From: Pantoea eucalypti
GTDB lineage: Bacteria; Pseudomonadota; Gammaproteobacteria; Enterobacterales; Enterobacteriaceae
Assembly: GCF_009646115.1 (NCBI RefSeq)
Contig: NZ_CP045720.1
Span: 3,658,001 to 3,722,000 of the forward strand
Direction of reading: 5' to 3'
DNA length: 64,000 nucleotides
Made by a program: the position numbers and the translations under genes. Under the pieces are notes generated by a model. It did not search any database. It saw only the letters and a program-made list of their open reading frames with translations, and was not told where the DNA came from. Of this stretch, positions 1-64,000 are shown piece after piece; within the stretch, counting starts at the first letter, position 1; the number at the start of each line of letters is the position of its first letter.

Positions 1-415
<415 letters not shown>

Positions 416-582
416 CTATCTCCGTCACACAATCGTCTGCAGCACTCTGCAGACGGGTCCGCCAGGGTCTTCTGCGCTGACCAGCGGCGGATAAATCAGG
501 ATTGGCTTTCGCCAGTGCGTACACAAAGTGTACAGCAAACTTTTGTGATGCGTCGCTTTTACCGCAACAGACCGCAGAATGT

Positions 583-610
583 AAAAAGCCCCGCAGGAGC
601 TGCGGGGCCT
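583..610 (-). terminator. Intrinsic terminator after rpmA
   Basis: A perfect 9-bp stem (GCCCCGCAG / CTGCGGGGC, 588-596 and 600-608) has a 3-base loop and is followed on the minus strand by a T run. It lies just downstream of rpmA and would separate rplU-rpmA from obgE. Confidence 0.85.
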
Positions 611-654
611 TCAATTCGTGCGTTCAGACGTTAAACGTCTGCGTCACGACAACC

Positions 655-915
<261 letters not shown>

Positions 916-927
916 TCAGATCTCCTC

Positions 928-1239
928 TTACGCCGTGATACCAGTGATTTTCACATCAGTGAACCACTGGCGATGGCCTGCTTGCTTACGGTAGTGCTTA
1001 CGACGACGAAACTTAACAATCTTAATTTTCTCGCCACGACCGTGAGCAACAACTTCTGCCTTGATCATTCCGCCTGAAACCAGTGGCGCGCCGATTTTCA
1101 CGTCTTCGCCATTAGCAATCATCAGAACCTGGTCAAACTCAATCGTTTCACCGGTTGCGATGTCCAGCTTTTCCAGGCGAACGGTCTGACCTTCGCTAAC
1201 TCGGTGTTGTTTACCACCACTTTGGAAAACCGCGTACAT
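928..1239 (-). CDS. rplU: 50S ribosomal protein L21
   Basis: The 103-aa product starts [18 protein letters not shown] and contains the C-terminal [15 protein letters not shown] signature of L21, a 23S rRNA-binding protein of the large subunit. Length matches E. coli L21. It is the first gene of the rplU-rpmA operon and is divergent from ispB; the 256-bp gap between the two start codons should hold both promoters. Confidence 0.98.
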
Positions 1240-1495
1240 ATAAAACTCCGCTTCTGCGCTTGCCTTTTAGTTCATCAGGCGGCGCGCTAAATATTCACAA
1301 TAGGGCGCGAATTCTACGCAAAACTCCAGAAGAAGACAAGAGCACTTTGCACACTCTTGCAGAAAAAAAACACAGGCTGAATGCAACCGTTTCTCAGGCA
1401 CAAAATTCAAGTACAATCAGTAACAGATTACCTGAACGCTGGCTGAGTAAACCACTTACCATGGCAGAGATAACGAGTCATAGCTGAAAAGACGA

Positions 1496-2467
1496 ATGAA
1501 CTTAGAACAGATTAATGAATTAACCGCACAGGATATGGCTGCCGTTAACCAGACCATCCTCGACCAGCTGAATTCAGATGTCTCGCTCATCAACCAGTTG
1601 GGCTATTACATCATCAGTGGTGGGGGCAAGCGTATCCGTCCCATGATTGCCGTGCTCTCCGCACGTGCCATGGGCTACAAGGGCGACCTGCACGTGACCA
1701 ATGCGGCGCTGATCGAATTTATCCACACCGCCACGCTGCTGCATGACGATGTCGTGGATGAATCCGATATGCGTCGTGGCAAAGCGACCGCGAACGCGGC
1801 GTTTGGCAATGCGGCAAGCGTGCTGGTCGGTGACTTTATTTATACCCGCGCCTTCCAGATGATGACCAGCATGGGTTCGCTGCGTATCCTGGCGCTGATG
1901 TCAGAGGCAGTAAACGTCATTGCTGAAGGTGAAGTCCTGCAGCTGATGAACGTGAATGATCCCGACATCACTGAAGAGAGCTACATGCGCGTCATTTACA
2001 GCAAGACAGCGCGTCTGTTTGAAGCCGCCTCGCAGGCTTCTGCAATTCTGGCTGAAGCCACACCTGAAGAGGAAAAAGCCCTGCAGGATTATGGGCGCTA
2101 TCTGGGTACGGCTTTCCAGTTAATTGACGACTTACTGGATTACAGTGCTGATGGTGAAACGCTGGGTAAAAATACTGGCGATGACCTGAGTGAAGGCAAA
2201 CCCACCCTGCCACTGCTGCATGCGATGCAGCACGGCTCGCCTGAACAGGCGAAGATGATCCGTGAAGCCATTGAACAGGGAAATGGCCGCCATCTGCTGG
2301 AACCCGTACTGGAAGCGATGAATCAGTGTGGTTCTCTGGAGTGGACGCGCAGTCGTGCCGAACAGGAAGCGGATAAAGCCATTGAAGCCCTGAGAATTCT
2401 GCCGGAATCGCCATGGCGCAGTGCCCTGGAGTCGCTGGCGCACATGTCAGTTCAGCGCGATTTTTGA
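1496..2467 (+). CDS. ispB: Octaprenyl diphosphate synthase
   Basis: IspB condenses isopentenyl diphosphate units onto farnesyl diphosphate to make the C40 side chain of ubiquinone and menaquinone. The 323-aa protein has both aspartate-rich prenyltransferase motifs: LLHDDVVDESD around residues 82-92 (first Asp-rich motif) and LIDDLLDYSAD around residue 210 (second). The GGGKRIRP substrate-binding segment lies near residue 43. Length equals the E. coli enzyme. It is transcribed away from rplU and ends at a clear hairpin terminator, so it is probably monocistronic, as in E. coli. Confidence 0.97.
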   Translation: MNLEQINELTAQDMAAVNQTILDQLNSDVSLINQLGYYIISGGGKRIRPMIAVLSARAMGYKGDLHVTNAALIEFIHTATLLHDDVVDESDMRRGKATANAAFGNAASVLVGDFIYTRAFQMMTSMGSLRILALMSEAVNVIAEGEVLQLMNVNDPDITEESYMRVIYSKTARLFEAASQASAILAEATPEEEKALQDYGRYLGTAFQLIDDLLDYSADGETLGKNTGDDLSEGKPTLPLLHAMQHGSPEQAKMIREAIEQGNGRHLLEPVLEAMNQCGSLEWTRSRAEQEADKAIEALRILPESPWRSALESLAHMSVQRDF

Positions 2468-2473
2468 TCCCTC

Positions 2474-2498
2474 ACGGAGCCTTCCGGGCTCCGTTTTC
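2474..2498 (+). terminator. Intrinsic terminator after ispB
   Basis: An 8-bp stem (ACGGAGCC at 2474-2481, GGCTCCGT at 2487-2494) followed by TTTT begins 7 bases after the ispB stop codon. Confidence 0.85.
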
Positions 2499-2705
2499 AT
2501 CTCATCCGTCCCCATTATTCTTATTTCCTGCAAGCATTTGCACACCTTTTGCGAGTCATCCCACAGACCCGGCGCTGGATCTAAAAATAACTGGAAATTA
2601 ATGGAAACTTTTTGCTATAAAACCCCTGTTCTTTCCAGATGGCACTAAAAAGGAAAGCCAACGTCCTGCTGGACGACGCAATGACAAGGAAAAGGAGAAC
2701 AGGTT

Positions 2706-2990
2706 ATGGAAAAAATAAAGGAAGACTGGCATCCGGCTGACATTATCGCGGCGCTGCACAAACGCGGTATGACGCTGGCAGCACTATCACGCGCATCGGG
2801 TCTGAGTTCGTCAACACTGGCTAATGCGCTGACGCGCCCGTGGCCCAAAGGAGAATGGCTGATCGCCGACGCGCTAACGATTCACCCGAGTGAGATCTGG
2901 CCCAGTCGATATTATGATCCCCACACCCACCGCCTGCTGGATCGCAGAAAACGTATCCGGACGCCTGCAGCGCATTCCGACAGCAACTGA
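2706..2990 (+). CDS. sfsB: Ner-like DNA-binding regulator SfsB (Nlp)
   Basis: The 94-aa protein has the winged-helix fold of Mu Ner repressor relatives: WHPADIIAALHKRG near the N-terminus, then a helix-turn-helix around LAALSRASGLSSSTLANAL, and the family segment HPSEIWPSRYYD. In E. coli sfsB lies between ispB and murA, exactly as here; it was linked there to maltose gene expression, but its physiological targets are poorly known. The ATG follows an AAGGAGAACAGGTT leader with a good ribosome site. It converges on murA across a shared bidirectional terminator. Confidence 0.92.
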   Translation: MEKIKEDWHPADIIAALHKRGMTLAALSRASGLSSSTLANALTRPWPKGEWLIADALTIHPSEIWPSRYYDPHTHRLLDRRKRIRTPAAHSDSN

Positions 2991-3012
2991 GACCGCAGGC
3001 TATTTTCAGGCG

Positions 3013-3047
3013 AAAAAAAAACCAGCCCTGAAGGGGGCTGGCTTTTT
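3013..3047. terminator. Bidirectional terminator between sfsB and murA
   Basis: A 7-bp stem CCAGCCC/GGGCTGG (3022-3028, 3035-3041) is flanked by an A run on the left and a T run on the right. It can stop both the sfsB transcript (plus) and the murA transcript (minus). Confidence 0.85.
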
Positions 3048-3063
3048 GAGTGCCTCAGCAGAC

Positions 3064-4338
<1,275 letters not shown>

Positions 4339-4390
4339 TTAACTAGCTAAAAATTGGACTCGCTCACGGCGAGTTCACCACGCAGAAGGA

Positions 4391-4648
4391 TCAGAAACCG
4401 TTGAGTTTACGGTCACGTGCCCATTCAGCGGGAGTATAAGTTTTGATAGAGACAGCATGCATGCGGTTATCCGCGATGAATTCCATCAGCGGCGCATAGA
4501 CAGCCTGCTGCTTTTTCACGCGGCTCAGTTCGCCAAACAGTTCGCCTACGGCGATCACCTGAAAATGGCTGCCATCGTTGCTCATCACATGAACTTCGTC
4601 TAAAGGCAATGCGGCCATCAGCACGGCCTGAATTTCACTGTTTTCCAT
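4391..4648 (-). CDS. ibaG: BolA-family acid-stress protein IbaG
   Basis: The 85-aa product [20 protein letters not shown]... has the BolA-like fold with the conserved [10 protein letters not shown] segment and the C-terminal [12 protein letters not shown] identical in type to E. coli IbaG (YrbA). BolA proteins pair with monothiol glutaredoxins in iron-sulfur trafficking. The ATG at 4648 matches the E. coli start; an in-frame GTG at 4663 would add five residues. It sits between mlaB and murA; a hairpin upstream separates it from the mla operon, and the 67-bp gap to murA allows cotranscription. Confidence 0.93.
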
Positions 4649-4717
4649 TGGGCTTAACTTCACTTAATAATAATAAGGCTGACATAGTAGAGGAAAGCGG
4701 CTGACTCTTAAATACGC

Positions 4718-4744
4718 AAAAGCCCCTGCTGGAAACAGGGGCTT
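4718..4744 (-). terminator. Hairpin terminator after mlaB
   Basis: A 9-bp stem AAGCCCCTG/CAGGGGCTT (4720-4728, 4736-4744) is followed on the minus strand by TTTTGC. The short T run suggests moderate strength, so some readthrough from mla into ibaG-murA is possible. Confidence 0.7.
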
Positions 4745-4761
4745 AGCATAACAACCGGAAA

Positions 4762-5067
4762 TCAGGCGCTTTTATCCGCAGAAACAATAATCTGTTGCAG
4801 ATTGTAAAGGGTAATCAGCGAGCGCAGTTTGTCACTGATGCCTGTAAAGCATGGGGTTATACCCTGTGCACGCGCGATTTCCCGCAAGTGCACCAGCAGG
4901 GCGAGACCGGAAGAGTCCACCCGCTCCAGCCCCGCGACGTCGATAGTATCGACATCTTTGATCAGCGTCTCGCGTTGCTGCCACAGGCTCATCAGCGTGT
5001 CGCGATCCAGTTCGCCTTTAAGTAATAGCGTGCTGGCTTCCCGCTCCCAGCGTAACGATTCGTGCAT
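4762..5067 (-). CDS. mlaB: Phospholipid transport system STAS-domain protein MlaB
   Basis: The 101-aa cytoplasmic protein has a STAS domain with the phosphorylatable-type loop DVAGLERVDSSGLALLVHL near residues 43-61. MlaB binds the ATPase MlaF and is needed for assembly and activity of the MlaFEDB inner-membrane complex, which moves phospholipids between the inner membrane and the periplasmic carrier MlaC to keep outer-membrane asymmetry. Its start overlaps the mlaC stop by one base (TAATG), indicating translational coupling. It is the last gene of mlaFEDCB. Confidence 0.93.
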   Translation of the reverse strand: MHESLRWEREASTLLLKGELDRDTLMSLWQQRETLIKDVDTIDVAGLERVDSSGLALLVHLREIARAQGITPCFTGISDKLRSLITLYNLQQIIVSADKSA

Positions 5068-5702
5068 TATTGTTGTTTATCCAGCGTAATCGGCTGTGCC
5101 GCAGAAGACTTCAGTTGTGCCGTCAGACCATCAATACCTTTGGTACGCAACAAATCGCTCCACTCATTTTGTTTCGTGGTGATCATGCTGACGCCTTCGG
5201 CGATCATGTCATAAGCCTGCCATTTCCCGCTCTGGCTATTTTTACGCCACTGGAAATCGAGGCGTACCGGCGGACGTCCATTTGGGTCAATAATGGTGAC
5301 ACGAATAGCGACAATCTGGGCGTCGCCTAACGGCTGTTCGGGCTGAATCTGGTAGCTCTGGCCGTTATAGAGTGCCAGTGCCTGACCATACGCCTGCGCC
5401 AGGTAATCACCAAAGGCGCTGAAATAGGCTTCACGCTGAGCAGGTGTTGAGTCACGATAGTAGCGTCCCAGCACTAACGCGCCTGCATATTTAATCTGCA
5501 CATATGGCAGGAGCTCCTGACGCACAATCTCACGCAGGTAGTTGGGATCCTGCTTGATTTTCGGCTGCTCATTTTTCAGACGGGTGAATGTCTTCTGCGC
5601 CGCTTCGTTCATCAGCTTGTAAGGATTGCTCTGATCGGCTGCGGTCGCCGTCAACGGTACCGCTACCACCAGCATGGCAATCATCAATAAACGTTTAAAC
5701 AT
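5067..5702 (-). CDS. mlaC: Periplasmic phospholipid-binding protein MlaC
   Basis: The 211-aa precursor starts with a Sec signal peptide ([22 protein letters not shown], cleavage expected after residue 22) and continues with the MlaC fold, including [20 protein letters not shown]. MlaC shuttles lipid across the periplasm between the outer-membrane MlaA-porin complex and MlaD. Length equals E. coli MlaC. It follows mlaD by 15 bp and overlaps mlaB by one base. Confidence 0.96.
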
Positions 5703-5717
5703 GGTAAACCCTCTTCT

Positions 5718-6263
5718 TTAAGGTTGAGCCGGTGCCGCAGGCGCAGCACTGTCGCCTTCCTGCGCGTCTTTGGAGTCAGTTTTTTGTTTGTTATCGCCGC
5801 TCTTATAAAGGAACTGGCCGATCAGGTCTTCGAGCACCATGGCTGACTTCGTATCACGCAGCGTATCGCCATCTTTCAGCATCGCCGAGCCGAGCTCAGG
5901 ATCGTCAAAGCCTAAGTTCAGCGCCAGGAACTGCTCACCCAGCAGGCCCTGAGTACGGACAGCCAGCGAACTGGTATCTGAAATTTTATTCGCATACTGA
6001 TCGCTGATCTCCATGGTGACACGCGGCAGCAGCGTTTTCGGCTCAAGCGCTATTTCTGTCACCCGGCCAATGACCACACCACCAATTTTGACCGGCGAAC
6101 TGGCTTTCAGGCCGCCGATATTGTCAAAGGTCGCGTAGAGTTTCCACGTCGGCTCTGTGCCCATCGACTTTAAATCGGCGACGCGCAGACAGAGAAACAA
6201 TGCGGCGATCAACGCCATAATCATAAAAATGCCAACCCAGATTTCGCTTTTTTTGCTTTGCAT
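5718..6263 (-). CDS. mlaD: Phospholipid transport MCE-domain protein MlaD
   Basis: The 181-aa protein begins MQSKKSEIWVGIFMIMALIA, giving one N-terminal transmembrane helix (about residues 8-27), followed by the MCE domain (YATFDNIGGLKASSPVKIGG) and the conserved pore-lining DTKSAMVLEDLIGQFL stretch near residue 150. Hexameric MlaD forms the periplasmic ring on MlaE. The ATG at 6263 matches E. coli and lies 4 bp after the mlaE stop; an upstream in-frame start at 6278 would overlap mlaE. The C-terminal tail is Lys/Asp/Ala/Pro-rich and probably disordered. Confidence 0.95.
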   Translation of the reverse strand: MQSKKSEIWVGIFMIMALIAALFLCLRVADLKSMGTEPTWKLYATFDNIGGLKASSPVKIGGVVIGRVTEIALEPKTLLPRVTMEISDQYANKISDTSSLAVRTQGLLGEQFLALNLGFDDPELGSAMLKDGDTLRDTKSAMVLEDLIGQFLYKSGDNKQKTDSKDAQEGDSAAPAAPAQP

Positions 6264-6267
6264 TGCA

Positions 6268-7050
6268 TCAATTCCCAAACATCAGTGCTGTCAGCACAAA
6301 ATCCAACCCGAGCACCGCCAGTGAAGCATGTACTACGGTACGCGTTGTCGCGCGACTGATCCCTTCAGAAGTGGGAATCGCGTCATAGCCATTAAAAAGA
6401 GCAATCCAGGTGACCGTTACGGCAAAGACGGCGCTTTTGATGATGCAGTTAACGATATCGGTTCGGAAATCGACCGCGTTCTGCATAGCTGACCAGAAGA
6501 AACCGGGATCGATCCCCTTCCAGCTCACGCCAACCAGTGCACCGCCTGCAATACCGACCGCAGTGAAGATCATGGTCAGTAGCGGCATGCTGATAAAACC
6601 GGCCCAGAAGCGCGGCGAGACTACCCGGCGCAACGGATCCACCGCCATCATCTCCATACTGGAGAGCTGTTCAGTGGCTTTCATCAGGCCGATTTCAGCC
6701 GTCAGTGCCGATCCTGCCCGTCCGGCAAACAGCAGCGCGGTAACAACCGGCCCCAGTTCACGCAGCAAGGAGAGCGCCACCAGCATACCCAGACTGGTTT
6801 CTGCACCATAGGTGTTCAGCACCAGATAGCCCTGCAGTCCGAGTACCATGCCGATAAACAGACCTGAAACCACAATAATCAGTAACGACAGTACGCCAAC
6901 ACTATAGAGTTGTTTGATCAGTAGCGGCGTATGTCTGCGGAACGCGGGTTTTCCCACCAGCGCGTGAAACAGCATTAATCCTGCGCGTCCAAAACTGGCG
7001 CACGTTTCAATTCCCTGACGACCGAATGACGCCAGCGCCTTCAAGACCAT
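6268..7050 (-). CDS. mlaE: Phospholipid ABC transporter permease MlaE
   Basis: The 260-aa inner-membrane permease has several hydrophobic segments (for example [20 protein letters not shown] and the C-terminal [20 protein letters not shown]) and the conserved coupling region [20 protein letters not shown], the family signature of MlaE/YrbE permeases. It forms the membrane core of MlaFEDB. Length equals the E. coli protein. It starts 4 bp after mlaF and is followed 4 bp later by mlaD, so all are one tightly packed operon. Confidence 0.97.
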
Positions 7051-7054
7051 CTGT

Positions 7055-7870
7055 TTAGTTACTCCCTGAGCCGGTTAAATCAGCGAGATAGTCGCCGGCA
7101 GGAAAACGGAAGGGAACCGGACCATCCGCATGGCCATCAATAAACTGGCGCACGCGCGGGTCATTATTCTCTCGCAGTTCCGGCGTGGTGCCGTGTGCGA
7201 TAATTTTTTGTCCGGCCACGATATAGGCATAGTCCGCAATACTCAGTACTTCCGGTACGTCGTGCGAGACCACAATACAGGTCAGGCCCAGAGCATGGTT
7301 AAGTTCGTCGATTAATTTTACCAGCACGCCCATGGTAATCGGATCCTGTCCGACAAAAGGTTCGTCGAACATGATCAGCTCCGGCTCAAGCGCAATTGCA
7401 CGCGCCAGTGCCACACGGCGTGCCATCCCGCCCGACAGCTCAGCTGGTTTCAGCTGGGCAGCACCGCGCAGACCCACCGCTTCCAGCTTCATTAATACGG
7501 TGCTGTGCAGAATCGGTGCAGGCAGACGGGTATGTTCACGCAGCGGCCAAGCCACATTTTCATAGACCGTTAAGTCAGTAAACAGGGCACCAGACTGGAA
7601 CAGCATGCTCATTTTCTTGCGCGCTTCGTACAATTTAGCGCGTGACAATGACGGAATGTTTTCGCCACGGAAAAAGATTTCACCGCTGGTTGGCTGAAGT
7701 TGCCCCCCAATCAGGCGTAGCAGAGTGGTTTTTCCTATCCCCGATGGCCCCATTATCGCCGTGACTTTCCCTTTCGGCACGGTCAGCGAAATGTCGTCGA
7801 AGATAGTGCGATCTCCGCGCGAAAAACTCACGCCACGAACCTCAACCAGATTCGTTTGCTGCTGGATCAT
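7055..7870 (-). CDS. mlaF: Phospholipid ABC transporter ATPase MlaF
   Basis: The 271-aa ATPase carries a Walker [10 protein letters not shown] near residue 41, the ABC signature [14 protein letters not shown] near residue 145, Walker B ELIMFDEP near 165, and the switch histidine in VVSHDVPE. MlaF powers lipid movement through MlaE and binds MlaB. It is the first gene of the mla operon; its start is divergent from yrbG across 227 bp, where both promoters must lie. Confidence 0.97.
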
Positions 7871-8097
7871 TATTACCTCTTGTAAGGATCGGGCGTAAAC
7901 ATGGGGTACGATGGTAGCCTGTTCGGTCCTGATTCACGATAGCTTTACAGAAACTTACCGCTAAGATTTGGCGAAAATGGTCATTAAATTTACTTTTGCC
8001 GTTCAGGCGGTCAAAATCAGCGCCTGTCTCGCCAAACAGAACCTTAAACCGGTCGGGAAAAGCATTGCCGGCCCGGGTTTTTACGCAAGGATTTTTC

Positions 8098-9078
8098 ATG
8101 TTCTTAGCTTCTGCACTGCTGATTATCGGTTTGCTTTTACTGGCATATGGTGCCGATCGTCTGGTGTTTAGCGCCTCAATATTGTGTCGATCTTTTGGCA
8201 TCCCGCCACTGATTATCGGCATGACCGTTGTCAGCATCGGCACCTCGCTGCCCGAGATGATCCTCTCCTTTTCAGCGGCGCAGCATGGCCAGATGGATCT
8301 TGCTGTGGGTACCGCGCTCGGCTCGAATATTACCAACATTTTACTGATCCTCGGTGCCGCTGCGCTCATGCACCCGCTTTACGTCCATTCTAATCTGATA
8401 CGCCGCGAACTTCCGTTAATGTTGCTGGTTACCCTGCTCAGCGGATTCATGCTGTTTGACAATCAGCTTAGTCGACTGGATGGAATTGGCCTGATCGCCA
8501 TAGCCGCTATTTATCTGATGGTGGTGATTCGCATTGCACGAAAAGCGGAACAGGACAATAACGACACCCTGACCCGCGAACAGCTGGCCGAACTGCCTCG
8601 CGAAGAGAGCGGAAATACAGTGGCCTTTCTCTGGCTGGCCGTCGCGCTGATTATACTGCCGATGTCGACGCGGATGGTGATCGATAATGCGACCGCTTTT
8701 GCCGACTACTTTGGCGTCAGTGAACTGGTCATGGGCCTGACGCTTATCGCCGTGGGAACCAGCCTGCCTGAGCTGGCAACGGTCATTGCTGGCGCGCTGA
8801 AAGGTGAAGATGATATCGCGATCGGCAATCTGATCGGCGCCAACATTTATAATATTGCCATCGTGCTGGGCCTGCCGGCGCTGATTCATCCTGGCAGCAT
8901 CGACTATCACGCTTTTGCCCGTGATTATTGGGTGATGCTGGGCGTCAGCGTGCTGTTTGCCTTGCTTTGCCTGCTTCGTCGCCGTCGGGTTGGTCGCACG
9001 GCAGGCTTAATTTTACTCTGTGGTTTCTTCGTCTGGGTGACGCTGCTCTGGATGCAGCCGGCATTTATGGACGGTTAA
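8098..9078 (+). CDS. yrbG: Calcium/sodium antiporter YrbG
   Basis: The 326-aa membrane protein has two copies of the CaCA exchanger alpha-repeat: GMTVVSIGTSLPEMILSF near residue 40 and GLTLIAVGTSLPELATVI near residue 215, each with the acidic residue that binds the ion. About ten hydrophobic segments are visible. The ATG at 8098, preceded by CAAGGA, begins with a membrane segment and matches E. coli; the longer reading frame from 7996 has no such support. It opens the yrbG-kdsD-kdsC-lptC-lptA-lptB-rpoN gene series. Confidence 0.93.
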   Translation: MFLASALLIIGLLLLAYGADRLVFSASILCRSFGIPPLIIGMTVVSIGTSLPEMILSFSAAQHGQMDLAVGTALGSNITNILLILGAAALMHPLYVHSNLIRRELPLMLLVTLLSGFMLFDNQLSRLDGIGLIAIAAIYLMVVIRIARKAEQDNNDTLTREQLAELPREESGNTVAFLWLAVALIILPMSTRMVIDNATAFADYFGVSELVMGLTLIAVGTSLPELATVIAGALKGEDDIAIGNLIGANIYNIAIVLGLPALIHPGSIDYHAFARDYWVMLGVSVLFALLCLLRRRRVGRTAGLILLCGFFVWVTLLWMQPAFMDG

Positions 9079-9094
9079 CAAGGACAGACTCACT

Positions 9095-10078
9095 ATGTCA
9101 TATCAGCAACCAACAGCATTTGATTTTCAGCAGGCGGGAAAAACTGTCCTGCGCATCGAGCGTGAAGGACTGGAACAACTCGATCAATATATCAATGACG
9201 ATTTCGCCCGCGCCTGCGCCCTCATTTATGCCTGTCAGGGAAAAGTGGTGGTCATGGGCATGGGCAAGTCTGGCCATATCGGCAAAAAAATGGCGGCGAC
9301 CTTTGCCAGTACCGGCACGCCCGCCTTTTTTGTGCATCCGGCTGAAGCCAGCCATGGCGATCTGGGGATGGTGAGCAAAAATGATGTGGTCATCGCCATC
9401 TCTAACAGCGGTGAGTCCAGCGAAATTCTTGCGCTGATCCCAGTGTTAAAACGTCAGCATATTTCGCTGATCTGCATCACCGGACGGCCTGACAGCGCGA
9501 TGGGACGGGTTGCCGATGTGCATCTTTGTGTTCATGTTCCGCAGGAAGCGTGTCCGCTGGGTCTGGCGCCCACCTCCAGCACGACGGCCACGCTGGTGAT
9601 GGGTGACGCGCTTGCGGTTTCGCTGCTGGAAGCGCGTGGATTCACGGCGGAAGACTTTGCCCTCTCCCATCCTGGCGGTGCGCTGGGCCGCAAGTTGCTG
9701 CTGCATGTGGCTGATATCATGCACAGCGGCGATGAGCTGCCGCACGTCACGCGGGATGCTTCACTGCGCGATGCGCTGCTGGAAATTACGCGCAAAAACC
9801 TGGGACTGACGGTGATCGTCGACGGTCTGATGAAAATTGAAGGCATCTTTACCGATGGCGACCTGCGCCGCATTTTTGATATGGGCATCGATTTTCAGCG
9901 CGCCACCATTGGCGAAGTGATGACGCCGGGTGGCATCCGCGTCCGGCCAAATATGCTGGCGGTTGAAGCCCTGAACCTGATGCAGACCAAAAACATTACC
10001 TCGATTCTGGTGGCCGATGACGACCGTCTGCTCGGTGTGGTACATATGCATGACATGCTGCGCGCTGGCGTAGTCTGA
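9095..10078 (+). CDS. kdsD: Arabinose-5-phosphate isomerase KdsD
   Basis: KdsD converts ribulose-5-phosphate to arabinose-5-phosphate, the first step of Kdo synthesis for lipopolysaccharide. The 327-aa protein has an N-terminal SIS domain (GKVVVMGMGKSGHIGKK near residue 48, AISNSGESSEIL near 105) and two C-terminal CBS domains (from about residue 208), the standard layout. It starts 16 bp after yrbG and ends 13 bp before kdsC, next to the enzyme acting two steps later in the same pathway. Confidence 0.97.
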   Translation: MSYQQPTAFDFQQAGKTVLRIEREGLEQLDQYINDDFARACALIYACQGKVVVMGMGKSGHIGKKMAATFASTGTPAFFVHPAEASHGDLGMVSKNDVVIAISNSGESSEILALIPVLKRQHISLICITGRPDSAMGRVADVHLCVHVPQEACPLGLAPTSSTTATLVMGDALAVSLLEARGFTAEDFALSHPGGALGRKLLLHVADIMHSGDELPHVTRDASLRDALLEITRKNLGLTVIVDGLMKIEGIFTDGDLRRIFDMGIDFQRATIGEVMTPGGIRVRPNMLAVEALNLMQTKNITSILVADDDRLLGVVHMHDMLRAGVV

Positions 10079-10091
10079 ACAGGAAGAGAAA

Positions 10092-10658
10092 ATGCAACAG
10101 GCAACTCCCCCGATTGAAACCTGCTATGGCCCGGTCAGCGCTGATGTTATGGCACGCGCCAGCAACATTCGTCTGCTGATCTGCGACGTCGACGGCGTGA
10201 TGTCCGACGGGGTGATCTACATGGGAAATAATGGCGAAGAGCTGAAGGCATTCAACGTGCGGGACGGTTATGGTGTGCGGTGTTTGCTGACCTCTGATGT
10301 AGAAGTGGCTATTATTACCGGCCGTAATGCCCGTCTGATGGAAGATCGCTGCAAAACGCTCGGCATCCGTCATCTTTATCAGGGACAATCGGATAAGCTT
10401 TTGGCCTATCGTGAACTTCTGGATAAACTGTCTCTTTCCGACGACCAGGTCGCCTATATTGGTGACGATCTGATCGACTGGCCGGTTATGGCGAAGGTGG
10501 GATTAAGTGTGGCAGTGGCGGATGCACACCCGATCCTGTTGCCACGCGCCCACTACGTAACGCGGATCGCCGGTGGACGCGGCGCGGTACGCGAAGTATG
10601 TGACCTGATATTAATGGCGCAGAACAAATTTGAGGATGCCAAAGGGCAATCAGTATGA
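10092..10658 (+). CDS. kdsC: 3-deoxy-D-manno-octulosonate 8-phosphate phosphatase KdsC
   Basis: KdsC removes the phosphate from Kdo-8-phosphate. The 188-aa HAD-superfamily enzyme has the nucleophile motif LICDVDGVMSDG near residue 30, the AIITGRNARL motif II region, and GDDLIDWPVM motif IV with metal-binding aspartates. It is a tetramer in E. coli. Its stop overlaps the lptC start by four bases, so Kdo synthesis and LPS export genes are translationally coupled. Confidence 0.97.
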   Translation: MQQATPPIETCYGPVSADVMARASNIRLLICDVDGVMSDGVIYMGNNGEELKAFNVRDGYGVRCLLTSDVEVAIITGRNARLMEDRCKTLGIRHLYQGQSDKLLAYRELLDKLSLSDDQVAYIGDDLIDWPVMAKVGLSVAVADAHPILLPRAHYVTRIAGGRGAVREVCDLILMAQNKFEDAKGQSV

Positions 10659-11227
10659 GTAAAAGCAGGCGTTGGATAACGCTGATTCTGACCTTGATTG
10701 CACTGGTTTTGATCGGCTGGAATCTTACTAACCAGGATGACAATGGCACGCCCGTCGGGCCCGACAGTCAGTCGCCGACCTACACCAGTGCTGATTCACA
10801 CACTGTGGTTTATAACCCGCAGGGCGCGCTGTCATATAAACTGGTCTCAGACAAAGTGACCTATTTCTCGGATGACGAGCTGAGCTGGTTCGAAAATCCG
10901 GTGATGACCACTTATGATGAGAATAAAATCCCTACCTGGACGTTACGCGCCGATAAAGCAAAGCTCACCAAAGATCGTATGCTTTATCTGTATGGCCATG
11001 TTGAGCTGAATACGCTGACGCAGGATTCTCAGCTTGAGCGCATTAAAACTGATAACGCACAGATCAACCTTGTCACTCAGGATGTTACCTCTGATGATCA
11101 GGTAACATTGTATGGACGCAGTTTTAACTCCACCGGCATGAAAATGCGCGGCAATTTACGGACAAAAAACGCCGAGTTAATCGAGAAGGTCAAAACCTCA
11201 TATGAAATTCAAAATGAACAAAAATAG
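10655..11227 (+). CDS. lptC: LPS export protein LptC
   Basis: The 190-aa protein has an N-terminal membrane anchor (ITLILTLIALVLIGWNL, about residues 8-24) and a periplasmic beta-jellyroll with typical LptC strands (WTLRADKAKLTKDRMLYLYG). LptC sits on LptB2FG and passes LPS to LptA. Length is similar to E. coli (191 aa). It overlaps kdsC by four bases and lptA by 26 bases, so the three are translated as a coupled unit. Confidence 0.95.
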   Translation: MSKSRRWITLILTLIALVLIGWNLTNQDDNGTPVGPDSQSPTYTSADSHTVVYNPQGALSYKLVSDKVTYFSDDELSWFENPVMTTYDENKIPTWTLRADKAKLTKDRMLYLYGHVELNTLTQDSQLERIKTDNAQINLVTQDVTSDDQVTLYGRSFNSTGMKMRGNLRTKNAELIEKVKTSYEIQNEQK

Positions 11228-11753
11228 CCTGAAGCTTTTACTGGCCAGCATGTTGCTGGCAACCAGCGTTCCGGCGCTTGCCCTGACCGGTGACTCGGAT
11301 AAGCCCGTCAACATTGACTCGCAGAATCAGGCACTCGATTTGCAGGGCAATGTCGCGACCTTTACCGGCAATGTCATCGTGACGCAGGGTTCAATCAAAA
11401 TCACGGCGGATAAAGTCGTGGTAACCCGTCCCGGTGGCGACAGCAAGAAAACCATCGTTGATGCCTACGGCAACCCCGCTACGTTCTATCAGATGCAGGA
11501 CAGCGGCAAGCCGGTTCAGGGCCATGCCTCAAAGCTGCACTACGAACTGGCTAACGACTTCGTTGAACTGACCGGCAATGCGTTCATTGAGCAGCAGGAC
11601 AGCAACATCAAAGGCGATCGTATTACCTATCTGGTAAAAGAGCAGAAAATGCAGGCTTACAGCCAGGGCCAGAACAAGCGCGTCACTACCGTCCTGGTGC
11701 CGTCGCAACTTCAGGATAAAGGTTCGTCCAACAGCGGAAAGAAGAGTAACTGA
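11202..11753 (+). CDS. lptA: LPS transport periplasmic bridge protein LptA
   Basis: The 183-aa precursor starts [20 protein letters not shown] with a signal peptide ending near PALA (about residue 27). The mature part is the OstA-type jellyroll: [19 protein letters not shown] and VVVTRPGGD. LptA polymers or single units bridge LptC and LptD across the periplasm. The start lies inside the end of lptC but agrees with the E. coli protein from the first residue. Confidence 0.96.
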
Positions 11754-11758
11754 TAGCT

Positions 11759-12484
11759 ATGGCCACATTAATCGCAGAAAACCTGGCGAAGGCATATAAA
11801 GGCCGTCGCGTGGTAGAAGATGTCAGTCTGCAGGTAAAGTCCGGCGAGATTGTCGGCCTGCTGGGTCCGAACGGCGCCGGTAAGACCACCACCTTTTACA
11901 TGGTGGTCGGTATTGTCCCGCGTGACGCTGGCCGTATCATTATTGATGATGAAGATATCAGTATCCTGCCGCTGCATGCCCGAGCGCGTCGTGGCATCGG
12001 CTATCTGCCGCAGGAGGCCTCCATTTTCCGTCGCCTCAGCGTCTACGATAACCTGATGGCGGTACTGCAGATTCGTGATGATCTGACAGAAGAGCAACGC
12101 CAGGATCGCGCCCGTGAGCTGATGGAAGAGTTTCACATCGAGCATCTGCGCGACAGCATGGGTCAGGCGCTGTCGGGTGGTGAGCGACGTCGTGTTGAGA
12201 TCGCACGCGCACTGGCCGCTAATCCTAAATTTATCCTGCTGGATGAGCCTTTTGCCGGTGTTGACCCGATCTCCGTTATCGACATCAAGAAAATCATTGA
12301 GCATCTGCGTGACAGCGGCCTCGGCGTGCTGATTACCGACCATAACGTGCGTGAAACCTTAGCGGTCTGTGAGCGGGCTTATATTGTCAGCCAGGGACAC
12401 CTGATTGCGCATGGCACACCCAATGAAATTCTTGCGGATGAGCAGGTTAAGCGGGTTTATTTGGGTGAAGAGTTCAGACTCTGA
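11759..12484 (+). CDS. lptB: LPS export ABC transporter ATP-binding protein LptB
   Basis: The 241-aa ATPase has Walker [10 protein letters not shown] near residue 38, signature [14 protein letters not shown] near 138, Walker [14 protein letters not shown] near 160, and switch ITDHNVRE. LptB dimers power LPS extraction by LptFG. Length equals E. coli LptB. It follows lptA by 5 bp and is followed 48 bp later by rpoN, the order conserved across gammaproteobacteria. Confidence 0.98.
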
Positions 12485-12532
12485 TAAGGTGTCGTTAATA
12501 CCGATGTTTACCTGGGAACTACCATCCTGTCT

Positions 12533-13966
12533 ATGAAGCAAGGTCTACAACTCAGGTTCAGCCAACAGCTGGCAATGACTCCACAGTTGCAACAGGCGAT
12601 TCGTCTGCTGCAACTCTCTACGCTTGAACTCCAGCAGGAGTTACAGCTTGCACTTGAAAGCAATCCGCTGCTTGAGCAGACTGATCTGCATGAAGAGATC
12701 GACTCCAGGGAATCGCCGGAGTCTGAGGCGCTGGATACACGCGAAGCGCTTGAGCAGAAAGAGATGCCCGATGAACTGCCGCTGGATGCCACCTGGGATG
12801 AGATCTACACGGCGGGCACGCCTTCCGGCACTGGCACCGATTATCAGGATGATGAGTTACCGGTTTATCAGGGTGAAACGACACAGTCACTGCAGGACTA
12901 CCTGATGTGGCAGGTTGGATTGACGCCTTTCAGTGATACCGATCGCGCTATTGCCACCTCTATCGTCGATGCTATCGATGACACCGGATATCTCACCGTT
13001 TCGCTTGAGGAGATCCTGGACAGTATCGGCAACGATGATCTCGAAGTGGATGAAGTTGAGGCGGTGCTGAAACGCATCCAGCGTTTTGACCCGATGGGTG
13101 TTGGTGCGCGCGACCTGCGTGACTGTCTGCTGGTGCAGCTGTCGCAATATGCGCCCGACACACCGATGCTGGCAGAAGCACGCCTGATCGTCAGCGAGCA
13201 TCTCGACCTGCTGGCCAATCACGATTTCCGTAGCCTGATGCGAGTGACGCGCCTCAAAGAGGATGTACTGAAAGAAGCGATGGTGCTGATTCAGTCGCTG
13301 GACCCGCGTCCGGGTCAGTCGATCAATACCAGCGAGCCAGAATATGTCATTCCCGATGTCCTGGTGCGTAAAGTTGGCAGTCGCTGGACGGTTGAACTCA
13401 ATGCCGACAGCTTGCCACGCCTCAAGATCAATCAGCACTATGCGGCAATGGGCAGTTCAGCGCGCAACGACAGCGACAGTCAGTTTATCCGCAGTAATCT
13501 GCAGGAAGCCCGCTGGCTGATTAAGAGCCTGGAAAGCCGCAATGATACGCTGCTGAAAGTAACGCGCTGCATTGTTGAGCAACAGCAGGCGTTTTTCGAG
13601 CAGGGTGAAGAATTTATGCGTCCGATGGTGCTGGCAGATATCGCCCAGGCTGTTGAGATGCATGAATCGACCATTTCTCGCGTGACTACGCAGAAGTATC
13701 TGCACAGTCCCCGTGGCATTTTTGAACTAAAGTACTTTTTCTCCAGTCATGTGAATACGGAAGGTGGAGGCGAAGCCTCCTCAACCGCGATTCGTGCGCT
13801 GGTGAAAAAATTAATTTCGGCGGAAAATCCAGCCAAACCCTTGAGCGACAGTAAACTGACCTCAATGTTATCTGATCAGGGGATTATGGTGGCACGGCGT
13901 ACCGTCGCCAAATATCGTGAGTCTTTATCCATCCCGCCATCGAACCAGCGTAAACAACTGGTTTGA
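12533..13966 (+). CDS. rpoN: RNA polymerase sigma-54 factor
   Basis: The 477-aa sigma54 starts with the glutamine-rich activator-interaction region I ([20 protein letters not shown]), followed by an acidic region II, a core-binding domain and, near the C-terminus, the RpoN box [10 protein letters not shown] that reads the -24 element. It directs transcription of nitrogen-control and other activator-dependent promoters. Length equals E. coli RpoN. The downstream genes hpf, ptsN, rapZ and npr form the usual conserved cluster. Confidence 0.98.
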
Positions 13967-13987
13967 AAGAAATGAGAAGGAAGACCT

Positions 13988-14275
13988 ATGCAGCTGAACC
14001 TGACCGGGCAACATGTTGAAATCACACCGCCTCTGCGTGAGTTCGTCAACGGGAAATTTGCCAAACTGGAACACTATTTTGAACATATCAATCAGGTCTA
14101 TATTGTCCTGAAAGTTGAGAAAGTCACTCAGGTGGCTGATGCAACACTTCACGTGAATGGTGGCGAGCTGCACGCTACATCGGAAGCGGAAGATATGTAT
14201 GCGGCAATTGATGGGCTGATCGACAAGCTGGCCCGTCAGCTGACCAAACACAAAGATAAACTGAAAAAACACTAA
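13988..14275 (+). CDS. hpf: Ribosome hibernation promoting factor HPF
   Basis: The 95-aa protein has the short-HPF (YfiA-like) beta-alpha-beta-beta-beta-alpha fold: MQLNLTGQHVEITPPLREFV at the start and a lysine-rich tail. HPF binds the 30S decoding region in stationary phase and promotes 100S dimers together with RMF. Length equals E. coli HPF. It lies 22 bp after rpoN; a hairpin follows it, so transcription may be attenuated before ptsN. Confidence 0.97.
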   Translation: MQLNLTGQHVEITPPLREFVNGKFAKLEHYFEHINQVYIVLKVEKVTQVADATLHVNGGELHATSEAEDMYAAIDGLIDKLARQLTKHKDKLKKH

Positions 14276-14320
14276 TCTTCACGCTAGCAACGCGCGCCTG
14301 GCGCGCAGAGCCGACAGGAT

Positions 14321-14345
14321 GGGGCGGATAATCCGCCCCGTTTTG
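14321..14345 (+). terminator. Hairpin between hpf and ptsN
   Basis: An 8-bp GC-rich stem GGGGCGGA/TCCGCCCC (14321-14328, 14332-14339) is followed by GTTTTG. The T run is short, so it may act as an attenuator rather than a full stop. Confidence 0.65.
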
Positions 14346-14421
14346 TCATCTGAGTAAGCGCAGCTTGTCTCAGAGGTAATGACGCGCTGGCGGCGAATGG
14401 CCTGGTGAACACGCAAGTGAA

Positions 14422-14907
14422 ATGATAATGAACAACGATCTTACACTGGAATTGAGCACAGTGCTTTCGCCAGACTGCACCCGCAGCGGCGTACACTGCC
14501 AGAGCAAAAAACGTGCGCTGGAAATCATCAGCGAACTGGCCGCTAAGCAGCTCAACCTGCCGCACCAGACGCTTTTCGAAGCGATCCTGACCCGCGAACG
14601 CATGGGCAGTACCGGTATTGGCAATGGGATCGCGATCCCTCACGGCAAGCTGGAAGAGGATACGCTGCGCGCGGTTGGGGTTTTTATCAGCCTCGAACAG
14701 CCGATTGCATTTGATGCCGTCGACAACCAGCCGGTCGATCTGTTGTTTGCTTTGCTGGTCCCGGCCGACCAGTGCAAAACACACCTGCACACCCTGTCAC
14801 TGGTGGCGAAACGTCTGGCAGATAAAACGGTCTGCCGTCGTCTGCGCGCTGCCCAAAGTGATGAAGAGCTCTACGCCATTATTACGGAAATCCAGACAGA
14901 GCAGTAA
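14422..14907 (+). CDS. ptsN: Nitrogen PTS enzyme IIA (EIIA-Ntr)
   Basis: The 161-aa protein is the terminal phosphoacceptor of the nitrogen phosphotransferase chain PtsP-NPr-PtsN, which regulates potassium transport and cell-envelope functions rather than importing sugar. The phosphorylated histidine is in [14 protein letters not shown] (about His74). Two ATG codons (14422 and 14428) are possible starts; both fit the weak AAGTGA leader, and the protein then runs collinear with E. coli PtsN. It is preceded by the hpf hairpin. Confidence 0.95.
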
Positions 14908-14954
14908 CACGTCTTTACCGGCCAGGTGCCGGTTTTAAAACGGGAGAAAAGGTC

Positions 14955-15809
14955 ATGGTGCTGATGATCGTTAGCGGTCGTTCAGGCTCGGGGAAGTCAG
15001 TGGCGCTCCGTGCGCTGGAAGATATGGGGTTCTACTGTGTTGATAACCTGCCGGTCGTGCTACTGCCCGAGTTAGCTAACTCGCTGGCGGAGCGTAATAT
15101 TTCGGCAGCAGTCAGCATTGATGTGCGTAACATGCCAGAATCTCCGGAAATTTTTGAAACCGCGCTGAATAACCTGCCTGACTCATTTTCACCTCAGCTG
15201 CTGTTCCTGGACGCCGATCGTAATACGCTGATTCGTCGGTACAGCGATACGCGCCGTCTGCATCCCCTTTCCAGCAAGAATCTGTCCCTGGAGAGCGCGA
15301 TTGACGAAGAGAGCGATCTGCTGGAGCCATTGCGTTCGCGGGCCGATCTCATCATCGACACCTCAGAGATGTCAGTGCACGAGCTGGCCGAGATGCTGCG
15401 TACCCGCCTGCTGGGTAAACGTGAACGTGAGCTGACCATGGTGTTTGAATCCTTTGGCTTCAAACATGGCATCCCTATTGACGCTGACTATGTGTTTGAC
15501 GTGCGCTTTCTGCCCAATCCCCATTGGGATCCCAAGCTGCGGCCGATGACTGGCCTCGATCGTCCGGTGGCGGCCTTTCTTGATCGCCATACGGAAGTGC
15601 ATAACTTTATCTACCAGACGCGCAGCTACCTTGAACTCTGGTTGCCGATGCTGGAAACCAACAACCGTAGCTATCTTACCGTAGCGATTGGCTGCACCGG
15701 CGGCAAACACCGCTCAGTCTATATCGCTGAACAGCTGGCGGATTACTTCCGTTCGCGTGGTAAGAATGTACAGTCACGCCATCGTACGCTGGAAAAGCGC
15801 AAATCATGA
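14955..15809 (+). CDS. rapZ: RNase adapter protein RapZ
   Basis: RapZ binds the small RNA GlmZ and presents it to RNase E, and senses glucosamine-6-phosphate to set GlmS levels. The 284-aa protein has a P-loop GRSGSGKS at residues 8-15, a [21 protein letters not shown] segment, and the C-terminal [17 protein letters not shown] phosphate-binding motif used for the metabolite. Length equals E. coli. It overlaps npr by four bases. Confidence 0.97.
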
Positions 15810-16078
15810 CCGTCAGACAAACTGTAGAAATTAAAAATAAGCTGGGCATGCACGCCCGTCCGGCAATGAAGTTATTTGAGCTGGTGCAGAGCTTTGATGC
15901 CGAAGTGTTGCTGCGCAATGAAGCGGGCACGGAAGCTGAAGCCAGCAGCGTAATTGCGCTGCTGATGCTCGACTCAGCCAAAGGCGGACACATCGAAATT
16001 GAAGCCAGCGGCCCGGAGGAAGTTCCGGCGCTGGCTGCGGTCATTGAGCTATTTGAAGCGGGTTTCGACGAAGATTAA
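15806..16078 (+). CDS. npr: Phosphocarrier protein NPr
   Basis: The 90-aa HPr-like protein carries the phosphorylated histidine in [12 protein letters not shown] (His16) and the later serine-region [20 protein letters not shown]. It passes phosphate from PtsP to PtsN, encoded two genes upstream. Its start overlaps rapZ by four bases. Only 3 bp separate its stop from that of convergent mtgA, and no hairpin is visible between them. Confidence 0.97.
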
Positions 16079-16081
16079 GGC

Positions 16082-16801
16082 CTAGTCGAGTTTGTTACGC
16101 TGTAAAAAACCTTCTCCGCCAAGCTGGCGCATCTGACGCAGTATCCACTGTTGCCGTTCTCTGACATAACCTGAGGGGGCAGCAGCACGATAACGTATCG
16201 GATTGGGCAAAACCGCCGCCAGCAAAGCAGCATCTGCTGCCGTAAGCCGGCTGGCAGGTTTATGGAAATAGTGCTGTGAAGCCGCTTCAACGCCAAAGAT
16301 ACCCGGCCCGAACTCCGCGATATTGAGATAGACGGTCAGAATGCGTCGCTTAGTCCAGACCGTCTCAATCCCGACTGTCAAACCCGCCTCCAGACCTTTG
16401 CGGATCCAGCTGCGGCCATCCCAGAGAAACAGATTTTTCGCCGTCTGTTGTGACAGCGTGGACGCCCCGCGCATCCGGCTGTCGCTTTTATCCAGTACAG
16501 ATTCAATTGCCGCAACATCGAAGCCCCAATGCTCAGGAAACTTTTGATCTTCTGAGGCGATAACCGCCAGTCCCATCCAGGGCGACATCTCGTCATGGCC
16601 GACCCAGTCTGAATGGGCGACATAACTAAAATCACCGTGTAACCAAGCACCAATCTGTCGTTCAGCCATCACGGCTGAAAACGGCACCGGCAGGAATGAA
16701 AAGAGTAAAATACCTGCCAGCCATGCGCCCAGCCATACCAATACGATTCGACCGACAATACGTCTGATACGCTGTCCGACGCTTCCTTTATGCTTGTTCA
16801 T
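16082..16801 (-). CDS. mtgA: Monofunctional peptidoglycan glycosyltransferase MtgA
   Basis: The 239-aa inner-membrane enzyme polymerises glycan strands from lipid II. It has one N-terminal transmembrane helix ([20 protein letters not shown], about residues 21-40) and a GT51 domain with [14 protein letters not shown] (catalytic Glu) and [15 protein letters not shown]. The ATG at 16801 is preceded by GGGAAG at good spacing; an in-frame GTG at 16816 is less likely. Convergent with npr. Confidence 0.95.
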
Positions 16802-17569
16802 GCAATCTTCCCACACTTGTTCCAGACGTTAATCAATCACTCATGTAATCACTGCCACTAACACAGGCTTTTTACGATTATCGCTGAAAACGGGACGACA
16901 GTTTCCAGACTTTATTCAATCATTTTGCATCAAAATGCTGCAACAGTTCGAAATAGTTCAAGGACTTCCGTAAAAAAGGAATCGGTTCCATTTCTTACCC
17001 TTGCTTAGGCGCTTTCCAGATAAACAGTTAATAAAGAGTAATAAGCGCCGGATTGAATCATTCGCTATATTTAACTATTATTTTTTTCTTAATCAGATGC
17101 AGTTTAACCCTTAATCAGAATCTTCGTTATAACGCTCAAATAAACAGCGCTTAACTGACTCCCTCCTGGCCATTATGGCACTGTTGGCTTCCTTTAAAGC
17201 CTCAGGTGTGCAGACGGGAAAAGGAGAAAGTTTTAGATTCTTTTTAATCATTCCAAATCGTTTTGGATAATTCGTATCATTTCAGGCTGTGTGCTTGCAA
17301 TATCAGCGCGTTAGCCACACTGGAGAGGTGAATGTTAACGCGGCTTCACTTTACTGCAGCGCAGACTCTGCGTCCCAGTCTGACAGCCTTAAAACTACAC
17401 GAAAAAGAGCAAATATGGTCAAAACACCATCAATACAGCGTGTAAAATGATTCCTTACTTGACTGTGTTGGCAAATTAATGTTTTCTGTATTTAAACGCT
17501 GCTCAATATCACAAATTTTAATGAATCTTGTCGCACGAGAAGATGAATTTGCTAAGGTGATAACAGTGT
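16802..17569. other. Long non-coding stretch between mtgA and arcZ
   Basis: About 770 bp without a convincing reading frame on either strand, AT-rich in the middle and right part. In E. coli this interval holds elbB; no remnant of it can be recognised here. The left end must hold the mtgA promoter and the right end the arcZ promoter. No repeat or mobile element was seen. Confidence 0.6.
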
Positions 17570-17680
17570 TAACCAATACCCTGCGGCTGCATTAATTATT
17601 CATATCATAGCGGTCGCAATGATTTCCCTGGTGTTGGCGCAGTATTCGCGCACCCCGGCCTCGGCTGGGGTCATTTTTTT
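17570..17680 (+). ncRNA. arcZ: Hfq-dependent small RNA ArcZ
   Basis: The segment 17621-17680 matches the recalled 3' half of E. coli ArcZ almost base for base: the seed GATTTCCCTGGTGTTGGCG at 17621, then CAGTATTCGCGCACCCCGG, a GC hairpin and a run of seven T. ArcZ base-pairs with rpoS (activating) and several other mRNAs, and in E. coli the stable form is processed exactly at this seed. The location, just downstream of and opposite to arcB, is the same as in E. coli. The 5' part is not well conserved, so the 5' end given is an estimate; the 3' end is firm. Confidence 0.9.
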
Positions 17681-17688
17681 CCGGGATA

Positions 17689-20022
17689 TCACTTCTCCTG
17701 CTCTGATACCCAGTCACGCAGTACCTGCACATCATGTCGCCACTCCTGTTTCAACTCATCGATCCATTCAACAACATTGTCCCACCATGCCGGTAACTCC
17801 GGACTCTGAATCTGTTTCGCCAGCATCTGCAAACGCTGCAGCCCTACTGAACCCGCCGCACCTTTAATTTTGTGGCCTTCTTCAGCAATCCCTTTCTGAT
17901 CTCGGGCCATCAGATTGGATTCCAGAACCGCAAGATAGTCTGGCATCATTTTTTCAAACATCGTCAGACTTTGGGTTATCAGACCGGGGCCGACCAGTTC
18001 GATATACTGTTCGAGCATGGCAACATCCAGAAGCATCCGACTTTTGTCATCGCTGACATCAAGCGTTTCTTCTTCCGCTTCTGCCTGATAATCCCAGTAC
18101 TTTTTAATCATCGCAGTCAGTGCTGGCACCGCAAGAGGTTTGCTAAGCACGTCATCCATGCCTGCGTCGAAGTACTCTTTTTTGTCTTTAAGAACATTGG
18201 CGGTAAGTGCAACCAGCGGTGGCAGATGTGTTCCCTGATACTGCTGGCGAATCGCACGCGAGACATCCAGCCCGGTCATATCAGGCAATTGAATATCCAG
18301 CAGCACCAGATCAAACTCCAGCGGGTCAAACATCGCCAGCGCCTCACTGCCGGTCATGGCGACCTCAACGCTACAGCCCAGCTTTTCCAGTACTGAGCGC
18401 GCCACAATCACGTTGAGCTCAATATCTTCGACTAACAGTACGTGCAGTGCAGGCAGTGGCAGGCTGTCATCCACACCTTCGTCCTCCACCTCTTCAGCAA
18501 TACGCGGGGCTTTGATTTCAACGGTGAAGCATGAACCTTGTCCTGGTGCACTGTGAACCCGGATATCCCCGCCCATCGCCTGCGCCAGTCGGCGTGATAC
18601 CGCCAGCCCGATACCGGTACCAGTTGCGGGTTTGCCGCCATGCTGGTCTTTAACCTGATAGTACATGGCAAAAATCTTGTCCTGCTCGTCCTGGCGAATC
18701 CCCATGCCGGAATCCTGCACCTCAAAGCGCAGCGTCTCGTCCTGCTCATAGGAGACCCGCACGACAATTTCACCCTGTTGGGTAAATTTCACGGCGTTAC
18801 CAATCAGGTTCCACAGAATCTGGCGCAAGCGGGTCCCGTCGGTGGAAATCATATGCGGCAGTGGCAGTTGCGGCGCGAGCACAAATTTCAGCCCTTTTGG
18901 CTGTGCCAGCAGGCCGGAAAGATTTTCCAAATCGGCCAGGAAGCCGGTGAAATCAAGCGGCTGATTATCCAGTTGCACTTTACGGCGTTCGATTTTGTCC
19001 ACCTCAATGACATCATTAAAGATGTTGCCCAGCGTGATGGCAGAGACGTGGATGGTTTTCAGGTATTTCAGCTGTTCCTGATTAAGGTCGGTATCCAGCA
19101 GAATACGGCTCAGGCCAACAATGCCATTAAGCGGCGTACGAAGCTCGTGGCTGATCGTAGAGATAAAGGTGGTCTTCTCCCGGCTGGCGTTCTCTAACGC
19201 GTCCTGATAGCGCTTACGCTCGGTTATATCGCGGCCAAAACCCATTAGCCCGCTGCGCTTACCCACACGGTCGTAATAAGGCACTTTACGGATCTCGAAA
19301 CAGGCTTTGCGCCCGTCGGGATATTGCAGCCACTGTTCATAGGTCAGCGAGACGTTGTGGCGGAATACTTTTTCATCTGTTTCAAGCACCTTCGTTGCCG
19401 CTTCATCATCGTAGATATCACGCGGAGTCAGGCCGATCAGCTGCTTTTCGCTTTTGCCGGTCAGTAATTCCATTGCACGGTTACAGCCGGAGAACTGTTT
19501 ATCGATGTTGCGATAGAAAACCAGGTCTGGCGAAGCATCCAGGAATGAGCGCAGGAAGGAAGATTGCTGCTCCAGCTCAATCTGTGCCTGCTCACGACGC
19601 GTCACCTCTTCACGCAACTTGTCCATCACCTGCTCACGAGCCAGCTCCGCCTTTTTACGGTCGCTGATCTCCTGATTCAGCTGCGTAATGGTCTCTTTCA
19701 TCTGCTGATTGAGTTCCAGATCACGTGTGCGCATCTCTTCCAGCTTGTCCACCAGCCTGGCCAGTCGTTGTCGTGACTCTTCAAGCTGATCGACCACGAC
19801 GGACAGGAAATAGACTGCCCAGGGCGTAATCAGCAGCCCGAAGAAGACCGAACGCACCACGTCAATACTCTCAACATGGCCCCGCAGCACCATCGTGACC
19901 GCCATCTGGACAATCATCGCCAGCACCACCAGCGCAGACGCCAGCAGCAGCGAGAACCTCACCAAACCCAGCTTGACCATTAAATCAACGTAGTACTGCG
20001 CCAACAGACGAATTTGTTTCAT
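17689..20022 (-). CDS. arcB: Aerobic respiration control sensor kinase ArcB
   Basis: ArcB senses the quinone-pool redox state and phosphorylates ArcA. With the ATG at 20022 (preceded by GGGAG) the protein is 777 aa and starts MKQIRLLAQYYVDLMVKLGL as in E. coli. It has two transmembrane helices (about 21-80), a coiled coil, a PAS domain (about 155-265), the HisKA phosphosite FISTISHELRTPLNG, an ATPase domain with GTGIGLAVSRR, a receiver with LVLLDIQLPDMTG, and a C-terminal HPt with EEGHKIKGAAGSVG. All three phosphorelay residues are present. The neighbours elbB and yhcC of E. coli are absent. Confidence 0.97.
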   Translation of the reverse strand: MKQIRLLAQYYVDLMVKLGLVRFSLLLASALVVLAMIVQMAVTMVLRGHVESIDVVRSVFFGLLITPWAVYFLSVVVDQLEESRQRLARLVDKLEEMRTRDLELNQQMKETITQLNQEISDRKKAELAREQVMDKLREEVTRREQAQIELEQQSSFLRSFLDASPDLVFYRNIDKQFSGCNRAMELLTGKSEKQLIGLTPRDIYDDEAATKVLETDEKVFRHNVSLTYEQWLQYPDGRKACFEIRKVPYYDRVGKRSGLMGFGRDITERKRYQDALENASREKTTFISTISHELRTPLNGIVGLSRILLDTDLNQEQLKYLKTIHVSAITLGNIFNDVIEVDKIERRKVQLDNQPLDFTGFLADLENLSGLLAQPKGLKFVLAPQLPLPHMISTDGTRLRQILWNLIGNAVKFTQQGEIVVRVSYEQDETLRFEVQDSGMGIRQDEQDKIFAMYYQVKDQHGGKPATGTGIGLAVSRRLAQAMGGDIRVHSAPGQGSCFTVEIKAPRIAEEVEDEGVDDSLPLPALHVLLVEDIELNVIVARSVLEKLGCSVEVAMTGSEALAMFDPLEFDLVLLDIQLPDMTGLDVSRAIRQQYQGTHLPPLVALTANVLKDKKEYFDAGMDDVLSKPLAVPALTAMIKKYWDYQAEAEEETLDVSDDKSRMLLDVAMLEQYIELVGPGLITQSLTMFEKMMPDYLAVLESNLMARDQKGIAEEGHKIKGAAGSVGLQRLQMLAKQIQSPELPAWWDNVVEWIDELKQEWRHDVQVLRDWVSEQEK

Positions 20023-20911
20023 AACAACTCCCTGGATGAGAAACAGCCTCATAATAGCGCAGTTACCCTGCTGACGTCGCAGCACGTCGCAGGGAGAAGC
20101 GGGATAAAACGCCCTGTTATGGTGCATCCGCGCGGCCGATCGGCGACGTTAAGGACAAAGCGGTTAAAACCCTTGACTGACTGTGCCAAATGAATAATCT
20201 GTAAGGCCGCCAGCGAATCACCGATTTCTCTGTCCGGCCTTTTTTCAATATCCTGGCAGCCTCCTGCTGCGCAGGCACACCTTTCATATATGCATACTCA
20301 TTCATCTTTAATGATGTTTTACGCACGCGCATCCTGATTAATTTTTCTTATAACCAATGGCTGTTTCATTCAAATAGTCGGACATAAGAAAAACAGATAC
20401 ATGCTATGCATCAACGGTGTTGAACAGCATTTAATGCTGTATAACACCCCGTCACCAGCATGGTGCAGAGATCTGATGCCTGCACTACAGTGAGTCAGTT
20501 CACATTTATCGGCCGATCGACGGGTGCCAAAGTGATACATTTTAAACCATAAAAATCATTTAATTCATAAAGTTATATACATTAAACACCTGATTACCCC
20601 GTCTGACCACGCCATTTGACCTGATTACGCTTTCCCGATAAGTTGGAAATCCGCTGAAAGCTTTCCAGACGGGCCATTGTCTCGGCATATCTATGCAACA
20701 AGAAGACTCCCGCGTGGTTTAAGTCATCTCCTTTAAGAGACCGGAAATCAGAGAGCAGCTCAATTAAGGACGTTTTACCGATGTCTGGAGAGAAATGCTC
20801 AGGGCTATGACGCGCGCTCGACAGAGCATGGCGATGAAAATGATAGCGCCCCAGTGCGCCCAGACCCTGAATCAGTGCAGGTAATGTCAAAGCAGTTTAA
20901 GGAGACCCTCA
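20023..20911. other. Long non-coding region between arcB and the glutamate-synthase-like gene
   Basis: About 890 bp lying between divergent genes. It must contain the arcB promoter at the left and the promoter and leader of the large gene at the right (ribosome site TTTAAGGAG ends 9 bases before its ATG). The only striking element is a 33-nt hyphenated palindrome at 20416-20448. A minus-strand reading frame at 20594-20890 starts with TTG, lacks a ribosome site and resembles nothing known to me. Confidence 0.6.
20416..20448. promoter_or_regulatory. 33-nt hyphenated palindrome, candidate operator
   Basis: Left arm GGTGTTGAACAGCATT and right arm AATGCTGTATAACACC flank one central T; 14 of 16 positions pair. 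The inner 17 bases form a perfect odd palindrome. There is no T run, so it is unlikely to be a terminator. It lies about 465 bp upstream of the large glutamate-synthase-like gene and about 395 bp upstream of arcB. Which regulator, if any, uses it is unknown. Confidence 0.5.
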
Positions 20912-23900
20912 ATGTCCACTAAAAAACCTCAATCCTATGGCTTGTATGATCCGACAGCAGGCAGTGACAGCTGTGGTGTAGGTTTCATTACGCGTAAGGA
21001 CGGCGAGCAGACCCACGAGATTCTGCAGATGGCACACAGCGCTCTGTGTACCGTGCCTCACCGCGGCGGTATGTCCGCGGAAGGCGTCGGCGATGGTGCG
21101 GGGGTCAACGTTGATCTGTCGCTGCACTTCTTCCGCAAAATTACCGGCCAGCCGCTGGAAGCGGGTCGCTTTGGTGTCGGCAACTTCTTCGTGCCAAAAG
21201 ATGCCGGGCTGCGCGCGAATGCCGAACGTCTGGTGGATGAGGCACTCAGCAGCTTTGGCCTGCCGGTGATCATGAAACGCGACATGCCGCTCGACAGTAG
21301 CGTGACGCGCCCGGCCGCCGTGCAGTTTCAGCTACCGATTTTGCAGTGGATTTTCACTGCGCCAGAGGACGTGGTCGACCAGAACGACTTCGAAAAACGT
21401 ATCTACCGCGCCCTGCTGACCATTGAAGCCCGTGCGTTTACCGAAAGCGAATTTGGCGGTCTTTATCCGCTGTCGCTGTCATCACGCACCCAGGTGTTTA
21501 AAGCCCGTCTGAATTCCAATGAAGTGATCCCTTACTTCAAAGATCTGACCGATCCGGACCATCAGGTACGCGGGCTGTTCTTCCATACCCGCTTCTCCAC
21601 TAACACCGATCCGCATACCACCATGGCACAACCGTTCCGCCTGATGGCGCATAACGGTGAACTGAACACTGACCGCAAAAACCGCATCGCCGAGTCGGCG
21701 CTGGCGCTGGCGCGTGGCAAGAAAATCGTCCGGCCAAAAGGCCAGTCTGACAGTTCGCGTCTGGATCAGAGCATCCACAGCCGTCTGATGGAAGATAACC
21801 TCGATCTGATCACCGCCGTGGTCTCGATGATGCCGCCCGCCTGGGAAAATGACAGTTCTCTGCCGACAGAAGTGCGCGACATGCTGGAGTATTTCTCGCT
21901 GTATGAAGAGAAGAACGACGGCCCTGCAGCATTAATCTTTGGCAATGGCGAAGTCATTGGTGCTCGTCTGGACCGTCTTGGCCTGCGTCCACTGCGTTCA
22001 GTCGAAACGGCTGAGTATATCGGTGCAATGTCAGAAGCCGGGCAGATCGCGTTTCCACCTGAAAGCGTGTTGCGTCGTGGCCGAATCGAAGCGGGCGGCA
22101 TGCTCTATTTCGATCATCGTGAAAAACGCAGCTACACCACGCTGCAGGCGCTGGAAAAACTGGCTGCAGAGAAAGATTATTCTGCGTTGCTTCGCGAAGC
22201 GCGCGTCGGTCTTGACGATCTGCCTGAGATCCCGGCAGAGCAGCAGGGTTCACCGTTACGTTATCGCGGCGACCTGAAAACCTATCAGCGCTTTGTTGCC
22301 TACTACTACAACCAGGAAAGCTTCAAGTTCATGATGGACCCGATGCTGAACACTGGCGCAGAGAAGATCTCTGCGATGGGTTACGGCAACGCCATCAATG
22401 GCTTATCCGATCATGAAGGCGGCATGGCGCACTACTTCTCTCAGCGCTTTGCTCAGGTAACCAACCCACCGCTGGACTCTATCCGCGAAGTGGACGGTAT
22501 GACGCTGCGCGTCGCGCTGGGCGCAAAACCGCATCTGGGCCGCAGTAAAGGCCGTCAGATTGTGGTGCCGAGCCCCATCCTCAGCCACCTTGATATGCTG
22601 CGTTTACGTGAGCAGAAAATCGCGCCTTATGCCCGCTTTGAGATGCTCTATGAGCCCGTGATCGGTAAAGATTTGCTGAGCACCACGGCTAACGCGAATG
22701 CGCTGGAAAAAGCGATTGATGATCTGGCGCAACAGGTTGTGGATTTTGCCCGCTCTCAGGGTGGCATTGCCGTACTGACCGATCGCCACATCTCGTCGAA
22801 ACACGCGGCGATCCCGATGTTGCTGGTGGTATCCGCCATTAACCAGCGTCTGGTGCAGGAAGGCCTGCGCCTGGATGTCTCTCTGGTGGTAGAGAGCGGC
22901 CAGAGCATCTCCTCGCACCACATTGCCGCCACACTTGGTTTCGGTGCTTCCGCTATCTACCCACTGGGCGTACAGATGCGCGCAGAGGAGAAATTTGGTG
23001 AAGGTGAAGAAGGCAACAAAGCCTTTAAACGCTATGCCAAAGCGGCTGAAAAAGCGCTGATGAAAACCATGGGCAAAGTGGGCCTCTGTACCGTTGAGAG
23101 CTACAGCAGCGGCGAGTTCTTTGAGCCAAACTTCCTCAACACCGATGATCCGGTGTTGAAAAAGTATTTCCCGAATATCAGAACACCGGTGGGCGGCGCA
23201 GGCTTCGCAGCAATCGCGGCGATGGCAGTAGACTGGCACCAGAGCGCACTGAAGATTCAGGGTGAATCTGAAGTGCCATTGCTGGGCCTGTTTAAAGAGC
23301 GTGCAGAAGGCGCGGGGCACTCTTACGGCACCATCGCCGTACGTACTTTCATCGACATGACTGAAGAGCCGATTCGCTTTGCCGACAAAGCGCGCGAAGA
23401 GGACAACTTTATCCGCCTGATGACGCTGGCAAAACTGGATAACGCGTTTGGCATCAAGCCCGAAACGTTCAAAGACAGCAGCTTCGAGCGCATCCCGGAT
23501 GACGTCATCAACAATTTTGCCATTACTGCCGATTATCGTCAGTTCTCAAGCCTGATGTACGAAGAGCGTAAACGTCGTCCGGCGGCCCTGCGCGACATCC
23601 TGACCTTCCCGGCTGATTTGACACACATCGACAGCGAAGCGGAGTTCCGTCGCAAACTGGGACGCTACTCGCTGACCAACAACGGCTTTGCGATTCGCGG
23701 CATGGTGTGTGAAGCGGTGGATGGCAGCCTGAATCACTTCATGCTGCGTCTGACCGATGCCATTGAAGGGCTGAAGCCTGAGAGTGAGCGCCTGGAAAAC
23801 CTGTCTCGTGCTCTGAAGTTCCGCTTCGGCGACGATATTGAGAGCAGCGAAGTGGTTGAAGGCGGTCTGAAAGTGACCGCATACGGTAAAGCGGCAGATT

Positions 23901-26443
23901 ATCTGTCACGTATCTTCACCACCCTGCCCTCACTGCCGCTGAGCGACGTACAGCCAGCCTGTGAAATTACCCGTACCTTTGCCTCCGGGGCGATGAGCCA
24001 CGGTGCGCTGGTCGCGCCTGCTCATGAAGCGGTTGCACACGGCACGAATATGGTCGGCGGCATGAGTAACTGCGGTGAAGGCGGTGAGCACTACTCCCGC
24101 CATGGCACTATTCGTGCCTCCCGTATCAAACAGCTGGCTTCCGGTCGTTTCGGCGTCTGGGCTGCCTATCTGGCAGATCCAATGCTGGAAGAGCTGGAGA
24201 TCAAAATTGGTCAGGGTGCGAAGCCTGGCGAAGGCGGACAGTTACCGGCAGCCAAAGTCACGGTAGAGATTGCGGCTGCGCGTGGCGGCACGCCTGGCGT
24301 TGAGCTGGTTTCTCCACCGCCACACCATGACACCTACTCCATCGAAGATCTGGCGCAGTTAATCCACGACTGTAAAGCCGCGCGGGTGCGCGTTATCGTC
24401 AAACTGGTCTCGTCTGAAGGCATCGGCACCATCGCGGTTGGCGTAGCCAAAGCCGGTGCAGATGTGATTAACGTGGCGGGTAACACCGGCGGTACAGGCG
24501 CAGCGTCTGTCACCAGTCTGAAATACACCGGACGCGTAGCCGAAATCGGCATCGCTGAAGTCCACCAGGCGCTGTGCGCCAATGGTCTGCGCGATAAAGT
24601 CCTGCTGCGCTGCTCTGGCGCGCAACAGACCGGCAGCGATGTCGTGAAATCTGCCCTGCTGGGCGGCGACAGTTTCGAGTTCGGCACTACCGCGCTGATG
24701 ATGCTGAAATGCGTGATGGCGAAGAACTGTAATGTGAAGTGCCCGGCTGGCTTAACCACCAATGCCGAAGCCTTTGATGGCGATCCACGTCAGCTGGCGC
24801 AGTACTTCCTCAACGTGGCGCATGAAGTGCGTGAGATCCTGGCACGTATGGGTCTGCGTTCTTTGCGTGAAGCGCGCGGTCGCTCTGACCTGCTGCACCT
24901 GATGGATCACCCGCTGGAAGTGGGCAAACTCGACTTACGCGCCATGCTCACCGTGGTGCCTGAACTGAAAATCGACAAGCCGGTTTATCTGGAAAAAGAT
25001 TTTGAACTGGATGATGGCTGGATTGAGCAGCTGAAACTGTCGCTGGTGGAGCAGGGAAATCCTGACGTCGCACTGGGCGATGGCATCGTGCTGAATAACC
25101 GCAACAAAAGTGTCGGTGGTCAGCTGGCTATCGATATCGAACGCATGCTGAACCATCAGTTGAGCGCGGAGCAGTTAAACCTGATGCCTGCTGTCATGAC
25201 TGACGATCGCGGTCGCCGCTATCTGGCGCCTGAGAGCGTAAAAATTTCCACAACCGGCTCTGCCGGCCAGTCATTTGGCGCATTCTGCAACGATGGCATG
25301 CAGCTGGCCCACTATGGCACCTGTAATGATGGTGTCGGCAAAGGACAGTGTGGCGGCGAACTGATTGTGATGTCGCCGGGTGGCGGCGCGCAGGATGCTG
25401 ATGGCAACGTGCTGATTGGTAACTTTGCGCTGTTCGGTGCAACCGGCGGACGTCTGTTCGTACAGGGCCAGGCCGGTGACCGCTTCGCGGTGCGTAACTC
25501 AGGTGCAACCGCCGTCGTTGAAGGCGTGGGTGACTTCTGCTGTGAATATATGACCAACGGCGCCATTCTTAACCTGGGCACCTTTGGTAAAGGATTTGGC
25601 AACGGCATGAGTGGCGGCTTTGCCTACCAGTACGATCCCTATGGATCGCTGGCAAGCCACGCTGCCGGGGACTCTGTGCGGTTTGGCTCGATTGCCGACC
25701 AGGATGAGATGGCGCAGGTGCACAAGCAGGCGGTACTGACCATGCTCAACTGGCATCTTGAGGCGACGAAATCGCCACGTGCTGCCTGGCTGCTGGAAAA
25801 CTGGGAAACAGAGTGTCATCACTTCGTTTATGTGATGCCACGTTCGCTGCTGCTCTATCAGGATGGCGGTGAGATCCTGAAAGCCAAGAGCCGTAAAGAT
25901 CTGCTCGAAGAGCTATCAACGGCGCTGGCAGGCCATCAGGTTGCCAAGTTTAAAGCCGCGTGGCGTCAGGGTAAAACCATCGCCAACGGTGCCGTACCAG
26001 CCTATGGCGCGACCGATACGCAGGAGATGTTTGTCCTGCTGAACAACTACACCGTGCTGAGCTTTGCGCAGCAACTGGCACTGGCAAAATTGCCGAAAGG
26101 CACGTCAGTTGAAGATCCGGCGGTAGAAAAAGCGGTGCGTAATCTGCTGATGACGGAAGACTTTTCGCTGGTCAGTAAGCTGCAGCGTCATGCCCGTTCC
26201 GCCATCGAGAGTTACAGCGATGACGAACTGGCGAGTCTGATTGGGACCAAACGCATGTCAGATTACAAAGCGGCGCTGACGCAACGTAATATCCGCTCCA
26301 TGGACAGCCTGGCAACCTACGGCTGGATCATGTATCAGGATGCCTGTAACCGGGAAGTGCTGGGTCATCTGCCTGACTTTGAAGAGCTGTTTGCACGTGC
26401 GGCATTGCCGGAAATCGCCGCTGCGGTGGGTAAACTCTCCTGA
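20912..26443 (+). CDS. Divergent large glutamate-synthase-like protein (1843 aa)
   Basis: Domain order is that of the GOGAT large chain: an N-terminal class II glutaminase whose nucleophile Cys21 sits in SDSCGVGF (about 21-430), a central domain with FAQVTNPPLDSIRE, an FMN-binding synthase domain from about 1010 (GQGAKPGEGGQLPAAKV, SPPPHHDTYSIEDLAQLI), a cysteine cluster at 1267/1273/1277, and a GXGXG beta-helix domain from about 1480 to 1600. E. coli GltB is about 1490-1520 aa. The extra length is mainly an insert of about 115 aa just before the FMN domain and a helical C-terminal extension of about 190 aa. The cysteine spacing is C-x5-C-x3-C instead of the C-x5-C-x4-C recalled for E. coli. 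It occupies the gltB position after arcB, but gltD does not follow; a diflavin reductase does, 185 bp on. The glutaminase parts suggest glutamate synthesis from glutamine and 2-oxoglutarate, but the true product is inferred. Confidence 0.85.
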   Translation: MSTKKPQSYGLYDPTAGSDSCGVGFITRKDGEQTHEILQMAHSALCTVPHRGGMSAEGVGDGAGVNVDLSLHFFRKITGQPLEAGRFGVGNFFVPKDAGLRANAERLVDEALSSFGLPVIMKRDMPLDSSVTRPAAVQFQLPILQWIFTAPEDVVDQNDFEKRIYRALLTIEARAFTESEFGGLYPLSLSSRTQVFKARLNSNEVIPYFKDLTDPDHQVRGLFFHTRFSTNTDPHTTMAQPFRLMAHNGELNTDRKNRIAESALALARGKKIVRPKGQSDSSRLDQSIHSRLMEDNLDLITAVVSMMPPAWENDSSLPTEVRDMLEYFSLYEEKNDGPAALIFGNGEVIGARLDRLGLRPLRSVETAEYIGAMSEAGQIAFPPESVLRRGRIEAGGMLYFDHREKRSYTTLQALEKLAAEKDYSALLREARVGLDDLPEIPAEQQGSPLRYRGDLKTYQRFVAYYYNQESFKFMMDPMLNTGAEKISAMGYGNAINGLSDHEGGMAHYFSQRFAQVTNPPLDSIREVDGMTLRVALGAKPHLGRSKGRQIVVPSPILSHLDMLRLREQKIAPYARFEMLYEPVIGKDLLSTTANANALEKAIDDLAQQVVDFARSQGGIAVLTDRHISSKHAAIPMLLVVSAINQRLVQEGLRLDVSLVVESGQSISSHHIAATLGFGASAIYPLGVQMRAEEKFGEGEEGNKAFKRYAKAAEKALMKTMGKVGLCTVESYSSGEFFEPNFLNTDDPVLKKYFPNIRTPVGGAGFAAIAAMAVDWHQSALKIQGESEVPLLGLFKERAEGAGHSYGTIAVRTFIDMTEEPIRFADKAREEDNFIRLMTLAKLDNAFGIKPETFKDSSFERIPDDVINNFAITADYRQFSSLMYEERKRRPAALRDILTFPADLTHIDSEAEFRRKLGRYSLTNNGFAIRGMVCEAVDGSLNHFMLRLTDAIEGLKPESERLENLSRALKFRFGDDIESSEVVEGGLKVTAYGKAADYLSRIFTTLPSLPLSDVQPACEITRTFASGAMSHGALVAPAHEAVAHGTNMVGGMSNCGEGGEHYSRHGTIRASRIKQLASGRFGVWAAYLADPMLEELEIKIGQGAKPGEGGQLPAAKVTVEIAAARGGTPGVELVSPPPHHDTYSIEDLAQLIHDCKAARVRVIVKLVSSEGIGTIAVGVAKAGADVINVAGNTGGTGAASVTSLKYTGRVAEIGIAEVHQALCANGLRDKVLLRCSGAQQTGSDVVKSALLGGDSFEFGTTALMMLKCVMAKNCNVKCPAGLTTNAEAFDGDPRQLAQYFLNVAHEVREILARMGLRSLREARGRSDLLHLMDHPLEVGKLDLRAMLTVVPELKIDKPVYLEKDFELDDGWIEQLKLSLVEQGNPDVALGDGIVLNNRNKSVGGQLAIDIERMLNHQLSAEQLNLMPAVMTDDRGRRYLAPESVKISTTGSAGQSFGAFCNDGMQLAHYGTCNDGVGKGQCGGELIVMSPGGGAQDADGNVLIGNFALFGATGGRLFVQGQAGDRFAVRNSGATAVVEGVGDFCCEYMTNGAILNLGTFGKGFGNGMSGGFAYQYDPYGSLASHAAGDSVRFGSIADQDEMAQVHKQAVLTMLNWHLEATKSPRAAWLLENWETECHHFVYVMPRSLLLYQDGGEILKAKSRKDLLEELSTALAGHQVAKFKAAWRQGKTIANGAVPAYGATDTQEMFVLLNNYTVLSFAQQLALAKLPKGTSVEDPAVEKAVRNLLMTEDFSLVSKLQRHARSAIESYSDDELASLIGTKRMSDYKAALTQRNIRSMDSLATYGWIMYQDACNREVLGHLPDFEELFARAALPEIAAAVGKLS

Positions 26444-26628
26444 CAGTGATACTGATCAGGCTGAACTGAATATTATTAATTGATCATTGCCCGGATTAAT
26501 CGCTGTACCGGACAGATGCAAAACCGCTCTCCCCTGCTGCAAAATCTGCGGCACAGGAAAGCGGAACGGCTGTCACACCGGACAACGCCACTGATATCGG
26601 GCGAGAACGGGATTGAGTAAACGTACCC

Positions 26629-28386
26629 ATGAAAATTCCTTATATTCCAGAAGATGCACCTTTTAATGGCGATCAGAAGTACTGGCTGGCTGGCTTTCTT
26701 GCGGGGCTTCACTCCCGTTTGCTGGTGTTAGAAGACAAACAGCAACCTGCCGCAGGTACGGGTGCAGCCGCGACCACGCAACTGCACATTCTGTATGGCT
26801 CGCAGACCGGCAATGCCGAAGCGCTGGCGCAGACCGCAGCAAAATCTGCCCGCGCGAAAGGGCTGGTTCCGGTGGTTCAGGCGCTGGGCGATGTCGATCT
26901 TGATGTGTTCGCCACCATGCGCCATGTGCTGATTGTTACCTCGACCTATGGCGAAGGGGAAATGCCGGACAACGCACAGCTATTCTGGGATGCGATTTCT
27001 GCCAGTACCGCACCGCGTCTGGAGCAGATGCATTTTGCCGTGCTGGCGATTGGCGATACCGGTTACGACGGCTTCTGTCAGGCGGGCAAGTTCATTGATA
27101 TGCGCCTTGAGCAGCTGGGCGCGAAACGCGTGGTTGATCGTATCGATTGTGATATTGATTATGAAGAGCCTTCCAGCGAATGGCTGAACAGCTCAATGCC
27201 ACAGTTTGCTGCCAGCGCGGGCAGCAGCGGCACCGTGCTGGAGAGTGCACCTGAAGCGCCTGTGATTCCTGGCAGCAATAAATCGAATCCGTATGCCGCC
27301 GCACTGATCACCAACAAGCGTTTGTCAGGCGAGCAGTCAGCAAAAGATATCCGTCATTTCGAATTCGACCTGTCGGACAGCGGTCTGAAGTATGAAGCGG
27401 GCGATGCGCTGGGCGTGATTCCGGTCAATGAACCGTCGCTGGTCAGCCTGCTCCTGACTCAGCTTAATGCTGATTACCAGACACCGGTGCCCGGCTTCGA
27501 CCGCAGCCTCGGCGACCTGCTGACCTACCAGTTTGAGATTTCAGAGCCGTCGCGCAAGTTGATCGAATGGGTCGGACAGAACACCACCAACCAGGAACTG
27601 CGTCATGTGTTACAGCATGATGATAAAGATGCGCTGGGCGTGTGGCTGTGGGGCAAAGATACGCTCGACCTGCTGCAGCTTGAACTGACGCGCTCGCTGG
27701 CGGTACCTGAATTCGTCGCTCTGCTGCGTCCGTTGCAGCATCGTGCTTACTCCATTTCGTCCAGTTCTAAAGCCCATCCTAACCAGGTGCATCTGACTGT
27801 TGCCTCAGTGCGTTATCACAGCGGCGGCCGTAATCGCGGTGGCGTCTGCTCCACCTATCTGGCCGAGCGTGTGCGTCGTGGCGAGAAACCCGCCATCTTT
27901 ATTTCACCCAATAAATCGTTCCGCGTGCCGGCTAACAACAGCGCACCGCTGATCATGGTGGGACCCGGTACCGGCATCGCCCCATTCCGGGCCTTCCTGC
28001 AGGAGCGTCAGGCAACCGGCGCGCAGGGAAAAAACTGGCTGTTCTTCGGCGATCAGCATCAGGAACATGACTTTATCTATCAGGATGAATTACTTGCCTG
28101 GCGGGATAATGGCTTGCTGACCCGCCTGGATCTGGCGTTCTCACGCGATCAGGAGAAGAAGATCTACGTGCAGAGCCGGATGCTTGAGCAGGGTGCAGAA
28201 CTCTATGCCTGGCTGCAGGAAGGGGCTTACTTCTACGTCTGCGGCGATGCATCGCGCATGGCGAAGGATGTGGATAACGCGCTGTATGAAGTGGTTCGCC
28301 AGTTTGGTGGGCTCTCCACCGAGCGCGCTGCAGACTACGTGGATCAGCTGAAGAAAGAGAAACGCTACCTGCGCGACGTCTACTGA
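26629..28386 (+). CDS. CysJ-like diflavin reductase (FMN + FAD/NADPH)
   Basis: The 585-aa protein has the layout of the sulfite reductase alpha subunit: a short N-terminal segment (DQKYWLAGFLAGLHSR), an FMN flavodoxin domain with LYGSQTGNAEA at about 55-65 and TSTYGEGEMPDNA at about 104, an FAD domain with RAYSISSSS near 370, and an NADPH domain with VGPGTGIAPFRAF near 445 and VCGDASRMAKDV near 540. It ends KEKRYLRDVY as CysJ does. No cysI or cysH is adjacent. Its only plausible partner is the preceding glutamate-synthase-like gene, so it may supply NADPH electrons in place of GltD; this is inference. The alternative is an unlinked role as a second sulfite reductase flavoprotein. A strong terminator follows. 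Confidence 0.85.
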   Translation: MKIPYIPEDAPFNGDQKYWLAGFLAGLHSRLLVLEDKQQPAAGTGAAATTQLHILYGSQTGNAEALAQTAAKSARAKGLVPVVQALGDVDLDVFATMRHVLIVTSTYGEGEMPDNAQLFWDAISASTAPRLEQMHFAVLAIGDTGYDGFCQAGKFIDMRLEQLGAKRVVDRIDCDIDYEEPSSEWLNSSMPQFAASAGSSGTVLESAPEAPVIPGSNKSNPYAAALITNKRLSGEQSAKDIRHFEFDLSDSGLKYEAGDALGVIPVNEPSLVSLLLTQLNADYQTPVPGFDRSLGDLLTYQFEISEPSRKLIEWVGQNTTNQELRHVLQHDDKDALGVWLWGKDTLDLLQLELTRSLAVPEFVALLRPLQHRAYSISSSSKAHPNQVHLTVASVRYHSGGRNRGGVCSTYLAERVRRGEKPAIFISPNKSFRVPANNSAPLIMVGPGTGIAPFRAFLQERQATGAQGKNWLFFGDQHQEHDFIYQDELLAWRDNGLLTRLDLAFSRDQEKKIYVQSRMLEQGAELYAWLQEGAYFYVCGDASRMAKDVDNALYEVVRQFGGLSTERAADYVDQLKKEKRYLRDVY

Positions 28387-28406
28387 TAGCAAAGGTGTGC
28401 TGAAAG

Positions 28407-28441
28407 AAATCCGGCTTGCGCAGGCAGCCGGATTTTTTTTA
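28407..28441 (+). terminator. Terminator after the diflavin reductase
   Basis: An 8-bp stem ATCCGGCT/AGCCGGAT (28409-28416, 28425-28432) is followed by eight T residues, 20 bp after the stop codon. Confidence 0.9.
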
Positions 28442-28464
28442 TCTCTTTTTTATGAATAACAGGC

Positions 28465-28493
28465 AAAAAAATACCCGTCGGATGGACGGGTAT
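28465..28493 (-). terminator. Terminator after sspB
   Basis: A 9-bp stem ATACCCGTC/GACGGGTAT (28471-28479, 28485-28493) with an adjacent A run gives a T run on the minus strand. It lies just past the sspB stop codon and ends the sspA-sspB transcript. Confidence 0.85.
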
Positions 28494-28499
28494 TCACGG

Positions 28500-28985
28500 C
28501 TATTTCACTACACGGAGTGAAGGGCGTCCGCCACGAGGCGGTGGATCGTCGTCAGGCGGTGTCTCGTCATCGCGGGCATCGTCAGGACGATCGCCATCAA
28601 TCACGGACATCATGGTCTCTTCCTGACCCTCTGACGTCTCCTGCGTACCCAGCTCGTAAGCAGGTTCAGGCTCAAACATCGTCCCGGCACCGTTTTCACG
28701 CGCGTAGATTGCCAGAATCGCCGCCATCGGCACATTAACCTGGCGAGGAACACCACCAAAGCGCGCATTGAACGACACCTGATCATTCGCCAAATCAAGG
28801 TTACCCACCGCGCGTGGCGCGATGTTCAGGACAATCTGACCATCACGCGCATACTCCAGCGGCACCTGCACACCGGGCAGATTAATATCGACCACGAGGT
28901 GCGGCGTCAGCTGATTGTCGAGCAACCAGTCATAGAAGGCGCGAAGCAGGTAGGGACGACGTGCAGTAAGTTGCGACATTTCCAT
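28500..28985 (-). CDS. sspB: ClpXP protease specificity-enhancing factor SspB
   Basis: SspB delivers ssrA-tagged proteins to ClpXP. The 161-aa protein has the tag-binding domain (RRPYLLRAFYDWLLDNQLTP, GQIVLNIAPRAVGNL, FNARFGGVPRQVNVP) followed by an acidic, proline-rich flexible linker and the C-terminal ClpX-binding peptide GGRPSLRVVK, matching E. coli. It lies 3 bp after sspA, in one operon. Confidence 0.97.
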   Translation of the reverse strand: MEMSQLTARRPYLLRAFYDWLLDNQLTPHLVVDINLPGVQVPLEYARDGQIVLNIAPRAVGNLDLANDQVSFNARFGGVPRQVNVPMAAILAIYARENGAGTMFEPEPAYELGTQETSEGQEETMMSVIDGDRPDDARDDETPPDDDPPPRGGRPSLRVVK

Positions 28986-28988
28986 ACG

Positions 28989-29630
28989 TTAAGCCCGGGC
29001 TTGTAGGCGCATTTCACGTTCAGCTTCAGTTAATGAAGCAAGGAAAGAGTCACGCTCAAATACGCGGTTCATGTAGCCTTTCAGCTCTTTTGAACCTGAG
29101 CCAATCAAATCGATGCCCATTGACGGCAAACGCCATAACAGCGGTGCCAGGTAGCAATCGACCAGACTGAACTCTTCGCTCATGAAGTAAGGGGTACGAC
29201 CAAACAGGGGTGCGATAGCCAGCAGCTCTTCACGCAGTTGCTTGCGTGCTGCTTCAGCTTCCTGACCCGTGCTGTTCTCGACTTTCCGCATCAGGCTATA
29301 CCAGTCCTGCTCGATGCGATGCATCATCAGGCGGCTATCACCACGGGCAACCGGATAAACCGGCATCAGTGGCGGATGCGGGAAGCGCTCATCTAAGTAT
29401 TCCATGATGATGCGTGATTCATACAGCGTCAGCTCACGATCTACCAGCGTCGGTACCGTGCGATACGGATTGAGGTCAATCAGATCCTGCGGCAGGTTAT
29501 CCATTTCGACCTGCTCGATCTCTACGCTGACACCCTTCTCCGCCAGGACGATACGTACCTGATGGCTGAAAATGTCAGTAGGACCAGAAAACAGCGTCAT
29601 TACCGAACGTTTGTTGGCAGCGACAGCCAT
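28989..29630 (-). CDS. sspA: Stringent starvation protein A
   Basis: SspA is a glutathione-transferase-fold protein that binds sigma70 RNA polymerase and alters transcription in stationary phase and under acid stress. With the ATG at 29630 (preceded by GGAGG) it is 213 aa and starts MAVAANKRSVMTLFSGPTDI as in E. coli. The thioredoxin-like half has HQVRIVLAEKGV and VPTLVDRELTLYESRIIMEYL. The upstream in-frame start at 29642 is less likely. First gene of sspA-sspB. Confidence 0.96.
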   Translation of the reverse strand: MAVAANKRSVMTLFSGPTDIFSHQVRIVLAEKGVSVEIEQVEMDNLPQDLIDLNPYRTVPTLVDRELTLYESRIIMEYLDERFPHPPLMPVYPVARGDSRLMMHRIEQDWYSLMRKVENSTGQEAEAARKQLREELLAIAPLFGRTPYFMSEEFSLVDCYLAPLLWRLPSMGIDLIGSGSKELKGYMNRVFERDSFLASLTEAEREMRLQARA

Positions 29631-29902
29631 GAAAACCTCCAAGTTTGTTCACAAAAAGATACTGCAAATAGCCAACCACACGGCGACTCACTTGCTTATC
29701 GAACTCGCACGCAACCTGGTTAGCCGCGCCGTAGATACTGACGCCCCGACAGTGGGAAGGCGCATAACGCACCGGCCTGCGGGCGCAAAGTGACACAGAG
29801 TTTACCAGATTTTAGGCTACTTGTGGGCGTGGAATGAATGTTTGCAGGTAAATTGAGCGCGACGTTACGGTTTTCGTCGGAAGTCGAGGGGACGGCAACA
29901 AA

Positions 29903-29929
29903 TAAAAAACCCGCCGAAGCGGGTTTTTT
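29903..29929 (-). terminator. Terminator after rpsI
   Basis: A GC-rich stem AACCCGC/GCGGGTT around the loop CGAA is flanked by A and T runs on both sides, so it can act in both directions. It lies 33 bp beyond the rpsI stop. Confidence 0.88.
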
Positions 29930-29961
29930 GAGCCAATTGTCGCAGCCGGAGCTGCAAACAA

Positions 29962-30846
<885 letters not shown>

Positions 30847-31025
30847 TTAAGTAAACGAATGAGGCTCACACGACCATTTTGACCAGCAAGCCACCCCTTC
30901 GGATAGAGTTACTGGAACACAGAGGATTTGGGAAAAAAATCCTTTGCTGTAACGTGGGGTCGCAAGATTATAGAGAAGTCGGTTACAAAAATCGAACCCT
31001 ATTTCGGTATTTATCCTGTTTATTC

Positions 31026-32153
31026 TCACGGCAGGTGCGGCAAACGCAGATACTCTTCGCTCTGCATCTCCTGAAGGCGGGATAAACAGCGCTGATATTC
31101 GAATTTCAGCCGCGTGCCCTGATAAATCTCGGTCAGTGACGTCTCCGCCGCGACTACCAGCTTCACATGACGTTCATAGAACTCATCGACCAGCGCCAGG
31201 AAACGGCGCGCCTGATCTTCGGTTTTATAGATCATCACCGGCACGTCATACAGCAGCACGCTGTGAAAACGGCGCGACAGCGCAATATAGTCATGCTGAC
31301 TGCGCCCTTCACCGCACAGGGTTTTGAAGTTAATCGCCAGCACGCCTTCGCTGACACCCAGCGTCGGCATCTGGCGGTGATTAATCTCCAGAACCGGCGC
31401 CGCTTCTGGCTGGCTGCCCGACAGCGCTTTAAACATCCGCGTCATTTCAGCGTGCGTTTCCGGGTTCAGCGGATAGTTCCACAAGTGTGCGGAGGTCAGC
31501 GTGCGCAACCGATAGTCGATACCGGCATCCACGTTCATCACATCACAGTGGCGTTTTATCTGCTCAATGGCTGGCAGGAAGCGTGCACGCTGCAGACCAT
31601 TGCGATAGAGATCGTCGGGCGGAATGTTCGAGGTGGCCACCAGTGCGATACCGCGTTCAAACAGCGCTTCCATCAGCGTGCCCAGTAGCATCGCATCCGT
31701 GATATCAGAGACAAAAAACTCATCAAAACAGAGGATGTCCGTTTCGGCTTTAAATTTGTCCGCGATAATCAGCAAGGGATCGCTCTGACCCTGGAGCTGC
31801 GTCAGCTCTTCATGCACCCGCAACATAAAGCGGTGAAAGTGCAGGCGCAGTTTTCGGTCGCCAGGAATAGACTGAAAAAAGAGATCCATGACCCAGGTCT
31901 TACCGCGCCCGACACCGCCCCACATATAGAGTCCACGTACCGGTTGCGGCGTCTCGTTTTTCTCTTTGCCGATCAATTTTGACAGGCGACCCAGCAGGCC
32001 AGATGCGGCTGGCGCGGCAGATTGTTGCCGGGCAACCAGCGCCTGCTGCAGCGCGTCTAAACGGGTAATTGCTTCGCGTTGTACGTCATCGGGCCTGAAT
32101 TCGCCCTGCGACAGCGCCTGCTCATAGCGTGCAAGCGGAGTTGAGGTTTGCAT
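31026..32153 (-). CDS. zapE: Cell division ATPase ZapE
   Basis: ZapE is an AFG1-like ATPase that binds FtsZ and is needed for division under low-oxygen or stress conditions. The 375-aa protein from the ATG at 32153 aligns with E. coli from its first residues. Walker A GGVGRGKTWVMDLFF lies near residue 79, Walker B DILCFDEFFVSDITD near 137, followed by sensor-type ATSNIPPDDLYRNGLQRARF. An in-frame ATG at 32189 would add 12 residues; neither start has a strong ribosome site. It lies upstream of rplM in the same direction. Confidence 0.94.
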   Translation of the reverse strand: MQTSTPLARYEQALSQGEFRPDDVQREAITRLDALQQALVARQQSAAPAASGLLGRLSKLIGKEKNETPQPVRGLYMWGGVGRGKTWVMDLFFQSIPGDRKLRLHFHRFMLRVHEELTQLQGQSDPLLIIADKFKAETDILCFDEFFVSDITDAMLLGTLMEALFERGIALVATSNIPPDDLYRNGLQRARFLPAIEQIKRHCDVMNVDAGIDYRLRTLTSAHLWNYPLNPETHAEMTRMFKALSGSQPEAAPVLEINHRQMPTLGVSEGVLAINFKTLCGEGRSQHDYIALSRRFHSVLLYDVPVMIYKTEDQARRFLALVDEFYERHVKLVVAAETSLTEIYQGTRLKFEYQRCLSRLQEMQSEEYLRLPHLP

Positions 32154-32331
32154 TGTTGTTTCAAAGTCCCTGAATGGTGTCTGATTCATACCACGGTTGC
32201 TGAAAAAAAGGCCGTTCTACACTAAGCCATGCTGCTCCAGAGTTCCACATCCATAAGATTAACGGGTATAGTGACTATTATTGAAATGGTGCAATGCCCT
32301 ACGGAACAATGGAAATAACACGGGAGTCATT

Positions 32332-32733
32332 ATGACCTGGGAATACGGGCTAATTGGTTTAGTGGTAGGTATTATTGTCGGCGCAGTCGCCATGCGTTTT
32401 GGCAACAAAAAGCTGCGTGAGCAGCGCAGCATGCAGTATGAGCTGGAAAAATCGAAAGCGGAGCTGGCTGATTATCGCGAAGAACTGACCAACCACTTCG
32501 CGCAGAGCGCGGAGCTGCTGGACAACATGGCGCGTGATTATCGTCAGCTCTATCAGCACATGGCAAAAGGCTCCAATGACCTGCTGCCAAATCTGCCTGG
32601 GCAGAAAAATCCGTTTGCGTATCAGCTGACTGAAGCTGAAGCGGATAACGATCAGGTCCCGGTGCAGATGCCGCGCGACTACTCTGAAGGCGCATCGGGT
32701 TTACTGCGTGGCGAGCGCCCTGCCCGCGACTAA
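32332..32733 (+). CDS. zapG: Z-ring associated protein ZapG (YhcB)
   Basis: The 133-aa protein has one N-terminal transmembrane helix (YGLIGLVVGIIVGAVAMRF, residues 5-23) followed by a long coiled coil (KKLREQRSMQYELEKSKAEL onwards) and a disordered tail, the DUF1043 family layout. It takes part in envelope biogenesis and division. The ATG at 32332 follows CGGGAGTCAT; an upstream in-frame ATG is rejected because it adds residues without homology. Divergent from zapE. Confidence 0.94.
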   Translation: MTWEYGLIGLVVGIIVGAVAMRFGNKKLREQRSMQYELEKSKAELADYREELTNHFAQSAELLDNMARDYRQLYQHMAKGSNDLLPNLPGQKNPFAYQLTEAEADNDQVPVQMPRDYSEGASGLLRGERPARD

Positions 32734-32843
32734 TCTTTTTGGGGCGCAGCCTGTCTGCGCCCACTGAATTTGCGAACCCTGACCGCAAACGACTGTCACA
32801 TTGATTAATTCCTCCCACCTTTTGCAGCGAGAGCGTTGTAGCA

Positions 32844-34217
32844 ATGAAAAAACAAGCACGCCTGTTTAGCGCATTAGCCCTGAGTATTGGGATGAGTCTT
32901 GCCGCCGCGCCAGACGCGATGGCAACGCTGCCAGCACAAATTGCGGGACAGCCGCTGCCGAGTCTGGCGCCGATGCTGGAGAAAGTGTTACCCGCCGTGG
33001 TCAGTGTTCACGTGGAAGGCACCGATTCAGGTGCACAGGCTCAGGATATTCCTGAACCGCTTAAGCGCTTTTTCGGCCAGATGCCTGGCGGGAATAGCCA
33101 GCCTCAACCGTTTGAAGGTCTGGGATCTGGCGTCATTATTGATGCCGCCAAAGGTTACGTACTGACCAACAATCATGTGGTCAACGGTGCTGATAAGATC
33201 AGCGTACAGCTTGGCGACGGCAGCGAATATGACGCCAAACTGATCGGCCATGATGAGCAGACCGATATCGCGCTGATTCAGATTCAGGGCGCGAAAAACC
33301 TTACGCAGGTGAAAGTTGCGGATTCTGATCAGCTGAAAGTGGGCGACTTCGCGGTGGCGATCGGTAACCCGTTTGGTCTGGGACAGACCGCCACGTCCGG
33401 GATTATCTCTGCGCTGGGCCGTAGCGGCCTGAACCTGGAAGGGCTGGAAAACTTTATTCAGACCGATGCTGCGATTAACCGCGGTAACTCAGGCGGTGCG
33501 CTGGTCAATCTTAACGGCGAGCTGATCGGTATCAATACCGCTATTCTCGCCTCCAGCGGCGGAAACATCGGTATCGGCTTCGCCATTCCCAGTGATATGG
33601 CGATGAACCTCGCGCAGCAGCTGATCAAGTTCGGTGAAGTGAAGCGTGGTCAGCTGGGTATTAAAGGCACTGAAATGACGGCCGATATGGCTAAGGCCTT
33701 TAATGTCGATGCGCAGCGCGGTGCCTTTGTTTCTGAAGTCTTACCGCAGTCTGCCGCACAGAAAGCGGGCGTGAAGTCAGGCGATATTATTACGTCCATC
33801 AACGATAAGCCGATTACCAGCTTCGCTGAGTTGCGCGTAAAAGTCGGCACCACACCGCCAGGCGAACAGGTCAAACTCGGCCTGCTGCGTGAAGGGAAAC
33901 CGTTAACGGTTACCGTCACGCTGGAGCAGAGCGCCCAGACTACTGCGAGCGCACAGCTGATGTCCCCTGCGCTTCAGGGCGCAACCCTGAGTGATGGACA
34001 GACGAAAACCGGGGATAAAGGCGTGAAGGTCGATACCATCGAGAAAGGCACACCCGCTGAGCAGGTGGGTCTGCAGAAAGATGATGTGATTATCGGTGTT
34101 AACCGCAACCGGGTTCAGACCATTGCTGAAATGCGTAAAATACTGGAGGGTAAACCGCCGGTGCTGGCTCTGAATGTAGTGCGTGGCGATGAAAGTATCT
34201 ATCTGTTGTTGAGATAA
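32844..34217 (+). CDS. degQ: Periplasmic serine endoprotease DegQ
   Basis: The 457-aa precursor has a signal peptide (about residues 1-27, ending near DAMA), a trypsin-like domain with the catalytic triad in LTNNHVV (His), EQTDIALIQI (Asp) and INRGNSGGALVN (Ser), and two PDZ domains (about 260-350 and 385-457). DegQ degrades misfolded periplasmic proteins and can act as a chaperone in large cages. Length is within two residues of E. coli. degS follows 89 bp on, with a stable hairpin between them. Confidence 0.96.
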   Translation: MKKQARLFSALALSIGMSLAAAPDAMATLPAQIAGQPLPSLAPMLEKVLPAVVSVHVEGTDSGAQAQDIPEPLKRFFGQMPGGNSQPQPFEGLGSGVIIDAAKGYVLTNNHVVNGADKISVQLGDGSEYDAKLIGHDEQTDIALIQIQGAKNLTQVKVADSDQLKVGDFAVAIGNPFGLGQTATSGIISALGRSGLNLEGLENFIQTDAAINRGNSGGALVNLNGELIGINTAILASSGGNIGIGFAIPSDMAMNLAQQLIKFGEVKRGQLGIKGTEMTADMAKAFNVDAQRGAFVSEVLPQSAAQKAGVKSGDIITSINDKPITSFAELRVKVGTTPPGEQVKLGLLREGKPLTVTVTLEQSAQTTASAQLMSPALQGATLSDGQTKTGDKGVKVDTIEKGTPAEQVGLQKDDVIIGVNRNRVQTIAEMRKILEGKPPVLALNVVRGDESIYLLLR

Positions 34218-34229
34218 ACCTCGCATTAC

Positions 34230-34259
34230 GGCGGACACAAGCACGTGTGTGTCCGCCGC
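34230..34259 (+). terminator. Hairpin between degQ and degS
   Basis: An 11-bp stem CGGCGGACACA/TGTGTCCGCCG lies 13 bp after the degQ stop. No T run follows, so it may protect the degQ mRNA 3' end or attenuate rather than terminate. Confidence 0.55.
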
Positions 34260-34306
34260 TCTCATGCTATTCTCCCCTGCGATCTCCCCTGGCGTGATTT
34301 AACACC

Positions 34307-35368
34307 ATGTTTCTTAAACTCTTGCGTGCCGTGGTGCTGGGCCTGATTGTGGCGGGTATTTTGCTCGCAGCACTGCCTGCACTGCGTATGGGCAGCGACG
34401 CCCTTTATAACCACGAAAATATTACCGACGAAACGCCCTTTAGCTTCAATCAAGGGGTGCGACGCGCCGTGCCTGCTGTCGTGAACGTTTACAATCGCAG
34501 CGCCCACACCAACAACAATCGTGGGATCACTACCCTGGGTTCAGGGGTGATCATGAATGTTAAAGGCTACATCCTTACCAACAAGCATGTTATCAACAAT
34601 GCTGATCAGATCATCGTGGCGCTGCAGGATGGCCGCTTCTTTGAAGCGACGCTGGTGGGTTCCGATGGAATGACCGACCTGGCGGTTCTCAAGATTACGG
34701 CCTCCGGCCTGCCGGTTATCCCGATTAATCCAAACCGTCAGCCGCACATTGGTGATGTGGTGATGGCGATCGGCAATCCTTACAACCTCGGTCAGACGGT
34801 GACGCAGGGCATTATCAGCGCCACGGGCCGCGTAGGTCTGAGTTCGTCAGGCCGACAGAACTTCCTGCAGACCGATGCCTCAATCAACCAGGGTAACTCC
34901 GGCGGTGCGCTGATTAACTCGCTCGGCGAGCTGATGGGTATTAATACCCTGACCTTTGATAAGAGCAATGATGGTGAAACACCGGAAGGAATTGGTTTCG
35001 CCATTCCAACGGTCTTAGCCTCAAAAATCATGGATAAGCTGATTCGTGATGGTCGGGTCATCCGCGGCTATATCGGCATTACCGGGCGTGAGTTACCGCC
35101 GCTGCATGGACAGGGCAGCAATCTGGATCGGGTTCAGGGCATTATTGTCAGTGTGGTCACACCAGACGGGCCCGCAGATAAAGCCGGGATTCAGGCCAAC
35201 GATGTGCTGCTCAGTGTAAACGGCAAGCCGGCCATCTCCGCACAGGAGACGATGGATCAGGTGGCAGAAATTCGCCCGGGTTCAGTGATTGAGGTGCAGG
35301 TGCTGCGCAACGATCAGAAACTGACGCTGCCGGTGACCATTCAGGAATTTCCGGACAATAGTAACTAG
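34307..35368 (+). CDS. degS: Outer-membrane stress sensor protease DegS
   Basis: DegS is the inner-membrane-anchored protease that cuts RseA when its PDZ domain binds exposed porin C-termini, starting the sigma-E response. The 353-aa protein has an N-terminal anchor (LLRAVVLGLIVAGILLAALP, residues 4-23), a protease domain with ILTNKHVI (His), GMTDLAVLKI (Asp) and INQGNSGGALIN (Ser), and one PDZ domain from about residue 255. In E. coli mdh lies downstream; here epmA does, marking a rearrangement. Confidence 0.96.
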   Translation: MFLKLLRAVVLGLIVAGILLAALPALRMGSDALYNHENITDETPFSFNQGVRRAVPAVVNVYNRSAHTNNNRGITTLGSGVIMNVKGYILTNKHVINNADQIIVALQDGRFFEATLVGSDGMTDLAVLKITASGLPVIPINPNRQPHIGDVVMAIGNPYNLGQTVTQGIISATGRVGLSSSGRQNFLQTDASINQGNSGGALINSLGELMGINTLTFDKSNDGETPEGIGFAIPTVLASKIMDKLIRDGRVIRGYIGITGRELPPLHGQGSNLDRVQGIIVSVVTPDGPADKAGIQANDVLLSVNGKPAISAQETMDQVAEIRPGSVIEVQVLRNDQKLTLPVTIQEFPDNSN

Positions 35369-35377
35369 CTAAAACCG

Positions 35378-35453
35378 GAGCCAGGTCAGGGATGGCCCAG
35401 CTGATCGAAAAGAAGGCCGCCATCCATGGCGGTCGGCCTCGCCATCCTGGCTC
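35378..35453. repeat. Nested inverted repeats at the degS-epmA junction
   Basis: Outer arms GAGCCAGG (35378-35385) and CCTGGCTC (35446-35453) enclose an inner stem GCCGCCAT/ATGGCGGT (35416-35423, 35426-35433). The inner hairpin could work as a weak terminator for both converging genes, but lacks a T run. It lies where two gene blocks that are separate in E. coli meet. Confidence 0.6.
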
Positions 35454-35519
35454 GGACGCTTTGCTCTTCATCCGGGCCAACCCTTCCCCACTATTCCGTC
35501 ACCGTTTGTGAATAAACGA

Positions 35520-36497
35520 TTAGCAGCGATCCACCGGAAACGCGATCACGTCACTCAATGACTCCGCTTTCAACGCCAGCATGATCAGACGATCAACACC
35601 CAGCGCGACCCCCGAACAGGCTGGCATACCATGCGCCAGTGCATCCAGCAGATAAGTATCAATGGGATGTACAGGCAGGCCACGCGCCGCACGGCGACGG
35701 TTATCCTGCTCGAAGCGCTGACGCTGCTCACGGCTATCGGTCAGTTCACGAAAACCGTTCGCCAGCTCAATGCCCTTGTAATAGACCTCGAAGCGCTCAG
35801 CCACACGGTGATCTTCAGTACTGATCTCCGCCAGTGCTGCCTGGCTGGCCGGGAAATGATAAACGAAGCAGGGTTTATCCTGACCAATCTTCGGTTCCAC
35901 GCCCAGCATAAACAGCAGCATCAGTAAGGTATCGCGATCTTCTTCTGCGCGCGCCAGCTCGCCTTCACCCAGCTTCTCAGCCGCTTCACGTAACTGCGCT
36001 TTATCCGCAGACAGCGGGTCCAGCTCCAGATGACGGATAAACGCCTGCTGATAAGAGAGCGACTCTGCGCTGTCACACTCCAGCACCTGCTGCATCAGAT
36101 CGTCGACTTCATTCATCAGGCGGTACATGTCGTAATGCGGACGATACCACTCCAGCATGGTGAATTCGGGGTTGTGGTGACGTCCCGCCTCTTCATTGCG
36201 GAAGCTGCGCGCCATCTGGTAAATCGGGCCACTGCCTGCCGCCAGCAGGCGCTTCATATGGTATTCCGGGCTGGTCATCAGCCAGAGATCGCGCCCCTGC
36301 GCCGCGCCAGGCCCGACAAAACGCGTCTGGAATGGCACCAGATGGATATCGGTAATCGTTGCCTGACTCATCGCCGGCGTATCCACTTCCAGCACGCCGC
36401 GATCGGCAAAGAAACGACGCACTTCAGCTAAAATAGCGGCGCGTTTTAACAAATTGGCGATGGATGCGCTTGGTTGCCAGCTTGCCGTTTCGCTCAT
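35520..36497 (-). CDS. epmA: EF-P (R)-beta-lysine ligase EpmA
   Basis: EpmA (PoxA/GenX) attaches (R)-beta-lysine to Lys34 of EF-P. The 325-aa enzyme resembles the class II lysyl-tRNA synthetase catalytic core without the anticodon-binding domain: [22 protein letters not shown] (motif 2) and [14 protein letters not shown] (motif 3) are clear. Length equals E. coli. Its substrate gene efp and partner epmB lie 1-2 kb away. It is divergent from blc; in E. coli frdABCD adjoins epmA but not here. Confidence 0.96.
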
Positions 36498-36632
36498 GGT
36501 GATGACTCCTGATACAAATTAGGGTGGGAAGTCTACCTGCAATGCATGTGGCAAACAATCTCGCGCCTATGCTGCCAATAACAGCGTTTCAGCTTCTATA
36601 CTTAAGCGGTTAAATCACAAAGGAATCCCACT

Positions 36633-37157
36633 ATGTCTCCATGGAAAACAGTTGTTGCCAGCCTGAGTGCTTTTCTCTCAGTCGCCTGCAGTACCACGCC
36701 GCCAAAAAACGTCACGGTCATAGATAACTTCGACAGCCAGCGCTACCTTGGTCAGTGGTATGAGATTGCCCGCCTTAATCACCCTTTTGAGCGCGGCCTT
36801 GAACAGGTAACGGCAAACTACAGCCCACGTGATGATGGCGGTCTGAAAGTGATCAATCGTGGCTACAACGTTAAAAAGCAGCGCTGGCAGGAGAGCGTGG
36901 GCAAAGCCTATTTCACTGGTGAGCCACAGCGTGCATCCCTGAAGGTCTCTTTCTTTGGCCCCTTCTACGGCGGCTACAACGTTATCGCACTGGATCCCGA
37001 TTATCGCTATGCGATGGTGTGCGGCCCGAATCGCCACTATCTCTGGATACTGTCACGCACACCGCAGCTGGAGCCGGGCGTCAAAGAGAAACTGGTTGAA
37101 CAGGCACGTCAGAACGGTTTCCCGGTGGAAGAGTTAATCTGGGTAAAACAGAAATAG
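36633..37157 (+). CDS. blc: Outer-membrane lipoprotein Blc (lipocalin)
   Basis: The 174-aa precursor has a lipoprotein signal ending in LSVACS (Cys19 lipidated) and a lipocalin barrel with the first signature YLGQWYEIARLNHPFERG and later ALDPDYRYAMVCGPNRHYLWILSR. Bacterial lipocalin binds lysophospholipids at the outer membrane and is stress-induced through RpoS in E. coli. It is transcribed toward the convergent ecnB. Confidence 0.95.
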   Translation: MSPWKTVVASLSAFLSVACSTTPPKNVTVIDNFDSQRYLGQWYEIARLNHPFERGLEQVTANYSPRDDGGLKVINRGYNVKKQRWQESVGKAYFTGEPQRASLKVSFFGPFYGGYNVIALDPDYRYAMVCGPNRHYLWILSRTPQLEPGVKEKLVEQARQNGFPVEELIWVKQK

Positions 37158-37212
37158 TGCAAAAGCTGGCAAGCCGGTACGAAAAGCATTTCGTACCGGT
37201 TGGAATAACAGG

Positions 37213-37347
37213 TTACTTAGTGCTGTTCTGAATCGCCTGGCCACCCGCTTCGACATCTTCACCGACGCCACGTGTTGTATTACACGCCGTCAGCAGAGAA
37301 GAGAGCACCAGTACAGAGAAGATTGCGGCAATACTTTTCTTTAACAT
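37213..37347 (-). CDS. ecnB: Entericidin B-type small lipoprotein
   Basis: A 44-aa reading frame from the ATG at 37347 (ribosome site AAGGAC) gives [20 protein letters not shown] then [20 protein letters not shown]. The lipobox LLTAC makes Cys24 or so the lipidated residue, leaving a mature peptide of about 20 aa. It matches recalled E. coli EcnB closely. EcnB is described as a small membrane-active lipoprotein antagonised by EcnA and induced in stationary phase. Confidence 0.92.
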
Positions 37348-37448
37348 AACAATGTCCTTTTTGATGGATGTAAAGTACAGCGCTTTAAGCATAGCCGGAT
37401 TTACGGCAGTTGCTGCTGGCGGGACTCTAAAAAAGACAATCCGTTAGG

Positions 37449-37580
37449 TCATTTTGCCGCACGGGAAATGGCACCACCTAAGTGGGAGACGTCTTCGCCA
37501 AAACCGTGGAATGTGTTGCAGGCGCTTAACGCAGAAGAGACCAGCAACGCGAACGCGATTAATTTTGCCAGCTTGATCAT
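37449..37580 (-). CDS. ecnA: Entericidin A-type small lipoprotein
   Basis: A 43-aa reading frame from the ATG at 37580 gives MIKLAKLIAFALLVSSALSA followed by CNTFHGFGEDVSHLGGAISR and AAK. The lipobox ALSAC and the GFGED-HLG-ISRAA pattern match recalled E. coli EcnA. It lies between efp and ecnB, all in the same direction, with about 100 bp before ecnB. EcnA is regarded as the antidote lipoprotein to EcnB. Confidence 0.92.
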   Translation of the reverse strand: MIKLAKLIAFALLVSSALSACNTFHGFGEDVSHLGGAISRAAK

Positions 37581-37631
37581 TTTTTTCTCTCAGACAAGAA
37601 AAAGGCGCATCCGGAGATGCGCCTGCGAATC

Positions 37632-38198
37632 TTATTTCACGCGTGACACGTATTCGCCAGAGCGGGTGTCAACTTTGACCACTTCGCCCTCTTGCACGAA
37701 CAATGGCACTTTCACCACGGCGCCGGTAGACAGCTTGGCTGGCTTGCCGCCAGTACCCGCAGTATCACCTTTCAGGCCGGGATCGGTTTCGATAACTTCA
37801 GCTTCGATAAAGTTCGGCGGCTGAACGGCGATCGGGCGACCGTTCCACAGCGTAACGATACACTCAGCGTTATCCTGCAGCCATTTCGCTGCATCGTTTA
37901 CCGTTTTCTCTTCAACCTGGAACTGCTCAAAGCTTTCCGGGTGCATGAAGTGATAGAACTCACCGTCGTTGTACAGGTAGTTCAGGTTGGTATCTACAAC
38001 GTCTGCGCCTTCGGCGGAGTCGGTAGATTTAAAAGTTTTCTCAACGCGAGAACCCGTCAGCAGGCGACGCATTTTAACGCGTGCGAATGCCTGACCTTTA
38101 CCCGGTTTAACGAACTCACTGGATTCGATGGCATACGGCTCGCCTTCGAACATGATTTTAAGACCGGGACGGAAATCGTTGCTAGAATAAGTCGCCAT
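37632..38198 (-). CDS. efp: Translation elongation factor EF-P
   Basis: EF-P rescues ribosomes stalled at polyproline motifs. The 188-aa protein has three beta-barrel domains; the modified lysine is Lys34 in [14 protein letters not shown], and the C-terminus GEYVSRVK is typical. Length equals E. coli. It is divergent from epmB (43 bp between start codons), and epmA lies 1.1 kb downstream, so substrate, lysine aminomutase and ligase are encoded together. The hydroxylase EpmC is not in the window. Confidence 0.98.
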
Positions 38199-38241
38199 GA
38201 AGGCCCTCTACGAAAATTGACACTGGTACTAAGCCAAAAAA

Positions 38242-39270
38242 ATGGCACACATTGTAACCCTAAAAACACCTTCCAGAGAAGATTGGTTGCAGCAACTTGC
38301 GGATGTTGTCACCGAACCTGATGAATTACTGCGGATTTTAGCCCTGGATCAGCACACCGAGCTGGCTGAAGGTGCGGATGCGCGGCGTCTTTTCGCCTTA
38401 CGGGTACCGCATGCGTTCATCCGCCGGATGAAAAAAGGCGATGCGCACGACCCACTGCTGCTTCAGGTACTGACCCGTCGCCAGGAATTCATCGATGCGC
38501 CAGGTTATAGCACCGATCCGCTCGATGAACAAAGCAACGTTGTGCCTGGATTGCTGCATAAATACCGAAACCGGGCATTATTGCTGGTAAAAGGCGGTTG
38601 TGCCGTTAACTGCCGCTACTGCTTCCGCCGTCATTTTCCCTATCAGGATAATCCCGGCAATAAGCGTAGCTGGCAGGCTGCACTGGACTATATCGCCGAA
38701 CATCCCGAGCTGGATGAGATCATTTTTTCCGGCGGCGATCCTCTGATGGCCAAAGATCATGAGCTCGCCTGGCTGATCGCCGCGCTGGAACAGATCCCGC
38801 ATCTCAAACGTCTGCGCATTCACAGCCGCTTACCGGTCGTTATACCAGCGCGTATTACCGATCAGCTCTGTCAGATGCTAAGCGATACCCGTCTGCAGGT
38901 GATTATGGTGACGCATATTAACCATGCGCAGGAGATTGATGAGGCGCTGCGTGAGTCGATGACCAGGCTGAAGCGTGCCGGTGTGACCCTGCTGAATCAG
39001 AGCGTGCTGCTGCGTGGCATCAATGATAATGCCCAGACGCTGGCTACTCTGAGCAATGCGCTGTTTGATGCCGGTATTCTGCCCTACTATCTGCACGTGC
39101 TGGACAAAGTCCAGGGCGCCGCGCATTTCTTTGTCTCAGACGACGAGGCACGCCAGCTGGTTCGGTCCCTGCTCTCACAGGTCTCCGGCTATCTGGTGCC
39201 AAAGCTGGCGCGTGAAATTGGCGGTGAGCCGAGTAAAACACCGTTAGATTTGCAGTTACGTCAGGAATAA
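38242..39270 (+). CDS. epmB: EF-P lysine 2,3-aminomutase EpmB
   Basis: EpmB is a radical SAM, PLP-dependent enzyme that converts L-lysine to (R)-beta-lysine for EF-P modification. The 342-aa protein has the radical SAM cluster motif CAVNCRYCFRR (C-x3-C-x2-C) near residue 120 and EIIFSGGDPLMAKD near 155. Length equals E. coli. It starts 43 bp from the efp start on the opposite strand and runs toward yjeI. Confidence 0.97.
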   Translation: MAHIVTLKTPSREDWLQQLADVVTEPDELLRILALDQHTELAEGADARRLFALRVPHAFIRRMKKGDAHDPLLLQVLTRRQEFIDAPGYSTDPLDEQSNVVPGLLHKYRNRALLLVKGGCAVNCRYCFRRHFPYQDNPGNKRSWQAALDYIAEHPELDEIIFSGGDPLMAKDHELAWLIAALEQIPHLKRLRIHSRLPVVIPARITDQLCQMLSDTRLQVIMVTHINHAQEIDEALRESMTRLKRAGVTLLNQSVLLRGINDNAQTLATLSNALFDAGILPYYLHVLDKVQGAAHFFVSDDEARQLVRSLLSQVSGYLVPKLAREIGGEPSKTPLDLQLRQE

Positions 39271-39296
39271 AAACGGCCAGCGCAAGGCTGGCCGGT
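39270..39296. terminator. Terminator between epmB and yjeI
   Basis: An 8-bp stem CGGCCAGC/GCTGGCCG (39274-39281, 39287-39294). The A run on its left gives a good T run on the minus strand, so it best serves yjeI; it may also slow readthrough from epmB. Confidence 0.75.
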
Positions 39297-39323
39297 TGAA
39301 TACGGTAGGATGCCCGACTCACA

Positions 39324-39671
39324 CTATGGGCACTTATAAACCTGGCCAGTCATTTTGCTGTCGAGTGGCGCGAACGCGGACAACAGATTCTGCGTCGGGC
39401 TGGTGGCACCATAAATCACGTTGCCGCCCATCTCGGCTGCACGATTGCGCAGATCATTGGCCGCACCACGCAGTGCGCTGGTTTCACCGCCTGCACCGCT
39501 CAGCCAGTTGCTCTGTGAGCCGGTGATATTGCCCAGAAGCTGACAGTTATTGCCAGGCTGCTGATCGGTAAACGTCACACGCTGCCCCGCTGAAGAGAGT
39601 TGCGTAGAGCTGCTGCAGCCCGCCAGCAATAACGCGCCAGCCGTCAGTCCGAGCAAGAGGTTAATCCGCAT
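39324..39671 (-). CDS. yjeI: DUF4156 lipoprotein YjeI
   Basis: The 115-aa product from the ATG at 39671 has a lipoprotein signal ending LLLAGCSSS (Cys near 19) and the DUF4156 body: NNCQLLGNITGSQSNWLSG, then RGAANDLRNRAAEMGGNVIYG and a C-terminal GQVYKCP. It matches E. coli YjeI in order and position (between epmB and groES-groEL), although here it is on the strand convergent with epmB. Function is unknown. An ATG 12 bp upstream (39683) is possible but GGGATT sits well for the chosen one. Confidence 0.9.
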   Translation of the reverse strand: MRINLLLGLTAGALLLAGCSSSTQLSSAGQRVTFTDQQPGNNCQLLGNITGSQSNWLSGAGGETSALRGAANDLRNRAAEMGGNVIYGATSPTQNLLSAFAPLDSKMTGQVYKCP

Positions 39672-39994
39672 TGTAATCCCCATTTATTATCATCAGAGTC
39701 GGGTGGCAGCGTAGCAGAAAAAGATCTCTTTTTTCTGAACATTCATTGCCTTAATCCCGTTATATCATCTTCATATTTCAAACTGTATTCAGGCCAGCAG
39801 AGTGGCGCGTCCCGGTAACTTACGATAATAAGTCCATCCGGCGAGGCGGCAGCAGTCAGCGTGCAGACAGCGGAAGATATCAAGAGGAAAGACGAACGAT
39901 TGCGACACTACTTATACTATTTTCCCGCCCAAAAGAAAAACCCCCGACCGTTTCCGATCGGGGGTTCTGTGATGACTTAAGCAGTCAACGGCAA
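39672..39994. other. Gap between yjeI and groL
   Basis: About 320 bp. The right end holds the groL terminator; the left part must hold the yjeI promoter. No reading frame or further element was recognised. Confidence 0.6.
39932..39966 (-). terminator. Terminator after groL
   Basis: A near-perfect 10-bp GC stem (CCCCCGACCG at 39941-39950 against CGATCGGGGG at 39955-39964, one mismatched pair) is followed on the minus strand by GTTTTTCTTTT. It lies 29 bp past the groL stop. Confidence 0.85.
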
Positions 39995-41680
<1,686 letters not shown>

Positions 41681-41693
41681 TTACGCGTAAAAA

Positions 41694-41987
41694 TTACGCT
41701 TCAACAACGGCCAGAATGTCGCTCTCAGAGATGATAAGCACCTCTTCGTTGTCGATTTTCTCGGTTTTAGCACCGTAACCTTCATTGAAGATCACGACGT
41801 CACCAACCTTCACGTCCAGCGGCTTAACGTCGCCACTCTCAAGGATGCGACCATTGCCGACAGCCAGAACTTCACCACGGGTGGATTTACCGGCTGCAGA
41901 ACCGGTCAGCACGATGCCGCCAGCTGATTTAGCTTCAACTTCTTTACGCTTGACGATGACGCGATCGTGCAATGGACGAATTTTCAT
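41694..41987 (-). CDS. groS: Co-chaperonin GroES
   Basis: The 97-aa protein from the ATG at 41987 (preceded by GGAGAGC) starts [20 protein letters not shown], has the mobile loop [20 protein letters not shown] that docks on GroEL, and ends DILAVVEA. Length equals E. coli. The longer in-frame start at 42014 adds non-homologous residues and is rejected. First gene of groS-groL. Confidence 0.99.
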
Positions 41988-42070
41988 TTGATAGCTCTCC
42001 TTTGAGAAGTCCAATCATTCAGTTTTGGGGTTGAACACCGGGCTGCATGGCTTCCGGCCTCGTGACCAGA

Positions 42071-42104
42071 GAGATAGGGCCGCCACCACCCACTTTCAAG
42101 GGGG
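42071..42104 (-). promoter_or_regulatory. Sigma32 heat-shock promoter of groS-groL
   Basis: On the minus strand the -35 CCCCCTTGAAAG (42093-42104) and -10 GGCCCTATCTC (42071-42081), about 11-12 bases apart, match the sigma32 pattern CTTGAAA / CCCCATNT and the recalled E. coli groE promoter, including the downstream CTCTGGTCAC. Confidence 0.85.
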
Positions 42105-42216
42105 CGGACAACAAATTTTTTTATCCGGATGTGATAAGTGGTGACTTTTTAAACAGATGATGGGGTAAATAAAAAACGCAACCCGGAGGTTGCGCTTTCA
42201 GAGGCTTAAACTGCGG

Positions 42217-42678
42217 TTAACGATCCTTGTGATCGTCATGGTGCTCAAGGCGATCGCTATTTTTACGCTCGAACTCGCCATCCATGGTATAGCCGCTGTC
42301 AGGGCCAGCACCCGGTCCGCGCCAGACGCGCAGATGGGGCATCAGTTTCAGCGTCAGATGCTTCTGCACCGGTGGCAGCAACAGCAACAGACCCAGCAGA
42401 TCAGTGAAGAAGCCAGGCAACAGCAGCAGGAAGCCCGCGATGATCAGTGACACGCTTTTTATCATCTCACTGGCCGGGCTTTCATTACGCGCCAGCTTCT
42501 CCTGCATCAGCATAAAGTTCTTCATGCCCTGATTTTTGACCAGCGACACTCCGATGCACGAGGTGAACACCACCAGAAGCATGGTAAGCAGCACGCCCAT
42601 GACGTGTGCCACCTGAATGAAGAGTGAAATCTCAATCCAGGCCAGAATAAAAAAGACTAATAACGGTATCCAGCGCAC
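42217..42678 (-). CDS. fxsA: Membrane protein FxsA
   Basis: The 153-aa inner-membrane protein from the GTG at 42678 (AGGAGAG five bases upstream) has hydrophobic segments near 3-20, 25-45 and 75-105 (LIIAGFLLLLPGFFTDLLGL) and a charged, histidine-rich tail. In E. coli overproduction of FxsA relieves exclusion of phage T7 by F plasmid; its normal role is unclear. The longer frame from 42798 has no homology upstream of the GTG. It lies upstream of groS, read in the same direction, as a separate unit. Confidence 0.92.
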   Translation of the reverse strand: MRWIPLLVFFILAWIEISLFIQVAHVMGVLLTMLLVVFTSCIGVSLVKNQGMKNFMLMQEKLARNESPASEMIKSVSLIIAGFLLLLPGFFTDLLGLLLLLPPVQKHLTLKLMPHLRVWRGPGAGPDSGYTMDGEFERKNSDRLEHHDDHKDR

Positions 42679-43006
42679 CGTACTCTCCTGTAAGTAGGGG
42701 CTGAACGGCAGCGTGCCGGTCAGCAGAAAGCATTCATCCTGAGGATGATAAGAAAAGAGATGGGCACCCGCGCCGCCATTTTCAACCGATCGTATCAAAT
42801 TTATCCTGCGGGGTTAATTTTGTAACCAACTTCACATATCGTTAACCAGACTGCAGCATTAAGTGATCTGCATGCGTGCTTTTCTTAAGCATCAGAATAT
42901 GATCGCACACGCCCCTTTGAAGACGGATAATATGTCGGCACGGGCACACCACGACAAAATAAACACATCCTTTGTGATGGTTAGCGGCAACAATAAGAAG
43001 GTTATC
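42679..43006. other. Intergenic region between fxsA and aspA
   Basis: About 330 bp between divergent starts, holding both promoters. An aspA -10-like GATAATATG is visible near 42926. GTGATCTGCATGCGTGCT at about 42863 resembles half of a CRP site; E. coli aspA is CRP-activated, but the match here is weak. Confidence 0.4.
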
Positions 43007-44443
43007 ATGGCGAACAACATTCGTATCGAAGAAGACCTGTTAGGCATGCGCGAAGTTCCGGCGGATGCCTACTATGGCGTTCATACTCTGCGTGCGATTG
43101 AGAACTTTTATATCAGCAACAGCAAAATCAGTGACATTCCTGAATTTGTCCGTGGCATGGTGATGGTCAAAAAAGCAGCGGCGATGGCCAATAAAGAGCT
43201 GCAGACTATTCCGCGCAACATTGCCGATACCATCATTAAAGCCTGCGACGAAGTGCTGAACAACGGCCGCTGTATGGACCAGTTCCCTGTTGATGTCTAT
43301 CAGGGCGGTGCCGGAACCTCGGTCAACATGAACACCAATGAGGTGCTGGCGAACATCGGCCTGGAGCTGATGGGCCACCAGAAAGGGGAATATCAGTACC
43401 TCAACCCCAACGATCATGTGAACAAATGCCAGTCTACCAACGACGCCTATCCAACCGGTTTCCGCATCGCGGTCTACAGCTCGCTGCTGAAACTGCTTGA
43501 TGGCATCAGCCAGCTGGCCGAAGGCTTCCAGCACAAAGCTGATGAATTCCAGACCATCCTGAAAATGGGCCGCACCCAGTTACAGGACGCCGTGCCGATG
43601 ACACTTGGTCAGGAGTTTCACGCGTTCAGCGTGCTGCTGAACGAAGAAACCAAAAGTATTCTGCGCACCGCTGAACTGCTGCTGGAAGTAAACCTGGGCG
43701 CGACCGCCATCGGTACCCGCCTCAATACGCCGGATGGCTATCAGCATCTGGCTGTACAGCGTCTGGCGGAAGTCAGCAACCTGCCAGTAGTACCGGCGGA
43801 AGATCTGATTGAAGCCACTTCTGACTGCGGCGCTTATGTGATGGTCCATTCGTCACTCAAACGTCTGGCCGTGAAGCTCTCCAAAATCTGTAACGACCTG
43901 CGCCTGCTCTCATCCGGTCCGCGCGCGGGTCTGAACGAAATCAACCTGCCAGAGCTGCAGGCGGGCTCCTCCATCATGCCAGCCAAGGTCAATCCGGTGG
44001 TGCCGGAAGTGGTAAACCAGGTTTGCTTTAAAGTGATTGGCAATGACATCACCGTCACGATGGCCTCTGAAGCGGGCCAGCTGCAGCTCAACGTGATGGA
44101 GCCAGTTATTGGCCAGGCGCTGTTTGAGTCAATCAGCATCCTGACTAACGCCTGCTACAACCTGCTGGAGAAGTGCGTCAACGGCATTACCGCCAACCGC
44201 GCGGTGTGCGAAGCCTATGTCTTTAACTCGATTGGTATCGTCACTTACCTCAACCCTTACATCGGCCACCACAATGGCGACATCGTCGGCAAAATCTGTG
44301 CGGAAACCGGTAAAAGCGTGCGCGAGGTCGTGCTGGAGCGTGGTCTGCTGACGGAAAGTGAACTGGACGATATCTTCTCGGTACAGAACCTGATGTACCC
44401 GGTTTATAAAGCCAAACGTTATACCGATGAAAACGAACAGTAA
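43007..44443 (+). CDS. aspA: Aspartate ammonia-lyase (aspartase)
   Basis: AspA reversibly deaminates aspartate to fumarate and ammonia. The 478-aa enzyme from the ATG at 43007 (AAGAAGG upstream) starts [20 protein letters not shown]. It has the fumarase/aspartase signature [20 protein letters not shown] with the flexible catalytic loop serine, and [18 protein letters not shown]. Length equals E. coli. The upstream frame from 42863 is unsupported. dcuA follows, so fumarate made here can be exchanged in anaerobic respiration. Confidence 0.98.
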
Positions 44444-44466
44444 GGCTTAACCGACGCTGGTTAACC

Positions 44467-44505
44467 AAAGGCACACCGCGATCAACACGGTGTGCCTTTT
44501 TTTTT
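44467..44505 (+). terminator. Terminator between aspA and dcuA
   Basis: A 12-bp stem AAAGGCACACCG/CGGTGTGCCTTT (44467-44478, 44488-44499) is followed by a long T run. It should separate aspA from dcuA, at least partly. Confidence 0.88.
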
Positions 44506-44554
44506 GGTACACAGCACACCCCGGTTTTACCGATTTAATGTTCAGGAGTGATTC

Positions 44555-45856
44555 ATGTTTGTGGTTGAGCTGATTATCGTCTTGATGGCGATCTGGTTGG
44601 GCGCACGTCTTGGCGGCATTGGCATTGGCTTTGCTGGCGGGATGGGCGTGTTGATCCTGACGCTGGGATTTGGCATGGCACCCGGCGCTATCCCGTTCGA
44701 TGTGATTGAAATCATCATGGCGGTGATCGCGGCTATCGCTGCGATGCAGGTGGCCGGCGGCATGGATTATCTCGTCAGCCTGGCTGAACGCCTGCTGCGG
44801 CGTCATCCTCGCCATGTCACGCTGCTGGCCCCGCTGGTCACCTACCTGATGACGCTACTGGCCGGTACGGGTCATACCGCGTTCTCGACGCTGCCAGTGA
44901 TTGCGGAAGTGGCGAAGGAGCAAGGCGTACGCCCTTCCCGGCCGCTGTCGATTGCGGTAGTGGCTTCACAAATAGCGATTACTGCGTCACCGATTTCAGC
45001 CGCCGTGGTCTTCTTCGCCACACTGCTTGAACCGCGCGGTGTCGGCTATATCACGCTGCTGGCGATTGCCATCCCCTCAACCATGGTGGGTCTCTTCCTG
45101 GCCGCGCTGGTGACTAACTTCTTAGGCCGTGAGCTGAAAGATGATGAGGTTTATCAGGCCCGCCTCGCCAAAGGCGAAGTCACGCTGCGCGGCGCCAGCC
45201 GTTACCAGGCAAAACCGGGCGCGAAAAAATCGGTGCTGCTGTTTCTGACGGGCATTGTGGCTGTGGTGCTCTATGCCACCGCAACCAGCGCCAGCGTCGG
45301 GTTAATCGTCAATCCACCGCTGCCGCGCAATGAAGCGATTGTGGTGTTTATGCTGACCATCGCCACACTCATCAGCCTGACCTGCAAACTCGACACCAGT
45401 GAGATCCTCAGTGCCAGCACCTTTAAATCCGGCATGAGCGCCTGTATCTGCGTAATGGGCGTCGCCTGGCTGGGTGATACCTTTGTAAAAGCGCATCTGG
45501 CCGAGATTCAGATGCTGGCAGGTGATACGCTAAAAACCTATCCATGGATGCTGGCACTGGTGCTCTTCTTCGCTTCGATGCTGCTCTATTCGCAGGCCGC
45601 CACCACCAAAGCCCTGATGCCCGCCGCGCTGCTGCTGGGCGTGACGCCGCTGACGGCCATCGCCTCCTTCGCCGCCGTTTCGGCGCTGTTTGTGCTGCCG
45701 ACCTACCCGACCCTGCTGGCCGCCGTTGAGATGGATGACACGGGCTCAACCCGGATTGGCAAGTTTGTCTTTAACCATGCCTTTATCATTCCCGGAGTAA
45801 TTGCCATTGCGCTGTCGGTGCTCTCTGGCTTCGTCTTCGGTGGGTTGCTGTTATAG
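44555..45856 (+). CDS. dcuA: Anaerobic C4-dicarboxylate transporter DcuA
   Basis: The 433-aa inner-membrane carrier exchanges aspartate, fumarate, malate and succinate. It starts [20 protein letters not shown], has about ten hydrophobic segments, and conserved stretches [31 protein letters not shown] and [20 protein letters not shown]. Length equals E. coli DcuA. It lies 111 bp after aspA, the conserved aspartase-transporter pair. Confidence 0.96.
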
Positions 45857-45920
45857 CCCGCTCATCGTGTTACGGATGGAGCGTGCTATCATCGCCGCTC
45901 TTTTAAACAGGAGTCTCAGG

Positions 45921-46235
45921 ATGAATGCTGTCGTTATCCTCTGCACTGCGCCTGATCAGGCCACGGCAGACCATCTTGCCGCCTTAGCGCTGGAGGCCGG
46001 ACTGGCAGCTTGCGTGACACTGCTGCCGGGTGCCACATCCTGGTATCTCTGGCAGGGCAAAATGGAGAAGATCAGCGAAATCCAGATGCTGCTGAAGTGC
46101 GACAGCGATCATCAGCAGGCGCTGTGTGAATTGCTTAAAGAAGCACACCCTTACGATGTCCCCGAATTGCTGGCGCTGCCGGTTCAACATGGAGATAGTG
46201 AATACTTGTCATGGCTGCACGCATCTCTCGCTTAA
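45921..46235 (+). CDS. cutA: Divalent-cation tolerance protein CutA
   Basis: The 104-aa trimeric CutA1-family protein from the ATG at 45921 (CAGGAG upstream) has the ferredoxin-like core [26 protein letters not shown]-type strand [20 protein letters not shown] and [14 protein letters not shown]. coli CutA has been linked to copper tolerance, although its exact function is unsettled. It overlaps dsbD by 25 bp, as in E. coli, so the two are coupled. Confidence 0.95.
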
Positions 46236-47911
46236 TTACGCTTCTGCTGACGCTGTTTATCTGTCTGCAGGCGCACGCATCCCTCTTTTCTAATCCGGCG
46301 ACCAGCCGCTTTGTGCCCGTTGATCAGGCGTTTACGTTTGACTTCGACCAGCAGGGCGCTCAGCTTAATCTGCACTGGAAAGTGAAATCGGGCTATTACC
46401 TCTATCGCCAGCAGATCCACATCACGCCGAAGAACGCGACCCTCGCGCCGCTGACGCTACCAGCTGGTCAGCCGCATGAGGATGAATTTTTTGGCAAAAG
46501 TGAGATCTATCCGCAGGACCTGACACTGCCTGTGATACTGCAACAGGCGGGCACCGGTGCCACGCTCAGCGTGACATATCAGGGTTGTGCCGCCGCCGGG
46601 TTCTGTTATCCCCCCGAGACACGCAGCGTACCGGTGAGTGCGGTAGCAGCCAGCAGCGCACCTGCGCCGGTCAGTTCGCAGCCCGCACCCGCTAATCCGC
46701 TGCCCTTTTCCCCGCTCTGGGCGCTGTTGATCGGCATCGGCGTGGCATTTACGCCCTGTGTGCTGCCGATGTATCCGCTGATCTCCGGCATTATCCTGGG
46801 CGGAAATCGCCACTATTCGCTTGGCCGGCTATTTGCGCTGGCGATGGTTTATGTTCAGGGAATGGCGCTGACCTATACGCTGCTGGGCCTGGTGGTGGCG
46901 GCTGCGGGCCTGCGTTTTCAGGCCGCGTTGCAGCACCCATACGTGCTGTTGACGCTCTCTGTGCTGTTTATCGTGCTGGCCCTGTCAATGTTTGGCCTGT
47001 TTACGCTGCAGCTGCCCTCAAGCCTGCAAACCCGTCTGACGCTGTGGAGCAATCGTCAGCAGGGGGGATCGCTGCCCGGCGTCTTTCTGATGGGCGCGCT
47101 GGCCGGCTTGATCTGCTCGCCCTGCACCACTGCCCCGCTTAGCGCTATTTTGCTTTATATCGCGCAGAGCGGAAATCTGTGGGCCGGTGCCGGGACGCTG
47201 TGGCTCTACGCGGTCGGCATGGGATTACCGCTGATCGCTGTAACCCTGTCTGGAAATCGACTGCTGCCGAAAAGCGGTCCGTGGATGCAAACCGTCAAAG
47301 AGGGCTTTGGTTTTGTCATCCTGGCGTTGCCAGTCTTCCTGCTTGAGCGGGTACTGGGCGACGTGTGGGGATTGCGACTCTGGAGTCTGCTTGGCGTGGC
47401 GTTCTTTGGCTGGGCGTTCAGCGTCAGCCTGCGTGCCAGCAGCGGTAAGTGGCGCGTGGTGCAGATTGTCATGCTGGCTGCGGCGTTAATCAGCGCACGT
47501 CCGTTACAGGACTGGGCATTTGGCGGTCAGGCGGTACAGCATGCTGTGGCACCGCTGCCTTTCCAGTCCCTCCAGACGCCGCAACAACTCGCTAGCGCGC
47601 TGCAGCAGGCACATGGTCGCATCACTATGGTCGATCTCTACGCAGACTGGTGCGTCGCCTGCAAGGAGTTTGAAAAATATACCTTTAGTGATAGCGCCGT
47701 GCGCGATAGCCTGAGCAAGGTACAGCTACTACAGGCTAACGTCACAGCCAACAGCGCCAGCGACAACGCGCTGTTGCAGCACCTTCGGGTGCTGGGCTTA
47801 CCGACCATTTTTTTCTTTGATGCGCAGGGCCGTGAAATCCCCGACTCGCGCATCACCGGGTTTCTCAATGCCGCCGATTTCCAGGCGCATTTGCAGAAAC
47901 TTACCCCATAA
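46211..47911 (+). CDS. dsbD: Thiol:disulfide interchange protein DsbD
   Basis: DsbD carries electrons from cytoplasmic thioredoxin to periplasmic DsbC, DsbG and CcmG. The 566-aa protein has a signal peptide (to about residue 23, ending HASL), an N-terminal periplasmic domain with cysteines in [14 protein letters not shown], a central eight-helix membrane domain with the redox cysteines in [14 protein letters not shown] and [13 protein letters not shown], and a C-terminal thioredoxin domain with [16 protein letters not shown]. All three cysteine pairs are intact. Length is one more than E. coli. Confidence 0.97.
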
Positions 47912-47973
47912 ACAACACTGGACAGGTCATTGCCCGGCGAAATTGCCGGGCCTGCATACCAGAGGAGAGTCAC

Positions 47974-48552
47974 TTGCAGCGTGAACAGATACTCGAGCAT
48001 GCATTGAATGTGCTTGAACAGAACGGCCTCGCCGCCACCCTCTCATTGGAAACCCTGGCGGGAGAGACTGAATTAACGCTTGATCGGCTTCAGCAGTTCT
48101 GGCCCGATCGCGACGCGCTGCTTTATGATGCGCTCCGCTATCACGGCCAGCAGATTGAAACCTGGCGCCGTCAGATTCTGCTGGATGAATCTCTGTCGCC
48201 GGATCAGAAACTGATGGCACGCTATGAAGTCCTGAGTGAGCAGGTCAGCAAAGGCCGTTTCCCGGGCTGCCTGTTTATCGCCGCCTGTAGCTTCTACCCT
48301 CAGCCCGATCAGCCCATCCATCAACTGGCCGAGCAGCAGAAACGCGGCTCATGGCAGTTCACCCATGACATTCTGGTGCAACAGGAGCTGGATAACCCAG
48401 GTATGGTGGCCGATCAGATGGAACTGATCCTTGAAGGTTGTCTGAGCAGGCTACTGGTGAAGCGTAATGTGCAGGATGTCGCCACCGCTCAGCGGCTGGC
48501 GGAGGATGTCTACAGCATCGCGCTGTGCCGCAAAAATGGCGCGCTGGCCTGA
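47974..48552 (+). CDS. yjdC: TetR-family transcriptional regulator YjdC
   Basis: The 192-aa protein begins at a TTG (47974) with GAGGAG well placed upstream, giving QREQILEHALNVLEQNGLAA as in E. coli YjdC. The N-terminal 60 residues form the TetR helix-turn-helix (LAGETELTLDRLQQFWPDRD), and the rest is the ligand-binding helical domain with GCLFIAACSFYP. Its targets are not established. It lies 62 bp after dsbD and just upstream of tRNA-Phe, as in E. coli. Confidence 0.92.
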   Translation: MQREQILEHALNVLEQNGLAATLSLETLAGETELTLDRLQQFWPDRDALLYDALRYHGQQIETWRRQILLDESLSPDQKLMARYEVLSEQVSKGRFPGCLFIAACSFYPQPDQPIHQLAEQQKRGSWQFTHDILVQQELDNPGMVADQMELILEGCLSRLLVKRNVQDVATAQRLAEDVYSIALCRKNGALA

Positions 48553-48620
48553 GGTTTTAACCGCTTTGACTGAAATTCAGGCAATCAGTCACGTTTCTTG
48601 GGGTTTTTTAGTGAAAGCCG

Positions 48621-48649
48621 TTGACGACCCGCGGCCTTTACGGTTTAAT
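48621..48649 (+). promoter_or_regulatory. Promoter of tRNA-Phe
   Basis: TTGACG (48621-48626) and TTTAAT (48644-48649) are separated by 17 bases. The following GCGCCCC is a GC-rich discriminator typical of stable-RNA promoters under stringent control. The mature tRNA begins 11 bases after the -10. Confidence 0.85.
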
Positions 48650-48659
48650 GCGCCCCGTT

Positions 48660-48735
48660 GCCCGAATAGCTCAGTCGGTAGAGCAGGGGATTGAAAATCC
48701 CCGTGTCCCTGGTTCGATTCCGGGTTCGGGCACCA
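48660..48735 (+). tRNA. pheU: tRNA-Phe (GAA)
   Basis: The 76-nt sequence folds as a tRNA: acceptor GCCCGAA / TTCGGGC, D-loop AGCTCAGTCGGTAGAGCA, anticodon loop ATTGAAAAT with anticodon GAA, T arm GGTTCGATTCC, and an encoded CCA. It sits after yjdC as E. coli pheU does. Its last 17 bases are duplicated at 48879-48895, the usual mark of integration at a tRNA gene. Confidence 0.98.
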
Positions 48736-48782
48736 CAATTTAAAGAAACCCGCCTCTGGCGGGTTTTTTGCGTTCTGGAGCG
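48719..48782 (+). repeat. 64-bp direct repeat, copy 1 (tRNA-Phe 3' end plus terminator)
   Basis: This copy covers the last 17 bases of tRNA-Phe, the hairpin terminator (stem AAACCCGCC/GGCGGGTTT at 48746-48766 with a T run) and 12 further bases. It is identical to 48879-48942, exactly 160 bp downstream. Likely the attachment-site side retained with the functional tRNA. Confidence 0.92.
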
Positions 48783-48878
48783 AACCCGTTATCGAAGGTT
48801 CGATATACTCGCCACATCCTGTGGCTCGCCCTCCGGGTCGCGCAGGCGCGCGAGGCAAAAATGCTCCCGGCATTTTTG
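48783..48878 (+). other. 96-bp spacer built of consecutive hairpins
   Basis: Four inverted repeats follow each other: ATCGAA/TTCGAT (48791-48804), GCCACA/TGTGGC (48811-48825), TCGCGC/GCGCGA (48838-48853) and CAAAAATG/CATTTTTG (48856-48878). No reading frame or known element was recognised. It could be a remnant of an integrated element, a small structured RNA or a dispersed repeat. Confidence 0.55.
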
Positions 48879-48942
48879 TCCGGGTTCGGGCACCACAATT
48901 TAAAGAAACCCGCCTCTGGCGGGTTTTTTGCGTTCTGGAGCG
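48879..48942 (+). repeat. 64-bp direct repeat, copy 2 (attachment-site-like)
   Basis: An exact second copy of the tRNA-Phe 3' end, its CCA and the following terminator (second hairpin at 48906-48926). There is no upstream tRNA body, so it is not a gene. It marks the boundary between the conserved block and the accessory T6SS/sugar island. Confidence 0.92.
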
Positions 48943-49109
48943 CCAGATTCTACACCTCAGCAATACTTTTTTATGCCACTCATCTTCGCTAAAGCCGATC
49001 CGCATTTCGTGCCTGACTCCGTTTGATGGTCAGTGATCTCTGGTGGTGGGTCAGATCGCCCGCCATATTTCTTTGGGTAAACGGATGAATTAACGAGTTT
49101 CTCCCGCGC

Positions 49110-49376
49110 TTACTCTTTAGCGGTCTGTTTAATTGCCGCATAGCGGGCTATCAATTGTTTCAGGTGCATCTCCAGTTGAACTCTGGCTGTGACAGGTAAC
49201 GGTAAAACGGCAGGATTTGCGGACAACTCGCGCAGTTGCTCCTCAGCCGGTATGGATCGATTAAATGACTGCATTGAGGAAAAGACCACTGACTTCAGCT
49301 CACTCACCGTCATATATTTTCCCTTCTTCTCATCCAGCCCGTTTAGCCTGTCACTCAATTTCTGTAGCGTCGTCAC
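49110..49376 (-). CDS. Unrecognised 88-aa protein downstream of the T6SS remnant
   Basis: The frame starts with a GTG at 49376 and overlaps the end of the preceding T6SS-derived frame by 26 bp, an arrangement typical of coupled T6SS genes. The product is mostly helical with charged residues (LQKLSDRLNGLDEKKGKYMT, ARVQLEMHLKQLIARYAAIK). I do not recognise it. It could be a small accessory T6SS gene or the end of a larger gene lost in the same deletions. No membrane segment or signal peptide is visible. Confidence 0.5.
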   Translation of the reverse strand: MTTLQKLSDRLNGLDEKKGKYMTVSELKSVVFSSMQSFNRSIPAEEQLRELSANPAVLPLPVTARVQLEMHLKQLIARYAAIKQTAKE

Positions 49377-50202
49377 CCAGTACGCCGTTCATACCCAACC
49401 AGAAAGGACCGTCGCCGAGCGGTGGAGCGGCCAGCAGATGAGTCCGGGTGGTCAGGGTGATTTTTGCCTTAAAACGCCAGCCAAGATAAACGCGCAGCAT
49501 CACCAGAAAATCCTGATACAGCAGGCCATCCGGCTTCCAGCTTTGCGACTCCTGCTCATTATCTGTGGACAGAGCAATCAGCAACTGGCTGTTGGCATCC
49601 ATCGCCTCTTCGCCAAGCGGCGTGTTACTGTCCAGCAGAAAATCGTTAACCGTAGTCCAGGTCAGCATGGTTCCCGGCTTGTAAGTGTCTCCCGGCCAGC
49701 GAAAGCTTTGCCAGTCAGCCATCTGGTTGAAATAGTACAGCTTTTGTCCATCAATGGTCAGTTGAGTTTCCACTACCTGAGGTGCCGGACGTGCCTGAAG
49801 TTCGAAGCTGATATCCCGCCAGCACTGGCGGTAGCGCACCGGACGCTCGGCCACCTCATCAGGTTTAAGGCAGTTACCGCCATTCGCGCGCATCAGCGGA
49901 AGAGCCAGAACGACCACCACGTCCTGTGATTCATCCTCAAGTGCCAGTACCGGTGGCAGATCGTCAGCATTATCCGTGTCGATAAGCGTGCCGTCCGGGA
50001 ACCGAAGGTGCAGATGGCGGGCCTGCAGTCGGCCCAGCCTCAGCGTTTCTGATTCAAAAGCGACATTTATCACGCCCCAGGGGTGTGATAACCCCATTCG
50101 GGCGATACCTTCGGCAGACCAGGCCGCATACGCGACCTGTTGCTGGAAGTGCTGGGGAGAGACCATCACGCCTCTTCCCCATAACGGCTGTTCCGTTCTC
50201 AT
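49351..50202 (-). pseudogene. In-frame chimera of T6SS genes tssK, tssM and tssG (remnant)
   Basis: The 283-aa frame reads as three joined pieces. Residues 1-130 are the N-terminus of baseplate protein TssK (MRTEQPLWGRGVMVSPQHFQ, LRFPDGTLIDTDNADDLPP, ALPLMRANGGNC). Residues 131-186 match the C-terminal domain of the membrane protein TssM (LTIDGQKLYYFNQMADWQSF, GDTYKPGTMLTWTTVN). Residues 187-276 resemble the C-terminus of TssG (LRVYLGWRFKAKITL, FWLGMNGVLG); this last assignment is less sure. Junctions fall near 49812 and 49644. The order K-M-G follows a common T6SS cluster order, so two large in-frame deletions explain it. Full-length TssK alone is about 450 aa, so the product cannot replace these parts. 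Confidence 0.75.
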
Positions 50203-50219
50203 TGGCTTCCTGCCTTAGC

Positions 50220-51761
50220 TTACGATTTTGCCTTCGGCATCCGGGAAACCAGTGACAGGTTGACGTCCATCCCTTCCACCTGAAAATGCGGCACCGCATA
50301 CAGCTTCACGCGGAAGAAGCCCGGGTTATCCTCAATGTCTTCCACCACCACTTTCGCATCGCGCAGCGGGTGTGAGGCCTGCAGCTCGTCGCCCGGATCG
50401 GTCATCTCCGTGACCAGACTGCGCACCCAGGTATTGAGCTCCAGCTCCAGCAGCCGGCGGTCTTTGGTGGTGCCGATGTTTTCGCGCTGGATCAGCTTCA
50501 GGTAGTGGGCAATACGCGACAGCAGGAAGATGTACGGCAGACGGGCATTGATGCGGCTGTTAGCCGTCGCATCGGCGGTGTCATACAGGGTCGGCTTCTG
50601 CGTGGAGTTTGCCGAGAAGAAGCAGGAGTAATCGCGGTTCTTATAGTAAGAGAGCGGAATGAAGCCCAGGTTTGCGAACTCAAATTCGCGGGTTTCCGGG
50701 ATCATCACCTCTGACGGGATCTTCACCTGATTACCCGTACCCAGATCGTACAGATGAATCGGCAGGTCCTGAACGGCGCCCCCGGCCTGCGGGCCACGGA
50801 TCTGCACACACCAGCCGTTGCTGATGAAGCTGCGCACCATGTTGGACGCAAAGGCAAACGCGGCGCTGGTCCACAGGTATTTGTCGTGATCCGGGCCTTT
50901 CACTTCCTCCACGTAGCTGAAGCTGCGCACCGGCACGGTGTCCGGGCCGTACGGCAGCCGGCCCAGCACGCGCGGCATCACCAGACCGATGTAGCGGGCA
51001 TCGTCCGTCTCGCGGAACGATTTCCACTTGATGTATTCGGCGCGGTCAAAGTAGTTGCCGATGTCCCTGATGGCCGCCACCTCCTCCATGCTCTCTTTCA
51101 GGAAGAATTTCGGGCCGGCAGAGCCGATAAACGGCATGTGCGCGGCGGCAGACACTTTGGAAATACTGCGCAGCAGGGCGACATCCTGCGCAGACGCATC
51201 AAATTCGTAAGCGGAAATCAGCGCGGCAACCGGCTCCCCGCCCGGCGTGTCATACTCATCGATATAGGTGTGTTTATAGAGGCCGCTCTGGATGATTTCC
51301 GGGCTGTCTTCGAAGTCCTGACGCAGGTCTTCTTTGGACATATCCAGCAGCTCAATCTTCACGTTCTGGCGGAAATCGGTTTTGTCGACAAGGGATTTGA
51401 CGCCGCGCCACAGGCTCTCTGTTGCCTGAAAGGCCTCATGGTGCATGACGGCGTCAAGCTGGCGGCTAATCTGCCAGTCCAGCTCCGCGATATGGTGGTC
51501 AATCAGGTGTTTGTCGAGTTTTTCAACCTTTGAGCCCGCCTTGGTCAGGCACTCCAGAAAAACCTGCATGCCCGCCGTCAGCCGCTCGTCCGCCGTGGCC
51601 TCCGACATCGCCTGCGCGTCCTGCCAGGTGTCCAGCGCACTCAGCGCGGCGACCGGCGTCAGATTGATTTTTTCAAACAGCGAGGCATAAATCCCGCCGG
51701 CTGCAGGACGTTCCTGCACCACACCTTCGCCAGCCGCGGCACTGCCGTTTTGTACAGACAT
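50220..51761 (-). CDS. tssC: Type VI secretion sheath large subunit TssC
   Basis: TssC (VipB) forms the contractile sheath with TssB. The 513-aa protein, taken from the ATG at 51761 because AAGGAAG is 8 bases upstream (an ATG at 51767 is too close), has typical stretches WRGVKSLVDKTDFRQNVKIE, LISAYEFDASAQDVALLRSI, FIGSAGPKFF and LPRVLGRLPYGPD-type VMPRVLGRLPYGPDTVPVRS, and the end FFRVKLYAVPHFQVEGMDVN. It appears full length and undamaged. It lies 30 bp after tssB and 17 bp before the chimeric frame. No hcp, vgrG, clpV or tssJLEFA is nearby. Confidence 0.95.
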   Translation of the reverse strand: MSVQNGSAAAGEGVVQERPAAGGIYASLFEKINLTPVAALSALDTWQDAQAMSEATADERLTAGMQVFLECLTKAGSKVEKLDKHLIDHHIAELDWQISRQLDAVMHHEAFQATESLWRGVKSLVDKTDFRQNVKIELLDMSKEDLRQDFEDSPEIIQSGLYKHTYIDEYDTPGGEPVAALISAYEFDASAQDVALLRSISKVSAAAHMPFIGSAGPKFFLKESMEEVAAIRDIGNYFDRAEYIKWKSFRETDDARYIGLVMPRVLGRLPYGPDTVPVRSFSYVEEVKGPDHDKYLWTSAAFAFASNMVRSFISNGWCVQIRGPQAGGAVQDLPIHLYDLGTGNQVKIPSEVMIPETREFEFANLGFIPLSYYKNRDYSCFFSANSTQKPTLYDTADATANSRINARLPYIFLLSRIAHYLKLIQRENIGTTKDRRLLELELNTWVRSLVTEMTDPGDELQASHPLRDAKVVVEDIEDNPGFFRVKLYAVPHFQVEGMDVNLSLVSRMPKAKS

Positions 51762-51791
51762 CAGCATCTTCCTTATTAATCCGTTAAATCG

Positions 51792-52292
51792 TTATGGCTG
51801 TTCAGGGGCCAGGGCTGAAAGTTCGGCTCTGAGCTCTGCGCTTAGCGCCGGGTCGAGCAGGATGTTTTCCAGTGCTTTGCGGAACGTCTGGTTGTCCAGC
51901 AGGTTCGCCTTTAAATCACGCAGTAAACTTCGCATGGAAAGCATGGCTTTCAGCTGGGGAATCTGGCGGGAGACCTGCTCCGGGGTGAAATCCTTCATGC
52001 TACGGAAGGTCAGGCTGATGTTGTCTTCGCTGCCGTCACCGGCCAGCGTGTTTTTAACCGTCAGGTTTACTTTCGGGGAATATTCAGAAAGCACGGCGTC
52101 AAAGTTATTTTTATTCAGGTTAATTTTTTTGCGCTCGGACAGGGGCGCAGACGCCTGACCGTTACTGAAGTCGCCCGCCACCAGTAATTTCAGCGGGAGC
52201 TCGGTTTTTTTGCCTGCGCCTCCCGTGTGCAAATCAAGTTTTAAATTAATGCGCGCTTTGGGTATTTCGGACTGAAAGGAAGAGTCAGACAT
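51792..52292 (-). CDS. tssB: Type VI secretion sheath small subunit TssB
   Basis: TssB (VipA) pairs with TssC in the sheath. The 166-aa protein has the family pattern IPKARINLKLDLHTGGAGKK, ELPLKLLVAGDFSNG, the NKNNFDAVLSEYSPKVNLTV strand and LSMRSLLRDLKANLLDN. It appears intact and starts at an ATG preceded by AGGGACA. It is the first gene of the remnant cluster and is followed 30 bp later by tssC. Confidence 0.95.
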   Translation of the reverse strand: MSDSSFQSEIPKARINLKLDLHTGGAGKKTELPLKLLVAGDFSNGQASAPLSERKKINLNKNNFDAVLSEYSPKVNLTVKNTLAGDGSEDNISLTFRSMKDFTPEQVSRQIPQLKAMLSMRSLLRDLKANLLDNQTFRKALENILLDPALSAELRAELSALAPEQP

Positions 52293-53298
52293 GGTTGTCC
52301 CTGTTCTATGAATTGACAGAAGCGGTCAGTGCCAGTGAGAAATAAACGGAAAAGTAAGACCCGGCCAGAACAGCTTCACGTTTCACGTCATCCGACGTAA
52401 ATCAGAAATCCGGAATTAAAAGCGGGCGCATTCCCTTCACCAGCATGTCGACACGGTATTTCTGAGTCATTTGTCTGAAATGAAAAATTCAGATAAAACC
52501 CAGTAGGCGGAGTGTAGGAACGTTGAATGCCTGAGCGTAAACGGAAAGATGTAACAGAATATTACCGATGCTGATTTTAACAAGCCCGAATCATCATGAT
52601 GATTTATAAGAATTTTCCTGCGAATCCCGATAAGGTCTTACAGAATAAGGGTGTGCAGTAAGCGGCTGATTTACATTAATCACTAAGCAGTACGATTTTC
52701 CATCAGTTGCGCGAAATATCTGATTTATGGCTTTATTCAATAAACGGGAAGCAGGAGAAGATAAATATTTAAAAAAACAAACAGCATTTACTGTGTTTCA
52801 ATAAAAATTAATCGTTTGGTTATATCGGTGTTATTTATTTTGCGGAACTAAAATGACAACGCTGGTTAACAGATTGTTTCCGGAATAGTGAAATGACGCG
52901 TGCAATGACACGATATGAATGAGGGGGAAATAGAAATCACGTCTGCGACCTGCACATGTTAGCCGCTGCTGAATAAACATGAGCAGGAACAACAATCGTT
53001 CGGATGCAGACAGAGTGAGTCAGACAATGATGAGATGTGCAGCGTTTAACAGAATTATTTAATGCTCCGGCGGTCATGCGTCCAGGTACTATATCTCTGC
53101 ACAGGTAATCGGATTTCTGGAACCCCTCATGCTCTGCTGCTTACTTTTCCTGTCAGCCATCGTTCCGGGCTTTAAGTAAATTAACCGGCCAATACGGGCT
53201 GTCTGGCCCATATCCAACCGGTTTATGCTCAGTCACAGGAGATAGCGCTTAACTTTATACCGCAGCCGTAAAGTCTGCTCGCTCACGTTATATTCGCT
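52293..53298. other. About 1 kb non-coding, AT-rich region upstream of tssB
   Basis: No convincing reading frame on either strand. The left end must contain the tssB promoter. Base composition is more AT-rich than in the flanking genes, especially 52560-52860. No insertion sequence, integrase or terminal repeat was recognised, so if this was once part of a larger T6SS or mobile island its genes are gone. Confidence 0.6.
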
Positions 53299-54468
53299 TC
53301 AGCACGCCACCCACACCGCTCCGGCGTCCGCTGATTTCACGCACTGCGCCACCCAGCGCACGCCCGCTAATCCGGCATGCACATCGGGATACCAGAAATC
53401 CTTCAGAAAGGCAGAGTCGTGGCGATCGGTCGCATCCATTGCCAGTGCGAAGCGACGATAAAGATTCGACCAGGCTTCAAATAATCCCTCGGTGTGCCCT
53501 CCGCCAATGCGGTCCTCTTCCAGCGCACGCGGGCTGAGATAGCCCATGCCGCGCTCCAGAATCCGCACGGGTTCGCCCTGCACTTCGTATCGCAGCTGGT
53601 TTGGCTGCTCATCCCACCACTCCAGACTGGCCTTCGATCCGACCACGCGGATCTTCTGCCCATGCATCGATCCGGCATTTACCGCCGACGCCCAGAGCGT
53701 GCCGACCGCGCCGTTGTCATACTCCATCATCACAAAGGCGTTATCCTCCAGTGGTGCACGCGACGTGACAAAGCTCTGGCGGGAACAGAGCAGACGCGTC
53801 ACTTTTAACTGCGGCAACATCGTTTCAGCGATAAATAGCGGATGCGTCGCCAGATCGCCTAACACGTAACTCGGGCCAACAAAACGCGGATCGACCCGCC
53901 AGCGGGTGCTTTCACTCTGTAGCTCCACCGCTTCATTATGGAAGCCATGAGCAAACTGCATATTCACGATGCGGATCTCTCCCAGGGCCCCTTCGGCAAT
54001 CATCTCTCTGGCCTGATGAACCAACTGATGCCCGGCATAACCATAAGTGACGCCAATAATTTTCTGCTTCTCACGACTTAGCTGCTCCAGCTCATCGGCC
54101 TCTTCGACCGTAAAACAGAGCGGCTTCTCGCATACAACATGTAGCCCGGCATTGAGTGCCGCCCGACAGATGGCGAAATGGGTATTGTTAAGTGTGGCGA
54201 TCGACACCGCTTCTATGCCATCTTCGCGCCCTGCTTCCCCGGCGAACAGGCTGGCATAATCGGGATAACAGCGTTCAGGTGCCACACCCAGCGCCTGACC
54301 GAACTCGCGCCCACGTACCGCATCAAGATCAAACGCGCCCGCCAGCAGCACAAAGTTACCGTCACGCTGTGCCGCCGAACGATGGATATATCCAATCTGA
54401 CTGGTGCCGCCGCCACCGATCATGCCCCAGCGCAGTGAGCGATTAGCCGCTTTTTTACCGTTAATCAT
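53299..54468 (-). CDS. Gfo/Idh/MocA-family oxidoreductase (copy 1)
   Basis: The 389-aa protein from the ATG at 54468 (GAGGACA upstream) has the N-terminal NAD-binding fold LRWGMIGGGGTSQIGYIHRS and the family motif VVCEKPLC (Glu-Lys-Pro) near residue 113. Such enzymes oxidise or reduce sugar or inositol hydroxyls with NAD(P). Its start lies 10 bp after the stop of the adjacent IolE-like gene, so the two are one operon. A longer frame reaching 54555 would overlap that gene and is rejected. Substrate unknown; an inositol-like ring or sugar is suggested by the neighbours. Confidence 0.88.
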   Translation of the reverse strand: MINGKKAANRSLRWGMIGGGGTSQIGYIHRSAAQRDGNFVLLAGAFDLDAVRGREFGQALGVAPERCYPDYASLFAGEAGREDGIEAVSIATLNNTHFAICRAALNAGLHVVCEKPLCFTVEEADELEQLSREKQKIIGVTYGYAGHQLVHQAREMIAEGALGEIRIVNMQFAHGFHNEAVELQSESTRWRVDPRFVGPSYVLGDLATHPLFIAETMLPQLKVTRLLCSRQSFVTSRAPLEDNAFVMMEYDNGAVGTLWASAVNAGSMHGQKIRVVGSKASLEWWDEQPNQLRYEVQGEPVRILERGMGYLSPRALEEDRIGGGHTEGLFEAWSNLYRRFALAMDATDRHDSAFLKDFWYPDVHAGLAGVRWVAQCVKSADAGAVWVAC

Positions 54469-54478
54469 GCTGTTGTCC

Positions 54479-55396
54479 TCAGAATCCGGTTGATCGGAGA
54501 TAGTCCAGGCTGGCTTTAACATCCCGCAGGCTGGTGTCGGCATGGCGCGGATCACGCTCCTGTTCGATGGTGATCCAGCCCTGATAATTACGCTCAGTCA
54601 GCAGCCTACGCACCGCCGGATAGTCGATTGCGCCCTGCCCGAGCGGACACATCACGCCCTGTGCGCAGGCGGTGAAAAAGTCGAGTCCGCGAGAGAGCGC
54701 GTCACGCCAGATCTGCTGATTGACGTCTTTAAAATGAAGGTAATCGATGCGCGACCAGTACTGTTCCAGCGACGCCACCGGATCCATGCCGGCGTAATAG
54801 AGATGGCCCGTATCCAGGCATAAACCAGCGACCTCATGCGGAATGTCAGAGACCAGCTGCGCCAGCTCATAGGCAAACTCTATGCAGCCACCCGCATGCG
54901 GATGGATCACTGGCCGCACGCCATACTCCTGCCAGGCAATCTCGCTCAGAATAGTGATGTGCTGCATCATGCACTGCCAGTCATCCGCGGAAAGGCGTGG
55001 CGCTTTTTCTGACTGACCCGCATATTTCGCCCGCTCCGGATTGCCGAAGTCGATGATCACCAGATAAGGCGCGCTGGCTCCAGGTGTTCTGGCGGCTGTC
55101 GGCACGCTGGCGAGCGTGCGACACAAATTGTGAGTCAGCGTCACCAGCGCCGGAAAATGCGCCTCACTGACTAAATCATCAAAAATCGTCCCCGCCACCA
55201 GCGAAAGCGAGTGGGCATTAAGCTGCCGGGTCAGCTCATCGGCATTCACTGGCAGATAACCCCAGGGGCCGAGTTCGATGCTGGGGTAGCCAGCCTGCGC
55301 GGCCTCGGTCAGGACTTTGTGAAACGGCGGTAGCCAGGGATTAGCGGGATCATCCACGCCCCAGCTACAGGGCGCATTAGCAATATGAAAGGTCAT
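54479..55396 (-). CDS. IolE-like TIM-barrel isomerase/dehydratase
   Basis: The 305-aa protein from the ATG at 55396 starts MTFHIANAPCSWGVDDPANP, the pattern of myo-inosose dehydratase (IolE) and related xylose-isomerase-like TIM barrels. Metal-ligand segments are visible: RPVIHPHAGGCIEF, GLCLDTGHLYYAGMD, IDYLHFKDVN and the C-terminal GWITIEQERDP. An alternative TTG start at 55435 adds 13 residues. First gene of a two-gene operon with an MocA-family oxidoreductase; the LacI-type gene lies upstream. IolE function is a family-level guess. Confidence 0.82.
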   Translation of the reverse strand: MTFHIANAPCSWGVDDPANPWLPPFHKVLTEAAQAGYPSIELGPWGYLPVNADELTRQLNAHSLSLVAGTIFDDLVSEAHFPALVTLTHNLCRTLASVPTAARTPGASAPYLVIIDFGNPERAKYAGQSEKAPRLSADDWQCMMQHITILSEIAWQEYGVRPVIHPHAGGCIEFAYELAQLVSDIPHEVAGLCLDTGHLYYAGMDPVASLEQYWSRIDYLHFKDVNQQIWRDALSRGLDFFTACAQGVMCPLGQGAIDYPAVRRLLTERNYQGWITIEQERDPRHADTSLRDVKASLDYLRSTGF

Positions 55397-55459
55397 GATA
55401 TCTGCCTGTGCAGTGAGAACTGCGGGCAGTATCAAATAAAAATTTCATCCTGGACAACA

Positions 55460-55483
55460 ATGAAAGTTTCATTTTTTGATAGA
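55460..55483. promoter_or_regulatory. Candidate operator block upstream of the IolE-like operon
   Basis: Contains the perfect odd palindrome ATGAAAGTTTCAT (55460-55472) running into TCATTTTTTGATAGA (55469-55483). Both parts recur upstream of the other oxidoreductase operon (56675-56690 and 56723-56735), which suggests a shared regulator. Confidence 0.55.
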
Positions 55484-55508
55484 GATCGCGTTTAAAAATT
55501 GCGATAAA

Positions 55509-55524
55509 TGATAGATTACTATCA
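55509..55524. promoter_or_regulatory. Perfect inverted repeat TGATAG-N4-CTATCA
   Basis: TGATAGATTACTATCA lies between the LacI-type gene stop and the IolE-like gene start. The half-site TGATAG also occurs at 55477 and 56684. A likely protein-binding dyad; it is too short and lacks a T run for a terminator. Confidence 0.5.
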
Positions 55525-55546
55525 AACATAGGCTAACCTGCTCTTT

Positions 55547-56572
55547 TTACAGGTTTTCACGCGTCACGATCTCAAACGGAACGGTGACCTGCGCAAAATG
55601 GTCGTGCTGCTCCGATCGGCTGTGGAGACAGGTATGTATGACCGCCTCTGCCATGGCATCAAGGCGATGACGCAGCATCAGCGTGATGGTGCCGTCAATC
55701 AGCGCCAGTTCATCACCCGGCAGCGGACCGTGGCACAGCAGATCGATCTCCCGGCGCCCGCTCTCACGCAGCGCCCGCACCACACCCTCTATGCCGCCGC
55801 AGGGCGCATAAATCATCACCAGATCATCATGGGTCTCCAGCAATTGGCGGGTTGCCTGATAGCCACCCTCTGACGACTCATAAGTCTTTAACGGTTCCAG
55901 TACCCGCTGACTGATGCCCGACTCACGCAGATAGGAGCGAAAACTGATCTCGCTGCTCTCCTGGCAGGTAAAGCGGTGATCGCCCAGCAGTACTCCGACG
56001 CATCCCGGCTTACGCAGCAGATGCTGCGCCATCCATGCGGCAGTGCGCCCCGCTTTTTGATTATCAATGCCGATAAACCCCGCATGCTCACAGGGCGAGA
56101 AATCGGAGAACAGCGCGTAGACTCGTACACCCAGTCGTGACACATCCTGAATGGCGTGACGAATCAGCGGATGGTCCAGCGCCACCAGCGCAATCACATC
56201 GCTGCGCTGAGCCAGCTGACGCAGCGACTGCGCCACCGCGTCCACTTCGTGAATGTCATGCCAGCAGAATTCAGGTTCGCGGCCCTGTGGCTGCTGCATC
56301 TTAAGCTGCTGATTCAGCGCTTCGCCCAGTTGCTGATAAAATGAATAGCGGGCAGGCAGCAGGATAAAGCTCACGCGCAGTGGAGCCTCAGCCAGCGTCG
56401 GGATGGCCTGACTGTGTGCCTGCGTCAGGCGATAACCCAGCTCGCGCGCCGCCGCCAGCACCTTCTGCTCAGTCACGCTGCGAACCGGCGCACGGCGGTT
56501 CAGCACCCGGTCTACCGTCGCCACACCCACGCCCGCCGCCTGCGCGATCGCGGTCATCGTCACTTTAGACAT
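55547..56572 (-). CDS. LacI-family transcriptional regulator
   Basis: The 341-aa protein has the N-terminal LacI helix-turn-helix and hinge (VTMTAIAQAAGVGVATVDRV, then LNRRAPVRSVTEQKVLAAAR) and a periplasmic-binding-protein-like ligand domain with DVIALVALDHPLIRHAIQDV and AGFIGIDNQKAGRTAAWMAQ. Such regulators bind a sugar-type effector and palindromic operators. It lies between two oxidoreductase-isomerase operons whose upstream regions share sequence blocks, so it probably controls both. Ribosome site GGAGAAGGA precedes the ATG. Confidence 0.92.
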   Translation of the reverse strand: MSKVTMTAIAQAAGVGVATVDRVLNRRAPVRSVTEQKVLAAARELGYRLTQAHSQAIPTLAEAPLRVSFILLPARYSFYQQLGEALNQQLKMQQPQGREPEFCWHDIHEVDAVAQSLRQLAQRSDVIALVALDHPLIRHAIQDVSRLGVRVYALFSDFSPCEHAGFIGIDNQKAGRTAAWMAQHLLRKPGCVGVLLGDHRFTCQESSEISFRSYLRESGISQRVLEPLKTYESSEGGYQATRQLLETHDDLVMIYAPCGGIEGVVRALRESGRREIDLLCHGPLPGDELALIDGTITLMLRHRLDAMAEAVIHTCLHSRSEQHDHFAQVTVPFEIVTRENL

Positions 56573-56899
56573 TATCCTTCTCCCTGCTGCTATCGGTAGC
56601 GTTAGCTGACGGCTACGCTTTTAGATTCTGTTAAATAAGCCATCAACACTTTATCGTGACACGGCCATTTCCTCTCATTTTTTTGATAGAAAATCAGTGC
56701 TAACCTTGATCACCCTCGCAAAATGAAACATTCATTTCTTTCTGCATTCTCTTCAAAACATCTATTTGCTAAAACGGATAAAAATCCCACACCGATTCGG
56801 TTGATGGGATCACATCATTAAAAGGTTAGAGCGACGACGGCGGGCTTTCTATAGTGGAGTCCTGAGCACCACCTGCCCGTACGTAAAAAAGGAAAAGCT
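56573..56899. promoter_or_regulatory. Divergent control region between the LacI-type gene and the second oxidoreductase operon
   Basis: The region holds both promoters. It contains TCATTTTTTTGATAGA (56675-56690) and the near-palindrome ATGAAACATTCAT (56723-56735, one mismatch), matching the block upstream of the IolE-like gene. Ribosome site AAGGAAAAGCT precedes the ATG at 56900. Confidence 0.55.
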
Positions 56900-57943
56900 A
56901 TGTTCCCTTCAACGCTTCCGGCTCCACGCATAACGGATGCCAGCCAGGTTCCGCGTCTGCGCTGGGGCATTATCGGGCCGGGCTGGATAGCCGATCATTT
57001 TGCCCATGCTCTACGTCGGCATACCCGGCAGCAGATCACGGCAGTCGCCGCACGTGACCCGGTAAAAGCACAGGCCTTTGCTGACAAATGGGCAATCGGC
57101 CATGCCACAGGCAGCCTGGATGCGCTGCTGGCGCGGGAGGATGTTGATGCGGTCTATATCGCTACGCCTCACAACCACCATTTCCCCGACGGTCTGCGCG
57201 CGATTGCCGCCGGAAAGTCTCTGCTGATTGAAAAGCCGCTGGCACTGAATGCGCAGCAGGCAACGCAGCTTAAACAGGCCGCCGCTGCCGCGAACCTGCT
57301 CTGCATGGAGGCGATGTGGTGCAACTTCACGCCGAAGTATGACGTTATTCGTCAGTTGCTGGAGGATGGCGTACCCGGTGAGGTCCACACCCTGATTGCC
57401 GATCATGGTGAGTTTTTCACGCCGGATCATCGCATTTTCAATGCCGATCTGGCGGGCGGCCCAATGCTTGACCTCGGCAGTTATCTGGTGGCGCTGAGTG
57501 TGTTTGTGGGCGGCGGTGCGCCTGAAACGATCGTCGCCCGTGGTCAGCCCGTCCCGAATGGCCGCGTTAACGGTCAGACGTCGATGCTGTTTACCCATCG
57601 GCACGGCATGCAATCGGTGCTGAATACCACGCTGTTCAGCAACACGCCAGGCGGTGCGGTGATCGCCGGTCGCGACGCCACGCTGGAGCTGGCGGGCCAG
57701 TTCTATGCGCCTGGTGACTTTACCCTGACCTCCAGCGACCGGCGTCACCGCCTGCAATGGCAGGAACCCACTAATCGGTATGAACAGCTCAGCCATGAAA
57801 TTAACCACTTCGCCTGGTGTATCGGCCAGAACCTGACCGACTCCCCTGTCCATTCGCTTGACCAGGCGATTATCACCCTGGCTGCGATGGACAACGTCAG
57901 GCAGCAGATTGGCATCACCTTCAATGAAGAACAGCAACTTTAA
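56900..57943 (+). CDS. Gfo/Idh/MocA-family oxidoreductase (copy 2)
   Basis: The 347-aa protein has the NAD(P)-binding start LRWGIIGPGWIADHFAHALR, the catalytic-type motif LLIEKPLALN (Glu-Lys-Pro) near residue 110 and LDLGSYLVALSVFVGG in the C-terminal sheet domain. It is only distantly similar to the copy at 53.3-54.5 kb and has a different size, so the two are not a recent duplication. It is followed 18 bp later by an IolH-like gene, forming an operon divergent from the LacI-type regulator. Substrate unknown. Confidence 0.88.
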   Translation: MFPSTLPAPRITDASQVPRLRWGIIGPGWIADHFAHALRRHTRQQITAVAARDPVKAQAFADKWAIGHATGSLDALLAREDVDAVYIATPHNHHFPDGLRAIAAGKSLLIEKPLALNAQQATQLKQAAAAANLLCMEAMWCNFTPKYDVIRQLLEDGVPGEVHTLIADHGEFFTPDHRIFNADLAGGPMLDLGSYLVALSVFVGGGAPETIVARGQPVPNGRVNGQTSMLFTHRHGMQSVLNTTLFSNTPGGAVIAGRDATLELAGQFYAPGDFTLTSSDRRHRLQWQEPTNRYEQLSHEINHFAWCIGQNLTDSPVHSLDQAIITLAAMDNVRQQIGITFNEEQQL

Positions 57944-57961
57944 TGTGCCCGGAGCAGAAAG

Positions 57962-58840
57962 ATGAAAATCGCTTTTGATGTGGATGTAATCAAAGATTTA
58001 GGCATCACCCGTATGGTTCATCAGGTGGCCGACTGGGGATACAAATATATCGAACAGTCGCCACATCCGCAGATCAACCCGTTTTATAAACATCCTAAAG
58101 CCAGCCGTGAAATCATCACCGAGTACAAAAATGCGTTAAGCGCCACCGGGCTGGAGATCTCCTCGTTTATCGTTGTTTACCGATGGTCAGGTCCGGATGA
58201 GCTGCGCCGTCAGGCAGCGGTGAAGAACTGGAAGCGGATGATTGAGATTGCGGTTGAGATGGGTGTGCAGGTGATTAACACCGAACTCTCCGGCACCCCT
58301 AACGAACCGGAAATCTGTGAAGAGATGTTCTATCGCTCAATGGAAGAGCTGTTGCCGATCATCGAACGTGAAGGCATCCGCGTCGAAATTCAGGCGCATC
58401 CGTGGGATTTCTGCGAAGAGAACAACGAAACCGTGGATATCGTGAAGTCGTTCCGCAGCGATAACGTAAAGTATATCTACAGCGCGCCACACACTTTCTT
58501 CTATGACAAAGGCAAAGGGGATGTGAAACCGATGCTGGAGTACGCGGGTGACGATCTGTCGCACATGCTGATCGCCGATACCATGAACCATACAAAACAC
58601 TGTCGCTATATCGTTAACCCGCCAGGCGTGGATGCCACCATCCACCAGCATGTTGGCGTGGGCGAAGGCGAAGTGGACTTCGATACCCTGTTCAAAACGC
58701 TGCGCGACACCGGCTTTGCTACCCGCACCCATAAAGTCGGCGGTGAACCGATCATCGCAGCGTCTCTGTTTGGCTATCCGGAAAAGATGAAAGTTCAGGC
58801 GATTGAAACCCGCGAACTGATTGAGCGCGAACTGCTGTAA
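57962..58840 (+). CDS. IolH-like sugar phosphate isomerase/epimerase
   Basis: The 292-aa TIM-barrel protein starts MKIAFDVDVIKDLGITRMVH and carries WGYKYIEQSPHPQINPFY, INTELSGTPNEPEICEEMFY, VEIQAHPWDFCEENNETVDI and HMLIADTMNHTKHCRYIVN. This pattern matches, from memory, proteins annotated as IolH in inositol gene clusters. The AP-endonuclease-2-like fold binds divalent metal. It is the second gene of the operon starting at 56900. The exact reaction is not known to me. Confidence 0.82.
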   Translation: MKIAFDVDVIKDLGITRMVHQVADWGYKYIEQSPHPQINPFYKHPKASREIITEYKNALSATGLEISSFIVVYRWSGPDELRRQAAVKNWKRMIEIAVEMGVQVINTELSGTPNEPEICEEMFYRSMEELLPIIEREGIRVEIQAHPWDFCEENNETVDIVKSFRSDNVKYIYSAPHTFFYDKGKGDVKPMLEYAGDDLSHMLIADTMNHTKHCRYIVNPPGVDATIHQHVGVGEGEVDFDTLFKTLRDTGFATRTHKVGGEPIIAASLFGYPEKMKVQAIETRELIERELL

Positions 58841-59057
58841 CCGACCTGCCGTGCAGTCATGGCTGGCTGCACGGTAATGTCTGTTCAGGACAACAAACGC
58901 CCCGCCTGACACACTTTTATTCACTTTTCTCTGATGCCGCGACCCGCCTGAGCTCGCCCCGTTTTAGCACACCCTCGCACAGCCAGCAGAGTTAAACCCC
59001 CTTTGCAGCACCTGCTACACTCCAGACCAATACCACACCATAAGGCGAACTTTCATT

Positions 59058-59921
59058 ATGTCGGAAAATGCATATCAGCCCGCAAAAGTCTGGACCTGGG
59101 ACCCTGAAGCCAAAGGTAACGGCGCGAAAACTAATCGTCCGTTTGCAGGTCCCACCCATGAAAAAGCGTTGCCGGTCGGTAAACATCCTTTACAGCTCTA
59201 TTCGCTCGGCACGCCTAACGGCCAGAAAGTCACCATCCTGCTGGAAGAGCTGCTGGCACTTAACGTCAACGATGCTGAATATGATGCCTGGCTGATCCGT
59301 ATCGGCGAAGGTGATCAGTTCTCCAGCGGTTTTGTCGATGTGAACCCGAACTCGAAAATCCCTGCGCTGAGCGACCACTCCGCAACGCCGCCGATTCGGG
59401 TATTTGAATCCGGCAATATCCTGCTCTATCTGGCGGAAAAGTTTGGCTACTTCCTGCCGAAAGATATCGCTGGCCGTACTGAAACCCTGAACTGGCTGTT
59501 CTGGCTGCAGGGCTCAGCGCCTTATCTCGGCGGCGGTTTCGGTCATTTCTATCACTACGCGCCAGAAAAAATTGAGTACGCCATCAACCGCTTCACACTG
59601 GAAGCGAAGCGTCAGTTTGATGTGCTGGATCGTCGGCTGGCTGATAACCGCTATCTGGCGGGTGATGACTACACCATCGCTGACATCGCCACCTGGCCGT
59701 GGTACGGCAACATGGTGCTGAATGACCAGTATGGCGCAGCCGAATTCCTGGATGTGCAGTCCTATAAAAATGTGGTGCGCTGGGCGAAAGAGATCGCACA
59801 GCGTCCTGCCGTTATTCGTGGCCGCAAGGTCAACCGCGTCATGGGCGACCCGGCCGATCAGCTGCATGAGCGTCATGATGCGGCTGACTTCGATACCGAA
59901 ACCCAGGATAAAAAAGCGTAA
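59058..59921 (+). CDS. yghU: Glutathione transferase-like disulfide reductase YghU
   Basis: The 287-aa protein is close to E. coli YghU along its length: NAYQPAKVWTWDPEAKGNG at the start, the thioredoxin-fold region LQLYSLGTPNGQKVTILLEE, VNPNSKIPAL, the glutathione-binding FESGNILLYLAEKFGYFLP and the GST C-terminal helices. YghU binds two glutathione molecules and has disulfide-bond reductase activity rather than classic transferase activity. It is followed 10 bp later by a small DUF1330 gene. Confidence 0.95.
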   Translation: MSENAYQPAKVWTWDPEAKGNGAKTNRPFAGPTHEKALPVGKHPLQLYSLGTPNGQKVTILLEELLALNVNDAEYDAWLIRIGEGDQFSSGFVDVNPNSKIPALSDHSATPPIRVFESGNILLYLAEKFGYFLPKDIAGRTETLNWLFWLQGSAPYLGGGFGHFYHYAPEKIEYAINRFTLEAKRQFDVLDRRLADNRYLAGDDYTIADIATWPWYGNMVLNDQYGAAEFLDVQSYKNVVRWAKEIAQRPAVIRGRKVNRVMGDPADQLHERHDAADFDTETQDKKA

Positions 59922-59931
59922 GGAGAGACCT

Positions 59932-60225
59932 GTGAGTGCATACGTTGTATTTATTCGTGATAACACCCTGAACCAGGACGAAATGGCGATCTACGCCGAG
60001 AAAGCGGGCCAGGCGCGCGGCGATCATCAGATCAATCCTCTCGCCTTTTATGGCGAGCTGGAAACGCTGGAAGGTCAGGAAGCAGAAGGTGTGGTAATTC
60101 TGGAATTCGCGAGCCGTGAAGAAGCACATGCATGGTATGACAGCCCGGAATATCAGGCTGCCAAAGCGCACCGTCTGAAAGGCGCGAACTATCGCGTGGT
60201 GCTGGTCGAGGGTGTGGCTAAGTAA
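59932..60225 (+). CDS. DUF1330 (dimeric alpha-beta barrel) protein
   Basis: The 97-aa protein begins at a GTG (59932) with AGGAGAG immediately upstream, giving SAYVVFIRDNTLNQDEMAIY. The pattern EAEGVVILEFASREEAHAWY and DSPEYQAAKAHRLKGANYR is typical of DUF1330, a ferredoxin-like family related to small monooxygenases and EthD proteins; no function is proven. It is coupled to yghU (10-bp gap) and ends at a hairpin terminator, so the pair is likely one operon. The longer overlapping frame from 59722 is rejected. Confidence 0.88.
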   Translation: MSAYVVFIRDNTLNQDEMAIYAEKAGQARGDHQINPLAFYGELETLEGQEAEGVVILEFASREEAHAWYDSPEYQAAKAHRLKGANYRVVLVEGVAK

Positions 60226-60230
60226 GATTT

Positions 60231-60257
60231 CAGGCGGCAGCGATGCCGCCTTTTTTA
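60231..60257 (+). terminator. Terminator after the DUF1330 gene
   Basis: A stem AGGCGGC/GCCGCCT with loop AGCGAT is followed by six T residues, a few bases after the stop codon. It lies between this gene and the convergent YncE-like gene. Confidence 0.88.
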
Positions 60258-61349
60258 TTGCAGCGTGATACGCGCCACGCCATCCAGAAGCCGATGGCTG
60301 TGGTCGTCATTGAAGCCCTGCTTCAGAGTCACATACAGTGTCTGGCCGTCCGGTGAGACCAGCAGGCTTTCTGGATGCCCCTCAAACGACCAGCTGTTTT
60401 TCACTTCATACGTGGTGCCATCCAGCTGCAGCACCTTCTTCGATTCGCGCTGGCTGATATAAATCTCATTGCGCTTACCGTTAAACTTAATCCCCACTGA
60501 ATCGCCTGGATCAAGACGCTGAATCACCTTGCCGCTGCGCTCATCAAACACCAGGATATTTTTCTCTTTGGCGTTATCCGTGACAAACAGGCGACCGGTT
60601 GCCGGATCTTCTGCCATATTCAGGAACTGAGTGTCCTGTCCATCACCTGCCGTCAGGCGCTGCTCGATTTTGTGATTGCGCGGATTGATCACCAGGATTT
60701 CACCACTGCCGTTCGCCGCATAAATGCGATCGCTGACTGGCGAGAAGATAATGCCTGTGACACCTTTGCCAGCATTTTTAATCCGGGCTTTCAGCGTCAG
60801 GGTTTTCGCATCAACGACCCAGATCACGCCAGGTTCGTCTGCGCCGCCGACATAGAGCAGCCCGTCATGCAGAAAGATCTCGCGGGTTTTCACCGGCGAT
60901 CCTTTCTCATTCTTCTCGTCAAACATCAGGCGCTTCAGCACGTTGCCGGTATCGGGATCGATCTTAGCGATGCCACCATCCACTGATTGGGTGGTGTAAA
61001 GCGCGCTGCCATCCTGTCCACTGCTCAGACCCGCATTTTTCAGATCGTAATGCCCCGCCCCGGTGCTTTGCAGTGTGGTGCCATCAAGACGATAGATCAT
61101 GCCGCCACTGATATCCTTGCCCTCGGGCGCACTGGCCACATAGAGCGTATTTTTGGCGGGCAGATACGCCATCTCATATAATCCGTCGCCCAGCTCGCGC
61201 TGAATCAGATTATCGGGGCTGGAGGGCTGCATCACCATCAGCGCATTGCCATCCACTTTTTTTGCTCTCATCTGGCACGCCGTCAGGCTGAAGGTGGTGA
61301 CTATCGCCAGTGCGAGTGCCGCTTTACGCGAGCTGAACAACGCTTTCAT
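60255..61349 (-). CDS. YncE-like beta-propeller lipoprotein
   Basis: The 364-aa protein from the ATG at 61349 (AGGGGAT upstream) has a lipoprotein signal KAALALAIVTTFSLTACQ with Cys25 as lipidation site, and then repeating propeller blades: DGLYEMAYLPAKNTLYVAS, GVIWVVDAKTLTLKARIKNA, DRIYAANGSGEILVINPRN, GRLFVTDNAKEKNILVFDE and SLLVSPDGQTLYVTLKQG. It resembles E. coli YncE, an iron-repressed secreted propeller, but E. coli YncE lacks the lipobox. A Fur-box-like site lies 70-90 bp upstream. The 126-nt N-terminal extension of the longer frame is rejected. Confidence 0.85.
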   Translation of the reverse strand: MKALFSSRKAALALAIVTTFSLTACQMRAKKVDGNALMVMQPSSPDNLIQRELGDGLYEMAYLPAKNTLYVASAPEGKDISGGMIYRLDGTTLQSTGAGHYDLKNAGLSSGQDGSALYTTQSVDGGIAKIDPDTGNVLKRLMFDEKNEKGSPVKTREIFLHDGLLYVGGADEPGVIWVVDAKTLTLKARIKNAGKGVTGIIFSPVSDRIYAANGSGEILVINPRNHKIEQRLTAGDGQDTQFLNMAEDPATGRLFVTDNAKEKNILVFDERSGKVIQRLDPGDSVGIKFNGKRNEIYISQRESKKVLQLDGTTYEVKNSWSFEGHPESLLVSPDGQTLYVTLKQGFNDDHSHRLLDGVARITLQ

Positions 61350-61420
61350 AGTTAAATCCCCTATCCATCTGCTGCTCCCGGCAGGCCGCAACACAGCGGG
61401 CAGGCAGGGAAGAAAAAGAA

Positions 61421-61435
61421 TGAGAATCATACGCA
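61421..61435 (-). promoter_or_regulatory. Fur box-like site upstream of the YncE-like gene
   Basis: TGAGAATCATACGCA matches the Fur 7-1-7 dyad TGATAATNATTATCA at most positions. It sits where the promoter of the minus-strand gene would be, implying iron repression, as known for E. coli yncE. Confidence 0.55.
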
Positions 61436-61550
61436 TCACTAAAAAGGGTGTAAACGCAACGGCACCCTGAAGCAACCGAATCAGCTTAATGCGGTATATT
61501 TATTGTCCACAGGCGATTTTCCGTGCCCGCCGCTCAATATAAAACCTCAA

Positions 61551-62489
61551 CTAATCAACAACCTGAAGATTATTCTGCAAAAACGCCACAAACGCGGTAA
61601 TACGAGCAGGAAGCTGGCGTTGCGCCTGCCAGACCGCAAAGATATCACCATCAGGTGCCTGCCAGTCCGGTAGCACCGGCAACAATTCGCCCGCAGCCAG
61701 GCTGTGTTGCGCATCCCACCAGGAACGCAGCAGAATGCCATGTCCATCCATCGCCAGCCGCATCGCTACTTCACCATCGTTGGTGATCAGGCTGCCGCGC
61801 ACTTTCTGGCTGATGCTCTGTTCACCGCAGGTCATCCGCCACAGGGTAAAATCGCTGTCGTGCTGACGCAATAAAATGCAGTTGTGCTGCGCCAGATCGC
61901 GCACAGTGGCAGGCAGGCCGTGCCGGGCAGCATAGGCGGGCGAACAGCAGAGGATACGCGGATTGGTTCGCAGTTTGCGTGCCACCAGCCGCGAGTCAGG
62001 CGGCTCCCCAACGCGGATATCGATATCCATGTGCGCATCAAGAAAATTAAGCGGCTGGCTGCTGAGTTGTAACGACAGTGAGAGCTGCGGATGCAGCGCG
62101 GCAAAAGCCGAGACGCAGGGCGCGATATGGCGACGGCCAAAACCAAAGGAGGCGTTGATGTTGAGGGTGCCGCGCAGCTGGGCTGTTTCACCGCTGACCG
62201 CCTCTTCCAGCGCCGCAAGCTGATCCAGCAGCGGACGCGCGCCCGCCAGATAACGGCGGCCTTCCGGCGTCAGTTCCAGCCGGCGTGTGGTGCGGCGCAG
62301 CAATTGCACACCAAGGCGCTGCTCCAGCTGGCTCAGACGTTTGCTTACCGCTGCCAGTGACAGGCCCAGTTCGCGCGCCGCCGCAGTCAGACTATCCAGC
62401 GCGGCCAGGCGAACAAAGAAGGCTAAGTCATCAGTGGAGGTGCGGGATTCTCTACTTTGATTCAACAATGGATTGCCTTTCAGGCTCAT
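61551..62489 (-). CDS. dmlR: LysR-family regulator DmlR
   Basis: The 312-aa protein has an N-terminal LysR helix-turn-helix (DSLTAAARELGLSLAAVSKR, LSQLEQRLGVQLLRRTTRRL) and a ligand-binding domain with DIDIRVGEPPDSRLVARKLR. It lies divergent to dmlA, with 64 bp between the starts, the arrangement of E. coli dmlR-dmlA, where DmlR activates dmlA on D-malate. The name rests on this arrangement and overall resemblance; a tartrate-responsive regulator is the alternative. Confidence 0.85.
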   Translation of the reverse strand: MSLKGNPLLNQSRESRTSTDDLAFFVRLAALDSLTAAARELGLSLAAVSKRLSQLEQRLGVQLLRRTTRRLELTPEGRRYLAGARPLLDQLAALEEAVSGETAQLRGTLNINASFGFGRRHIAPCVSAFAALHPQLSLSLQLSSQPLNFLDAHMDIDIRVGEPPDSRLVARKLRTNPRILCCSPAYAARHGLPATVRDLAQHNCILLRQHDSDFTLWRMTCGEQSISQKVRGSLITNDGEVAMRLAMDGHGILLRSWWDAQHSLAAGELLPVLPDWQAPDGDIFAVWQAQRQLPARITAFVAFLQNNLQVVD

Positions 62490-62553
62490 TATTTCCCCGG
62501 AATCGACAGTTATACTGCGTACACAATTCGAACATCAACCGGAAAGGTGCCCT

Positions 62554-63624
62554 GTGACTGATAAAATCTACTCTATTGCTGTGATCCCTGGCGATGGCAT
62601 CGGCAAAGAAGTGATGCCGGAAGGCGTCCGTGTAATGAATGCGGCTGCTGAGAAATTTAACATTCCGCTGCGCTGGGAGTGGTTCGATTACGCCAGCGCT
62701 GACTACTGGCAGCAGCATGGCAAAATGCTGCCTGACGACTGGTTTCCGCAGCTGAAAGCCTTTGACGCGATTTATTTTGGCGCGGTCGGCTGGCCCGATG
62801 TGGTGCCCGACCATGTTTCACTGTGGGGCTCGCTGCTACAGTTCCGCCGTGAGTTCGACCAGTACGTCAATCTGCGTCCGGTGCGACTGATGCCAGGGGT
62901 GAAAGCGCCGCTGGCAAACCGTCAGCCTGGCGACATCGACTTCTATGTGGTGCGTGAAAACACCGAAGGTGAATACTCCAGCGTGGGTGGCACCATGTTT
63001 CCTGGCACCGACCGTGAAGTGGTGATTCAGGAGACGGTGATGACGCGCACTGGTGTTGACCGCATCCTGAAGTTTGCTTATCAGCTGGCGCAGAGCCGGC
63101 CGAAGAAGCACATGACCTCCGCCACCAAATCCAACGGCATCGCTATCACCATGCCTTACTGGGACAGCCGCGTCGAAGCGATGTCCGGCCAGTTCCCCGA
63201 GGTTCGCGTCGACAAGTATCATATTGATATTCTTACCGCCAACTTCGTGCTGCACCCGGACTGGTTTGATGTAGTGGTGGCCAGCAACCTGTTTGGGGAT
63301 ATCCTCTCCGATCTCGGCCCGGCCTGTACCGGCACCATTGGCATTGCGCCCTCCGCCAATATTAACCCGGAAGGCCTGTTTCCCAGCCTGTTTGAGCCGG
63401 TTCACGGTTCTGCGCCGGATATCGCAGGCAAAGGCATCGCCAATCCTATCGGGCAGATCTGGTGTGGGGCGATGATGCTGGAGCATCTCGGCTACAAAGC
63501 GGCGGGTGATGCGGTGTTAAATGCAATTGAACGTACGCTGGCGGCGGGAGAGCATCTGACGCGCGACCTCGGCGGCAACGCCAGCACCGAAGAGCTCGGC
63601 GCGGCCATCGCCGCCGCGCTGTAA
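62554..63624 (+). CDS. dmlA: D-malate dehydrogenase (decarboxylating) / tartrate dehydrogenase
   Basis: The enzyme oxidises D-malate to pyruvate and CO2 with NAD. The 356-aa protein from the GTG at 62554 (GGAAAGG upstream) begins TDKIYSIAVIPGDGIGKEVM. It has the isopropylmalate-dehydrogenase-family core: VRENTEGEYSS, TSATKSNGI, and the metal-binding SNLFGDILSDLGPA followed by FEPVHGSAPDIAGKGIANP. A longer frame from 62473 would overlap dmlR and lacks a ribosome site. Tartrate dehydrogenase is closely related, so substrate choice is a family-level call. Confidence 0.93.
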   Translation: MTDKIYSIAVIPGDGIGKEVMPEGVRVMNAAAEKFNIPLRWEWFDYASADYWQQHGKMLPDDWFPQLKAFDAIYFGAVGWPDVVPDHVSLWGSLLQFRREFDQYVNLRPVRLMPGVKAPLANRQPGDIDFYVVRENTEGEYSSVGGTMFPGTDREVVIQETVMTRTGVDRILKFAYQLAQSRPKKHMTSATKSNGIAITMPYWDSRVEAMSGQFPEVRVDKYHIDILTANFVLHPDWFDVVVASNLFGDILSDLGPACTGTIGIAPSANINPEGLFPSLFEPVHGSAPDIAGKGIANPIGQIWCGAMMLEHLGYKAAGDAVLNAIERTLAAGEHLTRDLGGNASTEELGAAIAAAL

Positions 63625-63625
63625 A

Positions 63626-64000
63626 TCAGTCCGGCAACTGCACCACGCATTCAGCATGCCAGCCTGGCGGTAACGGCGCGGGCCTGTTGATCACCAGGTT
63701 GTGCAGTTGCAGGTTCTCTACCCCGCGCGCAAACAGGCCCGGCAAACCGCCGGGATAGCGCTCTACGCCAAAGGCTTCACCGGTTTTCGGGTCAAGTTTG
63801 TAGGCGTTATCCAGCCCCATGCCGGTCGGTGAGTCGGGGTTACAGGGTGGTCGCACGTCATAGTGTCCCTGCGTCATCGGCGACACGGTCTGCCGCATCT
63901 GAAGCTGGCTGATAACCACATCGCGTATCCAGCCCGGTTCTGCCGCATGCAGGTTAACCGCCCCTTCTGCTACACCTGTCATGTTGCTGAACTGCACCTG
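63626..64000 (-). CDS. C-terminal end of a beta-helix (GH28-like) protein, gene cut by window edge
   Basis: About 125 codons of the 3' end lie inside the window, open to its last base. The sequence has beta-helix-type rungs (VNLHAAEPGWIRDVVISQLQ, GVENLQLHNLVINRPAPLPP) and many glycine-proline loops. This suggests a right-handed parallel beta-helix enzyme such as a family 28 glycoside hydrolase or similar, perhaps acting on plant polysaccharide. No catalytic residues can be checked here. The stop is 2 bp from the dmlA stop, convergent. Confidence 0.5.
   Translation of the reverse strand, partial: QVQFSNMTGVAEGAVNLHAAEPGWIRDVVISQLQMRQTVSPMTQGHYDVRPPCNPDSPTGMGLDNAYKLDPKTGEAFGVERYPGGLPGLFARGVENLQLHNLVINRPAPLPPGWHAECVVQLPD

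Follow-up and report, generated by a model that had tools for sequence, protein, structure and literature searches.

The stretch of DNA that we analysed (the window) covers 64,000 nucleotides from Pantoea eucalypti, and two open reading frames with ATG starts lie one behind the other on its forward strand. The first (20912..26443) encodes a long-form glutamate synthase (GOGAT) large chain of 1843 aa and the second (26629..28386) a diflavin reductase of 585 aa, both identified by their Pfam domains. The 185-bp gap between them (26444..26628) contains no listed promoter-like or terminator-like site and gave no Rfam match. On the reverse strand, arcB (17689..20127) flanks the pair upstream and sspB (28500..28985) downstream, and these flanks are kept in 32/32 and 30/32 Erwiniaceae-clade loci, respectively. 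The earlier note had described a GOGAT homologue followed by an FMN/FAD/NADPH reductase between arcB and sspB, and the reading frames and their domains confirm this arrangement; its statement that E. coli has gltBD between the same two genes was borne out in strain K-12, where further genes are interspersed. The GOGAT/reductase pair in Pantoea is a real, confirmed observation.

The large chain carries GATase_2, Glu_syn_central, Glu_synthase and GXGXG in that order (Pfam) and scores 1049.5 bits against NF008730, glutamate synthase large subunit (cut-off 1047); all features of both genes lie on the forward strand. A probable propeptide of 20 residues (20912..20971), whose processing is predicted, precedes Cys21, which lines up with the first residue of the solved chains 1ea0 and 1llw and is the expected N-terminal nucleophile of the mature chain. 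The class II glutamine amidotransferase domain (residues 21-424, 20972..22183; PF00310, E 8.3e-85) is followed by the glutamate synthase central domain (residues 460-738, 22289..23125; PF04898), the FMN-binding synthase domain (residues 1008-1315, 23933..24856; PF01645, E 1.2e-104) and the GXGXG domain (residues 1428-1599, 25193..25708; PF01493). Among family members, the amidotransferase motifs HNGELNT and GDGAG are found in 90/90 and CGVGF in 89/90. Two regions are extra when aligned with E. coli GltB: a linker insert (about residues 819-1001, 23366..23914), which is largely missing there, and a C-terminal extension (residues 1650-1843, 25859..26440), which is missing there and predicted to be all-helical. 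Neither corresponds to a Pfam family, residues 815-1010 around the insert giving no Pfam match. Residues 1625-1843 were modelled with a pLDDT of 87.5 and a pTM of 0.80; residues about 904-1023 are mostly above pLDDT 80, inside a model of low overall quality. The three iron-sulfur cysteines (Cys1267, Cys1273 and Cys1277; 24710..24742), the expected entry point of electrons, form the motif C-x5-C-x3-C. This shortened spacing occurs in 85/85 long GOGATs examined; five matched PDB sequences (three from Azospirillum) and E. coli GltB have x4 instead, and the Pantoea protein departs from the canonical NADPH-GOGAT motif C-x5-C-x4-C.

The reductase is made of an FMN (flavodoxin-type) domain (residues 54-179, 26788..27165; PF00258, Flavodoxin_1), an FAD-binding domain (residues 217-410, 27277..27858; PF00667, FAD_binding_1) and an NADPH-binding domain (residues 443-549, 27955..28275; PF00175, NAD_binding_1). 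The segment SRDQxxK[IVL]YVQ, which we take to be a mark of NADPH use, is present in 90/90 paired reductases.

The 1843-aa protein is the only full-length GOGAT in its own genome, and the same holds for the long form in the nine Pantoea-Erwinia-group genomes searched, this one included. A search of the genome for canonical gltB and gltD found neither, in keeping with the absence of gltD noted earlier: Glu_synthase matched this gene with 340.6 bits and then fell to 20.9 (same frame) and 20.4 (a 396-aa frame), and the best gltD-family match reached 29.8 bits (cut-off 482.95).

The same two genes are neighbours in many other bacteria. We examined 85 long-GOGAT loci, made up of 80 genome contigs (the best 80 of 474 relatives) and 5 plasmids, and the reductase lay directly downstream on the same strand in every one of them, so that a chance neighbourhood is ruled out. 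The spacing ranges from -4 to +189 bp, the genes overlapping by 1-4 bp in 12/85 loci, and the carriers are Alpha-, Beta- and Gammaproteobacteria, Actinomycetota and one Verrucomicrobiales MAG. Samples at the level of the order, the phylum and the Actinomycetota were drawn without looking for pairs. Here, long-GOGAT genomes were paired in 5/5 cases in the order sample and 6/6 in the phylum sample (398 Pseudomonadota genomes, in which the six best reductase matches are these same six genomes), as were 2/2 Actinomycetota genomes truly encoding GOGAT there, one of them the centre genome. The samples and the 80-locus scan are not independent, because sample genomes G097, G527 and G572 are identical with scan genomes L032, L035 and L092. 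The co-occurrence of the 1843-aa and 585-aa families, which had been raised as a check on the pairing, proved strict in these samples. An oddity of Pantoea alone is ruled out, the pair being found across other bacteria, including the phylum and Actinomycetota samples. The reductase subfamily is not exclusively linked to GOGAT, since the clade of paired reductases also holds L024, a Paracoccus reductase (49% identical) with no neighbouring GOGAT, together with five further unpaired sequences.

The neighbours of the Erwiniaceae copies are, in both gene trees, first Corticibacter/Lampropedia, then Comamonas and then Methylobacillus. Because the Erwiniaceae copies sit beside betaproteobacterial ones in both, the pair appears to be an imported unit that replaced gltBD. 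The trees and the flanks suggest that it was acquired as a single unit, probably from a betaproteobacterium, by an ancestor of Pantoea, Mixta, Erwinia and Winslowiella, and we infer that it took over the gltBD site between arcB and sspB. The earlier note had suggested either a local replacement or a lineage-specific system; the in-place replacement of gltBD remains the likely reading, whereas the restriction to one lineage does not, the pair being widespread. The carriers of the pair in the Pantoea-Erwinia group are plant-associated bacteria.

We propose that the pair specifies a glutamate synthase of two components with a fourth type of electron input. As the family and the conserved motifs suggest, the N-terminal amidotransferase domain of the large chain would hydrolyse glutamine, and the ammonia would be channelled to 2-oxoglutarate at the FMN domain, where the imine would be reduced to glutamate. 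The FAD of the reductase would accept two electrons from NADPH and pass them to its flavodoxin-type FMN domain, which would release them singly to the large chain, first to its iron-sulfur cluster and then to its FMN (overall: NADPH, FAD, FMN, Fe-S, FMN). By relaying electrons from NADPH to the cluster, the reductase would therefore fill the role of GltD, ferredoxin or a fused beta domain. As adaptations to docking, the likeliest candidates are the altered loop at the cluster and both extra regions. Adjacency by itself is no proof of electron transfer between reductase and GOGAT. It is very likely that the pair, with its presumed electron transfer, represents a fourth electron-input type of GOGAT that moved as a unit into the Pantoea/Erwinia ancestor and replaced gltBD. 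We also consider it likely that this is a fourth GOGAT class with an NADPH donor of the CysJ/P450-reductase type, present in at least two phyla (the MAG would represent a third) as a mobile two-gene unit that replaced GltBD in Pantoea-Erwinia and in at least one Methylobacillus, and that its donor is misnamed.

Among 38 chosen pair-bearing genomes, 27 carry a second, canonical GOGAT (gltB) with a GltD-type Fer4_20 protein nearby; the 11 without canonical GOGAT gave no Fer4_20 match, and the Fer4_20-less genomes include 8/8 Erwiniaceae. A gltD near the pair in relatives, which the earlier note would have counted against its idea, does occur in G178, G021 and G094, but it belongs to a separate canonical gltB, and the long GOGAT keeps its reductase. 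Because canonical GOGAT is also there, the pair may have another role in the 27 genomes: it could aminate another 2-oxo acid or serve special conditions beside gltBD, and act as the general GOGAT only in genomes like that of Pantoea. The presence of both systems would suit such a role, but the conserved amidotransferase motifs argue against it, as does the glutamate auxotrophy of a P. ananatis gltB knockout described in the available sections of PMC12364357, and we judge it unlikely. Under the two-component reading, the same 27/38 genomes would serve as internal controls.

The Synechocystis Fd-GOGAT chain (1llw) has a segment, residues 915-931, presumably part of the ferredoxin loop of the synthase domain, that does not align with the long GOGAT, and with no counterpart to this segment a GOGAT of the ferredoxin type was rejected. 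The long GOGAT could still be fed by a free flavodoxin or ferredoxin, the diflavin protein serving another acceptor or recharging the carrier; two more short flavodoxin-like matches are present in the Pantoea genome, and Fd-GOGATs fed by free ferredoxin exist (PMC8097209, in the portion available). This is improbable, given that an FMN domain is already present within the diflavin protein, that the strict pairing across phyla points to a dedicated donor and that the 915-931 region is lacking.

Database source names label the reductase as sulfite reductase, and it scores 475.6 bits against NF004859 (cut-off 432), a model named 'sulfite reductase subunit alpha', with a best stretch limited to residues 207-585. 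This model does not discriminate, because the true CysJ of the same genome, 43% identical to the reductase, passes it too (434.1 bits); a full-length member (L113, 909.2 bits) adjoins a NirA-family protein, and the alignment of three high scorers with the reductase begins only at residue 214. A second sulfite reductase flavoprotein that stands by chance next to GOGAT, despite these names and this score, is very improbable and was rejected: the reductase stays below the cut-offs of both cysJ equivalogs (TIGR01931, 614.9 of 668.15; PRK10953, 514.4 of 838), which the true CysJ exceeds (897.2 and 1171.3), that cysJ adjoins cysI and cysH elsewhere (L017:2221-6577, each gene above its family cut-off), and in the four paired plasmid loci with annotation no neighbour is annotated as a cysI-like product. 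The separate cysJ beside cysI also speaks for the earlier note, whose interpretation the computable checks support.

GOGAT is one of the main routes by which ammonia enters metabolism. If true, the two-component reading would explain ammonia assimilation in the sampled GltD-less Pantoea, Erwinia and Methylobacillus genomes, correct the misleading names of two gene families and offer a natural example in which the GOGAT cluster is reduced by a flavodoxin-type domain. It would also bear on the glutamate metabolism of P. ananatis, an industrial organism, for which the accessible text of PMC12364357 reports that E. coli GOGAT lacks a close homologue there and that GDH activity is near the detection limit in glucose- and ammonium-rich medium. 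In the open-licence literature we found neither a link between GOGAT and a diflavin reductase, of which an earlier description elsewhere is possible, nor a test of the reductase by biochemistry or genetics; the link is likewise absent from the available parts of PMC12364357, PMC9045290, PMC8097209, PMC4109929 and PMC1766931. As far as its accessible part goes, the review PMC8097209 gives GOGAT three electron sources.

The long form resembles the NADPH-GOGAT (GltB and GltD; 1ea0, 6s6s, 7mfm) in the order of its amidotransferase, central, FMN and GXGXG domains and in its three cluster cysteines, and shares the arcB-sspB position with that of E. coli. Unlike the NADPH-GOGAT large chain of about 1490 aa, it reaches 1843 aa with its two extra regions, and it has C-x5-C-x3-C and a diflavin reductase in place of GltD. 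Like the Fd-GOGAT (1llw, 1ofd), it would receive electrons singly at its cluster, from a domain resembling a small carrier, but it is without the ferredoxin-loop region and has a dedicated NADPH reductase gene and an altered cluster motif. The electron donor of fused GOGATs is NADH. These enzymes of eukaryotic microorganisms and lower animals also have their own pyridine-nucleotide-linked electron source (PMC8097209, available part). Their beta part is GltD-like and fused, whereas the Pantoea donor is encoded separately and has a different fold; in the 1843-aa chain, Pfam found the four large-chain domains only, and no fused beta domain. CysJ passes electrons to a partner that bears an iron-sulfur cluster. 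The reductase has the FMN, FAD and NADPH domains of CysJ but differs from it in its scores below both cysJ equivalog cut-offs and in its gene partner, which is GOGAT and not CysI.

The window belongs to a Pantoea chromosome (G000:C1:3658001-3722000), and the named proteins closest to its own come from Pantoea. In it, a long-form glutamate synthase (GOGAT) large chain of 1843 aa with all four large-chain domains (20912-26443, + strand) is followed, after a gap of 185 bp, by a diflavin reductase of 585 aa with FMN, FAD and NADPH domains (26629-28386, + strand), and the pair is flanked by arcB and sspB. The long GOGAT scores narrowly above the NCBI cut-off for the glutamate synthase large subunit (1049.5 against 1047 bits). 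The reductase falls below both cysJ equivalog cut-offs and above that of NF004859 ("sulfite reductase subunit alpha"), its best stretch being residues 207-585. One full-length GOGAT is present in this genome; two further Glu_synthase matches reach only 20.9 and 20.4 bits, and one of them falls within the long-GOGAT frame. No GltD over the cut-off was found there (eight weak matches, the top one at 29.8 against 482.95 bits), and the glutamate dehydrogenase N-domain gave one match, on contig C2. The real cysJ of the genome lies immediately 5' of cysI and cysH (L017:2221-6577), each of the three above its family cut-off, and its product is 43% identical to the paired reductase, which is therefore a paralogue with a different gene neighbour.

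The electron-input variant of glutamate synthase formed by this pair is real and widespread. We scanned for long GOGATs using one genome per species and kept the best 80 of 474 relatives; for plasmids, seven of the 248 records with a match were inspected, and five of the seven were paired. The reductase lies directly downstream on the same strand in all of the best 80 of 474 scan loci and in 5/5 GOGAT-bearing plasmid loci. Across these 85 loci (the best 80 of 474 and five from plasmids), the reductases are 51.6-99.8% identical to that of the window, and -4 to 189 bp separate the GOGAT stop codon from the position aligned with reductase residue 1; in 12 of the 85 the two genes overlap. Pairs occur in Pantoea, Mixta, Erwinia and Winslowiella, and also in Comamonadaceae, Methylobacillus, Rhizobiales, Rhodobacterales, SAR92, Mycobacterium, Rhodococcus, Nocardia and one Verrucomicrobiales MAG. 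Two of the GOGATs, in Candidatus Pantoea haifensis and one P. rodasii assembly (L045 and L057), have a broken reading frame, owing perhaps to decay or to a sequencing error. In two loci with the titles Mycobacterium and Mycobacteroides, a second reductase, 46% identical, is encoded upstream of the pair but on the other strand (L074:3140-4816, L083:3189-4859). The two remaining plasmids, L024 (Paracoccus) and L025 (Paraburkholderia), each encode a reductase 46-49% identical to that of the window, and no GOGAT was found in the stretches around it.

Samples drawn without looking for pairs were queried with the 194-residue C-terminal extension of the long GOGAT. Within the order, 5 of 197 genomes had it and each of the five was paired, the window's own pair included. 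Within the phylum, it was detected in 6 of 398 genomes, and by position all of these were paired as well. The top six reductase matches among these 398 genomes (563.8 to 1333.9 bits) are the six long-GOGAT genomes, the line between them and the rest being set post hoc and three of the six being Pantoea; the next-best (G238, 548.3 bits) has no GOGAT match in the surrounding 18 kb. Around Mycolicibacterium, 3 of 296 genomes match: two are paired, one of these being the sample's centre genome, and the third match is short and without GOGAT. Three sample genomes (G097, G527, G572) are also scan loci (L032, L035, L092), so scan and samples overlap.

We chose 38 pair-bearing genomes (33 of the 80 scan loci and five sample genomes). 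Of these, 27 additionally encode a canonical full-length GOGAT together with a Fer4_20 protein of the GltD type; by the listed coordinates, one such protein is no more than about 6 kb away from the canonical Glu_synthase domain in 27/27. Neither a canonical full-length GOGAT nor a Fer4_20 match was found in the other 11 (8/8 Pantoea/Mixta/Erwinia/Winslowiella genomes, M. rhizosphaerae, G512 and G385); each GOGAT type therefore keeps its own putative electron donor. Two genomes (G178 and G021) have the order canonical gltB, gltD, long GOGAT, reductase, a third (G094) has the pair first and the canonical genes after, and in Corticibacter a canonical-type gltB lies about 2.4 kb past the pair. Arrangements of this kind are plausible intermediate steps towards replacement. 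In gene trees of 90 pairs (L045 and L057 excluded for their interrupted GOGAT; L115 and L035 are the same genome), the Erwiniaceae copies of either gene group in a single, moderately supported clade (0.75 and 0.55). Its sister is Lampropedia/Corticibacter (support 1.0 for both genes); Comamonas branches next (again 1.0 for both), followed by Methylobacillus (0.99 and 0.93). Since both genes share the same unexpected neighbours, the trees suggest that they were transferred jointly. The arcB flank is kept in 32/32 and the sspB flank in 30/32 scan loci of this clade (one record titled Enterobacter ludwigii), and this pattern suggests that gltBD was replaced here once, long ago.

The family name of NF004859 misleads, and a match to it is no guide, because the true CysJ of the window's genome also passes (434.1 against 432 bits) and a full-length member (L113:7937-11352, 909.2 bits) adjoins a NirA-family protein; the latter member aligns with the paired reductase only from residue 214 on, without alignment to the flavodoxin domain. 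The CysJ-rooted clade holding all paired reductases (support 0.75) also takes in six that are unpaired (L024, the additional reductases of L074 and L083, and three cut NF004859-type stretches), so the subfamily is wider than the pair. The L024 relative (L024:8914-10617, Paracoccus sp. TOH plasmid p2) lies among glutamine-synthetase-family, aldehyde dehydrogenase and serine hydroxymethyltransferase genes and may belong to a different amination pathway. In seven genomes (G485, G536, G423, G483, G499, G509, G512), sequences resembling the reductase at 45-48% identity are found in open frames of 1373-1559 aa, probably as parts of much larger fused proteins.

As for role, a P. ananatis gltB knockout is a glutamate auxotroph and GDH activity is low, according to PMC12364357, a paper in which the terms "small subunit" and "sulfite reductase" occur nowhere. 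Because the sole full-length GOGAT of P. ananatis LMG 2665 (G548) is the long form, this knockout, made in a different strain of the species, very probably hit the long-form gene. Of the amidotransferase motifs, HNGELNT and GDGAG are kept in 90/90 and CGVGF in 89/90 long GOGATs; SRDQxxK[IVL]YVQ and the RDVY end are kept in 90/90 paired reductases. Of the two extra regions in the long GOGAT, one is a linker insert and the other a C-terminal domain of ~190 residues; neither has a Pfam match above cut-off, and the latter, with no relative in the PDB by sequence, is predicted by a structure model to be all-helical with good confidence.

Flavodoxin-type domains operate by single electrons, and such a domain is chemically suited to a 3Fe-4S-type cluster. 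We infer that electrons pass from the reductase to the long GOGAT, presumably through a cluster of this type. In the review PMC8097209, the GOGAT path places the 3Fe-4S cluster before FMN, and NADPH-GltS, Fd-GltS and a fused form are described; no description of a glutamate synthase with the present electron input was found in open-licence literature. The cluster motif itself is altered: it reads C-x5-C-x3-C in 85/85 long GOGATs, whereas five matched PDB sequences and E. coli have x4 in place of x3, and the loop that follows is 4-5 residues shorter in the long GOGAT than in these.
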